From: Chthoniobacteraceae bacterium | Lineage (GTDB): Bacteria > Verrucomicrobiota > Verrucomicrobiia > Chthoniobacterales > Chthoniobacteraceae | Length of the DNA: 42,519 bases | Direction: 5' to 3' | NCBI GenBank assembly: GCA_947471505.1 | Contig: CANIWM010000056.1 | Coordinates: 1 to 42,519, forward strand | In this document: one piece after another, positions 1 through 42,519 of the stretch | How positions within the stretch are numbered: the stretch's first letter is position 1 | How the letters are laid out: the number at the start of each line of letters is the position of its first letter | The notes under the pieces: generated by a model | The model's database searches: none | What the model saw: only the letters and a program-made list of their open reading frames with translations | What the model was told of the DNA's origin: nothing | Translations under genes and position numbers: made by a program

Positions 1-174
1 CTGCTGCCAAAGGCTTGACCCTGTACGGAACTCACCAAAAACGACGGCTTTAACCCGATTTCGCCCAAAAAACACCACCCGGAACGCTCAACGAGGCGTC
101 TCATCGCAATCGCGCCAGAATCACGCCGCTTTATTCAGGCATTCCTTAGTGGCAGCAGCCAAGATTTTGCACTT

Positions 175-1425
175 GTGCGCTACAATTCTGACGGGAGTCT
201 GGATACGAACTTCAACAGCACGGGTAAGGTAGTGACGCCGATCAGCAGTGGCGACGACGTTGCATTCGCTCTGGCACTTCAGAGCGACGGAAAGATTCTG
301 GTCGCTGGCTATGCCCAACCCGCAGGGAGCAACGGGGATTTTGCGCTCTTGCGCTACAACGCCAACGGCAGTTTGGACACCAGCTTCAACGGAACTGGTA
401 AGGTAATCACCGCTTTCAATGTAGGTGGTGCCGTCGGCAATAGCGTAGTGGTGCGAAGCGATGGTAAAATCGTTGTCGCGGGTTACGCAGTGATCGGGGG
501 CACCGCGGACTTTGCGCTCGCACGCTACAACGCTGATGGGAGCTTGGACGCGACATTCAATGGCACAGGCAAGGTGACCACAGCCATCCGAAGTGGCTAC
601 GGGGACATCGCACAAGCAGTGGCATTGCAGAGCGATGGAAAAATCGTTGTCGCGGGATACTCCGTCAGCGGCAGTGCCAACGACTTTGTGGTTGTCCGTT
701 ACCAAGGCGACGCTGCTGAAATTGTCGTCGAGCAGCCTGCGGGAACAAATCTCGTGGACGGTTCGGCGAGTGTTGCCTTTGGTGCTGTGCTTACTGGGAG
801 CAACGTCAGTCGGACATTCACTATCAAGAATACCGGCAACGCCGATCTCGTTGGCTTGGGGATCATTTTGGATGGCACGGCTGCGGCAGACTTCGCAGTC
901 ATTGCCAGCCCCACCGCGCCCGTGCCCGGCCCAAACGGTAGCACTATGTTCACGGTTCGTTTCGCGCCCACTGTTGCTGGCGTGAAAACCGCCGCACTGC
1001 ACCTCGCAAGTAGTGACAGCGATGAGAACCCTTTTGACATCACTGTCACTGGTCGAGCCCTCGCACCAAATGCGGATGATGATGGAGACGGCATGACGAA
1101 CGCAGCGGAGATGAGTTTGGCGTCGGTGGGATTTGATCCGCTCGTGGATTCCACCGCATTGATCACATTGTTGCGCAACAATGGCCTTTACCGTGCCGCC
1201 GATATGCAAAACCTCGCACTCGGAATTCCGCTCTTGGAACGCAACGCAGCCACGGGCCAGTTCCGCCTAAGCATCGGCATTGAACGCTCAGCCAATCTCA
1301 CAACCTGGCAATCGCTGACGGGCTTCACTCCAACCTACGATTCCTTGACAGGGAAAATCTTTCTCGATTTTGCGCCAGATGCGAACAACGCGCAATTCTA
1401 CCGCATCTTTGGCAGCAAACCGTGA
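175..1425 (+). CDS. Delta-60 repeat / choice-of-anchor D protein, apparently 5'-truncated
   Basis: Residues 1-180 are delta-60 (beta-propeller-like) repeats, recognisable by recurring RYN(A/S)DGSLDT.FN.TGKV and LQSDGKI(V/L)VAGY. An Ig-like ASPM/SPD-2/Hydin-type choice-of-anchor D domain follows (about 185-295, TFTIKNTGNADL, FTVRFAPT.AG). Then comes a calcium-loop-like DDDGDGMTNAAE and a C-terminal module ending QFYRIFGSKP, typical of secreted verrucomicrobial proteins. The frame is open back to about position 19, and repeat-like residues (DFALV) begin before the GTG at 175. The preceding half repeat and a signal peptide are absent, so the 5' end is probably lost or rearranged. Likely an exported surface protein in its intact form; exact role unknown. 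Confidence 0.75.
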   Translation: MRYNSDGSLDTNFNSTGKVVTPISSGDDVAFALALQSDGKILVAGYAQPAGSNGDFALLRYNANGSLDTSFNGTGKVITAFNVGGAVGNSVVVRSDGKIVVAGYAVIGGTADFALARYNADGSLDATFNGTGKVTTAIRSGYGDIAQAVALQSDGKIVVAGYSVSGSANDFVVVRYQGDAAEIVVEQPAGTNLVDGSASVAFGAVLTGSNVSRTFTIKNTGNADLVGLGIILDGTAAADFAVIASPTAPVPGPNGSTMFTVRFAPTVAGVKTAALHLASSDSDENPFDITVTGRALAPNADDDGDGMTNAAEMSLASVGFDPLVDSTALITLLRNNGLYRAADMQNLALGIPLLERNAATGQFRLSIGIERSANLTTWQSLTGFTPTYDSLTGKIFLDFAPDANNAQFYRIFGSKP

Positions 1426-1559
1426 CAATGCGCAACTGGCGGCAATAGATTGCCGACCCGTATCATCGCGCCGCCGTAATCGGCCGCTGCTGTATTCGCA
1501 TCCTGTTTGTTACCGAGGAAGAGCTGCGCTTTCACCTACGCATCTGAGCGTGACCCAAG

Positions 1560-2375
1560 CTACGCCGGTCGAAATGTGAGGCCAAATCGCGAGGCACTCG
1601 GTTCAGCACTATTAAGCTCTACAGTTAATTGATTCTCTTCGATCCAATGGTATACAGACCTTTCTAAGTCTGAATTTCGTTCGCATCGGTAACCAAGTAT
1701 TACTTCTTTGAAGCATTCAGGCGGAATTTGTTGAAAGTAGCGGCGTTGACCGTTGCAATCGGCATCATGAATGCAATCACGGAGAGCCCACACTAACCTC
1801 ACTTCTCGTTCATACCGCCAGTGGATGCTCTTTGTGCGAAGGAGTTTCTCTACATCGGAGACAACTTCCCGATCTGTTCTTTCTAATGAAAAGTTCCACG
1901 GAATCCTCCGACTGCCATAATCAACGTCTAAAGCCCTCAGATGCGGTGGAATCTCGAATCCAATAACAATTCCTTTGTGGCTATCCGCATAATGAGACCA
2001 CATCAACAGGCTATTCCTGCGCTTGGAGAGACAGATCAGCCCATGCGTTTTACTGATGTGATCCACGATAGAGGCGCACATATCACCCACTTGCTGCTGA
2101 GTGGCGATACACGGTTCGGTAATGTTTTCCTTTAAGAACTCGGTGAAGGCGTCATCGTCCCCGTTGAAGACTTTCCCTCGTGCGGCAAGCCGTTTTCGGA
2201 GTTGCGGAGCGACTTTAACTATCTCTTCTGGATCGGCCCATTTGACGGAAGCGGCTTTATTTGGCGTAGGTCTGAACTCGAATATGTCGTTGAATTCGTT
2301 CGGCGGGGTCACCTTGAGTCGCAATTGCCGCAGTATACTTACTCCTTGATGGTCACAGTATTTGTAAACTCGCAT
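1560..2375 (-). CDS. DUF2971 domain protein
   Basis: The 271-residue protein starts MRVYKY and has the DUF2971 layout: an N-terminal YKY.....L....L..T.PNEFNDIFEF segment, a central ICLSKRRNSLLMWSHYAD block and a later KSIHWRYEREVRLVW block. The family is cytosolic and widespread in mobile or accessory regions, and its biochemical function is not established. Length fits the family and no truncation is seen. It stands alone, reading towards the delta-60 gene, with a repeat-rich region upstream. GC content looks lower than in the neighbouring core genes, which agrees with acquisition by transfer, though this was judged by eye. Confidence 0.85.
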   Translation of the reverse strand: MRVYKYCDHQGVSILRQLRLKVTPPNEFNDIFEFRPTPNKAASVKWADPEEIVKVAPQLRKRLAARGKVFNGDDDAFTEFLKENITEPCIATQQQVGDMCASIVDHISKTHGLICLSKRRNSLLMWSHYADSHKGIVIGFEIPPHLRALDVDYGSRRIPWNFSLERTDREVVSDVEKLLRTKSIHWRYEREVRLVWALRDCIHDADCNGQRRYFQQIPPECFKEVILGYRCERNSDLERSVYHWIEENQLTVELNSAEPSASRFGLTFRPA

Positions 2376-2622
2376 TTCAGTTTATCTGCTTTTCCCAACG
2401 CGATGGGAAGCCAGAGATGAGTGGCGTTCGGCTGGGCGTGGCTGAAATCCCAAACGACCGACACATTGCCGAGGATCAAATTCCACGAGGGGAAAGGGAC
2501 AGACAAATAGTAGTCTAACGGTCGCGGGATAGGGGGCTTGCAGCCCTTGGAAATGATATGGGGAAGGAACCCATGCCTTCAGCCTAGGCGTGATTAAATT
2601 CCGGTCCAGAAACAGCGGTTTA

Positions 2623-2851
2623 TTGAGGGCCGAAGGCCCGGTAATGTAATAGCCTAGGCAAAGCGAGGCACGAGCGCAGGCCTGGGTCATGCAAGATAAA
2701 CGGGATGAGCCCTGAAAGGGCGCGATTGAACCGCCGAGCACACGAAGAATCCCGCCCTTTCAGGGCTGTATCGGTCTGCCATCGGAACCCAGGGCTGCGC
2801 TCCTTCGTCGCTGACCCTGGGCTATAACATTGCCGGGCCTTCGGCCCTCAA
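2623..2851. repeat. 229-bp imperfect palindrome, family A copy 1
   Basis: The ends (2623-2687 and 2787-2851) are imperfect inverted repeats, starting TTGAGGGCCGAAGGCCCGG and ending in its near complement. A second nested pair (about 2706-2720 with 2753-2767, AGCCCTGAAAGGGCG) forms an inner hairpin. A related element with the same outer and inner design lies at 22028-22225. The 569-bp stretch 2376-2944 holds this element and no convincing gene. It may be a REP/MITE-like dispersed element; mobility is inferred, not seen. Confidence 0.75.
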
Positions 2852-2944
2852 ACGGTTGGATCACAATTGACTCACGCCCCCGCCGCTATGCGGGGCGATT
2901 ATCCGTTTGACTTCTTTTTGCGCGGCGAATTCCGTCATCCCGCC

Positions 2945-3397
2945 ATGACTCAAGACACACCTGCGCCTTTTCCTGAACCGGATTCTGTGACCCCGGAGGA
3001 GTTTGACCGACTTCTGGCGACGAACCCGGAGTTTGTCGCGCATGTGAGGGCGGGGTATGAGGAGGCGCTGGCGGTGCCGCCGACGCCGGAGACGGAGCAC
3101 CTTTACCCCGGAATCCGAAATGCGCTGGAGGGTTTCAACGATCACGTCGCGGAGATGCGGGTGATGCACAAGTTTCAGGAGCTTCGGGCGGCGATGATGG
3201 AGGTCTTCGATGAGAGGAAGCTGGATCAAGTCCCGCATGTGCTGGCGCTGCTGGGGGAAGTCGAGGATCTGGTGCTCGATGTGAAGGAGCCGAAGCGCAC
3301 CGAGACGTTCCAGGCGCTCGAACCGGTGAAGGAGCATCTGCGTAGTATCCGGGATTTGGTGGACAAGGCCGACGGCGATGAAGCGGGGGGATTTTAA
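2945..3397 (+). CDS. Hypothetical protein, helical, acidic
   Basis: I do not recognise a family. The ATG at 2945 (MTQDTPAPFPEPDS) is preferred over an in-frame TTG at 2867, because the latter lies at the edge of the family A palindrome and gives an odd N-terminus. The 150-residue product has a TPEEFDRLLATNPEFVAHVRAGYEE helix, then an amphipathic helical body with many Glu/Leu, and no signal peptide or membrane segment. It ends 9 bp before the next gene, suggesting a two-gene unit. GC-rich third positions support coding. Confidence 0.65.
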   Translation: MTQDTPAPFPEPDSVTPEEFDRLLATNPEFVAHVRAGYEEALAVPPTPETEHLYPGIRNALEGFNDHVAEMRVMHKFQELRAAMMEVFDERKLDQVPHVLALLGEVEDLVLDVKEPKRTETFQALEPVKEHLRSIRDLVDKADGDEAGGF

Positions 3398-3406
3398 TCG
3401 ACTACG

Positions 3407-3868
3407 ATGAAATGGCCGAAGGGATTTAAGAAGCTCTCCGATTTCGATTCTGGTCCGCTGGACGATGAGGCGGAGGTGATCCGAAAGACGGAGGCGATGC
3501 TGTTTTTCCTCAAGAAAAACCGCGCGGAGTTGCGCATGCGCGGGGCGCCCGTGGGCGAGTGGCTGGCCGACACCGAGGGCAAGCTCGTGGATCTGCGCAA
3601 GGCCATCGTGGCGGATGAGGCTGCGGATGAGAACTTGCTGCAGAAGCAGGCGGATCTCGCGGATCACGAACGCAAGGTGGCGGTTTACATCCTTCAATGC
3701 GCACGCCATCTCGCGGAGGTGCGCCAAGGGTCGAAAGGGCCGCTGACGCCTAAGCAGGAGAGCGATCTGGATGCGCTGCTCGCGCAAATCGAGGCGGCTA
3801 AGCCGAAATTGCGGCTGCATCTCACGGCGGAGGAAATCCGAGAGTTGGAGGACGGCGGGTTTTTTTGA
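3407..3868 (+). CDS. Hypothetical protein, predicted coiled coil
   Basis: The 153-residue protein starts MKWPKGFKKLSDFDSG and is rich in charged helices (EVIRKTEAMLFFLKKNRAEL; LADHERKVAVYILQCARHLAEV; LDALLAQIEAAKPKL). It ends EEIRELEDGGFF, much as the upstream gene ends DEAGGF. No family is recognised and no membrane segment is seen. It starts 9 bp after the upstream stop, so the two are probably co-transcribed and may act together; that link is inferred from spacing only. Confidence 0.65.
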   Translation: MKWPKGFKKLSDFDSGPLDDEAEVIRKTEAMLFFLKKNRAELRMRGAPVGEWLADTEGKLVDLRKAIVADEAADENLLQKQADLADHERKVAVYILQCARHLAEVRQGSKGPLTPKQESDLDALLAQIEAAKPKLRLHLTAEEIRELEDGGFF

Positions 3869-3905
3869 GCAAAAGGGTCCGATTGAACCCGATCTCCGCG
3901 AATGA

Positions 3906-4038
3906 AACCGCAGATGAACGCGAATTTTCGCAGATTTTGTTGCTCGCGAATGCTCTGAGGGGACCGGCGTTTCTCGTCCGCACGAAAATCTCCAACTCTC
4001 GCTTATCTGCGTTGATTTGCGCGTATCTGCGGTTTCAA
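3906..4038. repeat. Inverted repeat built on AAACCGCAGAT (family D)
   Basis: AAACCGCAGATGAACGCGAA at the left end faces a near-complementary arm ending ATCTGCGGTTT about 100 bp away. Similar wording at 22557-22592 (TTCTCTGTAAATCGGTGTAA) suggests a dispersed family. It lies in the gene-free stretch 3869-4326 together with the 42-bp tandem repeats. Confidence 0.55.
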
Positions 4039-4122
4039 AAGCGGCGTTCGGGTTGAAGAGGACTTGGCGGGTTTGAATTCGCATAAACCTCTGTCAAACA
4101 GGTCTTCGCGCCATTTTACTGG

Positions 4123-4320
4123 GGCTGAGTGGATAATTCTCACCGCTGAGGGAGGTGCGAGCGGGGCTGAGTGAGCGATTATCGCCACTTAGGGAGGTGC
4201 GACCGGGGCTGAGTGAGCAATTCTCGCCGCTGAGGGAGGGGGAACTGGGGCTGAGTGCGAAATTCTCGCCACTGAGGGTGCTCGGATTGAGGCTGAGGGT
4301 GCTCGGATTGGGGCTGCGCT
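4123..4320. repeat. 42-bp minisatellite, about 4 full units plus partial units
   Basis: Units start GGGGCTGAGTG at 4123, 4165, 4207 and 4249, each exactly 42 bp, and then degrade into shorter pieces containing GAGGGTGCTCGGATT. Because 42 is a multiple of 3, long spurious frames cross the array on both strands. It ends just downstream of the exonuclease remnant's stop and is probably non-coding. Confidence 0.85.
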
Positions 4321-4326
4321 CAGTTT

Positions 4327-4572
4327 CTACAACCTCAGTTCCATCTGGTTCTCCTGCGCGAGCGCCCAGGCTTCCACGCCTCGGCGGCGGAGGTCGGCGG
4401 CGAATTCGGCGGCGAATCCGTGGACGGTGAGGACGCGCTTGGGCTGCACGAGTTCGACGGCGCGGAGGAGTTCGTCGTAGTCGGCGTGGTCGCTCAGGGG
4501 GAATGCGGCGGCGCACCCGTAGCGAAACTTTGCGCTGCTCTCGACGGCCCAGCCGGTCCATCGCAGCAATCG
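4327..4572 (-). pseudogene. C-terminal remnant of a ligase-associated MBL-fold DNA exonuclease
   Basis: About 80 residues on the minus strand read TGWAVESSAKFRYGCAAAF, then PLSDHADYDELL, then VLTVHGFAAEFAADLRRRG. This matches the end of the metallo-beta-lactamase-fold exonucleases found beside ATP-dependent DNA ligases. The metal-binding N-terminal two thirds is missing: upstream in this frame is Arg-rich simple sequence (TRRTRRTRRTRR, from 9-bp repeats near 4577-4605) and then the thuA-like gene. The frame runs open to 4743, but that extension looks non-coding. It is most likely an inactive 3' fragment left by a rearrangement. Confidence 0.7.
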
Positions 4573-4699
4573 CCGCCGGGTTCGCCGGGTTCTCCGGGTT
4601 CGCCGGGTCTTGCGACGAGCGGATGAGCGACCACGACGTAAGGGGGAAAACGCCGTCGTTCGGCCACCTTGCCGAGAGTGTCCCCTCTGGAGGGGGCCG

Positions 4700-5500
4700 T
4701 TACTTCGCCGCTGGGCCGTAGCCTTCGGCGGGCTTGCCTTCATCGGTGAGTTTGCCGCAGGCCCAGAGGAGGCCGCGGGTGACGAGGTCGAGGTATTCGG
4801 GAGCCTGCATGGTTTCGTTGCTGTGGCCGAGTGTGGTGGTGAAGGAGCGGGTTTTTTCGTAGGTGTTCACCCAGATGACGACGTGGTCTTGCTTGGTGTC
4901 TTCGCCGTAGGCTTTGGCGAGGGGGATGGCGTCGGGCCAGACTTTTTCGTTTTTGTAGAGTTCGTCTTTGGGGTCGAGCCATTTGGTGGGGAAGCCTTTC
5001 ATGACGGGGTGCTCGGGTTTGATGTTTTCTACGTTAAGGTCGCGATTTTTCTCGTGGCTGCGGGAGGTGATGCCGATGGCTTTGCGCCATTCATCGGTGG
5101 TGCCCATGCGGTAGCTGTGGCTGGAGCAGTGGAGGAAGACGGCGGGGACGCCTGCTTTGTGGGCGGCGGTGATGCCTTCGATGAATGCGTTGTCGTCGAT
5201 GTAGCCGAAGCATTCGTTGTGGAGGATGATGTCGTAGCCTTTCCACCAGTCGGGCTTTTCGTAGATGGAGACGCGGTGCTTGCGCTCGTCGGCACCTTTC
5301 TCGGCGGATTCGTGGACGATGGTCCATTCGACGGCGGCGCGCTTGGAGATGCCTTCGCTGAGGATGAGCTTTTGTTTTTCGTAATCGTGGCAGCAGCCGC
5401 CGCAGACCATGAGGGCGCGGATGGGCTTGGGCGCTTGGGCTTGGGCGTGGATGCTGAGTGTGAAAAGGAGGGCGGCGAAGAGTGCGAAGATGCGTTTCAT
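4700..5500 (-). CDS. ThuA-like domain protein, secreted
   Basis: The 266-residue product starts MKRIFALFAALLFTLSIHAQAQA, a clear signal peptide. The rest is a ThuA-like (PF06283-type) domain: an ALMVCGGCCHDY opening strand, DIILHNECFGYIDD, VPAVFLHCSSHSYR, and FTTTLGHSNE near the end. ThuA-like proteins have a class I glutamine amidotransferase-like fold and are common and often secreted in Planctomycetes and Verrucomicrobiota; the substrate is unknown. This start was chosen over an upstream frame (to 5815) because it gives the signal peptide. The spacer 5501-5630 contains several short GC-rich hairpins. Confidence 0.88.
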   Translation of the reverse strand: MKRIFALFAALLFTLSIHAQAQAPKPIRALMVCGGCCHDYEKQKLILSEGISKRAAVEWTIVHESAEKGADERKHRVSIYEKPDWWKGYDIILHNECFGYIDDNAFIEGITAAHKAGVPAVFLHCSSHSYRMGTTDEWRKAIGITSRSHEKNRDLNVENIKPEHPVMKGFPTKWLDPKDELYKNEKVWPDAIPLAKAYGEDTKQDHVVIWVNTYEKTRSFTTTLGHSNETMQAPEYLDLVTRGLLWACGKLTDEGKPAEGYGPAAK

Positions 5501-5630
5501 CGGGCTCTGACTACGGAGGCCGCCGGGGAATGTCGAGACGCAGGAAAGTAGCGGGGCCGTCTCGGCCCCGATGTCCCGCAGGGACATTGCGCGTTGCGCG
5601 CCTTTGGCACTCGGGGGCGGGACGCCCCCG
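5501..5630. repeat. Cluster of short hairpins in the spacer
   Basis: Four consecutive small palindromes are visible: GGGGCCGTCTCGGCCCC, TGTCCCGCAGGGACA, GCGCGTTGCGCGC and CGGGGGCGGGACGCCCCCG. They separate two minus-strand genes and could attenuate read-through from the thuA-like promoter side or be REP-like debris. No poly-T tract supports a classical terminator. Confidence 0.5.
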
Positions 5631-6458
5631 TTACTCCCGCTCTTGGTCGAACGGCTGGGGGTTGCGTGGGCGGCGGTTGGGGATTTCGCGTTCCATCGTC
5701 TCAAGGATTTGCCTGATTTCTTGCGGGATTTCTTTGCGCTGTTCGGGTTTGGCGATGGGGCCTTTCCAGATGGTTTTGCCGTCGGGGTCCATGGCGTGAA
5801 AGGTGGGCTCGGCACCGAGGGTGAGTTCGTAGCGGCCCTTGGCGTCGCGGCGCATGATGCGCTGTTCGCCGGGTGGTCGGGCTTCTCCGGGCGGGAAGTT
5901 GGGATCGCGCATAGGGCGTTCGCCTTGCCGGTCGTTGTAGATCGGCTGGCGCGGTTGGTCGCCGCTTGGGAAGTTCGCCATCGGGCGGCGCTCGGGCATC
6001 ATTTTCTCGGCGACTTTGAGGGTGACGCTTTGCTGCGCGCCTTCGCGGAAAAAGGTGAGGCTCACGTCTTTGTCCTTGCCTGCATCGAGGATGAGGGCCT
6101 GGAGTTGATCGGATGAGACGAGCCGCTGATCGTTAAAGCGAACGAGGATGTCGCTCTCGCGCAGCCCGGCGGCGGCAGCGGGGCTGTCGGGGATGACTTC
6201 GGCGACGACGAGGCCGAAGCCGACGCCGAGCTTTAACTGCGAGCGGACTTCCGGTGCCGCAGGCCGGGAGATGATGCCGACAAAGGGCGTGAGGATTTCG
6301 CGCGGCTTGCGCTCTTGAAAGCCGCCGGGCTCGCCCGGCTGGAATTGCGGACGCGGGCGGTTGTCTTCGCGAGGAAGTGGCTCGCGTGGCGCGGAGGGTG
6401 GGTCTTGCGCGAGCGCTGTGAGGCTGAGTGCGGTGAGTGCGATGGTGATGCGGTGCAT
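5631..6458 (-). CDS. PDZ-domain protein, exported
   Basis: The 275-residue protein starts MHRITIALTALSLTALAQ, a likely signal peptide, followed by a Pro/Arg-rich spacer. A PDZ domain lies at about residues 60-150 (FGLVVAEVIPDSPAAAAGLRESDILVRFNDQ, then DVSLTFFREG). The C-terminal part is low-complexity Pro/Gly/Arg-rich with a final QEIRQILETMEREIP segment. No protease catalytic domain is present, so it is probably a periplasmic binding or scaffold protein. It follows the anti-sigma gene by 6 bp, placing it last in a sigma/anti-sigma operon, which suggests a role in envelope-stress sensing (inference). Confidence 0.85.
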   Translation of the reverse strand: MHRITIALTALSLTALAQDPPSAPREPLPREDNRPRPQFQPGEPGGFQERKPREILTPFVGIISRPAAPEVRSQLKLGVGFGLVVAEVIPDSPAAAAGLRESDILVRFNDQRLVSSDQLQALILDAGKDKDVSLTFFREGAQQSVTLKVAEKMMPERRPMANFPSGDQPRQPIYNDRQGERPMRDPNFPPGEARPPGEQRIMRRDAKGRYELTLGAEPTFHAMDPDGKTIWKGPIAKPEQRKEIPQEIRQILETMEREIPNRRPRNPQPFDQERE

Positions 6459-6464
6459 GGCAGT

Positions 6465-6917
6465 TTATTGGTAAGCGACTGGGACGAGGACAAGCTCCTC
6501 ACGAGGGACTTCGACGATCATCTCCGCGCCGGTGGCGTCCACCCAAGCGCGGCGCTCGATGGATGAAAGCCGGACGAGCCGCGCAACGCCTTGGTCGCGG
6601 TCCACGGTGAGCCCCTCGTCGTTCGCATTGAGAATCTCTGCAGAACGCTGCTCCACGACCGCTGGCGCACTGGCGATCGGCACGGCGATGGCGGCAGGCT
6701 CCGTGCGAGTGAACGCCGTGATGCCCAGCGCGACCACAGCGCCCGCCGTCGCCCAGCCGAGCCGTGGGAAGAGCCACCCGAACCAGCTCTCGCGCTCCTT
6801 TTTCACCAAGCCGGATGAAGGCGTAGAGAGTTCCGCGGCGATGCGGCGTTCGAGCGCCTCGCTCGGTGCGGCGGGGCGGAGAGCGCGAAGTTGAGATTCA
6901 AAGTCGGTGTTATTCAT
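6465..6917 (-). CDS. Putative membrane anti-sigma factor
   Basis: The 150-residue protein has a cytosolic N-terminal helical part (MNNTDFESQLRALRPAAPSEALERRI), one membrane segment at about residues 53-70 (LGWATAGAVVALGITAF) and an extracytoplasmic tail. It overlaps the ECF sigma gene by 4 bp (ATGA), the usual arrangement for sigma and its regulator. The HXXXCXXC motif of zinc anti-sigma factors is absent. Assignment rests on position and topology rather than sequence identity. It presumably holds the upstream sigma factor inactive until an envelope signal arrives. Confidence 0.75.
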   Translation of the reverse strand: MNNTDFESQLRALRPAAPSEALERRIAAELSTPSSGLVKKERESWFGWLFPRLGWATAGAVVALGITAFTRTEPAAIAVPIASAPAVVEQRSAEILNANDEGLTVDRDQGVARLVRLSSIERRAWVDATGAEMIVEVPREELVLVPVAYQ

Positions 6918-7432
6918 GGCGTAAATGGGTGTGGCTCGAGTTGGTTGCGAAGTTTTGAAAGGCCGTAGCGGTAGCGCGCTGCGACGGTGTTGAGCGAGGT
7001 GCCCGTGGTGTCGGCGATTTCTTGGAACGTAAGGTCGCTCCAGATTTTGAGGACGATGACTTCTCGCTGCTCACCGGGGAGGCTTCGCAGCGCGGAATGG
7101 AGTTGCGCAGCCAAGTCTTGGTCGCCCGGTGCAGGGTCAAAAGTAGGCGTTCCCTCGACGGGCAGGCCGACCTCCGGTTCATTCTCACGGCGGGCCCTGC
7201 GCTCCTCACCGCGCAAGAGATCGAGCGATGCGGTGCGGACTGCGGTATATAATAGGGGGTAGTTTTCACGGGTGGCTCCGGGGTGCTTTTTCCAAAATCG
7301 GACGAACGCCGTCTGCACGACATCCTCGGCATCCGCAACGCTCGGGAGCCACTGCCGGGCGTAGAGCAGGAGCTTGGGAGCCAGTTCCCGGAAGCAGGAT
7401 TGCCATGTTGAGTGTTCGTAATGTTGCGACAT
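6914..7432 (-). CDS. RNA polymerase sigma-70 family ECF sigma factor
   Basis: The 172-residue protein has region 2 (about 20-85; DAEDVVQTAFVRFWKK.P and YTAVRTASLDLLR) and region 4 (about 110-165; LRSLPGEQREVIVLKIWSDLTFQEIADTTGTSLNTVAARYRYGLSKLR) joined by a short acidic linker. Regions 1 and 3 are missing, as in the ECF class. It directs RNA polymerase to its own regulon and often to its own promoter. It is first in a three-gene operon with the anti-sigma and PDZ genes. The 188-bp divergent spacer to the ABC operon must contain promoters for both directions. Confidence 0.93.
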   Translation of the reverse strand: MSQHYEHSTWQSCFRELAPKLLLYARQWLPSVADAEDVVQTAFVRFWKKHPGATRENYPLLYTAVRTASLDLLRGEERRARRENEPEVGLPVEGTPTFDPAPGDQDLAAQLHSALRSLPGEQREVIVLKIWSDLTFQEIADTTGTSLNTVAARYRYGLSKLRNQLEPHPFTP

Positions 7433-7620
7433 CGAGGTTTCTGTTGGAGATAACGTCAGGCGTTGAGGATTTTGTGCAGGCTAATTCCAATCGGCACGGA
7501 ATATAGCCGCAAATTTCCATGCGCGCCTCTCGGAGGCGTTACAAACCGGAGATTTTTGAAGCGCATCTTGCCAAACAAGTCGGCCCTGCTATCTCTCCGC
7601 CCCCTCGCCGAAATCTGCAT

Positions 7621-8550
7621 ATGATCCGAGTCCAACAACTGACCAAGAAATACGGCTCCTTCACGGCGGTGAAGGGCATCAGCTTTGAAGTCGCCAAGGG
7701 GGAAATCGTCGGCTTTCTCGGGCCGAATGGTGCCGGGAAATCTACGACGATGAAGATTCTCACGGGCTTCCTCCCGCCGACCACAGGGCGCGCATCCATC
7801 GCGGGGTTCGACGTTTTTGATAACAGCATCGAGGCCCGCCGCCGCCTCGGCTACCTGCCGGAGAACACCCCGCTGTATCCCGAGATGAGAGTCGGCGAAT
7901 ACCTTCGCTACCGTGCCGCGCTCAAGGGCGTGCGGGGCTCGAAGGTCCGCGAGCGCGTGGGAGATGTGATGGAGCTTTGCCAAGTAAATGACCGTGAGCG
8001 TCAACTAATCGGCTCGCTTTCCAAAGGCTACCGTCAGCGCGTCGGGCTGGCGGATGCACTGGTGCATGACCCCGATTTGCTCATCCTCGACGAACCGACC
8101 ATCGGCCTCGACCCCAACCAAATCCGCACGGTACGCGACCTCATCAAGAACCTCGCGGAGAAGCGCACCGTGCTGATCTCGACGCACATTCTTCCGGAAG
8201 TGGAGATGATGTGCTCCCGAGTGATCGTGATCCATAAGGGAGAAATCCGCGCGACCGATACGGCGGAAAATTTGCGCAAGAACCACCGCGCCGTGGGCGA
8301 ACTGTTGCTGGAAGCTCGGGCCGGGGCGGACGCAGCCGAGGCGCTGAGTAAGGTCTTCGGCGTGAAGGATGTCACTTCGTGTGCGAATGGCGACTGGACT
8401 CATTTCACCCTCCGACTGGATGCGAAAGCGGAGCCCGGCCTCGACATCATGCGCCTCGCCGCCGAGCGCAAATGGGACGTGCGCGAGATGCACCAAAAGC
8501 GGGCGACGCTCGAAGATGTCTTCGCGGAACTGACCACGGCGGACCATTAA
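7621..8550 (+). CDS. ABC transporter ATP-binding protein (GldA/CcmA-like)
   Basis: This cytosolic ATPase energises the membrane complex encoded just downstream. The 309-residue protein has Walker A GPNGAGKST (34-42), signature LSKGYRQR (133-140), Walker B LLILDEP (153-159) and the H-loop STHILPEVE. A C-terminal domain of about 90 residues follows, as in GldA/NatA-like proteins. The ATG at 7621 (MIRVQQLTKKYGSF) fits the family N-terminus; an upstream ATG at 7519 adds an unlikely Arg-rich lead. It starts a four-gene plus-strand operon with gaps of 6-12 bp. Confidence 0.93.
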   Translation: MIRVQQLTKKYGSFTAVKGISFEVAKGEIVGFLGPNGAGKSTTMKILTGFLPPTTGRASIAGFDVFDNSIEARRRLGYLPENTPLYPEMRVGEYLRYRAALKGVRGSKVRERVGDVMELCQVNDRERQLIGSLSKGYRQRVGLADALVHDPDLLILDEPTIGLDPNQIRTVRDLIKNLAEKRTVLISTHILPEVEMMCSRVIVIHKGEIRATDTAENLRKNHRAVGELLLEARAGADAAEALSKVFGVKDVTSCANGDWTHFTLRLDAKAEPGLDIMRLAAERKWDVREMHQKRATLEDVFAELTTADH

Positions 8551-8562
8551 ACCGATTTTCAA

Positions 8563-9324
8563 ATGAGAACTTTCTTCGTCCAAACGATGCGCGAGGTGCG
8601 CAGTATTTTTTACACGCCGGTGGCGTATGTGGTGATGACGCTGCTGCTCGTGCTACTGGGCTGGACCTTCCAGTATGCCGTGAGCGAGCTAAACCACAAT
8701 CCGACGGAATACACGGTCATGGAGCGGTGGTTCGTGAGCGGGCTGTTTTTCTTCATCCTGCCGATCACGACTTCGCTGGTGACGATGCGCTCTTTCTCCG
8801 AGGAGTTTCGCATGGGGACGATTGAGATGCTGACGACGGCCCCGGTGAAAGACTGGCAAATCGTCTGCGCGAAGTTCTTTGGCGCGCTCATCTTTTACTG
8901 CGTGGCATTTGCTCCGTCTGCGCTGTTCCTCGCGGTCTTCAGCCACGAGAGCGGCGGGCATCCAGCGGCGAGGGGGCTGGGGGCGATTTACAGCTCCTAC
9001 CTTTTGCTCATGCTCATCGTCATGCTGTTTGTTTCTGCGGGAAATTTGGCCAGCTCGCTGGTGAAGGATCAGGTGAATGCGGCAGTTATCAGCATCACGG
9101 TGAAGCTCCTGTTTCTGTTCGTGCCGCTGATGCTGGGATTGCTGCTGAATGTAACGGACCCTCGCGTGCGGATGCTGGGAGAATTCATCAGCCCGATCTC
9201 CCACATGAACGACGCTGCGGGCGGCATCGTGGATACCCGGCGCATCATCTGGTATCTCTCGCTCACGGCATTCTTCGTCATCCTGACGCATCACATTTTC
9301 CACAGCCGGAAGCTGAAATCCTAG
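8563..9324 (+). CDS. ABC-2 type permease (GldF-like)
   Basis: The 253-residue integral membrane protein has six predicted membrane segments, starting with VAYVVMTLLLVLLGWTFQYAV and ending with IIWYLSLTAFFVILTHHIF. It carries the family signature stretch SFSEEFRMGTIEMLTTAPV.DWQIV.AKF between segments 2 and 3. It pairs with the preceding ATPase (12 bp gap) and precedes the GldG-like gene by 6 bp. By family it forms the channel of an ABC-2 exporter; the substrate in non-gliding bacteria is unknown. Confidence 0.9.
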   Translation: MRTFFVQTMREVRSIFYTPVAYVVMTLLLVLLGWTFQYAVSELNHNPTEYTVMERWFVSGLFFFILPITTSLVTMRSFSEEFRMGTIEMLTTAPVKDWQIVCAKFFGALIFYCVAFAPSALFLAVFSHESGGHPAARGLGAIYSSYLLLMLIVMLFVSAGNLASSLVKDQVNAAVISITVKLLFLFVPLMLGLLLNVTDPRVRMLGEFISPISHMNDAAGGIVDTRRIIWYLSLTAFFVILTHHIFHSRKLKS

Positions 9325-9330
9325 ACCACC

Positions 9331-11073
9331 ATGGAAACACCCGAACCCAACCAACCCCCGAAAGACGCAGCGCCGAAGCTGCGCATTGGCCGCATCGAAA
9401 TCGGAATCAACGTCATCATCCAGCTCGCCGTATTACTGGCGATGGTGGTGATGGTGAACTCACTGAGCGCGAAGTATTACAAGCGATGGAACTGTGTGAA
9501 ACGAAACCACAGCGACCTGAGTCCCATGACGCGCAGCCTGCTCGAGAATCTACAGAAACCAATCAAGGTGATCGTGTTTTTCTCGAGAATGGGAGAGGTG
9601 GAACAGGACGCTCGTGCCTTACTACGAGAATACGAATTTGCGGCAGCCGGGAAGCTCAGCATCGAGGATGTGGACCCGGAGGTGAACTTCGCCCGGGCGC
9701 GGGAACTCCAGACCAAATACAAGTTCGACCAGAAGGAGAACATCATCATCCTCGACTACGACGGGCGGAGCAAATTCATCAACTCCATCGAGATGGCGGA
9801 GATGGAGGAATGGGACCGAATGAAGGATTTCGAGGTGCAGATGAGGAAGCGCCCGCCCCAGCAGATGCTGGCATTCCAAGGCGAACAAGTCCTCACCAAC
9901 GAAATCCTCGCACTCACCGAGCCAAAGCAAAACCGGCTCTATGTCGTCAACGGCCACGGCGAGTTTGATACCAGCGGCGGCAAGCTCCGGGCTCTGATGG
10001 AATATACGAGGCGGCAGAACCTCCTTCTCGTCAACCTGACCATCGCCGACTTCGAAAAAATCCCCGACGACGCGAACATGGTGCTCGTGCTCGGACCGAA
10101 ATTCGACTTCAGCGCACGCGACCTTAAAGTGCTGAGCGACTATTGGGACAAGAAGGGCCGCATCCTCCTCTCAGTCGGAAAAACAGGCGGCAAGACGCCC
10201 AATCTTTTCAAATGGGTCGAAGAACGCGGCGTGCGGCTGATGGACGACTACGTCTTGCACCGAATCAATCTCACCGGCATCCCAGAAGTCGAGTCTGGCG
10301 GCATCGTTTCGGGAGCCACGTCGCCCATCACGGAGGGGATCGAAGGGCTCAGCGTCGAACTGCTCGGAGCGACCCAATCCATGAGGTTGAATCGCGAAAA
10401 AGACTTTCAATTACGGTATAAGCTCACCGGCATCATGGTTTCCCCGAGAGACTATTGGGGCGACACCGAGTTCAATGTCGGCGACGGTGCGGACACGGCC
10501 CTCTTCGACCCCCAAAAGGACCACAGCGGCGCGCTCACCCTTGCCGTCCAGGTCGAAAAAGGCGCATCCGTTGATCCCAACGTGAAGCTCGAAACACCCC
10601 GCCTCGTCGTCGTCGGCAACAGCGACTTCGTATCGGACGACGGGCTTCGCGTCGCACCCACGGTGATCAACCTCGCCTCGAACTGCATCAATTGGCTCCT
10701 CGGTCGCGAAACGCTCATCAAAGTCCCGCCCAAAGTGAAGGAACGGATGACCCTCTCGCTCACCTTGGAGCAGCTCAACACCATCCGTGTCTGGGTGGTG
10801 ATTTACCTCCCGCTCTGCATCGCGCTCCTCGGCATCTACTACCTCTCGTGGAGGAACCAGAAGAACCTGTTTATCCTCACTGCGTGGGTCGCCTTTACCT
10901 TCCTCCAACTCGTCCTCGCTTGGTATCTCCTGCTTTGGAAACTCGGGATGGAAGAGGCTAAAATTGTCCCGCGAAATCTCATCATCGCCGTCGGAATCGC
11001 CGTATCGCTCGGGGCGATCTCCATTGTGGTGAATCACTACGAAAATCAGAAGCGCGCCGCAGCGAAGAGCTAA
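9331..11073 (+). CDS. GldG-family ABC transporter auxiliary protein
   Basis: The 580-residue protein has an N-terminal membrane segment (about 28-47, INVIIQLAVLLAMVVMVNSL). A large extracytoplasmic region of the GldG/intraflagellar-transport-like type follows (LSPMTRSLLENLQKPIKVIVFFSR; RLYVVNGHGEFDTSGG; MVLVLGPKFDFSARDLKVL), then two or three membrane segments near residues 485-570. In Bacteroidetes, GldF/GldG act with GldA; related sets occur in non-gliding phyla with no proven substrate. The position between the permease and the DUF4340 gene matches such clusters. Confidence 0.88.
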   Translation: METPEPNQPPKDAAPKLRIGRIEIGINVIIQLAVLLAMVVMVNSLSAKYYKRWNCVKRNHSDLSPMTRSLLENLQKPIKVIVFFSRMGEVEQDARALLREYEFAAAGKLSIEDVDPEVNFARARELQTKYKFDQKENIIILDYDGRSKFINSIEMAEMEEWDRMKDFEVQMRKRPPQQMLAFQGEQVLTNEILALTEPKQNRLYVVNGHGEFDTSGGKLRALMEYTRRQNLLLVNLTIADFEKIPDDANMVLVLGPKFDFSARDLKVLSDYWDKKGRILLSVGKTGGKTPNLFKWVEERGVRLMDDYVLHRINLTGIPEVESGGIVSGATSPITEGIEGLSVELLGATQSMRLNREKDFQLRYKLTGIMVSPRDYWGDTEFNVGDGADTALFDPQKDHSGALTLAVQVEKGASVDPNVKLETPRLVVVGNSDFVSDDGLRVAPTVINLASNCINWLLGRETLIKVPPKVKERMTLSLTLEQLNTIRVWVVIYLPLCIALLGIYYLSWRNQKNLFILTAWVAFTFLQLVLAWYLLLWKLGMEEAKIVPRNLIIAVGIAVSLGAISIVVNHYENQKRAAAKS

Positions 11074-11085
11074 GCCAGTTTTGCC

Positions 11086-13011
11086 ATGAAGAAGTTTCGC
11101 ACTACGTTCATTCTCATTTTCCTCGGCCTCGCCTTGTGGGTCTATCTGGAGGTTTTCGACCCTCGGATTGCCGGCACCGACGATGCGCCTCAAGTCATCG
11201 CCGTCGACCGCAGCACCCTCATCGGTTTAACGATCCAAAATGGCGAGGGAACGATGGAGTTCTCGCGGACGAATGGCACGTGGTTCCTCGAATCACCCAT
11301 CAAAGACCGGGCTGATGATGAGAGTCTCGTGAAGCTCTTTACGACCGTCGAAGGGCTCGACATGAACCTCCGCAAAGTCCCCGAACCGAAGGGAAAAGAC
11401 ATCAAGGAAATCCAGAAGGAACTCGGCGTGGCGAAGGGAGACGTAAGCATCAAATTCACCGAACCATCGGGAGGGAGAAAGCCGCTTGAGCTCTTCATCG
11501 GCAAGAAAACTGCCGTCGAAGGCAAAGTTTACGCCCGCATCAACGGCGCCGACGCCATCTACACCCTGCCGTCTGAAATTCGCGACCAACTCAGCAAGGG
11601 CGTCAAAGACTGGCGCGACCGCAAGCTTGCCGCCATCTCCGTGAGCGAGGTGAACAAAGTCATCCTCAAGACCGCCAAGGGGGAGATCGAAGCAGGGCGC
11701 AAGAGCGGCAACTGGTCACTCGTCCGCCCACTCAAAGCCCGTGCCGATAACCAGCGGATCAACGATTTAATCGCCAACGCAGCATCGCCACGGATTGAGG
11801 ACTTCATCCCTGACTCCAAGGACCTCAGCACGTTGGGGCTCACCGAGCCTCGGGTCACCGTAGTTCTCTACATTGAAGGCGGCAAAGAGCCCGTCACCAT
11901 CCAAGTCGGCGCGAACAAAAAAGGCGTAGATGACGCAAAGCCTCTCGCTTACGTCAAAGTCAGCACCCGGGCAGGCGTCGTGACGGCCCCCGCAGCCATC
12001 GAGAGCCTCGCCCTCACCCTTCCCAACGACCTCCGCGACGCCAGCCTCATCCGCGTCCAAGCCGACATCGTGGACCGCATCACCCTCGAAGGCGGTGGGT
12101 CAAAAATCATCATCGGGCGCGACGGCGAAAGCTGGAAACGCAAATCCAAGCCCGAAGAGCCTGTGAACTCCATCGCAGCTAAAAAATTGCTCGATGACCT
12201 CACCACCGCCAAGAGCGTCCGCTTTGTCGAAGATGTCGGTAGCGACCTCAAAAAATACGGCCTCGACCAGCCCACCGCCACCGTCACCCTCAGCAGCTAC
12301 TCCACCGAAGGCACTCCCGAAACAACGCCCGGCGACAAGCCCATCGCCCGACTCCTCATCGGCAATCCCGACGGAAACACCGACACCGTCTTCGCCAAAC
12401 TCGACGACGAGCCCTACATCGTCGCCGTCTCCAAGCTCCTCACCGAGAACATCTGGACCGACCCTCTCCAATGGCAAGAACTCCGGCTCTACGACAACCT
12501 TCCCGCCGACATCGTCCACCTCGAAATCACCAAAGCCGAGCAACCCGCCATCACTCTCGACCTCGGCCAAGACAAACTCTGGAAGCTGGCAAAAGGCGAC
12601 GGCACCGTGAACCAAATCGCCGTCCAATCCCTCATCAACACCCTCTCTACCCTCCGCGCCGTCCGCTGGGCAGGAGCCACAAAAGCTACCGAGCAAGGGC
12701 TCGAAAAACCCGCAATCACCGTCACCTTCACCCTCGCCGATAAGAAGACCGGCAAACTCCGCATCGGCAGCATGAACAGTGACCGCCTCCGCCACGCGCT
12801 CATCGAAGGCAAAACAGGCACCGCACTGCTCAATCGGCCCGATGTGAGCGCCTTCGAAGCCGCACTCATCGAAGGCCAAAAGCCGCCAACTGACACCCCG
12901 ACTCCTCCCACCAATCTCTCCCCTGAGCCCCTAAAGCCCGCCGCTCCGCCCAAGACCCAAGAAGCCCCGGCAGGCGAGACAAAACCCGCTCCCGAACCTT
13001 CCCCGAAATAG
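11086..13011 (+). CDS. DUF4340 domain protein
   Basis: The 641-residue protein has one N-terminal membrane anchor (FRTTFILIFLGLALWVYLEVF) and a long extracytoplasmic part with repeated DUF4340-type units. Each unit resembles 'I.L....G.W.L..P....AD...I..L...' (residues about 30-200, 200-380 and 380-590). The last 50 residues are Pro-rich (TPTPPTNLSPEPLKPAAPP). It follows the GldG-like gene by 12 bp and completes the ABC cluster. DUF4340 proteins regularly accompany GldFG-like transporters; the biochemical role is unknown, probably binding or scaffolding at the cell surface. Confidence 0.88.
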   Translation: MKKFRTTFILIFLGLALWVYLEVFDPRIAGTDDAPQVIAVDRSTLIGLTIQNGEGTMEFSRTNGTWFLESPIKDRADDESLVKLFTTVEGLDMNLRKVPEPKGKDIKEIQKELGVAKGDVSIKFTEPSGGRKPLELFIGKKTAVEGKVYARINGADAIYTLPSEIRDQLSKGVKDWRDRKLAAISVSEVNKVILKTAKGEIEAGRKSGNWSLVRPLKARADNQRINDLIANAASPRIEDFIPDSKDLSTLGLTEPRVTVVLYIEGGKEPVTIQVGANKKGVDDAKPLAYVKVSTRAGVVTAPAAIESLALTLPNDLRDASLIRVQADIVDRITLEGGGSKIIIGRDGESWKRKSKPEEPVNSIAAKKLLDDLTTAKSVRFVEDVGSDLKKYGLDQPTATVTLSSYSTEGTPETTPGDKPIARLLIGNPDGNTDTVFAKLDDEPYIVAVSKLLTENIWTDPLQWQELRLYDNLPADIVHLEITKAEQPAITLDLGQDKLWKLAKGDGTVNQIAVQSLINTLSTLRAVRWAGATKATEQGLEKPAITVTFTLADKKTGKLRIGSMNSDRLRHALIEGKTGTALLNRPDVSAFEAALIEGQKPPTDTPTPPTNLSPEPLKPAAPPKTQEAPAGETKPAPEPSPK

Positions 13012-13090
13012 ACATTTCACGCGCCCAACTTTTCGCCTTGCCCGGCGGATCGTCCCTCGGCAGGTTGCGCGCCTTATTTAACACACCATT

Positions 13091-14119
<1,029 letters not shown>

Positions 14120-14140
14120 GCTCCGAACATTTTCACAAAG

Positions 14141-14170
14141 CGCCCGCTGGGAAACCGGCGGGCGTTTTTT
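14141..14170 (+). terminator. Rho-independent terminator
   Basis: A 10-bp stem CGCCCGCTGG / CCGGCGGGCG with loop GAAA is followed directly by TTTTTT. It lies 21 bp after the stop of the TIM-barrel gene, so it ends that transcript. Confidence 0.9.
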
Positions 14171-14213
14171 GTTTCTGCGGAGGCCCCTCGGGTCGTCTTG
14201 GTTCTATCGGCGG

Positions 14214-14819
14214 CTATTGCGGCGCATCCACATCGCCCGTCAGCTTCCGATAGTATTCCCTGCGCTGGAGCACATCGTTCACGAAAGAGCGCGTGGGCGA
14301 GTCGCTGATGGACCGCATCATATCGGCGGCAGTGCCGTTGGGGCCAGCCCAGGCAGCGACGGCGGCGTGCCCGGCCGCATACTCGGCGAGGGCGAATGGC
14401 GTGGGATCGTCACGGTCGGCCCAGTGGTCGAGGACGCGGCGGAAGTACCAACATCCTGCGTTCAAGTTTGTGTCAGGCGCAAAGAGATCGGCCTGCATGA
14501 AGGCGGGGGCTTTGGTGGCGGCAGCCCAGTCGAGCCCGATGCCCTCGCCGATCTGCATGAGGCCGCGCTCGCGCTGCGGACCGACTTTATCAGGGGCGAA
14601 GTTGCTCGCTCGCCAGACGACGCTTTTTACCAAGGTCGGGTCGAGATTCTCGCGCTCTGCGACGGTGACGATGAGGCTGTTAAACTTGTGGTGACGGCCC
14701 AAGGCGAACCACGTGCTCAATTTATAGCCGGGGTCAGGATCACGAACGACGACGTAGGTCGCTGCAAGGTCGGCGGCGAAAAATAGGACGAGCGCCAGAG
14801 TTCTGAAGGTGCGTTTCAA
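14214..14819 (-). CDS. SLT-type lytic transglycosylase-like protein lacking the catalytic Glu
   Basis: The 201-residue protein has an N-terminal hydrophobic segment (TLALVLFFAADLAATYVVV; anchor or signal) and then an SLT-like (GH23) fold: DPTLVKSVVWRASNF, GPQRERGLMQIGEGIGLDWA, NAGCWYFRRVLDHW, ALAEYAAGHAAV. Active family members have Glu in the 'ES.F' position. Here codon 71 is GCG (Ala), which differs from GAG by one base. The GLMQI motif and the Tyr of AEYAAG are kept. It may therefore bind rather than cleave peptidoglycan, or the catalytic base may lie elsewhere. The stop is 44 bp from the convergent terminator. Confidence 0.82.
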   Translation of the reverse strand: MKRTFRTLALVLFFAADLAATYVVVRDPDPGYKLSTWFALGRHHKFNSLIVTVAERENLDPTLVKSVVWRASNFAPDKVGPQRERGLMQIGEGIGLDWAAATKAPAFMQADLFAPDTNLNAGCWYFRRVLDHWADRDDPTPFALAEYAAGHAAVAAWAGPNGTAADMMRSISDSPTRSFVNDVLQRREYYRKLTGDVDAPQ

Positions 14820-15020
14820 GCGAAGAGTTCGGGGATGGCGCTACCGTCGATGACAAAGCCGCCGACCTTCATGGCGTCGCGGCGAGTCAGCACGGAGCGG
14901 TAGTTCGAGGATGCGAAATGGGACATCTCCCGCAGTGAATCGCGCGGCGACGGAAACGTTAGCCGTTTGGAAGTTGAGCCTTGAACCGCGCTCGCTCTTT
15001 CGCCGACGCTGCACGCTTCG

Positions 15021-15482
15021 ATGCCGGGAACGTCTTTTTATAAACGCAGTAATTTTGTCACGCACTTGCCCGTGGACTGCCGCTACAGCCCCTCGCACTT
15101 CTGGCTGGCGGATATGGGCGGCGGGCGGTGGCGCGTGGGCTTTACGAAGTTCGCCACTCGGATGCTGGGCGAGATTGTCGAGGTGCGGTTTGAGAAAAAA
15201 GCGGGCGATGCGCTGGCAAGCGGCGACATCGTGGGAAGCATCGAGGGCTTTAAGGCAATCAGCGACCTTTACTGCTGCGCCGTGGGCGAATTTGCGGCGG
15301 CGAACCCGGCGCTGGCGACGAACATTGATGCGGTCGGCGATGACCCTTACGGCGCGGGCTGGCTCTACGAAGTCCTCGGCGAGCCGGATGAGAAGTGCAT
15401 CACGATGGAGGCGTATCGCGGGATGCTGGACGCGACGATTGATAAGATTATGGAGAAGCAAAGCAGCGACTACGGAGCATGA
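15021..15482 (+). CDS. GcvH-like lipoyl carrier protein
   Basis: The 153-residue protein has the glycine-cleavage H-protein fold: a YSPSHFWLADMGGGRWRVGFTKFA opening, LGEIVEVRFEKKAGD, and the lipoylation hairpin GSIEGFKAISDLY with Lys78 as the expected lipoyl site, then DPYGAGWLYEV. An N-terminal lead of about 18 residues is longer than in ordinary GcvH. No gcvT or gcvP lies nearby. Instead its stop overlaps the start of a CobW-like GTPase (ATGA), and a Cys-rich small protein follows. It is probably a dedicated lipoyl carrier for another pathway; this is inferred from context. Confidence 0.85.
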   Translation: MPGTSFYKRSNFVTHLPVDCRYSPSHFWLADMGGGRWRVGFTKFATRMLGEIVEVRFEKKAGDALASGDIVGSIEGFKAISDLYCCAVGEFAAANPALATNIDAVGDDPYGAGWLYEVLGEPDEKCITMEAYRGMLDATIDKIMEKQSSDYGA

Positions 15483-16579
15483 GCAAGGCACGCTATATCA
15501 TGATCGGCGGCTTCCTCGGCGCGGGGAAAACGACGGCGGTGGCCGCGCTGGCGCAGCGTCTCGCCGGGCTGGGGCAGCGCGTCGGCCTCATCACGAACGA
15601 CCAAGGCAGCGAGCTGGTGGATACGGCGATGCTGCGGGCGAAGGGCTTCGAGACCGAGGAGATCGTGGGCGGGTGTTTTTGCTGTCGGTTTAACACGCTC
15701 ACGGATGCGGCCAAGCGGCTGACGGAGAGCACGCGGCCCGATGTGTTCATCGCGGAGCCCGTGGGGAGTTGCACGGATTTGGTGGCGACGGTGACGTATC
15801 CGCTGCGGAGGATTTACGGCGACTCGTTCACCGTCGCACCGCTGAGCGTGCTCGTGGACCCCGTGCGCGCCGAGCGTGTGCTGGGGCTGGCGGAAGGGGC
15901 GCAGTTCTCCAGCAAGGTAACGTATATCTTCCGCAAGCAGCTCGAAGAGGCGGACATCATCGTCATCACAAAAACCGACACCATAGACGAGGCGCGACTG
16001 GCGCGACTGCGGGCGGCGCTGGCGGCGGCGTTCCCGAAGTCCGAAGTGCTGGCAATCAGCGTCCGCGACGGCACCGGGCTCGACGCATGGTTCTCGCGCA
16101 TGACCACGGGCGAGCAGGCCGAGCGCCCTACGATGGCGGTGGACTACGCACTTTATGCCGAAGGCGAGGCGCTCCTCGGCTGGCTGAACGCGACCATCCA
16201 AGTGCGCGGCGTTCCCGCGTTCGATGCGGATACGATTTTGAAGGCGCTCGCGGGCGAAATGCAGCGCGCGCTCAGCGGCGAGATTGCCCATTTAAAAATG
16301 ACGCTGAACCCCGACTCCGGCCTCGGCGACATCGCGGCGATCAATTTGGTCCGCAGTGATTTCGTCCCCGAGCTTTCGCTGCGCCTAGAGGCCCCTATCG
16401 AGAGCGCGCAGATCATCCTAAACTGCCGCGCCGAAGCCGCCCCCGAAGACATCCGCGATGCGTTGAATGAAGCCGTCGCCGCGATCCAAAACGGCGGCAT
16501 CTCGGCGAAAATCGAGCACCTCGAATTCTTCCGCCCCGGCAAACCCGAGCCCACCCACCGCGACCTGATTTCCGCCTGA
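15479..16579 (+). CDS. CobW/G3E-family GTP-binding protein
   Basis: The 366-residue protein has a P-loop GGFLGAGKTT (10-19), the G3E metal motif GGCFCC (64-69; Cys66, 68 and 69), a FIAEPVGSC block and the base-recognition motif TKTD (about 162-165). The family comprises nucleotide-driven metallochaperones or activators of metalloenzymes (CobW, HypB, UreG and MeaB relatives). The C-terminal half lacks a His-rich tail. It overlaps the lipoyl gene by 4 bp and the Cys-rich gene by 1 bp (TGATG), so the three are translationally coupled. It probably delivers metal, or a conformational push, to a partner in this operon. Confidence 0.9.
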   Translation: MSKARYIMIGGFLGAGKTTAVAALAQRLAGLGQRVGLITNDQGSELVDTAMLRAKGFETEEIVGGCFCCRFNTLTDAAKRLTESTRPDVFIAEPVGSCTDLVATVTYPLRRIYGDSFTVAPLSVLVDPVRAERVLGLAEGAQFSSKVTYIFRKQLEEADIIVITKTDTIDEARLARLRAALAAAFPKSEVLAISVRDGTGLDAWFSRMTTGEQAERPTMAVDYALYAEGEALLGWLNATIQVRGVPAFDADTILKALAGEMQRALSGEIAHLKMTLNPDSGLGDIAAINLVRSDFVPELSLRLEAPIESAQIILNCRAEAAPEDIRDALNEAVAAIQNGGISAKIEHLEFFRPGKPEPTHRDLISA

Positions 16580-16926
16580 TGCGAATCCTCTACTGCCACT
16601 GCCAATACGCCCAAGTCGTCCCGAAAGAAGTGAAAGCCGCAGTGCTCCAAAGCCTGTGCGACAGCGGCGTGGCCTTCGACGCCGTGGCCGACCTCTGCGA
16701 AATGTCCGCCCGCAAAGACCCCGCGCTCAAAGAACTCGCGAGCGGCTGCGTGAAAATCGCGGCCTGCTTCCCCCGAGCCGTGAAGGGCCTCTTTCACCAA
16801 TGCGGCGCAGACCTCGACCCAGCGCAGGCCGAGATTCTCAACATGCGGACGCTGACGGCGGAGGAAGTCACCGCGCGACTGGCAGCGGCAGATGTGCTGC
16901 CGAATGTGCCAGTGAAGGCGGGGTAA
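16579..16926 (+). CDS. Cys-rich small protein, possible Fe-S/redox partner
   Basis: The 115-residue protein begins MRILYCHCQYAQVVPKEV and has seven Cys at 6, 8, 27, 40, 57, 63 and 75. The blocks VADLCEMSARKDP and IAACFPRAVKGLF resemble iron-sulfur segments of HdrA-like or ferredoxin-domain proteins, but I cannot assign a named family. There is no membrane segment. It is coupled to the CobW gene by a TGATG overlap. A redox protein matured by, or working with, the GTPase and the lipoyl carrier is a reasonable inference. Confidence 0.75.
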   Translation: MRILYCHCQYAQVVPKEVKAAVLQSLCDSGVAFDAVADLCEMSARKDPALKELASGCVKIAACFPRAVKGLFHQCGADLDPAQAEILNMRTLTAEEVTARLAAADVLPNVPVKAG

Positions 16927-16989
16927 ATAATCCCCCGGTCAGCACCGCCTTCATCGGCGCAAAGTCCATTTTCCCCCGCCACGGCCCAG

Positions 16990-17387
16990 TCAGCGCCGAA
17001 TGCTCTCCGGCAAAAGATTCTCCGGCAGCGCCACAATCTCCCCCGCCGAGCCATCAGGCCGCACCACCACCCGACCATCCTCCAGCACTCGCACAATCAC
17101 CCCGCGCAGCGAACCGCCCAACGTCATCACCCGAGTCCCCACCACCAAATCCGCCGCCCGGCAAAGCGACTCGATAATCTCCACCATCGCCTCCCGGTCC
17201 AGCACTCCGGCGATGAAATGCCTCACAGCCGAGCCCGCTTCCCGTTTGCGAGTGGCCGGCAAATCGCTGAACAACGCCAACACCATCTCCCTCCCGATGA
17301 GCGCAAACGTATTCCCGTTCAGGAAAAGAAACGGCGCACGCCTATGGCACCCACGGAGAAAATCAAACGCCTCCGCGAGCGACGTTA
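16990..17387 (-). pseudogene. 3' part of a frameshifted unknown gene
   Basis: In this frame the minus strand encodes VTSLAEAFDFLRG, then FLFLNGNTFALIGREMVLALF, and a beta-rich end (VVGTRVMTLGGSLRGVIVRVLEDGRVVVRPDG) ending LPESIRR. Codon use looks like real coding sequence. No ATG/GTG/TTG start exists near its upstream edge, and real coding upstream continues in another frame (17385-17618), whose stop falls exactly here. A one-base shift near GGGGAAAAGTAA would fuse both into about 210 residues. The frame stays open to 17625, but that upstream part reads as low-complexity shadow. No family is recognised; it may also be a sequencing error. Confidence 0.55.
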
Positions 17388-17618
17388 CTTTTCCCCGCTG
17401 CTCTTCCCAGCCAGCCGCGCACGCTCCTCCAGCTTCCGAGTTAATTCCGTGCTGTGCTCCACCTCTCGCGCACGCTCCTCGGTTGAAGCTGACGACAGAC
17501 TCCCAACTCCGGTTTTTGAAAAAAGCGGCTCGGGCTTGAAGCGGTGAGTATTCTCCACCACCGCCTCCATGATGTCCTCGTCCGTCAGGTGCTCCAGCAG
17601 GTCCAATCGTAGTTTCAT
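17385..17618 (-). CDS. 5' part of the same unknown gene, 77 residues
   Basis: It starts MKLRLDLLEHLTDEDIMEAVVEN and continues as a charged helical protein to KLEERARLAGKSSGEK. It has strongly GC-biased third positions and AAGGA 11 bp before the ATG. An alternative ATG at 17625, in the other frame, shares the same ribosome site. It stops where the second frame (16990-17387) takes over, so it is probably the N-terminal part of a split gene. It lies 50 bp after the vapC-like stop and may be the third gene of that unit. Confidence 0.55.
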   Translation of the reverse strand: MKLRLDLLEHLTDEDIMEAVVENTHRFKPEPLFSKTGVGSLSSASTEERAREVEHSTELTRKLEERARLAGKSSGEK

Positions 17619-17668
17619 CCGGCATTGTGTCCTTCTTTCATAGTGGTTCAGCAAGGCGGAGCTTTCGA

Positions 17669-18055
17669 TTACCAAATGCGATCCACCCCGTAATTGTCGA
17701 ACGCCGCATCGCAACCTACGACCGTCATCCCATCTACCAACGCCTGTGCCGTAATCATTCGGTCGAACGGATCACGGTGGTGCAACGGCAACGTGTGATA
17801 ACGGTGGAGATGCTCCGCCCGAATTGGCAGGATAGAAAAACCGTGCGCCTCCAATGCACTGGGAAAGAGCACCTCGAACGGTTTCGGTAAATCCAATTTC
17901 CCAAGCTGCGACTTGATCGCCATCTCCCATCCCGTCGCCATACTCACCCACCGCTCATTCGTCGCATCTTCGATTTGCTCCCGCGCCACAGCACTAAGTT
18001 TCGGGTCGTCTTCCAGAAACCAAATCAGCGCGTGCGTATCCAGCAGCAGCTTCAT
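17669..18055 (-). CDS. vapC: VapC-like PIN-domain toxin
   Basis: The 128-residue PIN-domain protein has the four acidic positions of the nuclease site: Asp6 in LLLDTHALIWFL, Glu in GWEMAIKSQLGKL, Asp in HRDPFDRMI, and a distal Asp in VVGCDAAF. Length matches VapC RNases, which cleave RNA when not bound by antitoxin. Its start overlaps the stop of the antitoxin gene (18052-18055), the usual TA coupling. The toxin assignment is strong by family and context; the RNA target is unknown. Confidence 0.92.
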   Translation of the reverse strand: MKLLLDTHALIWFLEDDPKLSAVAREQIEDATNERWVSMATGWEMAIKSQLGKLDLPKPFEVLFPSALEAHGFSILPIRAEHLHRYHTLPLHHRDPFDRMITAQALVDGMTVVGCDAAFDNYGVDRIW

Positions 18056-18288
18056 TCCATATACTCCCGGAAATCTTCGAGTGGTGCGTCAAAATCCGGT
18101 GCCATTCGAAATCCCTTCAAGCATCCCGCCTTTGGAGCCACCCGCGCTTTCGGCGGAACTGCAACAACGTCATCCTCAATCTGCACCACCGCCCGATGCC
18201 GCCCCGGCTTTACCGACGGCGGCAACGTCAGCATCGCATGGCCCTCCGCATCCACGACGAGTGTTTCTTCAATGGTGATCATGGGCAA
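18052..18288 (-). CDS. vapB: VapB-like antitoxin
   Basis: The 78-residue protein begins MPMITIEETLVVDAEGHAMLTLPPSV, resembling DUF2281-type antitoxins that precede this VapC group. A variable middle follows, then a C-terminal tail DFDAPLEDFREYME that would wrap the PIN toxin. It is encoded immediately upstream of vapC with a 4-bp overlap. Autoregulation by the TA complex is usual for the family; no operator was defined here. Confidence 0.85.
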   Translation of the reverse strand: MPMITIEETLVVDAEGHAMLTLPPSVKPGRHRAVVQIEDDVVAVPPKARVAPKAGCLKGFRMAPDFDAPLEDFREYME

Positions 18289-18330
18289 AGCGAGTAGCTC
18301 ATCCCGGAGGAAATCACAAGTATTCCTCCG

Positions 18331-18519
18331 TCACGCTGGTTTCGAGCCAGCGGGTGGCGGCACCTGTGGGTGAAGTTGATTGAGCCATACAAAATCCACG
18401 GGCTCGCCCTCAAACGCCATACTCGCCGCGACCTGACGCGGAATCTCACGCCAGCGCCGCAACAGCCGCTCCTCCTCTGGCAACGCACGCCAGAGGGCAA
18501 TGGAATCAAGGTAGCTCAT
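18331..18519 (-). CDS. Small hypothetical protein (62 residues)
   Basis: It starts MSYLDSIALWRALPEEERLLRRW and continues REIPRQVAASMAFEGEP, a compact helical pattern, ending PPPAGSKPA. The ATG at 18519 is preferred over one at 18549, as the first ten residues of the longer form look unstructured. It lies 42 bp before vapB on the same strand and may share its transcript. I do not recognise a named family; the composition looks like a small DNA-binding or antitoxin-like protein, but that is a guess. Confidence 0.5.
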   Translation of the reverse strand: MSYLDSIALWRALPEEERLLRRWREIPRQVAASMAFEGEPVDFVWLNQLHPQVPPPAGSKPA

Positions 18520-18566
18520 ACAGCGGAGAGTATGCACCGAGCGCATCATTGCAAGCTCCTGAACGG

Positions 18567-18608
18567 GTATCCGGCAGCAGCTTCATTCCGTATACTCCCG
18601 GAAGTCTT
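18567..18608 (-). pseudogene. Fragment duplicating the vapB/vapC junction
   Basis: These 42 bp match 18036-18077, the end of vapB and the start of vapC, with three or four differences. On the minus strand they still read MKLLPDT where the intact toxin reads MKLLLDT. No further vapC sequence follows, so this is a scrap of a second TA locus or of a local duplication. Confidence 0.7.
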
Positions 18609-18742
18609 ACGGATGCGCGACGGCTCGCATCGCGGGGTTTGCAGCGGCGTTCAAGTCCGCCTGCATCGGCAGCACGCTGCTGGTCTTCTGGCACCAAGAC
18701 GCCAGCCTTGCCACGCGTCCGATTCTTTGGCACGCCCATCCC

Positions 18743-18847
18743 ATGCCCGAGCCCTACACGTTTCTAAATCTCACCGACTTCACCCTCGGCGCACTTACCG
18801 GCTTCCTCCCGTCGCAGGCGGCGCACGCCTCACCATCAATCCTATGA
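18743..18847 (+). CDS. Possible 34-residue leader ORF coupled to the STAND gene
   Basis: An ATG at 18743 opens a 34-codon frame (MPEPYTFLNLTDFTLGALTG, ending ASPSIL) whose TGA overlaps the ATG of the large STAND gene (ATGA). This arrangement is typical of translational coupling. The peptide is hydrophobic in the middle and matches nothing I know. It may instead be chance, or a remnant of another gene's end. Confidence 0.3.
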   Translation: MPEPYTFLNLTDFTLGALTGFLPSQAAHASPSIL

Positions 18848-21800
18848 ACAAGAAACTCTTCCTCTCCACCGTCAGCAGCGAGTTTGCGGAATACCGCAAG
18901 CTCCTCACCTCCGACCTCAAGCGCCCCGAACTCGACGTCGCCGTGCAGGAAGACTTCATCGTCACCGACGGCACGACGCTGGAGAAACTCGACAAATACA
19001 TCCGCCATTGCGACGGCATCATTCACCTCATCGGCAAAGCCACCGGAGCCGTCCCCGAGGAACCCGCCGTCGCCGCACTGCTCGCACGGTATCCCGATTT
19101 CGCCGCCAAGCTCCCGCCGCTTGCCGCGCTGCTCGCCCAGCCGCAGCCGGGGTTCTCCTACACGCAGTGGGAGGCATACCTCGCCATCTACCACCAGCGC
19201 CCGCTTTTCGTCTATCGCCCCACCGATTTCGACCTCGCCGTTCTCAACGTCCCTCGCGACGCCCGCTTCGTCTTCAACGCCGCCGAAGAGCGTTCACAAA
19301 AAGAACACTACGCCCGCATCAGCGCGCTTGGGCGCGACCGCGGGCAGTTCTTAAATGAAGAGCGGCTCAGCTCGGCAGTGCTGCGCGATCTTGTCGAGAT
19401 TCTCCCCCGGCTGGAGACGACCATCGTCGTCCCGCCCACCAAACTCCGCCACACCGCCGAACTGCTCATCGGGCGCGATGAAGACCTTGCCCGGCTGGAT
19501 ACCGCTTGGAACGACTCCCGCAAAAACGTCGTCATCGTCCGCGCCTTTGGCGGTATGGGGAAGACCTCCCTCGTCGCAAATTGGATGGCCGAGCTGGCCA
19601 TGAAAAACTGGCGCGGTGCCCGGCGCGTCTTCGACTGGTCTTTCTACAGTCAGGGCACCAACGACCAGCGCGCCGCCTCCGCCGACTCCTTCATCGCCGC
19701 AGCCCTCACTGCGTTCGGCGACCCCGATCCCGTGCTCGGTTCCCCGTGGGAGCGCGGCGCACGACTCGCCGCGTTGGTGGCGAAAGAGCGCTGCCTGCTC
19801 GTGCTCGATGGACTGGAGCCATTGCAATTCCCGCCCGGCGCTATGGAGGGGAAACTCAAGGACCAAGCCATCGAAGCCCTGCTCAAAGGACTCGCCGCCC
19901 AAAACGCCGGGCTCTGCGTCGTCACCACGCGGGAAAAAGTCCCCGACATCCAGCAGCACTACGGACGCACGGCAGACGACATCGCGCTCACTGCCCTCAC
20001 CGACCTCGCAGGCGCGGCCCTCCTGCATCACCACGGAACCACGCACGCCGGGGCGAGCTCCATCGCCCGCGACCACAAGGAACTCCAAACCGCCAGCCGC
20101 GAAGTCCGCGGCCACGGCCTCACGCTCCAATTGCTCGGCCAATATCTCCGGCTCGTGGAAGGCGGCGACATCCTCAAGCGCGGCACCGTCCGCCTTGCCG
20201 ACGCCGACCACGAATACCAAAACGACGCCACCCGCCCCTACGGCCACGCCTTCAAAGCCATGGAAGCCTACGAGAAATGGTTCCAGCGCGAGGGCGACAA
20301 AGGGCAGCGCCAGCTCGCCGTCCTCCGCCTGCTCGGCCTCTTCGACCGCCCCGCCTCCAAAGACTGTCTCGAAGCCCTGCGCAAAGAGCCCGTCATCGCC
20401 GGGCTGACCGAGCCGCTCGTCGGACTGGCTCCCCGCGACTGGACCCTTGTCACAAGCCGTCTGGCGGAAATCAATCTCGTCACCGTACAAGACGACGGCG
20501 GGCTGGATGCCCATCCACTCCTGCGGGAATACTTCGCGATGAAGCTCCGCGAGCAGCAGCCCGAGAGTTGGAAGGCCGCGCACCGGCGGCTCTACGAACA
20601 CCTCTGCGCGACGACGAAGGAAGGCGACCAGCCCACGCTCGAAGCCCTCCAACCGCTCTACCAAGCCGTGGCCCACGGCTGCCAGGCGGGCTTGCAGCAG
20701 GAGGCGTGTGACAAGGTTTACTTCGCCCGCATCATGCGAGGGGACGAATACTACAGCTCAAAAAAACTCGGCGCGCTCGGTTCAAGCTTGGGGGCCGTCG
20801 CCTGCTTCTTCGAGACCACGTGGAGCCGCACCTCGACTGCGCTAAACGAAGCCGACCAATCTTGGCTGCTGAACGAAACAGCCTACTACCTGCGTGCATT
20901 GGGTCGGGCGACTGAGGCACTCGAGCCGATGCGGGCAACCATCGCGTTTTACACCAAGAACGGTCATTGGAAGCAAGCCGCCCAAGGCGCCAGCAACCTG
21001 AGCGAGCTGGAGCTGACGCTGGGCGAGGTGGCCGGGGCGGTGGGGGACGCCGAGCAGTCCGTGACCTACGCCGACCGCAGCGGTGATGCGTTTCAGCGGA
21101 TGAGCAAACGCACGACCCATGCCGACGCCCTGCACCAGGCGGGCCGCCGGGACGAGGCTGAGGCGCGCTTCCGCGAGGCCGAGCAGATGCAGGCCGAGCG
21201 CCAGCCCGACTACCCGCTGCTGTATTCGCTTCCGGGCTTCCAGTATTGCGACCTGCTCTTGGCGGAGGCGGAACGCCAAGGAGCGGCGACATTCCTGTCG
21301 CTGTCCCCCATAGCGCGAAGCGCCCAATCTATTTCGCGCTCGAACGTCGATCCCGCCGCCTTGCCAGAAGATGGTGCTGCTCCGCCGCAAGCAGAGACAG
21401 CGACAAGAATGTCGCCGCTCCTTGGGCGCTGCCGCGCCGTCTCCGAGCGCGCGGCGCAGACGCTCAAGTGGGTGACCGACGCCAAGATGAGCCTCCTCAC
21501 CATCGCCCTCGACCACCTCACCCTAGGCCGCGCCGCGCTCTACGCGACGATTCTCGGTTCACCCGATTCCGCACTCCGCATTCCGCATTCCGAATTGGAC
21601 TCCGCCGTCTCCGGCCTCCGCCGCGCCGGCACGCAAGACATGCTCCCCCACGCCCTCCTCACCCGCGCCTGGCAGCGGAGCCTCACCGGCGCCCTGACTT
21701 CCGCGCAAGCCGGCCCCGACAGCGCGCAGAGCGACCTGGACGAAGCATGGGAAATCGCCGAGCGCGGGCCGATGCCGCTTTTCCTCGCGGACATCCACCT

Positions 21801-22032
21801 TCACCGCGCACGACTGTTTGGAATGCGGAGAGCGGAAAGGAGAGGCGGGCGCGTATCCGTGGGATTCCGCGCAACACGACCTCGCCGAAGCCCGCCTCCT
21901 CATCGAGAAACACGGCTACCACCGCCGCCTGCCCGAACTCGAAGACGCCGAAGCCGCCCTCGGCGTCGCGTCGCCCGCGCCCCGCAACGATTAGCCCGCC
22001 GACGCGTAGAGCGCCGAAGGTGCGAGATGTGA
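18844..22032 (+). CDS. DUF4062-NTPase-TPR protein (STAND family), C-terminus frameshifted
   Basis: This large (1062-residue) cytosolic signal-transduction ATPase starts MNKKLFLSTVSSEFAEYRKLL, a DUF4062 domain (1-130, TIR-like fold in the family). An NB-ARC/STAND NTPase follows with Walker A GGMGKTS (236-242), Walker B LLVLDG (318-323), sensor VVTTRE and the winged-helix HPLLREYFAMKLRE. TPR-like helices fill residues 650-1000. Relatives act as ligand-triggered switches, several in anti-phage defence or cell death; the role here is inferred. An in-frame palindrome sits at 21274-21428. After about 21815 the reading frame is Arg-rich nonsense, whereas the +1 frame gives a family-like end (AYPWDSAQHDLAEARLLIEK, stop at 21994). 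Start chosen because DUF4062 begins there. Confidence 0.87.
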   Translation: MNKKLFLSTVSSEFAEYRKLLTSDLKRPELDVAVQEDFIVTDGTTLEKLDKYIRHCDGIIHLIGKATGAVPEEPAVAALLARYPDFAAKLPPLAALLAQPQPGFSYTQWEAYLAIYHQRPLFVYRPTDFDLAVLNVPRDARFVFNAAEERSQKEHYARISALGRDRGQFLNEERLSSAVLRDLVEILPRLETTIVVPPTKLRHTAELLIGRDEDLARLDTAWNDSRKNVVIVRAFGGMGKTSLVANWMAELAMKNWRGARRVFDWSFYSQGTNDQRAASADSFIAAALTAFGDPDPVLGSPWERGARLAALVAKERCLLVLDGLEPLQFPPGAMEGKLKDQAIEALLKGLAAQNAGLCVVTTREKVPDIQQHYGRTADDIALTALTDLAGAALLHHHGTTHAGASSIARDHKELQTASREVRGHGLTLQLLGQYLRLVEGGDILKRGTVRLADADHEYQNDATRPYGHAFKAMEAYEKWFQREGDKGQRQLAVLRLLGLFDRPASKDCLEALRKEPVIAGLTEPLVGLAPRDWTLVTSRLAEINLVTVQDDGGLDAHPLLREYFAMKLREQQPESWKAAHRRLYEHLCATTKEGDQPTLEALQPLYQAVAHGCQAGLQQEACDKVYFARIMRGDEYYSSKKLGALGSSLGAVACFFETTWSRTSTALNEADQSWLLNETAYYLRALGRATEALEPMRATIAFYTKNGHWKQAAQGASNLSELELTLGEVAGAVGDAEQSVTYADRSGDAFQRMSKRTTHADALHQAGRRDEAEARFREAEQMQAERQPDYPLLYSLPGFQYCDLLLAEAERQGAATFLSLSPIARSAQSISRSNVDPAALPEDGAAPPQAETATRMSPLLGRCRAVSERAAQTLKWVTDAKMSLLTIALDHLTLGRAALYATILGSPDSALRIPHSELDSAVSGLRRAGTQDMLPHALLTRAWQRSLTGALTSAQAGPDSAQSDLDEAWEIAERGPMPLFLADIHLHRARLFGMRRAERRGGRVSVGFRATRPRRSPPPHRETRLPPPPARTRRRRSRPRRRVARAPQRLARRRVERRRCEM
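21274..21428. repeat. Palindromic element embedded in the STAND reading frame
   Basis: Arms 21274-21305 and 21396-21428 are inverted repeats with one mismatch and one indel (core GGAGCGGCGACATTC). They enclose about 90 bp. In protein terms it inserts about 50 residues of low-complexity sequence between TPR helices without breaking the frame. A similar half element (CGGCAGGAATGCCGTCGCTC) is at about 22510-22535. Confidence 0.8.
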
Positions 22033-22225
22033 TAGCCCAGGGTGAAGCCCTGGGTAGGAGATAGAAAGAGCGCCAAGCCCTGCATGGGCGGCACAGAAAT
22101 TCCCGCCACGGTTTTGTCCCGCTCTTGCAGGGCTGCCTACGGTTTGCGTAGCCAACCCAGGGCTTCACCCGCGTAGGACGCGGCTCCGGCCTGGGCTATC
22201 ACATTGCCGGGCCTTCGGCCCTCAA
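22028..22225. repeat. Imperfect palindrome, family A copy 2
   Basis: It has the design of 2623-2851: outer arms with GTGATAGCCCAGGGTGAAG against CCTGGGCTATCAC, an inner AGCCCTGCATGGGCGG against GCTCTTGCAGGGCT, and the end TTGCCGGGCCTTCGGCCCTC shared with copy 1. It begins at the end of the STAND frame. The gene-free stretch 22033-22839 consists of this and the next repeats, plus sequence in which I see no gene. Confidence 0.75.
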
Positions 22226-22454
22226 CCGCTGCGTTCGGGTTTAGCCCGAACGCCGCGATTGACTCGGAAGACAGAGGAGCCAAAGGAGCGGCGCAAGCCA
22301 CAGTCGTAGCTCACGCGGCCCTCCGCGTGATTTATTAATCGCGAAGCGCTCATTTTTTCCGGGTGGAGCGCTGGGGAAATCTGAGCTTCGCGTGAGGAGA
22401 TTCACGCGGAGGGCCGCGTGAGCTACGACACGCAACCGCTGCGTTCGGGTTTAG
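22224..22454. repeat. 21-bp direct repeats flanking a palindrome
   Basis: AACCGCTGCGTTCGGGTTTA plus one G occurs at 22224-22244 and again at 22434-22454, exactly 210 bp apart. Between them lies the family B palindrome (22303-22429). This could be a duplication made on insertion or a simple repeat expansion. Confidence 0.7.
22303..22429. repeat. Palindrome family B, copy 1 (28-bp perfect arms)
   Basis: Arms 22303-22330 and 22402-22429 are perfect 28-bp inverted repeats beginning GTCGTAGCTCACGCGG. An inner pair (CGCGAAGCGCTCA near 22340 with TGAGCTTCGCG near 22382) extends the cruciform. A second copy is at 40719-40847. Confidence 0.88.
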
Positions 22455-22706
22455 GAGACTTTGCGCCGCTGTATTCTTTGACCATCACGTTTCTCGGCTT
22501 CGGCTCGCTGTCGGCGGCAGGAATGCCGTCGCTCCCCTCCGTCCGACTCCCACTTGGCTGATTCTCTGTAAATCGGTGTAAATCTCTGTGGGATAGGGGG
22601 AAAGGTGCGTCCATTGATGTGGGAGGGATGTCCCTGCCACCCACAAGGGACGGGTTGGCGGGCTCCCAACTTGGGTTGGCGGGTGGGCAACCTTTCCCTG
22701 CCGGGT

Positions 22707-22766
22707 GCCAGGGACGTTCTGTTTATCGTCAGACCTTGCGGACCTCGTCGGCGGAACGTCCCTGGC
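22707..22766. repeat. 13-bp perfect inverted repeat
   Basis: GCCAGGGACGTTC (22707-22719) and its exact complement (22754-22766) are separated by 34 bp. Further GTCCCTG words lie around 22629. It lies just downstream of the 122-residue minus-strand gene and may form a transcript hairpin, but no T tract follows. Confidence 0.55.
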
Positions 22767-22839
22767 GGTGGGGAGGGCTGGGCTGTCGCGGTGGCGGCGC
22801 TTCCCTCCCCCCGGGCAGGTGCGGGTTTTTGTGCGGCTC

Positions 22840-23208
22840 CTATTTAGGAGGGGCGGCTTTCTTTGGCTTTTTGGGGTTCATTTCTCCACGGATGCCACGC
22901 AGCTTTTTGGTGAGGGCGTGGTCTTTTCCGAGGAGTCCGGCCACGGTGTTGACGGCTCCGCTGGCGGCGTCGTATGCGGTGTCGCGGACTGCGTTTTCTG
23001 CGGCGAGCGATGCTTGTGCGATGGCTTCGTCCGCGACGGTTTTTGCGTTGAGGTCGGGGAGGGCTTTGATGCCGTCTTCGATTTCTTTGGCGAGGTCTGC
23101 GGGGTCGAATTTCTTCGCCTTGAGTGCGTCGCTGGTTGCTTTCTCTTTGAGGATGCCTGCGATTTGGGATGCGAAGGATTCTCTCTCTGCGTTGTTCATG
23201 TTTGCCAT
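22840..23208 (-). CDS. Hypothetical protein, Ala/Lys-rich, 122 residues
   Basis: It starts MANMNNAERESFASQIAGIL, has a charged Ala-rich helical centre (FDPADLAKEIEDGIKALPDL; AIAQASLAAENAVRDTAYDA) and a basic tail NPKKPKKAAPPK. There is no signal peptide or membrane segment. The pattern suggests a helical, perhaps oligomeric protein with a nucleic-acid-contacting tail; no family is recognised. It stands alone between the repeat block and a gene-free upstream stretch. Confidence 0.7.
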   Translation of the reverse strand: MANMNNAERESFASQIAGILKEKATSDALKAKKFDPADLAKEIEDGIKALPDLNAKTVADEAIAQASLAAENAVRDTAYDAASGAVNTVAGLLGKDHALTKKLRGIRGEMNPKKPKKAAPPK

Positions 23209-23612
23209 TGTGTTGTTTTATGCGAGCGGGCACTGCGGATGGCTCCAGCGGGGGAATGCGGTGAGGCGTTCCTCGATGTGAAGTCTTGCAGTGCCCGAGG
23301 AAGTTCGGGTTCTGCGAGGCTGCTGGTGGCCAGGCGACGGTGTCCGTTCTGTTTCATGCGTTTTGTGTTGTTTGGGGCTGGGGTCGTCTCACATCGGGCG
23401 GCTCTGGCTCGGGGCGGGATGGTGCATGTTTGGTGGGGAATGAGTAGCTCTTTCTTGTGGGGAGTTTTTGGGATAATGCGACTTTCGCGTTGACGCATTT
23501 TTTTCGTCCAGTAGTTTCCGCCGCCACTAGCTGAACAAAAACCTTTAATCGAAAAACCGCACGACCCTTGTTGTATGCTGATTTTCAGCGCACGACGGGG
23601 GTTTTTTAGCCT
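23209..23612. other. Gene-free divergent spacer (404 bp)
   Basis: I see no credible gene here; open frames on both strands are shadows with poor composition. The last 120 bp are relatively AT-rich (from about 23490) and must carry the promoter for the NDK-domain gene. The other end serves the 122-residue gene. No precise promoter was assigned. Confidence 0.5.
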
Positions 23613-24782
23613 ATGGCCACTGAACTTTCTTACGTCTTACTCACACCTTACACCATGCGCAAAAGCCGCACGGGGGGGATCATCTCACGCCTGATTTCCC
23701 GCACAGGGCTCGACCTTGTGGCTGCGCGCGTCTTTACACCGGGGGCAGAACTCACGGAGAAGTTCGCGGCGGGGCAGGTGACGGATAGCGATATGAGCCA
23801 TCGCGCCGCGCAGGAGCTGATCCAGAAGTATGTGCTGTCCCATTTCACCGGCGGCACATCGGGGACGAAACCTCGGGTGATCGTGCTCGTTTTCCGTGGG
23901 GAAGACGCGGTGAAGAAGATCAAAGAGAGCGTGGGGCATATCCTGAATGAGCGCACGGCGGGCGAGACGATTCGCGATACTTACGGGGACTACATCACCG
24001 ATGCGCAGGGGAATGTGACTTACTTTGAGCCGGGTGCGTTGGCCCCGCCGGATGCGGCGAGCGCGGAGCGAGATTTGCGTCTGCTGGCGCAGTATTCGGA
24101 CAGCGAAGGCGGCGTGATGGACGCAGCCATCGAGTTCCCGAAAGGCGCGAACGTCGAGAAGACGCTGGTGCTGATCAAGCCGGACAATTTCCAGTTCCCG
24201 AACGCGCGTCCGGGCGGCGTGATTGACCTCTTCAGCCGCACGGGGCTCTACATCATCGGGATGAAGGTGCATCACATGAGCTGCGCGCAGGCGGAGGAGT
24301 TCTACGGGCCTGTGCTGGCAGTGCTTCAGGATAAACTGCGCGGCCGTGCGGCGAGCATCGCAAAAGGTGCGCTGGAGCCGAAGTTCGAGATCACTTTCAC
24401 CCCCGAGCAGGAGAAGGCGCTGGGCGATTTGCTCGGGCCGATCACGGGACGGGAGAATTGGGAGGACATCGTGGAGTTTATGAGCGGACGCCGCCCGAGC
24501 ACTTGCCCGGCGGACCTCCGTAATGCTCCCGGCACGGCGAAGATCGTCGCGCTGATTTACCAAGGCGTCGATGCCGTGGCGAAAATCCGCGAGGTCCTCG
24601 GGCCGACCGACCCTTCCAAGGCACCACACGGCACGATTCGCCGCGAGTATGGCCAGAGCATCATGGTCAACGCTGCACACGCCAGCGACGCCGCCGAAAA
24701 CGCGGTCCGGGAAACCGGCATCATCCAAATCAACGAAAACAATTTCCGCACGCTCATCGAAGCGGCGTACGCAAAACAGTAA
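23613..24782 (+). CDS. Tandem nucleoside-diphosphate-kinase domain protein
   Basis: The 389-residue protein has two NDK-like halves. The N-terminal one (1-150; YVLLTPYTMRKSRTGGIISRL) lacks the NxxHxSD active-site motif. The C-terminal one (165-389; TLVLIKPDNFQFPNARPGGV) retains NAAHASD with His356 as the phosphorylated residue. NDK transfers phosphate between NTPs and NDPs; ordinary bacterial Ndk is about 140 residues, so this is an enlarged form with an insert around 255-300. It is followed by the aminotransferase after 24 bp, possibly one transcript. Confidence 0.85.
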   Translation: MATELSYVLLTPYTMRKSRTGGIISRLISRTGLDLVAARVFTPGAELTEKFAAGQVTDSDMSHRAAQELIQKYVLSHFTGGTSGTKPRVIVLVFRGEDAVKKIKESVGHILNERTAGETIRDTYGDYITDAQGNVTYFEPGALAPPDAASAERDLRLLAQYSDSEGGVMDAAIEFPKGANVEKTLVLIKPDNFQFPNARPGGVIDLFSRTGLYIIGMKVHHMSCAQAEEFYGPVLAVLQDKLRGRAASIAKGALEPKFEITFTPEQEKALGDLLGPITGRENWEDIVEFMSGRRPSTCPADLRNAPGTAKIVALIYQGVDAVAKIREVLGPTDPSKAPHGTIRREYGQSIMVNAAHASDAAENAVRETGIIQINENNFRTLIEAAYAKQ

Positions 24783-24806
24783 CCTATTTTAATACACCAA
24801 CACCGC

Positions 24807-25970
24807 ATGTCACTCGCACACCGCTCCACTATCTTATCGCCATCTCTCACGCTCGGAATCGACAGCAAAGCCAAGGCCATGAAGGCCGAAGGTCTTGATG
24901 TTTGCAGCTTCGCAGCCGGAGAGCCCGACTTCGACACGCCCGACCACATCAAGGCCGCGTGTATCGCCGCTATCAACGCCGGCATGACCAAATACACGCC
25001 GAGCGCGGGCATCCCCGAGCTGCGCCAAGCCATCAGCGCGAAGTTCAAGGCGGACAACGGCCTCGACTATTCGGCCAGCCAAATCATCGTCAGCAACGGC
25101 GCGAAACACTCGTGCCTGAACGCCATCCTCGCCTGCGTCGGCGAGGGCGACGAAGTCATCATCCCCGCGCCATACTGGCTGAGCTATCCCGAGATGGTCC
25201 GCATCGCAGGCGGCGAGCCCATCATCGTCCAGACCTCGGAAGAGAACGGCTGGAAGATGACCGCCGACGAGTTCCAAGATGCGATGTCGCCCCGGACAAA
25301 GATGGTCATTTTGAACAGCCCCGGTAACCCGACGGGGGCCGTCTATACGAAGGAAGAGCTAGAAGAACTCGGCGAAGTCGCCCTGAGCGAAGACATCCTC
25401 ATTTTGAGCGATGAAATCTACGAGAAGCTGACTTACGACGACGTGAAGCACGTCTCCATCGCGAGCATCAGCAAAGAACTCTACAACCTCACCATCACCG
25501 TGAACGGCTTCAGCAAAGCCTACGCGATGACGGGCTGGCGGCTCGGATACCTCGGCGCTCCCGAGCATATTGCGAAAGCCATTGATGCCATCCAAAGCCA
25601 CAGCACCAGCGGCTGCACGAGCTTCGCGCAAAAAGGCGCACTCGCAGCGCTGACGGGCGACCAATCGCCGCTGGAAGATATGCGCTCCGAGTTCGACATC
25701 CGCCGTCAGTATATGGTGGACCGGCTCTCGAAGATTCCAAAGGTGACGCTGGTCGTGCCGCAAGGCGCCTTCTACGTGCTGGCGAATATCAGCGGCTTCG
25801 GGCTCACTTCCACGAACTTCGCCGACAAGCTGCTGAGCAAGCACCACGTCGCCATCGTCCCCGGCATCGCATTCGGCGACGACCGCACGGTGCGCCTGAG
25901 CTACGCCACGAGCCTTGACATCATCAACAAGGGCCTCGACCGGTTTGAGGCGTTCTGCAAGGAGCTGTAA
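24807..25970 (+). CDS. Class I/II pyridoxal-phosphate aminotransferase (aspartate type)
   Basis: The 387-residue fold-type I aminotransferase has SFAAGEPDFDTPDHI near the N-terminus, the substrate/PLP motif NSPGNPTGAVY (170-180), SDEIYEKLTYD (201-211) and the PLP-binding Lys237 in NGFSKAYAMTGWRLGY. This is the AspC Ib-like pattern: it transfers the amino group of aspartate (or a similar amino acid) to 2-oxoglutarate. Full length, cytosolic. A strong terminator follows, ending the ndk-like/aminotransferase transcript. The exact substrate range is not readable. Confidence 0.93.
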   Translation: MSLAHRSTILSPSLTLGIDSKAKAMKAEGLDVCSFAAGEPDFDTPDHIKAACIAAINAGMTKYTPSAGIPELRQAISAKFKADNGLDYSASQIIVSNGAKHSCLNAILACVGEGDEVIIPAPYWLSYPEMVRIAGGEPIIVQTSEENGWKMTADEFQDAMSPRTKMVILNSPGNPTGAVYTKEELEELGEVALSEDILILSDEIYEKLTYDDVKHVSIASISKELYNLTITVNGFSKAYAMTGWRLGYLGAPEHIAKAIDAIQSHSTSGCTSFAQKGALAALTGDQSPLEDMRSEFDIRRQYMVDRLSKIPKVTLVVPQGAFYVLANISGFGLTSTNFADKLLSKHHVAIVPGIAFGDDRTVRLSYATSLDIINKGLDRFEAFCKEL

Positions 25971-26000
25971 GCGCCCTCCCTCGACCACAACTCAACGAAA

Positions 26001-26033
26001 GCCTGATGTCCTCGCGAGGGCATCAGGCTTTTT
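26001..26033 (+). terminator. Rho-independent terminator
   Basis: Stem GCCTGATG/CATCAGGC with an inner CCTCGCGAGG hairpin is followed by TTTTT. It lies 30 bp after the aminotransferase stop and just before the convergent histidine kinase gene's stop. Confidence 0.88.
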
Positions 26034-26038
26034 CGTGC

Positions 26039-28573
26039 TCAAGTGCGGATGTGCATATCAAGCATCTTGAAGAAATCCTGAATGCGATAGGGCTTCGACA
26101 GAATTTCCGCAGCTCCGTTTTCGAGCAACGCCTCAGAACGATCCCCAAGCATCTCTCCAGTAATGATGACGATGGGGATGTCCGCCGTCGCGGGTTCGGC
26201 TTTGAGCTTTTTCATCAGCACTTCCCCGGTCATGTCGGGCAAATTGAGGTCGAGCAGGATCAGCGAGGGTTTGTGCTCGCGGGCGAGATCCATCGCCATA
26301 CTTCCTTGGATGGCCGAGACGAGTTTCAAGTGTTTGCGCAGTTCTAGAATTCGCTCAAGTAGATGGTAGTTCGCGAGGTCATCCTCTACGTAAAGAATGG
26401 TTTTTTGTTTCTGTATTGGATTCAAGGATTCGAGCGCTGCAGTTTGCTCCGAGGGAGACTCAGACGGAGCCGCCGAGGGAATCTCTACCCAAAAAGTGCT
26501 ACCAAGTCCGACCGTGCTGGCGACGCCGATACGACCGTCCATCGCCGTGATGAGTCGCTGGCAGAGCGCGAGGCCGAGGCCGGTCCCCGGCGTCGTAGCA
26601 CCGTCCTTCTGCTCCAGTCGCTCGAACGGAACGAACAAGCGAGAGATGCAATCGGCTGGGATGCCGAAGCCCGTGTCCGTGATGCTCACTTTCAAAAAAC
26701 CGGAGCTACTTGGCGCGATGGCGATGGTGATGCTCCCGTCCTGCCGGTTGTATTTCACCGCGTTGGAGAGCAGGTTGAGGAAGACTTGTTTAAGCCGCTC
26801 GCGGTCGCCGGTGACGAGGGGCGCCTCCGCAGGCATCTCGGCGATGCGAATACCGATGTTGTAGCGGCTTGCGAGGGACTGGGTGGCCGCGGTCGCTTCG
26901 TTGAGCAAGGATTCGAGTTCGACGGGCTCGCTCTGTAACTTGATACGCCCAGAATCTAGGCGGGCGATGTCGAGGACTTCGTTGATGAGGTTCAGCAGAT
27001 TGTGGCCAGCGCGCGAGATATGATCGATGCTTTCGGCTTGCCGCTCGTCGTGCTTTTCCATCTCCAAGAGCTGGGTAAACCCGAGGATTGCGTTGAGCGG
27101 AGTGCGCAGTTCGTGGCTCATGCGGGAGAGGAAGTCGCTCTTGGCGCGGTTTGCAGTTTCGGCCTCGGCCTGCGCGAGATGGGCGGTCTCTTCGGCGCGA
27201 AGTCGCTCGATGGCGGCAGAGAGGATATTGGCGACGCCCTGGAGAAAACTAATATCTTCTTGGCCGAATTCGCGCCGCCGGATGGAGAATGCGCCAAGGA
27301 CGCCGAATGGTTTTCCGCTCGCTTGGATAGGGGTAGTCAGCGCGCACTGGATCCCCGTCAGCCGACACGCCTCGGAAGGCGTGAAGCGCGATTCCGTCTG
27401 GTAATTTGAGGACAGGACGGGGTGCCCGACCAAAATGGTATAGCCTGACTGCGAGAGTGTGCCCGAGGGGGTATCTGCATGGGCCGGCCCGAGCGGCCAG
27501 CCGACATTGGAGGCACCGCGAAACATCTGGAGTTCGGGGACCCATTTATTGACCGACGCGCAGTCCACCAAAAGCCCTGCGCGCACTACGTCCACCGCCG
27601 CTGCCATCAGCTCTTCAAGAGGGATACCTGTCAGCGCGAGATGCCCAAGTCGCGCCACGGCCTCTTGCTGGCGAGCGCTTTCTTGGAGTTCAGCGTTCAC
27701 CTGCTCGAGCTCCTGTGTGCGTTCTGCGACGGATTGTTCGAGCCGCTCTTGGGTCAACTGCACCCGGCGCTCGAAGAGGCGCTCCGCAGTGATGTCGCTG
27801 AGAAATCCGACCATCCGCCCGGCACGCCCGACTCGATCGAGAAAGAAGTGCCCTTCGACTTTCAGAGCGATCTCACGCCGGTCTTTGCGTAGCAGGCGAA
27901 ACTCACTCCGAATCGGATCACGGCTCGCGATGGCATGCTCCACTACGGTGTCGAAGGTAGAGCGGTCGTCCGGGTGGATGAGCGAACGCAGTTGGTTCAG
28001 TCCGCCGTTCAGCTCGTCCTGATCGTATCCCGTCACACGCTCGATAGCTCCAGCGTAGTTGATTTCTCCCGTGCCCGAATCCCAGTCGAAGAACATCTGC
28101 CCGCTCGCGCGGATGGCGGCGTCATAGCGATTGCTCCACTCGATCTGCTCCAGTTCCTTCTGCTTTCGCTCGCTGATGTCTCGGCAAATTGTGGAGAAAA
28201 ACTCCACCTCGCCATCCTTACCGGAATGCGCGAGTAGCACTTGCAGCACGGGGATTTCCCGCCCGCTCCGGCTCAGCAGCGCCGTCTCCCCGCTCCACGA
28301 GCCCTGCGCACATGCCGTCGGCATCGCCTGCTCAGAAATAATCGCATAGGCCCACTGTGGCAGGATTTCTTCCATGGGGATGCGCTCCGTCGCCTCCTCC
28401 GTGCTCCAGCCCAGCATGTTGCGGCCTGCCTTGTTGACGTAAAGCGTGCGCCCCTCGCGGTCTGCCATCAGCACGAGGTCCGTCGTAGATTCTAAGATCT
28501 GGATAAAGCGCCCCTGGGTCTCCTCGCGAGGTCGCGGATGGATAGAGTTGGGCTGCGGTGCTTTATCGGGCAT
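26039..28573 (-). CDS. Hybrid sensor histidine kinase/response regulator (PAS-PAS-GAF-HK-REC)
   Basis: The 844-residue protein has no membrane segment. In order: PAS (about 20-135; TDLVLMADREGRTLYVNKAG), PAS/PAC (150-270; LIHPDDRSTFD), a coiled linker, GAF (310-460), HisKA with the phospho-His in SHELRTPLNAILGF (about 490-555), HATPase with N box NLLSNAVKYN and G boxes DTGFGIP and GTGLGLAL, and a C-terminal receiver (720-844) with LILLDLNLPDMTGE (phospho-Asp) and KPYRIQDF. It is a cytosolic phosphorelay sensor of unknown signal. The ATG at 28573 (MPDKAPQPNS) is preferred to 28618, since the extra lead is Arg-rich. The MFS gene starts upstream on the same strand. Confidence 0.93.
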   Translation of the reverse strand: MPDKAPQPNSIHPRPREETQGRFIQILESTTDLVLMADREGRTLYVNKAGRNMLGWSTEEATERIPMEEILPQWAYAIISEQAMPTACAQGSWSGETALLSRSGREIPVLQVLLAHSGKDGEVEFFSTICRDISERKQKELEQIEWSNRYDAAIRASGQMFFDWDSGTGEINYAGAIERVTGYDQDELNGGLNQLRSLIHPDDRSTFDTVVEHAIASRDPIRSEFRLLRKDRREIALKVEGHFFLDRVGRAGRMVGFLSDITAERLFERRVQLTQERLEQSVAERTQELEQVNAELQESARQQEAVARLGHLALTGIPLEELMAAAVDVVRAGLLVDCASVNKWVPELQMFRGASNVGWPLGPAHADTPSGTLSQSGYTILVGHPVLSSNYQTESRFTPSEACRLTGIQCALTTPIQASGKPFGVLGAFSIRRREFGQEDISFLQGVANILSAAIERLRAEETAHLAQAEAETANRAKSDFLSRMSHELRTPLNAILGFTQLLEMEKHDERQAESIDHISRAGHNLLNLINEVLDIARLDSGRIKLQSEPVELESLLNEATAATQSLASRYNIGIRIAEMPAEAPLVTGDRERLKQVFLNLLSNAVKYNRQDGSITIAIAPSSSGFLKVSITDTGFGIPADCISRLFVPFERLEQKDGATTPGTGLGLALCQRLITAMDGRIGVASTVGLGSTFWVEIPSAAPSESPSEQTAALESLNPIQKQKTILYVEDDLANYHLLERILELRKHLKLVSAIQGSMAMDLAREHKPSLILLDLNLPDMTGEVLMKKLKAEPATADIPIVIITGEMLGDRSEALLENGAAEILSKPYRIQDFFKMLDMHIRT

Positions 28574-28580
28574 GGATTGT

Positions 28581-29849
28581 TTAGTCGGGCAACGGACGGC
28601 CCTTCGTCTCCGGTGCAAGCCAGATAAGTGCCATCCCGAGGATGTAGATCAGCGAGATGGTCGCCCCGGCAGGCGCGTAAGCCTTCTCCCCGCCGCCGAG
28701 AAACTTCATCAGCGAACCCATCTGCAACACGCCGATCCCCGCGAAGATGCGCCCAGCATTAAACGCAATCCCCTGCCCCGTCGCACGCACCCGCGTGGGG
28801 AAAAGCTCCGGCAGATAAAGCGGCAGCCAGCCATAAAACGACGCCGTGAAAAACCCGACGAGCCCCGTGACCGCGAGGAAGCTCCCATCGAAGTGCGAGA
28901 ACCCGCGAAAGAGCCACTGGCAAGCGCCGAGCGATGTCAGGCACAGGAAAAAGTAAGTCACCCGTCGCCCGAGGATGCCCCCAAGTAGCGGAGCCAGCAG
29001 CGCGCCGAACGACGCCCCAAGCGCCGAGGCGAGCTGGATTTTCGCCTTCAAAAAATCATCCTTTTGCCCCGTGGCGCGCAGCATCTCGTTCGCCCAAAGC
29101 GGAATCCACTGCACGATCCCCCACGTCACCAGCAGCGCGATACTCGCGAAGGCAATCGCCAGCAAAGTCCGCCCGCGCAGCGCCGCCGAAAATATCTCCC
29201 GCACTGGCGAAATCTTCGCCAGCTTCGCGCTCGCCGTCCATTTCTCCGACTCCGGGATGAAGAGCCGGATGACAAACGTCAGCGCCGCCGGGGCCGCGCC
29301 GACGAGCATCACCCAGCGCCACGATTGGTCCGTGATCGGAAATTTCAACGCGATGAGGGCGACCACGACGTAGCCGAGATTCGCCGCCGCACCGATCGCC
29401 CCCGCCAGCAAAGGTCGGCGTTTCTCCGGCCAGCACTCCATCACCAACGCCACCCCGAGCGACCACTCGCCGCCCATGCCGAGCGCCGCAATCGTCCGCA
29501 GCGTCTTGAGATGCCAAGGCTCCACCGCGAAATAGCACAACCCCGTAAAGCCCGAGTAAATCAGGATACTCCACGTCATCGCCTTCACCCGCCCGATGCG
29601 ATCCCCCAGCCACCCAAACACCACTCCGCCCGCCGCCGCCCCGAAAAGAAACAGCGCCGTGACCCAGCTCATCTGGTCCTTCACAAACTGCCCCAGCGCC
29701 TCGCTTCCCGCCAGCTCTCCACTCGCGATGCCCATCTCATTCAGCGCTGGCCCGGCCACGAGCGGGAAAATGCCCATCTCCATTCCATCGAACATCCATC
29801 CGAGAAAAGCGGCGAGCAGTGTAAGTCCAGGGCGTTGGCGAGTCATCAT
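28581..29849 (-). CDS. MFS transporter
   Basis: The 422-residue protein has 12 predicted membrane segments. It carries the MFS loop motif GWLGDRIGRVKAMTW between segments 2 and 3 and GMGGEWSLGVALVMECWPEKRRP after segment 4, typical of the metabolite:H+ symporter/sugar-acid transporter branch. The start is ATG 29849 (MMTRQRPGLTLL), with 29846 equally possible. The stop lies 7 bp before the histidine kinase ATG on the same strand, so the kinase may be co-transcribed and might sense the transported solute (inference). Confidence 0.9.
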   Translation of the reverse strand: MMTRQRPGLTLLAAFLGWMFDGMEMGIFPLVAGPALNEMGIASGELAGSEALGQFVKDQMSWVTALFLFGAAAGGVVFGWLGDRIGRVKAMTWSILIYSGFTGLCYFAVEPWHLKTLRTIAALGMGGEWSLGVALVMECWPEKRRPLLAGAIGAAANLGYVVVALIALKFPITDQSWRWVMLVGAAPAALTFVIRLFIPESEKWTASAKLAKISPVREIFSAALRGRTLLAIAFASIALLVTWGIVQWIPLWANEMLRATGQKDDFLKAKIQLASALGASFGALLAPLLGGILGRRVTYFFLCLTSLGACQWLFRGFSHFDGSFLAVTGLVGFFTASFYGWLPLYLPELFPTRVRATGQGIAFNAGRIFAGIGVLQMGSLMKFLGGGEKAYAPAGATISLIYILGMALIWLAPETKGRPLPD

Positions 29850-29897
29850 CGCGGCAGAATTGCCACGCCGCCGCTGCGGAGTCCAGAGCACTTGTGA

Positions 29898-29946
29898 AAT
29901 GACGAATGACGAATGACGAACTCGGCGGCGTGGGTCATTCGTCATT
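29898..29946. repeat. 13-bp perfect inverted repeat, TGACGAA-rich (family E)
   Basis: AATGACGAATGAC (29898-29910) and its exact complement (29934-29946) flank 23 bp. The left arm sits in a short tandem of TGACGAA. It lies in the divergent spacer between the MFS and SDR genes. Confidence 0.7.
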
Positions 29947-30027
29947 GGGCATTTTCATTTTCCCGCTTTGCCAGAGTGCGTGGGGATGATTCTCTCCCTG
30001 CATGAGCCGTTTCATTCAGTCCAAATC

Positions 30028-30825
30028 ATGCGCATCGTAATCGCCGGAGGGAGCCGTGGGATCGGGCGTGCGTTGGCGGAGTTTTTCCGTGGGCGTGGGG
30101 ACTCTGTGTGGGTGCTTGCTCGCCATGCGGAAGGCGCGGAGTCTTCGCGGTGCGATGTGGCGGATTGGGCGCAGGTCGAGTGCGCTGCCAGCGAGGTCGC
30201 GGCGGCTTGGGGCAGCGTGGATGCGGTGGTTTGCGCGGCGGCGATTCAGGGAGAAGTCGGCCCGACGATGTCTGCGGACCCGGCACGCTGGAGCGACACG
30301 GTGCGGGTGAATCTGGACGGGACGTTCTTCGTCCTGCGGGCGTTTTGGGAGCTGCTGCGAAAAGCGCCGCGACGGGGGAAAGTGATCTGTTTTTCCGGCG
30401 GCGGGGCGACGAAAGCGCGGGCGAATTTTTCCGCTTATGCGGCGGCGAAGACTGCGGTGGTGCGGCTCGTGGAGAATCTTGCAGCCGAGTGGACGGGCTT
30501 GCCCGTGGACATCAACGCCGTCGCGCCCGGCGCAATCACCACGGACATGACGCGCGAGACCGCTGCACGCGGGCCGGAGCTTGCAGGGCGCGAGGAATAC
30601 GAAGCCGCGCTCCGGCAGCTAGAGCAAGGCGGGCAATCGTTGGAACGCGCGGGCGCCTTGGTGCAATGGCTGCTATCGGAAGCGTCGGACGGCATCACGG
30701 GCCGCTTGCTGAGCGCGCAATGGGACGACTGGGAAAACCTCCCCGCCCACCGCGCCGAGCTGACAGCCACGGATATCTTCCAGCTCCGGCGAATCCTCGC
30801 CAAAGAACGCGCACACCATTTTTAA
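30028..30825 (+). CDS. SDR-family oxidoreductase
   Basis: The 265-residue Rossmann-fold short-chain dehydrogenase/reductase has the NAD(P) motif GGSRGIG (7-13), VCAAAIQGE in place of NNAG, SFGGGG-like VICFSGGGA, catalytic YAAAK and APGAI after the active site. It is cytosolic. The ATG at 30028 (MRIVIAGGSRGIGR) gives the family N-terminus; an upstream ATG at 29968 does not. It ends in TAATG shared with the next gene, an NAD-dependent dehydrogenase, so the two are coupled and probably act on the same sugar or polyol. Confidence 0.92.
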   Translation: MRIVIAGGSRGIGRALAEFFRGRGDSVWVLARHAEGAESSRCDVADWAQVECAASEVAAAWGSVDAVVCAAAIQGEVGPTMSADPARWSDTVRVNLDGTFFVLRAFWELLRKAPRRGKVICFSGGGATKARANFSAYAAAKTAVVRLVENLAAEWTGLPVDINAVAPGAITTDMTRETAARGPELAGREEYEAALRQLEQGGQSLERAGALVQWLLSEASDGITGRLLSAQWDDWENLPAHRAELTATDIFQLRRILAKERAHHF

Positions 30826-31793
30826 TGCAGCCCAAACTAGCCATCATCGGATGCGGCCTCATCGGTCGAAAACGCGCCGCCGCACTTGCGGGCGGACAAC
30901 TCATCCTCGCTTGCGACCTCGACGAATCCCGCGCTCGCGGACTTGCCGCGATGGTGCCGGGCTGCTGCGTGACTTCCGATGCCAGCGACGTTTTTTCCAG
31001 CGAAGCCGAGGTCGTCATCATCTCCACGCTGAACCACGCCCTCGCCCCGCTCGCCCTCGCGGCGGTGCAGGCCGGCAAGCATGTGCTCGTGGAGAAACCA
31101 GCCGCGCGCACTTCAGCGGAACTCGAAATGGTCCAAGCGGCGGCGGCAAAGAGCGGCGTGCAAGTGCGCGTCGGCTACAACCACCGCTTTCACCCCGCGC
31201 TGCAAAAGGCCCGCGAACTGGTGGATGCAGGCGCTTGCGGCGAGCTGATGTTCATCCGGGGGCGCTATGGGCACGGCGGGCGCACGGGCTACGAGCGCGA
31301 GTGGCGGGCCGACTTGGAGCTTTCCGGCGGTGGCGAACTCATTGATCAAGGCGTGCATCTCATTGATTTGGCGGGCTGGTTCCTCGGCGACTTTGCGACA
31401 GTCGAGGGGCACGCCGCGACGTTCTTCTGGGACATGCCCGTGGACGACAACGCCTTCCTCTCCCTCCGCACCGCCAAGGGCCAAACTGCATGGCTCCACG
31501 CAAGCTGCACCGAGTGGAAAAACATGTTCTCTTTTGAAATCTACGGGCGCACCGGCAAGCTCCACATCGAAGGGCTCGGCGGCAGCTACGGCGTCGAGCG
31601 CATCACCTTTTACAAGATGCTCCCGCAGATGGGTCCGCCCGAGACGACCGTATGGGAGTTCCCGCGCGGCGACCGCTCGTGGGAGCTGGAAATGGCGGCA
31701 TTCTTCGAGGACATCCACCTTTCCCGTGAGTCTGTGCCTGGCTTGAGTGAAGCCATCGCCACACTCCGTATCGTGGAGAAAATCTACGCGTAG
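30825..31793 (+). CDS. Gfo/Idh/MocA-family oxidoreductase
   Basis: The 322-residue protein has an N-terminal Rossmann motif IIGCGLIGRKRAAAL, the family stretch GKHVLVEKPAARTSAEL (with the EKP Lys), VRVGYNHRFHPAL and a C-terminal alpha/beta domain with GGGELIDQGVHLIDLAGW. Members oxidise or reduce sugars, inositols or nucleotide-sugars with NAD(P). Its start overlaps the SDR stop by one base. Coupling of two oxidoreductases suggests sequential redox steps on one carbohydrate; the substrate is unknown. Confidence 0.92.
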   Translation: MQPKLAIIGCGLIGRKRAAALAGGQLILACDLDESRARGLAAMVPGCCVTSDASDVFSSEAEVVIISTLNHALAPLALAAVQAGKHVLVEKPAARTSAELEMVQAAAAKSGVQVRVGYNHRFHPALQKARELVDAGACGELMFIRGRYGHGGRTGYEREWRADLELSGGGELIDQGVHLIDLAGWFLGDFATVEGHAATFFWDMPVDDNAFLSLRTAKGQTAWLHASCTEWKNMFSFEIYGRTGKLHIEGLGGSYGVERITFYKMLPQMGPPETTVWEFPRGDRSWELEMAAFFEDIHLSRESVPGLSEAIATLRIVEKIYA

Positions 31794-31863
31794 ACGTCAT
31801 CGATCCGGGATCGAGTGTGGAGCTCTCGCTCGCCGATGAATACGGAGGCGACTTGAGACAAAC

Positions 31864-31899
31864 AAAAACGCCCCGGAACCGTTTCCGGCTCCGGGGCGT
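31864..31899 (-). terminator. Rho-independent terminator of ahcY
   Basis: Read on the minus strand, ACGCCCCGGA pairs with TTCCGGGGCGT around a GC-rich loop and is followed by TTTTT (31864-31868). It ends the ahcY transcript about 50 bp after the stop codon and may also terminate the converging plus-strand genes. Confidence 0.9.
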
Positions 31900-31948
31900 A
31901 TGAAGGTGGGTTGGGAGCGTCTCTCAGCTCTCAACTACCAACTCTCAA

Positions 31949-33436
31949 CTAGTAACGGTAGTGCTCGGGCTTGTAGGGGCCTTCGACGGCGACGTCGAGA
32001 TACTTGGCCTGCGCTTTCGTGAGCTTGGTGAGAACGACGCCGATTTTCTCCAGGTGGAGGCGGGCGACTTCTTCGTCGAGCTTCTTGGAGAGGCGATAGA
32101 CTTCCGGCTTGTAGGTGTCTTTGTTCGCCCACAGGTCGAGTTGCGCGAGCGTCTGATTGCTGAAGCTGGCGCTCATGACGAACGACGGGTGACCAGTGGC
32201 GCATCCGAGGTTCACGAGACGTCCTTCGGCGAGCATGTAGATGCTGCGTCCGTTTGGCAGGATGTATTTGTCATACTGCGGCTTCACGTTCACGCGCTTC
32301 ACACCTTTGAGGGTGTTGAGGCGCTCGACTTGGATTTCGTTGTCGAAGTGGCCGATGTTGCAGACGATCGCTTGGTCTTTCATTTTGACCATGTGCTCGA
32401 GTGTAAGCACGTCGCAGTTGCCGGTAGTGGTGACGTAGATGTCTGCCACGCCGAGTGTGCTTTCGACCGTGTTGACTTCAAAGCCTTCCATCGCGGCTTG
32501 GAGCGCGTTGATGGGATCGACTTCGGTGACGATGACGCGTGCGCCGAATCCTTTGAGGGAGTGCGCGGATCCTTTGCCCACGTCGCCGTAGCCGCAGACG
32601 ACCGCGACTTTGCCAGCAATCATGACGTCGGTCGAACGCTTGAGGCCGTCTGCGAGCGACTCGCGGCAGCCGTAGAGGTTGTCGAACTTCGACTTCGTGA
32701 CGGAGTCGTTGACGTTGATGGCGGGCACGAGGAGCTTTCCTGCTGCGTGCATCTGCACGAGACGGTGAACGCCGGTGGTCGTCTCTTCCGAGACACCCTT
32801 CCACGACTTCACGACCTTGTGCCAGAAACCGGGGCGCTCTTTGGCGACGCGCTTGAGCAGGTTTTTGATGACTTGCTCTTCGTGGCTGCCACTCTTGCTG
32901 TTGACCCAGTCGCTGCCGTTTTCGAGTTCAAATCCTTTGTGGATGAGGAGCGTGACATCGCCGCCGTCATCGACGACGAGTTCTGGTCCGAGTTCGCCGG
33001 GGAAAGTCACGGCTTCGAGCGTGCAGTCCCAGTATTCTTCCAGCGTCTCGCCCTTCCATGCGAAGACCGGAGTGCCTGCGGCGGCGATGGCCGATGCGGC
33101 GTGGTCTTGCGTGGAGAAAATGTTGCAGCTCGCCCAGCGCACATCTGCGCCGAGTTTTACCAACGTCTCGATGAGCACTGCCGTCTGGATGGTCATGTGC
33201 AACGAGCCGGTGATGCGAACGCCTTTGAGGGGTTTGGCCTTCGCGTATTGCGCGCCGATGCTCATGAGGCCGGGCATTTCATACTGCGCGATCTCGATCT
33301 CTTTCCGGCCCCAATCGGCCAGTGTGATGTCTTTCACCTTAAAGTCGGGCGCGTTTTTGACGGCGGCCTTTGCGGTGGGTTTTGCGGATTTAGCTGCGGG
33401 CTTTGCGCTGACAGCTTTGAGTTTTGCTTTTGCCAT
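31949..33436 (-). CDS. ahcY: Adenosylhomocysteinase
   Basis: The 495-residue enzyme hydrolyses S-adenosylhomocysteine to adenosine and homocysteine, keeping methylation reactions running. It shows [36 protein letters not shown], the NAD loop [12 protein letters not shown] and the end [22 protein letters not shown]. The ATG at 33436 is taken ([12 protein letters not shown]). The first 27 residues are an unusual Lys/Ala/Pro-rich extension ([16 protein letters not shown]) resembling histone-H1-like tails. A plausible promoter is at 33515-33542, and the terminator is at 31864-31899. Single-gene unit. Confidence 0.96.
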
Positions 33437-33492
33437 ATGTATTTTTGGTGTGAGTAATTGAAACGAACGAGGCATCCAAATGGACGCATCTA

Positions 33493-33506
33493 CGCATCAT
33501 GATGCG
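33493..33506. promoter_or_regulatory. 14-bp palindrome at the ahcY promoter
   Basis: CGCATCATGATGCG is a perfect palindrome just downstream of the predicted -10 on the minus strand, with extra ACGCATC and GATGATG half-sites around it. It could be an operator or a 5' hairpin. No known SAH or SAM riboswitch pattern was recognised. Confidence 0.35.
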
Positions 33507-33514
33507 ATGATGGG

Positions 33515-33542
33515 TGTCTAAACCATTTTTTGTTCCCGTCAA
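33515..33542 (-). promoter_or_regulatory. Possible sigma-70-type promoter for ahcY
   Basis: On the minus strand, TTGACG (33537-33542) is followed after 16 bp by TAGACA (33515-33520). The resulting start would be near 33508, about 70 bp before the ahcY ATG. The -10 is a weak match. Confidence 0.35.
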
Positions 33543-33646
33543 CCGATAATATTCAAATCGGCGTTGAGGAGCGCACTGGGATCGTTTTAAGGACCATGTG
33601 TTTTTGCTAAAGAACGCCCAGTTCACGGATTGCCATACCCATCACC

Positions 33647-35563
33647 ATGCAGAACAAAATCGCTTTAAGCCGTAATGTCATCTACGCCGGAATCGGGTTT
33701 GTCGCCGGAGTTTGTCTCGCAGGCTCGGCCAGCGTCATTTTTTCCCCCGCTAAAACGACGGAGCCAAAATCGAGCGCGCAGACTTTTACTTCTTACACCG
33801 CACCGGCGAACGTGACGGAGAGCCTGGGCTTCTCAGTCACGGAGACAACGACGAGCGATAAAGAGGCGAAGTTCTTCGGCGCGCTGCGTGATACCAACGA
33901 TATGCGCAGGACGACGGCGATGTATGAGGCGGTGAGTATGATGACGGCGGAGGAAATCCCCGGCCTCATCGCCAAGATTCGCAATATGTCGGGCGAGACG
34001 CGCGAGATGCTGATGCCTGTGGCGCTGGCTCGATGGGCGCAGTTCGACCCGAAGGCGGCGGGCGATTATCTCATCACGCTCCAAGATCGCAACGGGCGCG
34101 ACAAGGCGATGCGCTACGTCGTCGCCGCGTGGGTGGAAAAGGACCCCGCTGGCGCGAAGCAGTGGATGCTGGCGTTGCCCGCTGGGTATCATCGGAACAA
34201 CGCGATCCAGGGCTTCATCGGCTCTCTTGCGAAGCGTTCGCCGGAAGACGCGCTGGCTTTCATAAAGACCCTGCCGCCGGGGACTCGGGTGGATAATGCT
34301 TACGATACTGTCTTTTCCCAACTCGCGATGACGGATGGCTTAGGCGCTGCGAAAATGGCGCTCGATCTTCCAAAGAACGGCAACCGTGATGCGGCGGTCC
34401 GTGCGGCGATAGGGCGCTGGTCGCAGGCCAATCCTGTGGACGCGTTCGCTTTTGCCAAGGACTTGGAGCAGGCCAATCTCCGGCGCGATGCCATGCAAAA
34501 TGTGCTCGGGACGTGGGCCAGCACGGACCCCGCTGGGGCTCGCTCTGCGGTGCTCGCGTTGCCGGAGGGAGACATGCGCAATGGCGGCATCCGCACGCTC
34601 ATCGAGAACCTCGCAGGGCGTGACTTCGAAGGCGCGAAGGGGCTCCTCGCGGAACTGCCGCCAGGCGACCAACGCTCGCGCGCAGAGCGGACTCTCGTCG
34701 AAAGTCTTTCCTACACAAACCCGGACGCGGCGGGCGCATACCTCCTCACGCTCCCGGAGGGTGAGAACCGGCAAGGCATGGCGCGCACCGTCACGAGCAT
34801 GATGGCGCGGCAAGACTTAAATGGAGCCATCGCGTGGGCTGAAAAGCTGGCCGGCGATGAACAGCGCAGTGCCTTCGGTGGCATCGCCCAAGTGTGGGGC
34901 CAGCAAGACCCGAAGGCCGCGCTGGACTACTACGCAAAGAAAGAGCTCATGTCTGAAGATGGCGTGATGCTCAGTAGCGTCCTGCGGAACTGGGCCTACA
35001 GCGACCCGCAAGAAGCCCTCGCTTGGACCCGCACGATGGCGGACGGCAAGATCAAGGACCGCGCAATTTCTAACGTCATCGGAGCAATGGCGGATACCGA
35101 TCCGAAGAAAGCCGCTGGCATCATCGCCACGCTCCCTATTGATTCGCAGGACGATGCCGCCGGCAGCCTCGTCGCCCGCTGGGGCAACCGAGACCCCGCA
35201 GCTGCAGGCGATTGGACGGCCCACCTCCCCGAAAGCGAAGCCAAGACAAAAGCCTCGCGCAACATGATCGAAATCCTCGCCGGGCGCGATGTCGTGAGTG
35301 CCACGAAGTGGCTCGGCAAACTCTCCGCCGGAAACGCACGCGACGCCGCAGTGGGCGAGTTCGCCCGGCAAGTCACCGACAAAGACCCTGAGGGTGCCGC
35401 CGCTTGGGCTTCGACGATCAATGACAACGACCAGCGCGACAGCAGCCTCGACCGCATCATCCGCAACTGGAACCGCCGCGACCCAAATGGCGCGGTGAAT
35501 TTCGTCGCAAGTTCACCCTCGGTCTCTCCTGCGTTGAAGGCGAAGTATCTGCCGAAGCAGTAG
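33647..35563 (+). CDS. Membrane-anchored alpha-helical repeat protein
   Basis: The 638-residue protein has an N-terminal signal or anchor (VIYAGIGFVAGVCLAGSASVIF). About 15 degenerate repeats of 30-34 residues follow with the pattern 'W...DP..A..W...LP.G..R..A...V...'. Examples are ARWAQFDPKAAGDYLITL, AAWVEKDPAGAKQWMLALP and GTWASTDPAGARSAVLALP. Such solenoid arrays form an extended binding surface and are common in Verrucomicrobiota; no partner is known. It is followed after 71 bp by the transglutaminase-like gene on the same strand, so the two may form one envelope unit. Confidence 0.82.
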   Translation: MQNKIALSRNVIYAGIGFVAGVCLAGSASVIFSPAKTTEPKSSAQTFTSYTAPANVTESLGFSVTETTTSDKEAKFFGALRDTNDMRRTTAMYEAVSMMTAEEIPGLIAKIRNMSGETREMLMPVALARWAQFDPKAAGDYLITLQDRNGRDKAMRYVVAAWVEKDPAGAKQWMLALPAGYHRNNAIQGFIGSLAKRSPEDALAFIKTLPPGTRVDNAYDTVFSQLAMTDGLGAAKMALDLPKNGNRDAAVRAAIGRWSQANPVDAFAFAKDLEQANLRRDAMQNVLGTWASTDPAGARSAVLALPEGDMRNGGIRTLIENLAGRDFEGAKGLLAELPPGDQRSRAERTLVESLSYTNPDAAGAYLLTLPEGENRQGMARTVTSMMARQDLNGAIAWAEKLAGDEQRSAFGGIAQVWGQQDPKAALDYYAKKELMSEDGVMLSSVLRNWAYSDPQEALAWTRTMADGKIKDRAISNVIGAMADTDPKKAAGIIATLPIDSQDDAAGSLVARWGNRDPAAAGDWTAHLPESEAKTKASRNMIEILAGRDVVSATKWLGKLSAGNARDAAVGEFARQVTDKDPEGAAAWASTINDNDQRDSSLDRIIRNWNRRDPNGAVNFVASSPSVSPALKAKYLPKQ

Positions 35564-35634
35564 TTTCCTCGGAGTCGGAAATTGACCATGCGCAGCCTCC
35601 GCACTTATCCACTGCCCTGCACTGACTACTCACT

Positions 35635-37824
35635 ATGAAGGACGACTCCACACCCAAGGCGCACAACCGCAAGCAGCCAGCACCAAATCGCCTCGTCCGC
35701 CCCATGCCGCAGGCACCGAGAATCGCACAGCCGCGCGCCGTCGTCCCGGCACCACAGAAATCTGGCAGCAGCGGATGGCTCTCGCTCCTTCTCGTTCTCG
35801 CCAGTGCTGGCGGTGCCGCGTGGTATCTCACTCACCAAAAAGCAGCACCACCCGCCGTCATCGCCGAAGCAACTCCGGCCCCTACGCCCGAGCCCGCCAC
35901 GCCCACACCCGTCATCGCGAAGGCCACGCCCGAGCCCGTGAAGCCCAAAGAGGTCGTAGCCATCACGCCCACACCCGCGCCCGCTCCGACGCCTGCGCCT
36001 GCGCCCGCAGCCGTGGTGGTAAAGGCCACGCTCGACTGGAAAACACCGCTCCCCCTCGACGCCATCGCCGCTCGCGCCAGCGCCGTCACCGAGCGCGCAT
36101 CCCGCCTCATCCACGCAGCCGCAGAGGACAATAAATGGGCGGACTACAACGCCCTCCTCGCCGCCTCCCTATCCGCCGAACTCGCCCGCAGCCCCGACTT
36201 CTCCAGCATCCAACGCTACGATCGCTATTTTGAAAACCCCGTCTTCCTCCGCGCCCTCCTCCAGCGCGAACTCCTCAGTAAAATAGACTCCAGCCTCCAG
36301 CAGCGCATCGCCGCCGAGCCCAAAGTGCAGGACTTCATCCTCCGGCTTTGCAACTCCACCGAGACGATCGAAGCCCTCCTCGTCGCCCTCACCCCTCAGA
36401 ACAAACTCTCCCAAGTCCTCGGCACCATGTCCTCCCTCGCCGCCGAAGACCCCGACGTTTTTGGCAAATATCGCGACCTCGCCGTAGCCTGCTCCATCGT
36501 CATGGCGCAGCCCATGTCATTCACCTGGAACGAAGCTCAATACAGCGCCAGCGCTGGCGAGCGCTACCGTTGGTTCAAATCGAAAGACATGGCCAACGAC
36601 CTCGCCATCCACCTCAACAAGCTCAACGCATGGCAGCTCGCTTGGGTCGTCAGCGTCCCCGTCTCCACCGAGGAAATGGAATGGGCCATCGCCAACATGC
36701 GCCGCAAATACAAACAGGGCGACTGGGGCCGCGCCTACGGAGCCGTCGAATACGACATGCAGTATGCCGTCACCCACATCCGCAAAAAGCCCTACACCAG
36801 CTACCTCTTCTCCGAGATTCTGGAAAAAGGCGGCATCTGCGGCGACCGCTCCTATTTCAGCGCCAACACCGCCCGCGCCAACGGCATCCCCGCCATCACC
36901 ATCTCCGGCGACGGCCCGCGCGGCCCTCACGCATGGATCGCGTGGCTCGCCGACGAAGACCGCTGGGAGACAAGCGGTCGCTTCAGCGGCTACCCCGCAG
37001 GCCGCGTCCACGATCCCCGCAACGGCCAATCCCTCTCCGAGCAAGTGTTCGACAGGCTCAGCGGCTCCGGTGCCCCCAAAGGCTCCAGCCTCTTAAAGAG
37101 CCAGCGCCTCCTCTGGCTCGCCGACCTTCAGCCCGCAGCCGCCCAAGCCCTCACCCTCGAATACGCCCTCCGCACCACCCCGCACGAGCCATCCATTTGG
37201 CTGCGCAAACTCGTCGCCTGGAGCCAGCGCACGCCTGCCCCGGCGCCAGCCGACTGGAAGGTTTTCCTCGACGCATTCCGCCGCAACTTCCCCGGCGACA
37301 CCGACCTCCTCGCCCAAGTCCGCACCGCCGAAGACCGCTTCCTCCTTGCGAAAATGGACGCCACTTCCGTGAAGAAAGAACTCACCGGCGACATCCGCGA
37401 CCTCGGCAAACTCAAAGGGCTCACCTCCCTCGAAGAAATCCGCGCTGCCTACAAACGCCCCGCCGACCTCCTCGCCCAAGCCAAAGACCTCCCCGGCATC
37501 CGCAAACTCTACCGCGACGCCCTCGACGACTACGGGCGCGAACCCGCGAAATTCAAAGGCATCGGCGCGGACTACTGGGCCTACGTCCAAGCCGACCCCG
37601 CCGCAAAACAGCAAGCCTGCCGCGACATTGAAGCCGCCTTCGAGCGCCACGTCCAAACCCGAGGCGGCGACTACTTCGACGTACAGAGCCAAAACACCGC
37701 CGCCGAGTTCGTCGCCCAATGCTGGCGGCAAGCCGGGGAAGAAAAGCGCGCCGAAAAGTTCGAGAAAGAGATCGCCAAACGCGCTGCCACCGCCACCAAA
37801 GCCACGCGCGTCAAGACCCCGTAG
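35635..37824 (+). CDS. Membrane-anchored transglutaminase-like protein
   Basis: The 729-residue protein has a short basic cytosolic lead and one membrane segment at about 43-63 (GWLSLLLVLASAGGAAWYL). A long Pro/Ala/Thr spacer follows (70-125, repeated TPAPAPTPAP). The periplasmic domain contains a transglutaminase-like core: Cys402 in GGICGDRSYF, His432 in GPHAWIAW and a downstream Asp candidate in RVHDPRNG. The last 250 residues are helical. The fold is used by proteases and peptide cross-linkers; the reaction here is not known. The Pro-rich spacer suggests reach across the cell wall. The stop is 5 bp from the convergent gene. Confidence 0.78.
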   Translation: MKDDSTPKAHNRKQPAPNRLVRPMPQAPRIAQPRAVVPAPQKSGSSGWLSLLLVLASAGGAAWYLTHQKAAPPAVIAEATPAPTPEPATPTPVIAKATPEPVKPKEVVAITPTPAPAPTPAPAPAAVVVKATLDWKTPLPLDAIAARASAVTERASRLIHAAAEDNKWADYNALLAASLSAELARSPDFSSIQRYDRYFENPVFLRALLQRELLSKIDSSLQQRIAAEPKVQDFILRLCNSTETIEALLVALTPQNKLSQVLGTMSSLAAEDPDVFGKYRDLAVACSIVMAQPMSFTWNEAQYSASAGERYRWFKSKDMANDLAIHLNKLNAWQLAWVVSVPVSTEEMEWAIANMRRKYKQGDWGRAYGAVEYDMQYAVTHIRKKPYTSYLFSEILEKGGICGDRSYFSANTARANGIPAITISGDGPRGPHAWIAWLADEDRWETSGRFSGYPAGRVHDPRNGQSLSEQVFDRLSGSGAPKGSSLLKSQRLLWLADLQPAAAQALTLEYALRTTPHEPSIWLRKLVAWSQRTPAPAPADWKVFLDAFRRNFPGDTDLLAQVRTAEDRFLLAKMDATSVKKELTGDIRDLGKLKGLTSLEEIRAAYKRPADLLAQAKDLPGIRKLYRDALDDYGREPAKFKGIGADYWAYVQADPAAKQQACRDIEAAFERHVQTRGGDYFDVQSQNTAAEFVAQCWRQAGEEKRAEKFEKEIAKRAATATKATRVKTP

Positions 37825-37829
37825 CCGCT

Positions 37830-38351
37830 TTACAGCAGCCCGCGCCGCCGCCACTCCCCCACGTTCCCTGCCGCCGAACGCTGGATCATGTCCGTCGCGA
37901 ACTTCAGCAAGCAGACCTCCCAGCCTTCGTCCACGCCGTGAATCACCGTGCAGAGCGGGTCTTCTTCGCGGTCCACTTTCTCCCGCAAGTCACGGATCAC
38001 GTCTTCCATCGGCATCCGCACCACGCGCTCCTTCACGTCCACCTTTTTGAACTGAAAGCCGTATTTCAGCACCGCCAGCTCCGCCGCGTGCTCGCGCATC
38101 CAGCCGATGAACTCGCTCGCTTTATCCCCGAAGCCCTCGTCGAGCATCTGGTGGTAGTGCGACGGCGTGATGATGCTAGGACGCTCGGCCAGCAGGCGAC
38201 CATCGCGGATACGGATTTGGTTCACAGAGTCCATCAGCTCCGTCACGAGAAAGAACCGGAAGACGGTCGTGCCGAAGGTCTGGATTAAGTTCTGCGGCGC
38301 GACGATGACCTGTGTGTTCTCAATCGCGTATTGGATGCTGTCTTCGTTCAT
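37830..38351 (-). CDS. Conserved-looking hypothetical protein downstream of dxs
   Basis: The 173-residue cytosolic protein starts MNEDSIQYAIENTQVIVAPQNLIQTFGTTVFRFFLVTELMD and has RPSIITPSHYHQMLDEGFGD and a C-terminal AAGNVGEWRRRGLL. I do not recognise a domain. It begins one base after the dxs stop, so it is almost certainly in the xseB-dxs transcript. The extremely tight spacing suggests a fixed partnership, but no link to isoprenoid synthesis can be shown from sequence. Confidence 0.8.
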   Translation of the reverse strand: MNEDSIQYAIENTQVIVAPQNLIQTFGTTVFRFFLVTELMDSVNQIRIRDGRLLAERPSIITPSHYHQMLDEGFGDKASEFIGWMREHAAELAVLKYGFQFKKVDVKERVVRMPMEDVIRDLREKVDREEDPLCTVIHGVDEGWEVCLLKFATDMIQRSAAGNVGEWRRRGLL

Positions 38352-38352
38352 A

Positions 38353-40272
38353 TCATGCGACGTGTTGGTCTGCGACGGGCTTGCTGCCTAGCTCGGCGAT
38401 CACTTTCTCTACGAGGTTCGCTGCGGTGAGGCCGTGCTTCTTTCGCAGAATGTCGGGCGCTCCGTGTTCGACGAATTGGTCCGGCCAGCCGATGCGAATC
38501 ACTGGGGTGGTGATGCGCTGCTCGGATAAATGCTCCATGACTGCGCAGCCGAAGCCGTTGTGCAAAACGTGGTCTTCCATCGTGCAGACCACGTCCACAC
38601 TGCGGGCGAAGAATTCGATGGTCGCGGTGTCGAGCGGCTTGATCCAGCGCGGGTTCACGACGGCGGTAGAGATGCCTTTCGACTCCAGCGTTGCCGCTGC
38701 TTCCTCCGCGAGTTGGCACATTCCGCCGAGGCCGAAGATGACCGCGCGGACGGGCTGTGTGCTGCCGTGTTTGATGACTTCTGCTTTGCCGATTTCCAGC
38801 AGCTTGGGCTGCGCTTTGGGCACGACGCCCGTGCCGCTGCCGCGTGGGTAGCGCATCGCGATGGGGCCGCTGTTGTGGTGCGCCATCGTCCAGAGCATGT
38901 CCACGAATTCGTCTTCGTCCTTCGGCTGCATGTGGACGAGGTTTGGGACGTGGCGGAGGTAGCCGATGTCGAAGAGGCCGTGGTGCGTCGGGCCGTCGTC
39001 GCCGCTGAGTCCGCCGCGATCCATACACAGTCGCACGGGCAGATTTTGCAGCGCGATGTCGTGGAGGATCATATCGTAGGCGCGCTGCATGAAGGTGGAG
39101 TAGATGGCGAGGAACGGCGCAAAGCCTTCGCACGCCAGCCCTGCTGCAAACAAGGCGGCGTGCTCTTCCGCGATGCCGACATCGAAGTAGCGCGTCGGGT
39201 GTGCCTTGGCGAAACTGATGAGCCCCGTGCCGCTCGGCATCGCTCCGGTGATGCCGACGATCTTGTTGTTCGTCTCCGCAAACTTCGAGAGCGTGGTGCC
39301 CAGCAGTTCGCTGAAAGTAGGGGAGGGGGCTGCTTTGGTCGCGCCCGTTTTTGGCTCAAAACGGCCCAGCCCGTGAAACTTCAGCGGCTGCTCCAGCGCA
39401 GGCGCGTAGCCTTTTCCTTTGGTGGTGAGGATGTGCAGAATGACCGGCTCATCCTGCGTCTTGAGGAACTCCAGCGTGCGGATGAGGAGCTGCACATCGT
39501 GCCCATCAATCGGCCCGTAGTAGCGCACGCCCATGTCGTCGAAGAGGACGCTCGGTGCGATGAGTCCCTTCACGCCGGTCTCGACGCGGTGGGCGAGATT
39601 TTTCACGCGAGGGCCGAGCAATTTCTCCACGAGTCGCGCCGCGCGCTCATGCAGGCCGGAGTAGGTGGGGCTGGTGGAGATTTTGCTAAAGTAGCGCGCG
39701 ATGGCTCCGACGTTGCGGTCGATGCTCCACTCGTTGTCGTTGAGGATCACGATGAGTTTTTTCGTATGCTCGGCGATGTTGTTCAGCGCCTCATACGTGA
39801 CTCCGCAGGTAAAAGCCGCATCCCCCGCGACGCACACCACGCTTTCATCCGAGCCGCGCATATCGCGCGCCGTCGCCATGCCGAGCGCGGCGGAGAGCGC
39901 CGTGCCCGCGTGCCCAGCGCCGTAGCAATCATGCGGGCTCTCGGTGCGCAGCATGAAGCCGTTCAAGCCCCCGAATTGCCGCATCGTGCCAAAGCGTTCG
40001 CGCCGTCCGGTGAAGATTTTGTGCACGTACGCTTGGTGCGAAACGTCGAAGACAAACTTGTCCTTCGGCGTGGTGAAGACGCGGTGCAGCGCAATCGTCA
40101 GCTCCACCACGCCGAGGTTTGGCCCGAGGTGTCCACCGACGGAAGTCGGGTTATCTTCCGAGAGCACGCGGATGAGTTCCGCGCGCACCTCTTCGGCTAA
40201 ACGCGGCAGTTCCTTTTCAGGCAGAGCCTTGACGTCGTCGGGTGAATTAATGGTTGGCAGTATAGCTGGCAT
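38353..40272 (-). CDS. dxs: 1-deoxy-D-xylulose-5-phosphate synthase
   Basis: The 639-residue thiamine-diphosphate enzyme condenses pyruvate and glyceraldehyde 3-phosphate in the first step of the MEP isoprenoid pathway. Motifs: GHLGPNLGVVELTIALH, GHAGTALSAALGMA, the ThDP-binding GDAAFTCGVTYEALNN with NDNEWSI, GLSGDDGPTHHGLFDIGYLR and VMEHLSEQRI near the end. The canonical GDGALTAG is changed to GDAAFTCG but keeps the metal-binding Asp. Length is normal. xseB lies upstream on the same strand, the classical xseB/dxs neighbourhood. Confidence 0.95.
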   Translation of the reverse strand: MPAILPTINSPDDVKALPEKELPRLAEEVRAELIRVLSEDNPTSVGGHLGPNLGVVELTIALHRVFTTPKDKFVFDVSHQAYVHKIFTGRRERFGTMRQFGGLNGFMLRTESPHDCYGAGHAGTALSAALGMATARDMRGSDESVVCVAGDAAFTCGVTYEALNNIAEHTKKLIVILNDNEWSIDRNVGAIARYFSKISTSPTYSGLHERAARLVEKLLGPRVKNLAHRVETGVKGLIAPSVLFDDMGVRYYGPIDGHDVQLLIRTLEFLKTQDEPVILHILTTKGKGYAPALEQPLKFHGLGRFEPKTGATKAAPSPTFSELLGTTLSKFAETNNKIVGITGAMPSGTGLISFAKAHPTRYFDVGIAEEHAALFAAGLACEGFAPFLAIYSTFMQRAYDMILHDIALQNLPVRLCMDRGGLSGDDGPTHHGLFDIGYLRHVPNLVHMQPKDEDEFVDMLWTMAHHNSGPIAMRYPRGSGTGVVPKAQPKLLEIGKAEVIKHGSTQPVRAVIFGLGGMCQLAEEAAATLESKGISTAVVNPRWIKPLDTATIEFFARSVDVVCTMEDHVLHNGFGCAVMEHLSEQRITTPVIRIGWPDQFVEHGAPDILRKKHGLTAANLVEKVIAELGSKPVADQHVA

Positions 40273-40314
40273 CGATAGGTAAAAAAAGTCTGAGCGCGAC
40301 CACGCGCAGTGAAG

Positions 40315-40608
40315 TTAGAAGAGGTTCGCGTCCTTAGCAGACGCGCGAGCCACTGGCATCTCCGCTTTCGCCCCGGTCGGGTCGAAGGGCTTTGTCTCAA
40401 GCTGCCTTGCCGCATTCCTCTGGATGATCTCTAGCCGTTGCTGCGCCTTGGCGAGCTGCCCTTGGCACACCTTCACCAGTCCGGTGCCTTCCTCATACGC
40501 CGTCAGCAGACCCTCCAGCGGCATCTGGTCGGATTCCATCTCGCGAACGAGCGCCTTAAGACGCTGCATCGCCGTTTCAAAAGTGTGCTCCTTTGTAGGT
40601 TCGGGCAT
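40315..40608 (-). CDS. xseB: Exodeoxyribonuclease VII small subunit
   Basis: The 97-residue protein has the XseB pattern FETAMQRLKALVREMESDQMPLEGLLTAYEEGTGLVKVCQGQLAKAQQRLEII. XseB is the helical subunit that activates XseA to degrade single-stranded DNA. The ATG at 40608 is chosen because the longer frame (to 40767) is an Arg-rich shadow of the palindrome region. A Pro-rich tail of about 25 residues follows the family domain. It lies 42 bp before dxs on the same strand; xseA is not in the window. Confidence 0.92.
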   Translation of the reverse strand: MPEPTKEHTFETAMQRLKALVREMESDQMPLEGLLTAYEEGTGLVKVCQGQLAKAQQRLEIIQRNAARQLETKPFDPTGAKAEMPVARASAKDANLF

Positions 40609-40718
40609 GTCGGCACACGCTGTAGCGGCACTTCGCGAATGCCGCAACTCAGAACACCGCGCCCATGACGGAAAAGGGTGACGTTGAAAGTGGGTGATGA
40701 TCCAGTGAGCACGCTTGC

Positions 40719-40847
40719 GTCGTAGCGCACGCGGCCCTCCGCGTGCTTTCCTTCTCGCGAAGCGCATTCTTCTTTCGTCGCACAGACTGAAGGTTTGCCG
40801 CTTCGCGGATTGGGGTCACTCACGCGGAGGGCCGCGTGAACTACGAC
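40719..40847. repeat. Palindrome family B, copy 2
   Basis: Arms 40719-40745 and 40821-40847 are 27-bp inverted repeats with two mismatches and the same sequence as the arms at 22303-22429 (GTCGTAGC.CACGCGGCCC). The centre differs except for CGCGAAGCGC. It fills the 338-bp gene-free spacer 40609-40946; nothing else was seen there. Confidence 0.88.
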
Positions 40848-40946
40848 TCCGCTCAGAATGCTTTTCGCCGTCCGATCCCCTACTTTTTATCACGTCCGAC
40901 GGAAAACCATTGTCCCCGCCGCAGCGACCGGGCATTGCGGGGGGAT

Positions 40947-41873
40947 ATGTCTGTTACTGTTGAGCCCATCGAGAAGGGCGGCTCGGGCCGCAAGTTTTGG
41001 CGCGTGAAAGTCGGCGAACGCACGCTGATCCTCGTGCATTACAGCGAGGAGCGCCCGGAAAATAGCCACTTCGTCGAGATCGGTTCGTTCCTCGCCCGCG
41101 TCGGCATCCGCGTCCCCGATGTTTTTTTCCACACCCCAGCGGACGGCATCATCCTCATGGAAGACGCCGGCAGCACCGACCTGTGGGAGTATCGCGATGC
41201 GCCGTGGCCCGCGCGTCGCGCCCTGTACCAGCGGACGCTCGAGCAGGCCCTCGCCCTCCACACCCGCGCCCACCTCGCCGCCGAGCCGCCCGAATTCCAG
41301 AAGCCCTTCGACGCCGACCTCTACCGCTGGGAGCAAGACTACTTCATCGAGCACTGCCTCCAGCGGCACTTCGGCCTCACGGCAGAACAAGTCGCCCACC
41401 ACGTCAATCGCCCGCGCCTTTTAGAAATCGCCGAGCACCTCGCCGCCCAGCCGCGCTGCCTCATCCACCGCGACTTCCAAAGCCAGAACATCATCATCCG
41501 CGACGGCGAAGCCTGCCTGATTGACTTCCAAGGGCTCCGCCTCGGCCTCGCCCAATACGACCTCGCCTCCCTCCTCCTCGACCCCTACGTCGCCTTCACC
41601 GTGGCCGAGCGCGACACGCTCCTGCGCCACTACCTCAGCGGCCTCCACGGCCCCGGCACTCACGACGAAACCCACTTCCGCCACCTCTACGACCTCTGCG
41701 CCATGCAGCGCCTCATGCAAGCCCTCGGAGCCTACGGTAAACTAGGCCACGCCGACGGGCGCACGCACTTCCTCCAGCACATCCCCATCGCCCTCCCGCG
41801 TCTCTGCGAAGTCCTCAGCCGCATCGCCGGGCTGGAAAACCTGCATTCCCTCCTGCTCACTCTGGAAAAATAG
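40947..41873 (+). CDS. Aminoglycoside-phosphotransferase-fold sugar kinase (AmgK-like)
   Basis: The 308-residue kinase has the APH fold with the catalytic loop HRDFQSQNIII and metal motif IDFQGLRLGLAQYDLASLL, plus the ILMEDAGSTDLWEY hinge. The pattern matches AmgK, which phosphorylates N-acetylmuramic acid/N-acetylglucosamine at C1 in cell-wall recycling. The usual partner murU is not in the window, so the assignment is by family only. The ATG at 40947 (MSVTVEPIEKGGSGRKFW) is favoured by a purine-rich GCGGGGGG just upstream; a frame from 40836 overlaps the palindrome and is unlikely. Confidence 0.85.
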   Translation: MSVTVEPIEKGGSGRKFWRVKVGERTLILVHYSEERPENSHFVEIGSFLARVGIRVPDVFFHTPADGIILMEDAGSTDLWEYRDAPWPARRALYQRTLEQALALHTRAHLAAEPPEFQKPFDADLYRWEQDYFIEHCLQRHFGLTAEQVAHHVNRPRLLEIAEHLAAQPRCLIHRDFQSQNIIIRDGEACLIDFQGLRLGLAQYDLASLLLDPYVAFTVAERDTLLRHYLSGLHGPGTHDETHFRHLYDLCAMQRLMQALGAYGKLGHADGRTHFLQHIPIALPRLCEVLSRIAGLENLHSLLLTLEK

Positions 41874-41899
41874 CCCCTCACCTCTGTCGGAAACGCAAA

Positions 41900-42367
41900 G
41901 TACCGGGTCTGGAGCGCGTTTTACCAGCTCCGCCGAGTGCTGTACCCGGTCCAGAGCACCGAGTTCCACTCCCGCCAAACGCCGTACCGGGTCCGCCAGT
42001 CGGCGTACCACTCCCAGAGGACAAAGTACCGCCTCCGCCACCAGAAGTACCGCTCCCGCCAGCCAAAGTACCGCCCCCAAAACCCGCAGTACCGCCTCCA
42101 CAGCGCGAAGTACCTGGTAATTCGCAAACTAGGAGCGGTACTTTGCCCAACGGGAGCGGTACTTTGCGCTCTGGAGGCAGTCCGCCCGGCACCTCCCCCG
42201 GTCAACCGCGCACCAGACCCAGTCAGCCGCGCGCCTCCAGCAGTCAACCGCCCATCGCCCCCAGTCACCCGCGCGCCAGCCCCAGTAAAACACGCACCTC
42301 CGGCGGTAAAACGACCTCCGGGAGCAGTGGGGCCGCCTCCGCACCCGGTACCGCAGGCATCGGGCGC
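41900..42367. repeat. 21-bp tandem repeat locus with an inverted block
   Basis: Eleven 21-bp units beginning GTACC or close variants run from 41900 to 42130. At least two units then read in the opposite orientation (42131-42172, GGAGCGGTACTTTGC), followed by about nine units of a related form (phase marked by C(A/G)GT). All keep the 21-bp step, so every frame carries heptapeptide repeats. The gene-free-looking stretch 41874-42457 is mostly this array. Confidence 0.9.
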
Positions 42368-42412
42368 AGAAAGGTAGAGTGCGAAGAGTTCAGCAAAAAG
42401 AAAGCGGGTCAT
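41921..42412 (-). CDS. Possible heptapeptide-repeat protein, questionable
   Basis: On the minus strand a frame starts MTRFLFAELFALYLSAPDA, a weak signal-like lead, then Gly-rich heptads (FTAGGAC, LTAGGAR, LTGSGAR, LTGGGAG). After the inverted block it changes to Trp/Arg-rich heptads. In the second half another minus frame (ending at 41878) continues the Gly-rich style (GGSGTSG, GGPGTAF). The original gene may have been a Gly-rich surface repeat protein scrambled by the inversion and a frameshift. It may equally be a non-coding satellite. Confidence 0.25.
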   Translation of the reverse strand: MTRFLFAELFALYLSAPDACGTGCGGGPTAPGGRFTAGGACFTGAGARVTGGDGRLTAGGARLTGSGARLTGGGAGRTASRAQSTAPVGQSTAPSLRITRYFALWRRYCGFWGRYFGWRERYFWWRRRYFVLWEWYADWRTRYGVWREWNSVLWTGYSTRRSW

Positions 42413-42457
42413 GGTAAGGAAGGGAGCGATCAAGCAACCCAAACCTAAAAAACAACC

Positions 42458-42519
42458 ATGACCCATAAAAAGAATAAGAAGACCGTGAGTGAACTCAAAG
42501 CAATAATTGGCCAGGACGA
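42458..42519 (+). CDS. Start of an unknown gene, cut by the window end
   Basis: ATG at 42458 opens MTHKKNKKTVSELKAIIGQD and runs off the window. The basic start, and its position after an AT-rich leader (AACCTAAAAAACAACC), look like a genuine gene start. No ribosome binding site is evident and too little is visible to assign a function. Confidence 0.4.
   Translation, partial: MTHKKNKKTVSELKAIIGQD

Follow-up and report, generated by a model that had tools for sequence, protein, structure and literature searches.

A cassette of three overlapping genes in the window, the whole 42,519-nucleotide stretch of Chthoniobacteraceae DNA that was analyzed, is best read as an accessory module that serves an uncharacterised terpenoid pathway, with the pathway's other genes dispersed in this genome and clustered in relatives; we put the probability of this reading at roughly 55%. 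The cassette encodes a GcvH-like lipoyl-domain protein (gcvHl), a G3E-family GTPase (cobW) and an Fe-S-type protein (cysR). The genes linked to it encode a DUF116-polyprenyl-diphosphate-synthase fusion (PPS), a protein with squalene-hopene-cyclase domains (SQC2), a protein of predicted prenyltransferase-beta fold (SQC1), a radical-SAM protein (rSAM), a 2x[4Fe-4S] ferredoxin (fer) and a cysteine desulfurase. Gene order, co-occurrence and intact motifs show PPS, SQC2, SQC1, rSAM and cysR-fer to be one predicted gene system, and the same comparisons show that part of the Verrucomicrobiota add gcvHl and the desulfurase to it, and several lineages cobW. No paper describing this gene combination was found in searches of an open-access library. 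The system appears to be a large, undescribed isoprenoid gene cluster of Verrucomicrobiota, Planctomycetota, Bacteroidota and others, and its product may be a new-to-science membrane lipid or biomarker. Further, gcvHl points to a lipoyl-type protein at work outside its known complexes, and the cluster would give roles in bacterial lipid synthesis to a GGTase-beta-fold protein and an HdrA-type domain.

The three open reading frames are intact, all lie on the forward strand, and overlap by 4 and 1 bp, as the original prediction had it. The first, gcvHl (15021..15482, 153 amino acids), is a paralogue of canonical GcvH that matches Pfam GCV_H (PF01597) with an E-value of 2.7e-19, and carries the anticipated lipoyl-motif lysine, Lys78 (codon 15252..15254, forward strand), a predicted lipoylation site within EGFK at residues 75-78. 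The second, cobW (15479..16579, 366 amino acids), matches Pfam cobW (PF02492, E-value 4.1e-25) and has the expected GCFCC sequence, a CxCC motif, from residue 65 (15671..15685, forward strand). The third, cysR (16579..16926, 115 amino acids), had been presented as a seven-Cys protein; seven Cys are indeed counted, at residues 6, 8, 27, 40, 57, 63 and 75, but this framing was overstated, since only four of them are conserved. The claim that no gcvT, gcvP or lipoate genes lie nearby agrees with a Pfam scan of the 25 largest further ORFs of the window, none of which has a glycine-cleavage or lipoate-gene domain.

The order of the cassette is kept in part of the relatives. Of the 31 cysR-bearing genomes of the family, 12 (G000-003, 006, 007, 009, 011, 022, 026, 027 and 028) have gcvHl, cobW and cysR together, with gaps of less than 650 bp, and so do two genomes from outside the family (L071 and L075), so that the setting from which the original prediction argued, a carrier with a G3E GTPase and an Fe-S-type protein beside it, recurs. 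In one locus of the window's family (L031, from G027), all nine genes are found, in the order desulfurase (divergent), gcvHl, cobW, cysR, fer, rSAM, PPS, SQC1 and SQC2, and in a genome of another family (L076, from G326) gcvHl-cobW-desulfurase-rSAM-cysR-fer-PPS-SQC1 run on one strand. The linked genes are isoprenoid genes together with those for radical SAM, ferredoxin and cysteine desulfurase. What had been proposed was a lipoate-dependent redox or C1 pathway. Of this, a lipoyl-type carrier that works outside glycine cleavage is supported, and the redox or C1 context is not, the predicted pathway context being isoprenoid and not C1.

Neighbors were counted as same-strand matches less than 600 bp apart in 130 loci, some of them from one genome, after removal of the short loci L039-L070 and L091-L100 (42 in all) and of 9 named loci that repeat unnamed ones. 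The matches came from profile searches on six-frame translations, with profiles that derive from sequences of this analysis and favor the window's family; wide stretches were available from 15 of the 31 cysR-bearing family genomes and, among the 42 other genomes that gave a match, from 20. The most frequent pairs were cysR-fer (103), PPS-SQC1 (60), SQC1-SQC2 (54), PPS-rSAM (39) and fer-rSAM (37), followed by cobW-cysR and cobW-gcvHl (12 each) and SQC2-cobW (5); the desulfurase and gcvHl were neighbors eight times, seven of these on opposite strands. gcvHl also lies about 2.6 kb from SQC1-SQC2 in G013, G019 and G038; in G013 two other-strand genes stand between them, and the arrangement was therefore not counted as an operon.

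Presence across genomes follows the same lines. cysR was found in 31 of 97 relatives, all 31 in the window's family, and, when 387 genomes were sampled from the whole phylum, taken to be Verrucomicrobiota, in 43 of them. Among 40 genomes of the family, in which the following seven families were compared, cysR is present in 31, fer in 32, PPS in 33, gcvHl in 33, cobW in 34 (at E<=1e-30) and rSAM in 31, while SQC1 is present in the same 33 genomes as PPS. For the six families other than SQC1, pairwise Fisher p values range from 3e-3 to 1e-7, values that ignore shared ancestry. In the 27 genomes that are at least 90% complete, cysR always occurs with fer, PPS, gcvHl, cobW and rSAM (20 of 20). Together, the recurring order and the co-occurrence led us to reject chance neighbors. 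Exceptions are G004, without cysR; G029, without cysR, fer and gcvHl; G012, where rSAM is a contig-end piece only; and the less complete G005 (76%, without gcvHl and rSAM), G028 (79%, without rSAM) and G033 (84%, without cobW and rSAM). In the window's own genome the core genes are dispersed, mostly on other contigs, with PPS at C53:34377-36059, rSAM at C8:27946-29181, SQC1 at C85:3253-4107, and fer and SQC2 on C138, and the cassette does not adjoin terpenoid genes.

These distributions bear on the main rival explanation, in which gcvHl, cobW and the desulfurase would take part in maturing or repairing Fe-S or metal centers of the cluster enzymes, and perhaps of others, while the terpenoid route itself would involve no lipoyl chemistry. 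Two genomes, G021 (94% complete) and G031 (73%), encode gcvHl and cobW and none of cysR, fer, PPS, rSAM and SQC1, as such an explanation would have it; three pathway proteins are predicted Fe-S proteins, and the desulfurase, which keeps its GSAC loop, matches models of NifS/IscS at scores under the cut-offs of these. However, gcvHl and cobW co-occur with the cluster inside the family, and G010, G015, G016 and G017, which also need Fe-S proteins, lack all seven families, and hence the six without SQC1. We consider this general maintenance role possible but doubtful.

Beyond the family, a relative of the cysR-fer protein is encoded in at least 482 stretches detected by one scan of named genomes. 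The best 80 of these at least 482 loci, nearly all from metagenome bins whose labels can err, are labeled as Verrucomicrobia, Kiritimatiellae/Pontiella, Lentisphaerae, Planctomycetota groups, Omnitrophota and Bacteroidetes/Bacteroidia, with single bins of Acidobacteriia, Thermoanaerobaculaceae, Desulfobacterales and Alphaproteobacteria, and they include the cultured Pontiella sulfatireligans F21; in the Pontiella sulfatireligans locus L167, PPS, SQC1 and SQC2 all occur. Within these best 80, fer was found in 80, cysR in 79, PPS in 68, SQC1 in 55, SQC2 in 48, rSAM in 36, cobW in 9 (one of them, in L166, weak and on the other strand), gcvHl in 1 and the desulfurase in none, counts that are lower bounds because many contigs end early. 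Therefore, the core is wide and needs none of gcvHl, the desulfurase or cobW beside it, and cobW is sporadic; gcvHl and the desulfurase were seen beside the core only in Verrucomicrobiota loci.

The motifs of the encoded proteins are largely intact. In the fetched copies, which include some genes twice, PPS has the first DDxxD in 80 of 84 and HKASL likewise in 80 of 84; SQC2 has DxDDT in 60 of 61, aligned with the DxDDT of PDB 1gsz; rSAM has CxxxCxxC in 55 of 57; the desulfurase has the GSAC loop in 9 of 9; and cobW has CFCC in 27 of 27, with S instead of G before it in one, and Walker A in 26 of 27. HKASL in PPS places an Ala five residues before the first DDxxD, which, by rules that we take to apply here, suggests a chain longer than C15. 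The domain fusion of PPS is shared with Psta_0175 of Pirellula staleyi, a DUF116-polyprenyl synthetase fusion for which an account that includes an electron-transfer prediction for DUF116 has been given (PMC5898192); the surrounding cluster is not mentioned in the part of that account consulted here.

SQC2 has both the N and C domains of squalene-hopene cyclases (SQHop). A canonical squalene-hopene cyclase was rejected for it, as the one representative compared reaches 122.2 of 431.1 bits, below the cut-off of the equivalog. Of 17 cluster-bearing genomes tested outside the window's class, 16 yielded no gene for squalene/phytoene synthase (SQS_PSY, PF00494), in assemblies that are 91-96% complete, and the 16 include all nine genomes in which SQC2 was read beside the cluster (G108, G124, G158, G176, G211, G259, G320, G329 and G434). 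Unless the gene is missing from the assemblies, the PPS product is therefore the likely substrate of SQC2 there. Squalene is thus disfavored as a substrate outside the class, whereas inside it all 26 genomes tested have SQS_PSY, including four that lack the cluster, and squalene may serve there. Based on these gene contents, SQC2 probably cyclises a polyprenyl diphosphate rather than squalene. The DxDDT cyclase with a radical-SAM partner resembles the squalene-hopene cyclases and HpnH of hopanoid clusters; unlike in those clusters, SQC2 and rSAM fall below the respective cut-offs, and the out-of-class genomes, save one, show no squalene synthase.

The model of SQC1 (pLDDT 93.3) best resembles protein geranylgeranyltransferase beta subunits (Z 26.6; Foldseek E-value 1.8e-7), with 263-265 residues aligned to RabGGTase and prenyltransferase beta subunits at 2.5-2.7 A and 16-17% identity, and type II terpene cyclases are also among its structure matches. 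As modeled, SQC1 has the toroid fold of a protein prenyltransferase beta subunit. Compared by eye with what we take to be the RabGGTase Zn ligands (alignment A5, 12 rows), SQC1 appears to keep the Asp and to have Leu and Tyr in place of the Cys and His.

No Pfam match at E<=1 was found for cysR. In alignment A4, which holds the window protein and 67 references picked by hand from 97 (these already without short, weak (E-value over 1e-7) and more than 85% identical copies), Cys6 (codon 16594..16596), Cys8 (16600..16602), Cys40 (16696..16698) and Cys63 (16765..16767), all on the forward strand, are each kept in 68 of 68 rows, compared with 18 for Cys27, 1 for Cys57 and 7 for Cys75; the four invariant Cys are compatible with a predicted Fe-S cluster. 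An AlphaFold2 model (pLDDT 94.5) returned HdrA first in Foldseek (8rvu_A, E-value 8.9e-3, 24% identity) and first in VIA (8rvy_A, Z 6.8, 108 residues aligned at 4.8 A, 21% identity), both with modest scores; in VIA, corrinoid and other Rossmann-like entries follow from Z 6.5. An hhalign comparison of cysR with 13 HdrA N-termini from genomes of the phylum gave a probability of 77.5 and a score of 34.6; in 40 controls with shuffled columns, the highest values were 2.1 and 18.1, respectively. In the profile alignment the third invariant Cys is offset by two columns, and the other three coincide with Cys of HdrA. Searches of PDB sequences with cysR by hmmsearch and phmmer did not find HdrA, returning chance matches or none. 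Taken together, the profile and model comparisons suggest that cysR is probably a stand-alone Fe-S domain of the HdrA N-terminal type. The N-terminal domain of HdrA carries an Fe-S cluster, and cysR resembles it, as far as the consulted part of the source describes it, in its likely fold, a CHC motif and a later Cys-x-Pro motif (PMC9012536); unlike HdrA, cysR lacks the FAD domain and occurs either alone or in fusion with a ferredoxin. cysR and fer share one ORF in 85 of 106 cysR copies; alignment A3 includes two genes twice.

Several comparisons separate gcvHl from an ordinary H protein. Its scores are below the cut-offs of the gcvH models (TIGR00527, 74 vs 115.85 bits; NF002270, 84.9 vs 117); the window's genome encodes a second, canonical GcvH (C4:17115-17426), immediately following a gene that has both GCV_T domains, so that gcvHl is not its only H protein; and a tree of 35 rows separates the 21 GcvH-like proteins from the 14 canonical ones, each set forming one group (100/100), the inner order of the GcvH-like group being unsure because two of its rows are long-branched. 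As the original prediction held, gcvHl is, by these sequence comparisons, not the glycine-cleavage H protein. Both EG[FL]KA and TKFAxRMLG are kept in all 21 gcvHl copies read, with the rows of L051 and L145 left out as repeats, and the window's genome encodes the lipoyl synthase LipA (384.1 bits, cut-off 310.25). GcvH of Bacillus acts as a lipoyl relay, and the GCV_H domain and lipoyl motif would also suit a second H protein that serves glycine cleavage or such a relay among chance neighbors. With a canonical GcvH and GcvT present, gcvHl in a separate clade and other neighbors recurring, we find this barely credible.

Other GcvH relatives offer parallels. GcvH-L of SirTM/macrodomain operons is a GcvH paralogue that works outside glycine cleavage, as gcvHl appears to be; unlike in those operons, neither a sirtuin nor a macrodomain gene was recognised in the gcvHl and cluster loci read. 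The NCBIfam 'GcvH-related protein' NF045810 (GcvH_rel_desulf), compared by name and description, is likewise GcvH-related, and gcvHl, at 29.1 bits against a cut-off of 150, is not a member. Among GcvH-like proteins that have partners of the Hdr type, the nearest precedent, judged from the consulted part of the source, is LbpA of sHdr sulfur oxidation, which is encoded beside hdr genes and a dedicated ligase and has two strictly conserved Cys, some archaeal ones apart (PMC6067878). Like LbpA, gcvHl is predicted to be a single GcvH-like lipoyl domain with a conserved Lys and a non-glycine-cleavage role, and an HdrA-type domain is encoded near it; unlike LbpA as described there, it has Cys both in the first 30 residues and in the C-terminal part in only 8 of 21 copies, and its linked genes are terpenoid genes. 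LbpA was rejected as an identity for gcvHl on account of this defining Cys pair. A wider Hdr-like sulfur trafficking, with gcvHl of the LbpA type, cysR as its HdrA-like partner and the terpenoid link incidental, would match a GcvH-like gene beside one for an HdrA-N-like protein, as in the sHdr systems of that source; against it speak the same Cys count, the linkage to isoprenoid genes and the absence of any HdrA at E<=1e-60 from the window's genome (G000), and we regard it as very improbable.

By domain, Walker A and CxCC motif, cobW is assigned to the G3E/CobW (COG0523) GTPases; against the CobW cobalamin-protein model TIGR02475 it reaches 49.6 of 332.1 bits, below the cut-off. cobW lies directly after SQC2 in L119, L149, L168, L170 and L215, of which L149, L168 and L170 are Bacteroidota-titled and L215 (G032) is of the window's family. 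This second arrangement ties cobW to the pathway.

Returning to the accessory-module reading, we propose that PPS would make a long prenyl diphosphate, which SQC2, with or without SQC1, would cyclise, while cysR and the ferredoxin might supply low-potential electrons to a radical-SAM step and the G3E GTPase might bring metal to one of the enzymes. gcvHl, whose Lys78 would receive its lipoyl group from the cell's ordinary lipoate pathway, could act as a dithiol or sulfane-sulfur carrier from the desulfurase to Fe-S or radical-SAM components. A dithiol or sulfur carrier that serves the radical-SAM step is the role we favor for gcvHl, and it is unproven; the lipoyl step is the weakest link, because most cluster loci outside the family show no gcvHl. 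A more specific version, in which gcvHl as a lipoyl swinging arm carries desulfurase sulfur or an intermediate to rSAM, powered by an HdrA-N/ferredoxin relay, to yield a sulfur-bearing or radical-modified cyclic polyprenoid lipid without squalene, is tentative, and we think it unlikely in full.

For rSAM itself, an HpnH-type enzyme was rejected, as its score against HpnH is 38.6 of 225.05 bits, below the cut-off. A second type of radical-SAM gene follows fer in 26 of the 80 named loci, and one representative of it scores 74.6 of 251 bits against TIGR04013.

The bacterial terpenoid protein SQC1, encoded at 15054-16001 of locus L031 from the window's family and represented by relatives in a 12-row alignment, adopts in its predicted model the fold of the protein geranylgeranyltransferase beta subunit (Z 26.6 by structure comparison). 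The presence of this fold in bacteria may bear on how eukaryotic protein prenyltransferases originated.

The GcvH-like protein and the CobW-type GTPase are also encoded in two genomes of the family, G021 (L217 and L218) and G031, in which the searched terpenoid genes were not found. Either these assemblies are incomplete, or the pair has a role separate from the terpenoid genes.

Among the named loci (the best 80 of at least 482 stretches encoding relatives of the Cys-rich protein and ferredoxin), 26, including L121, L125 and L127, carry downstream of the ferredoxin a radical-SAM protein of ~550 amino acids with a weak TIGR04013 match, occupying the place held elsewhere by rSAM, the other radical-SAM enzyme; these are chiefly Planctomycetota-titled records. 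Upstream of the Cys-rich protein-ferredoxin genes, NuoF/NuoG-like and other Fe-S electron-transfer genes, named by eye, recur in L119, L121, L135, L150, L152 and L171.

A domain scan of window ORFs placed a gene for DXP synthase, which catalyses the initial step of isoprenoid synthesis by the MEP pathway, at 38353-40272 (minus strand), adjoining that for the exonuclease VII small subunit; because it lies 21 kb from the cassette, it is not evidence of linkage.

Domain matches further identified consecutive genes for an ABC transporter ATPase, an ABC-2 permease, a GldG-like ABC_transp_aux protein and a DUF4340 protein (7519-13011), a VapC-like PIN-domain protein (17669-18055, minus strand), a large NACHT protein of the STAND ATPase type with an additional DUF4062 match below the cut-off (18370-22032), and a 389-amino-acid protein with three stretches matching nucleoside diphosphate kinase (NDK; 23613-24782).
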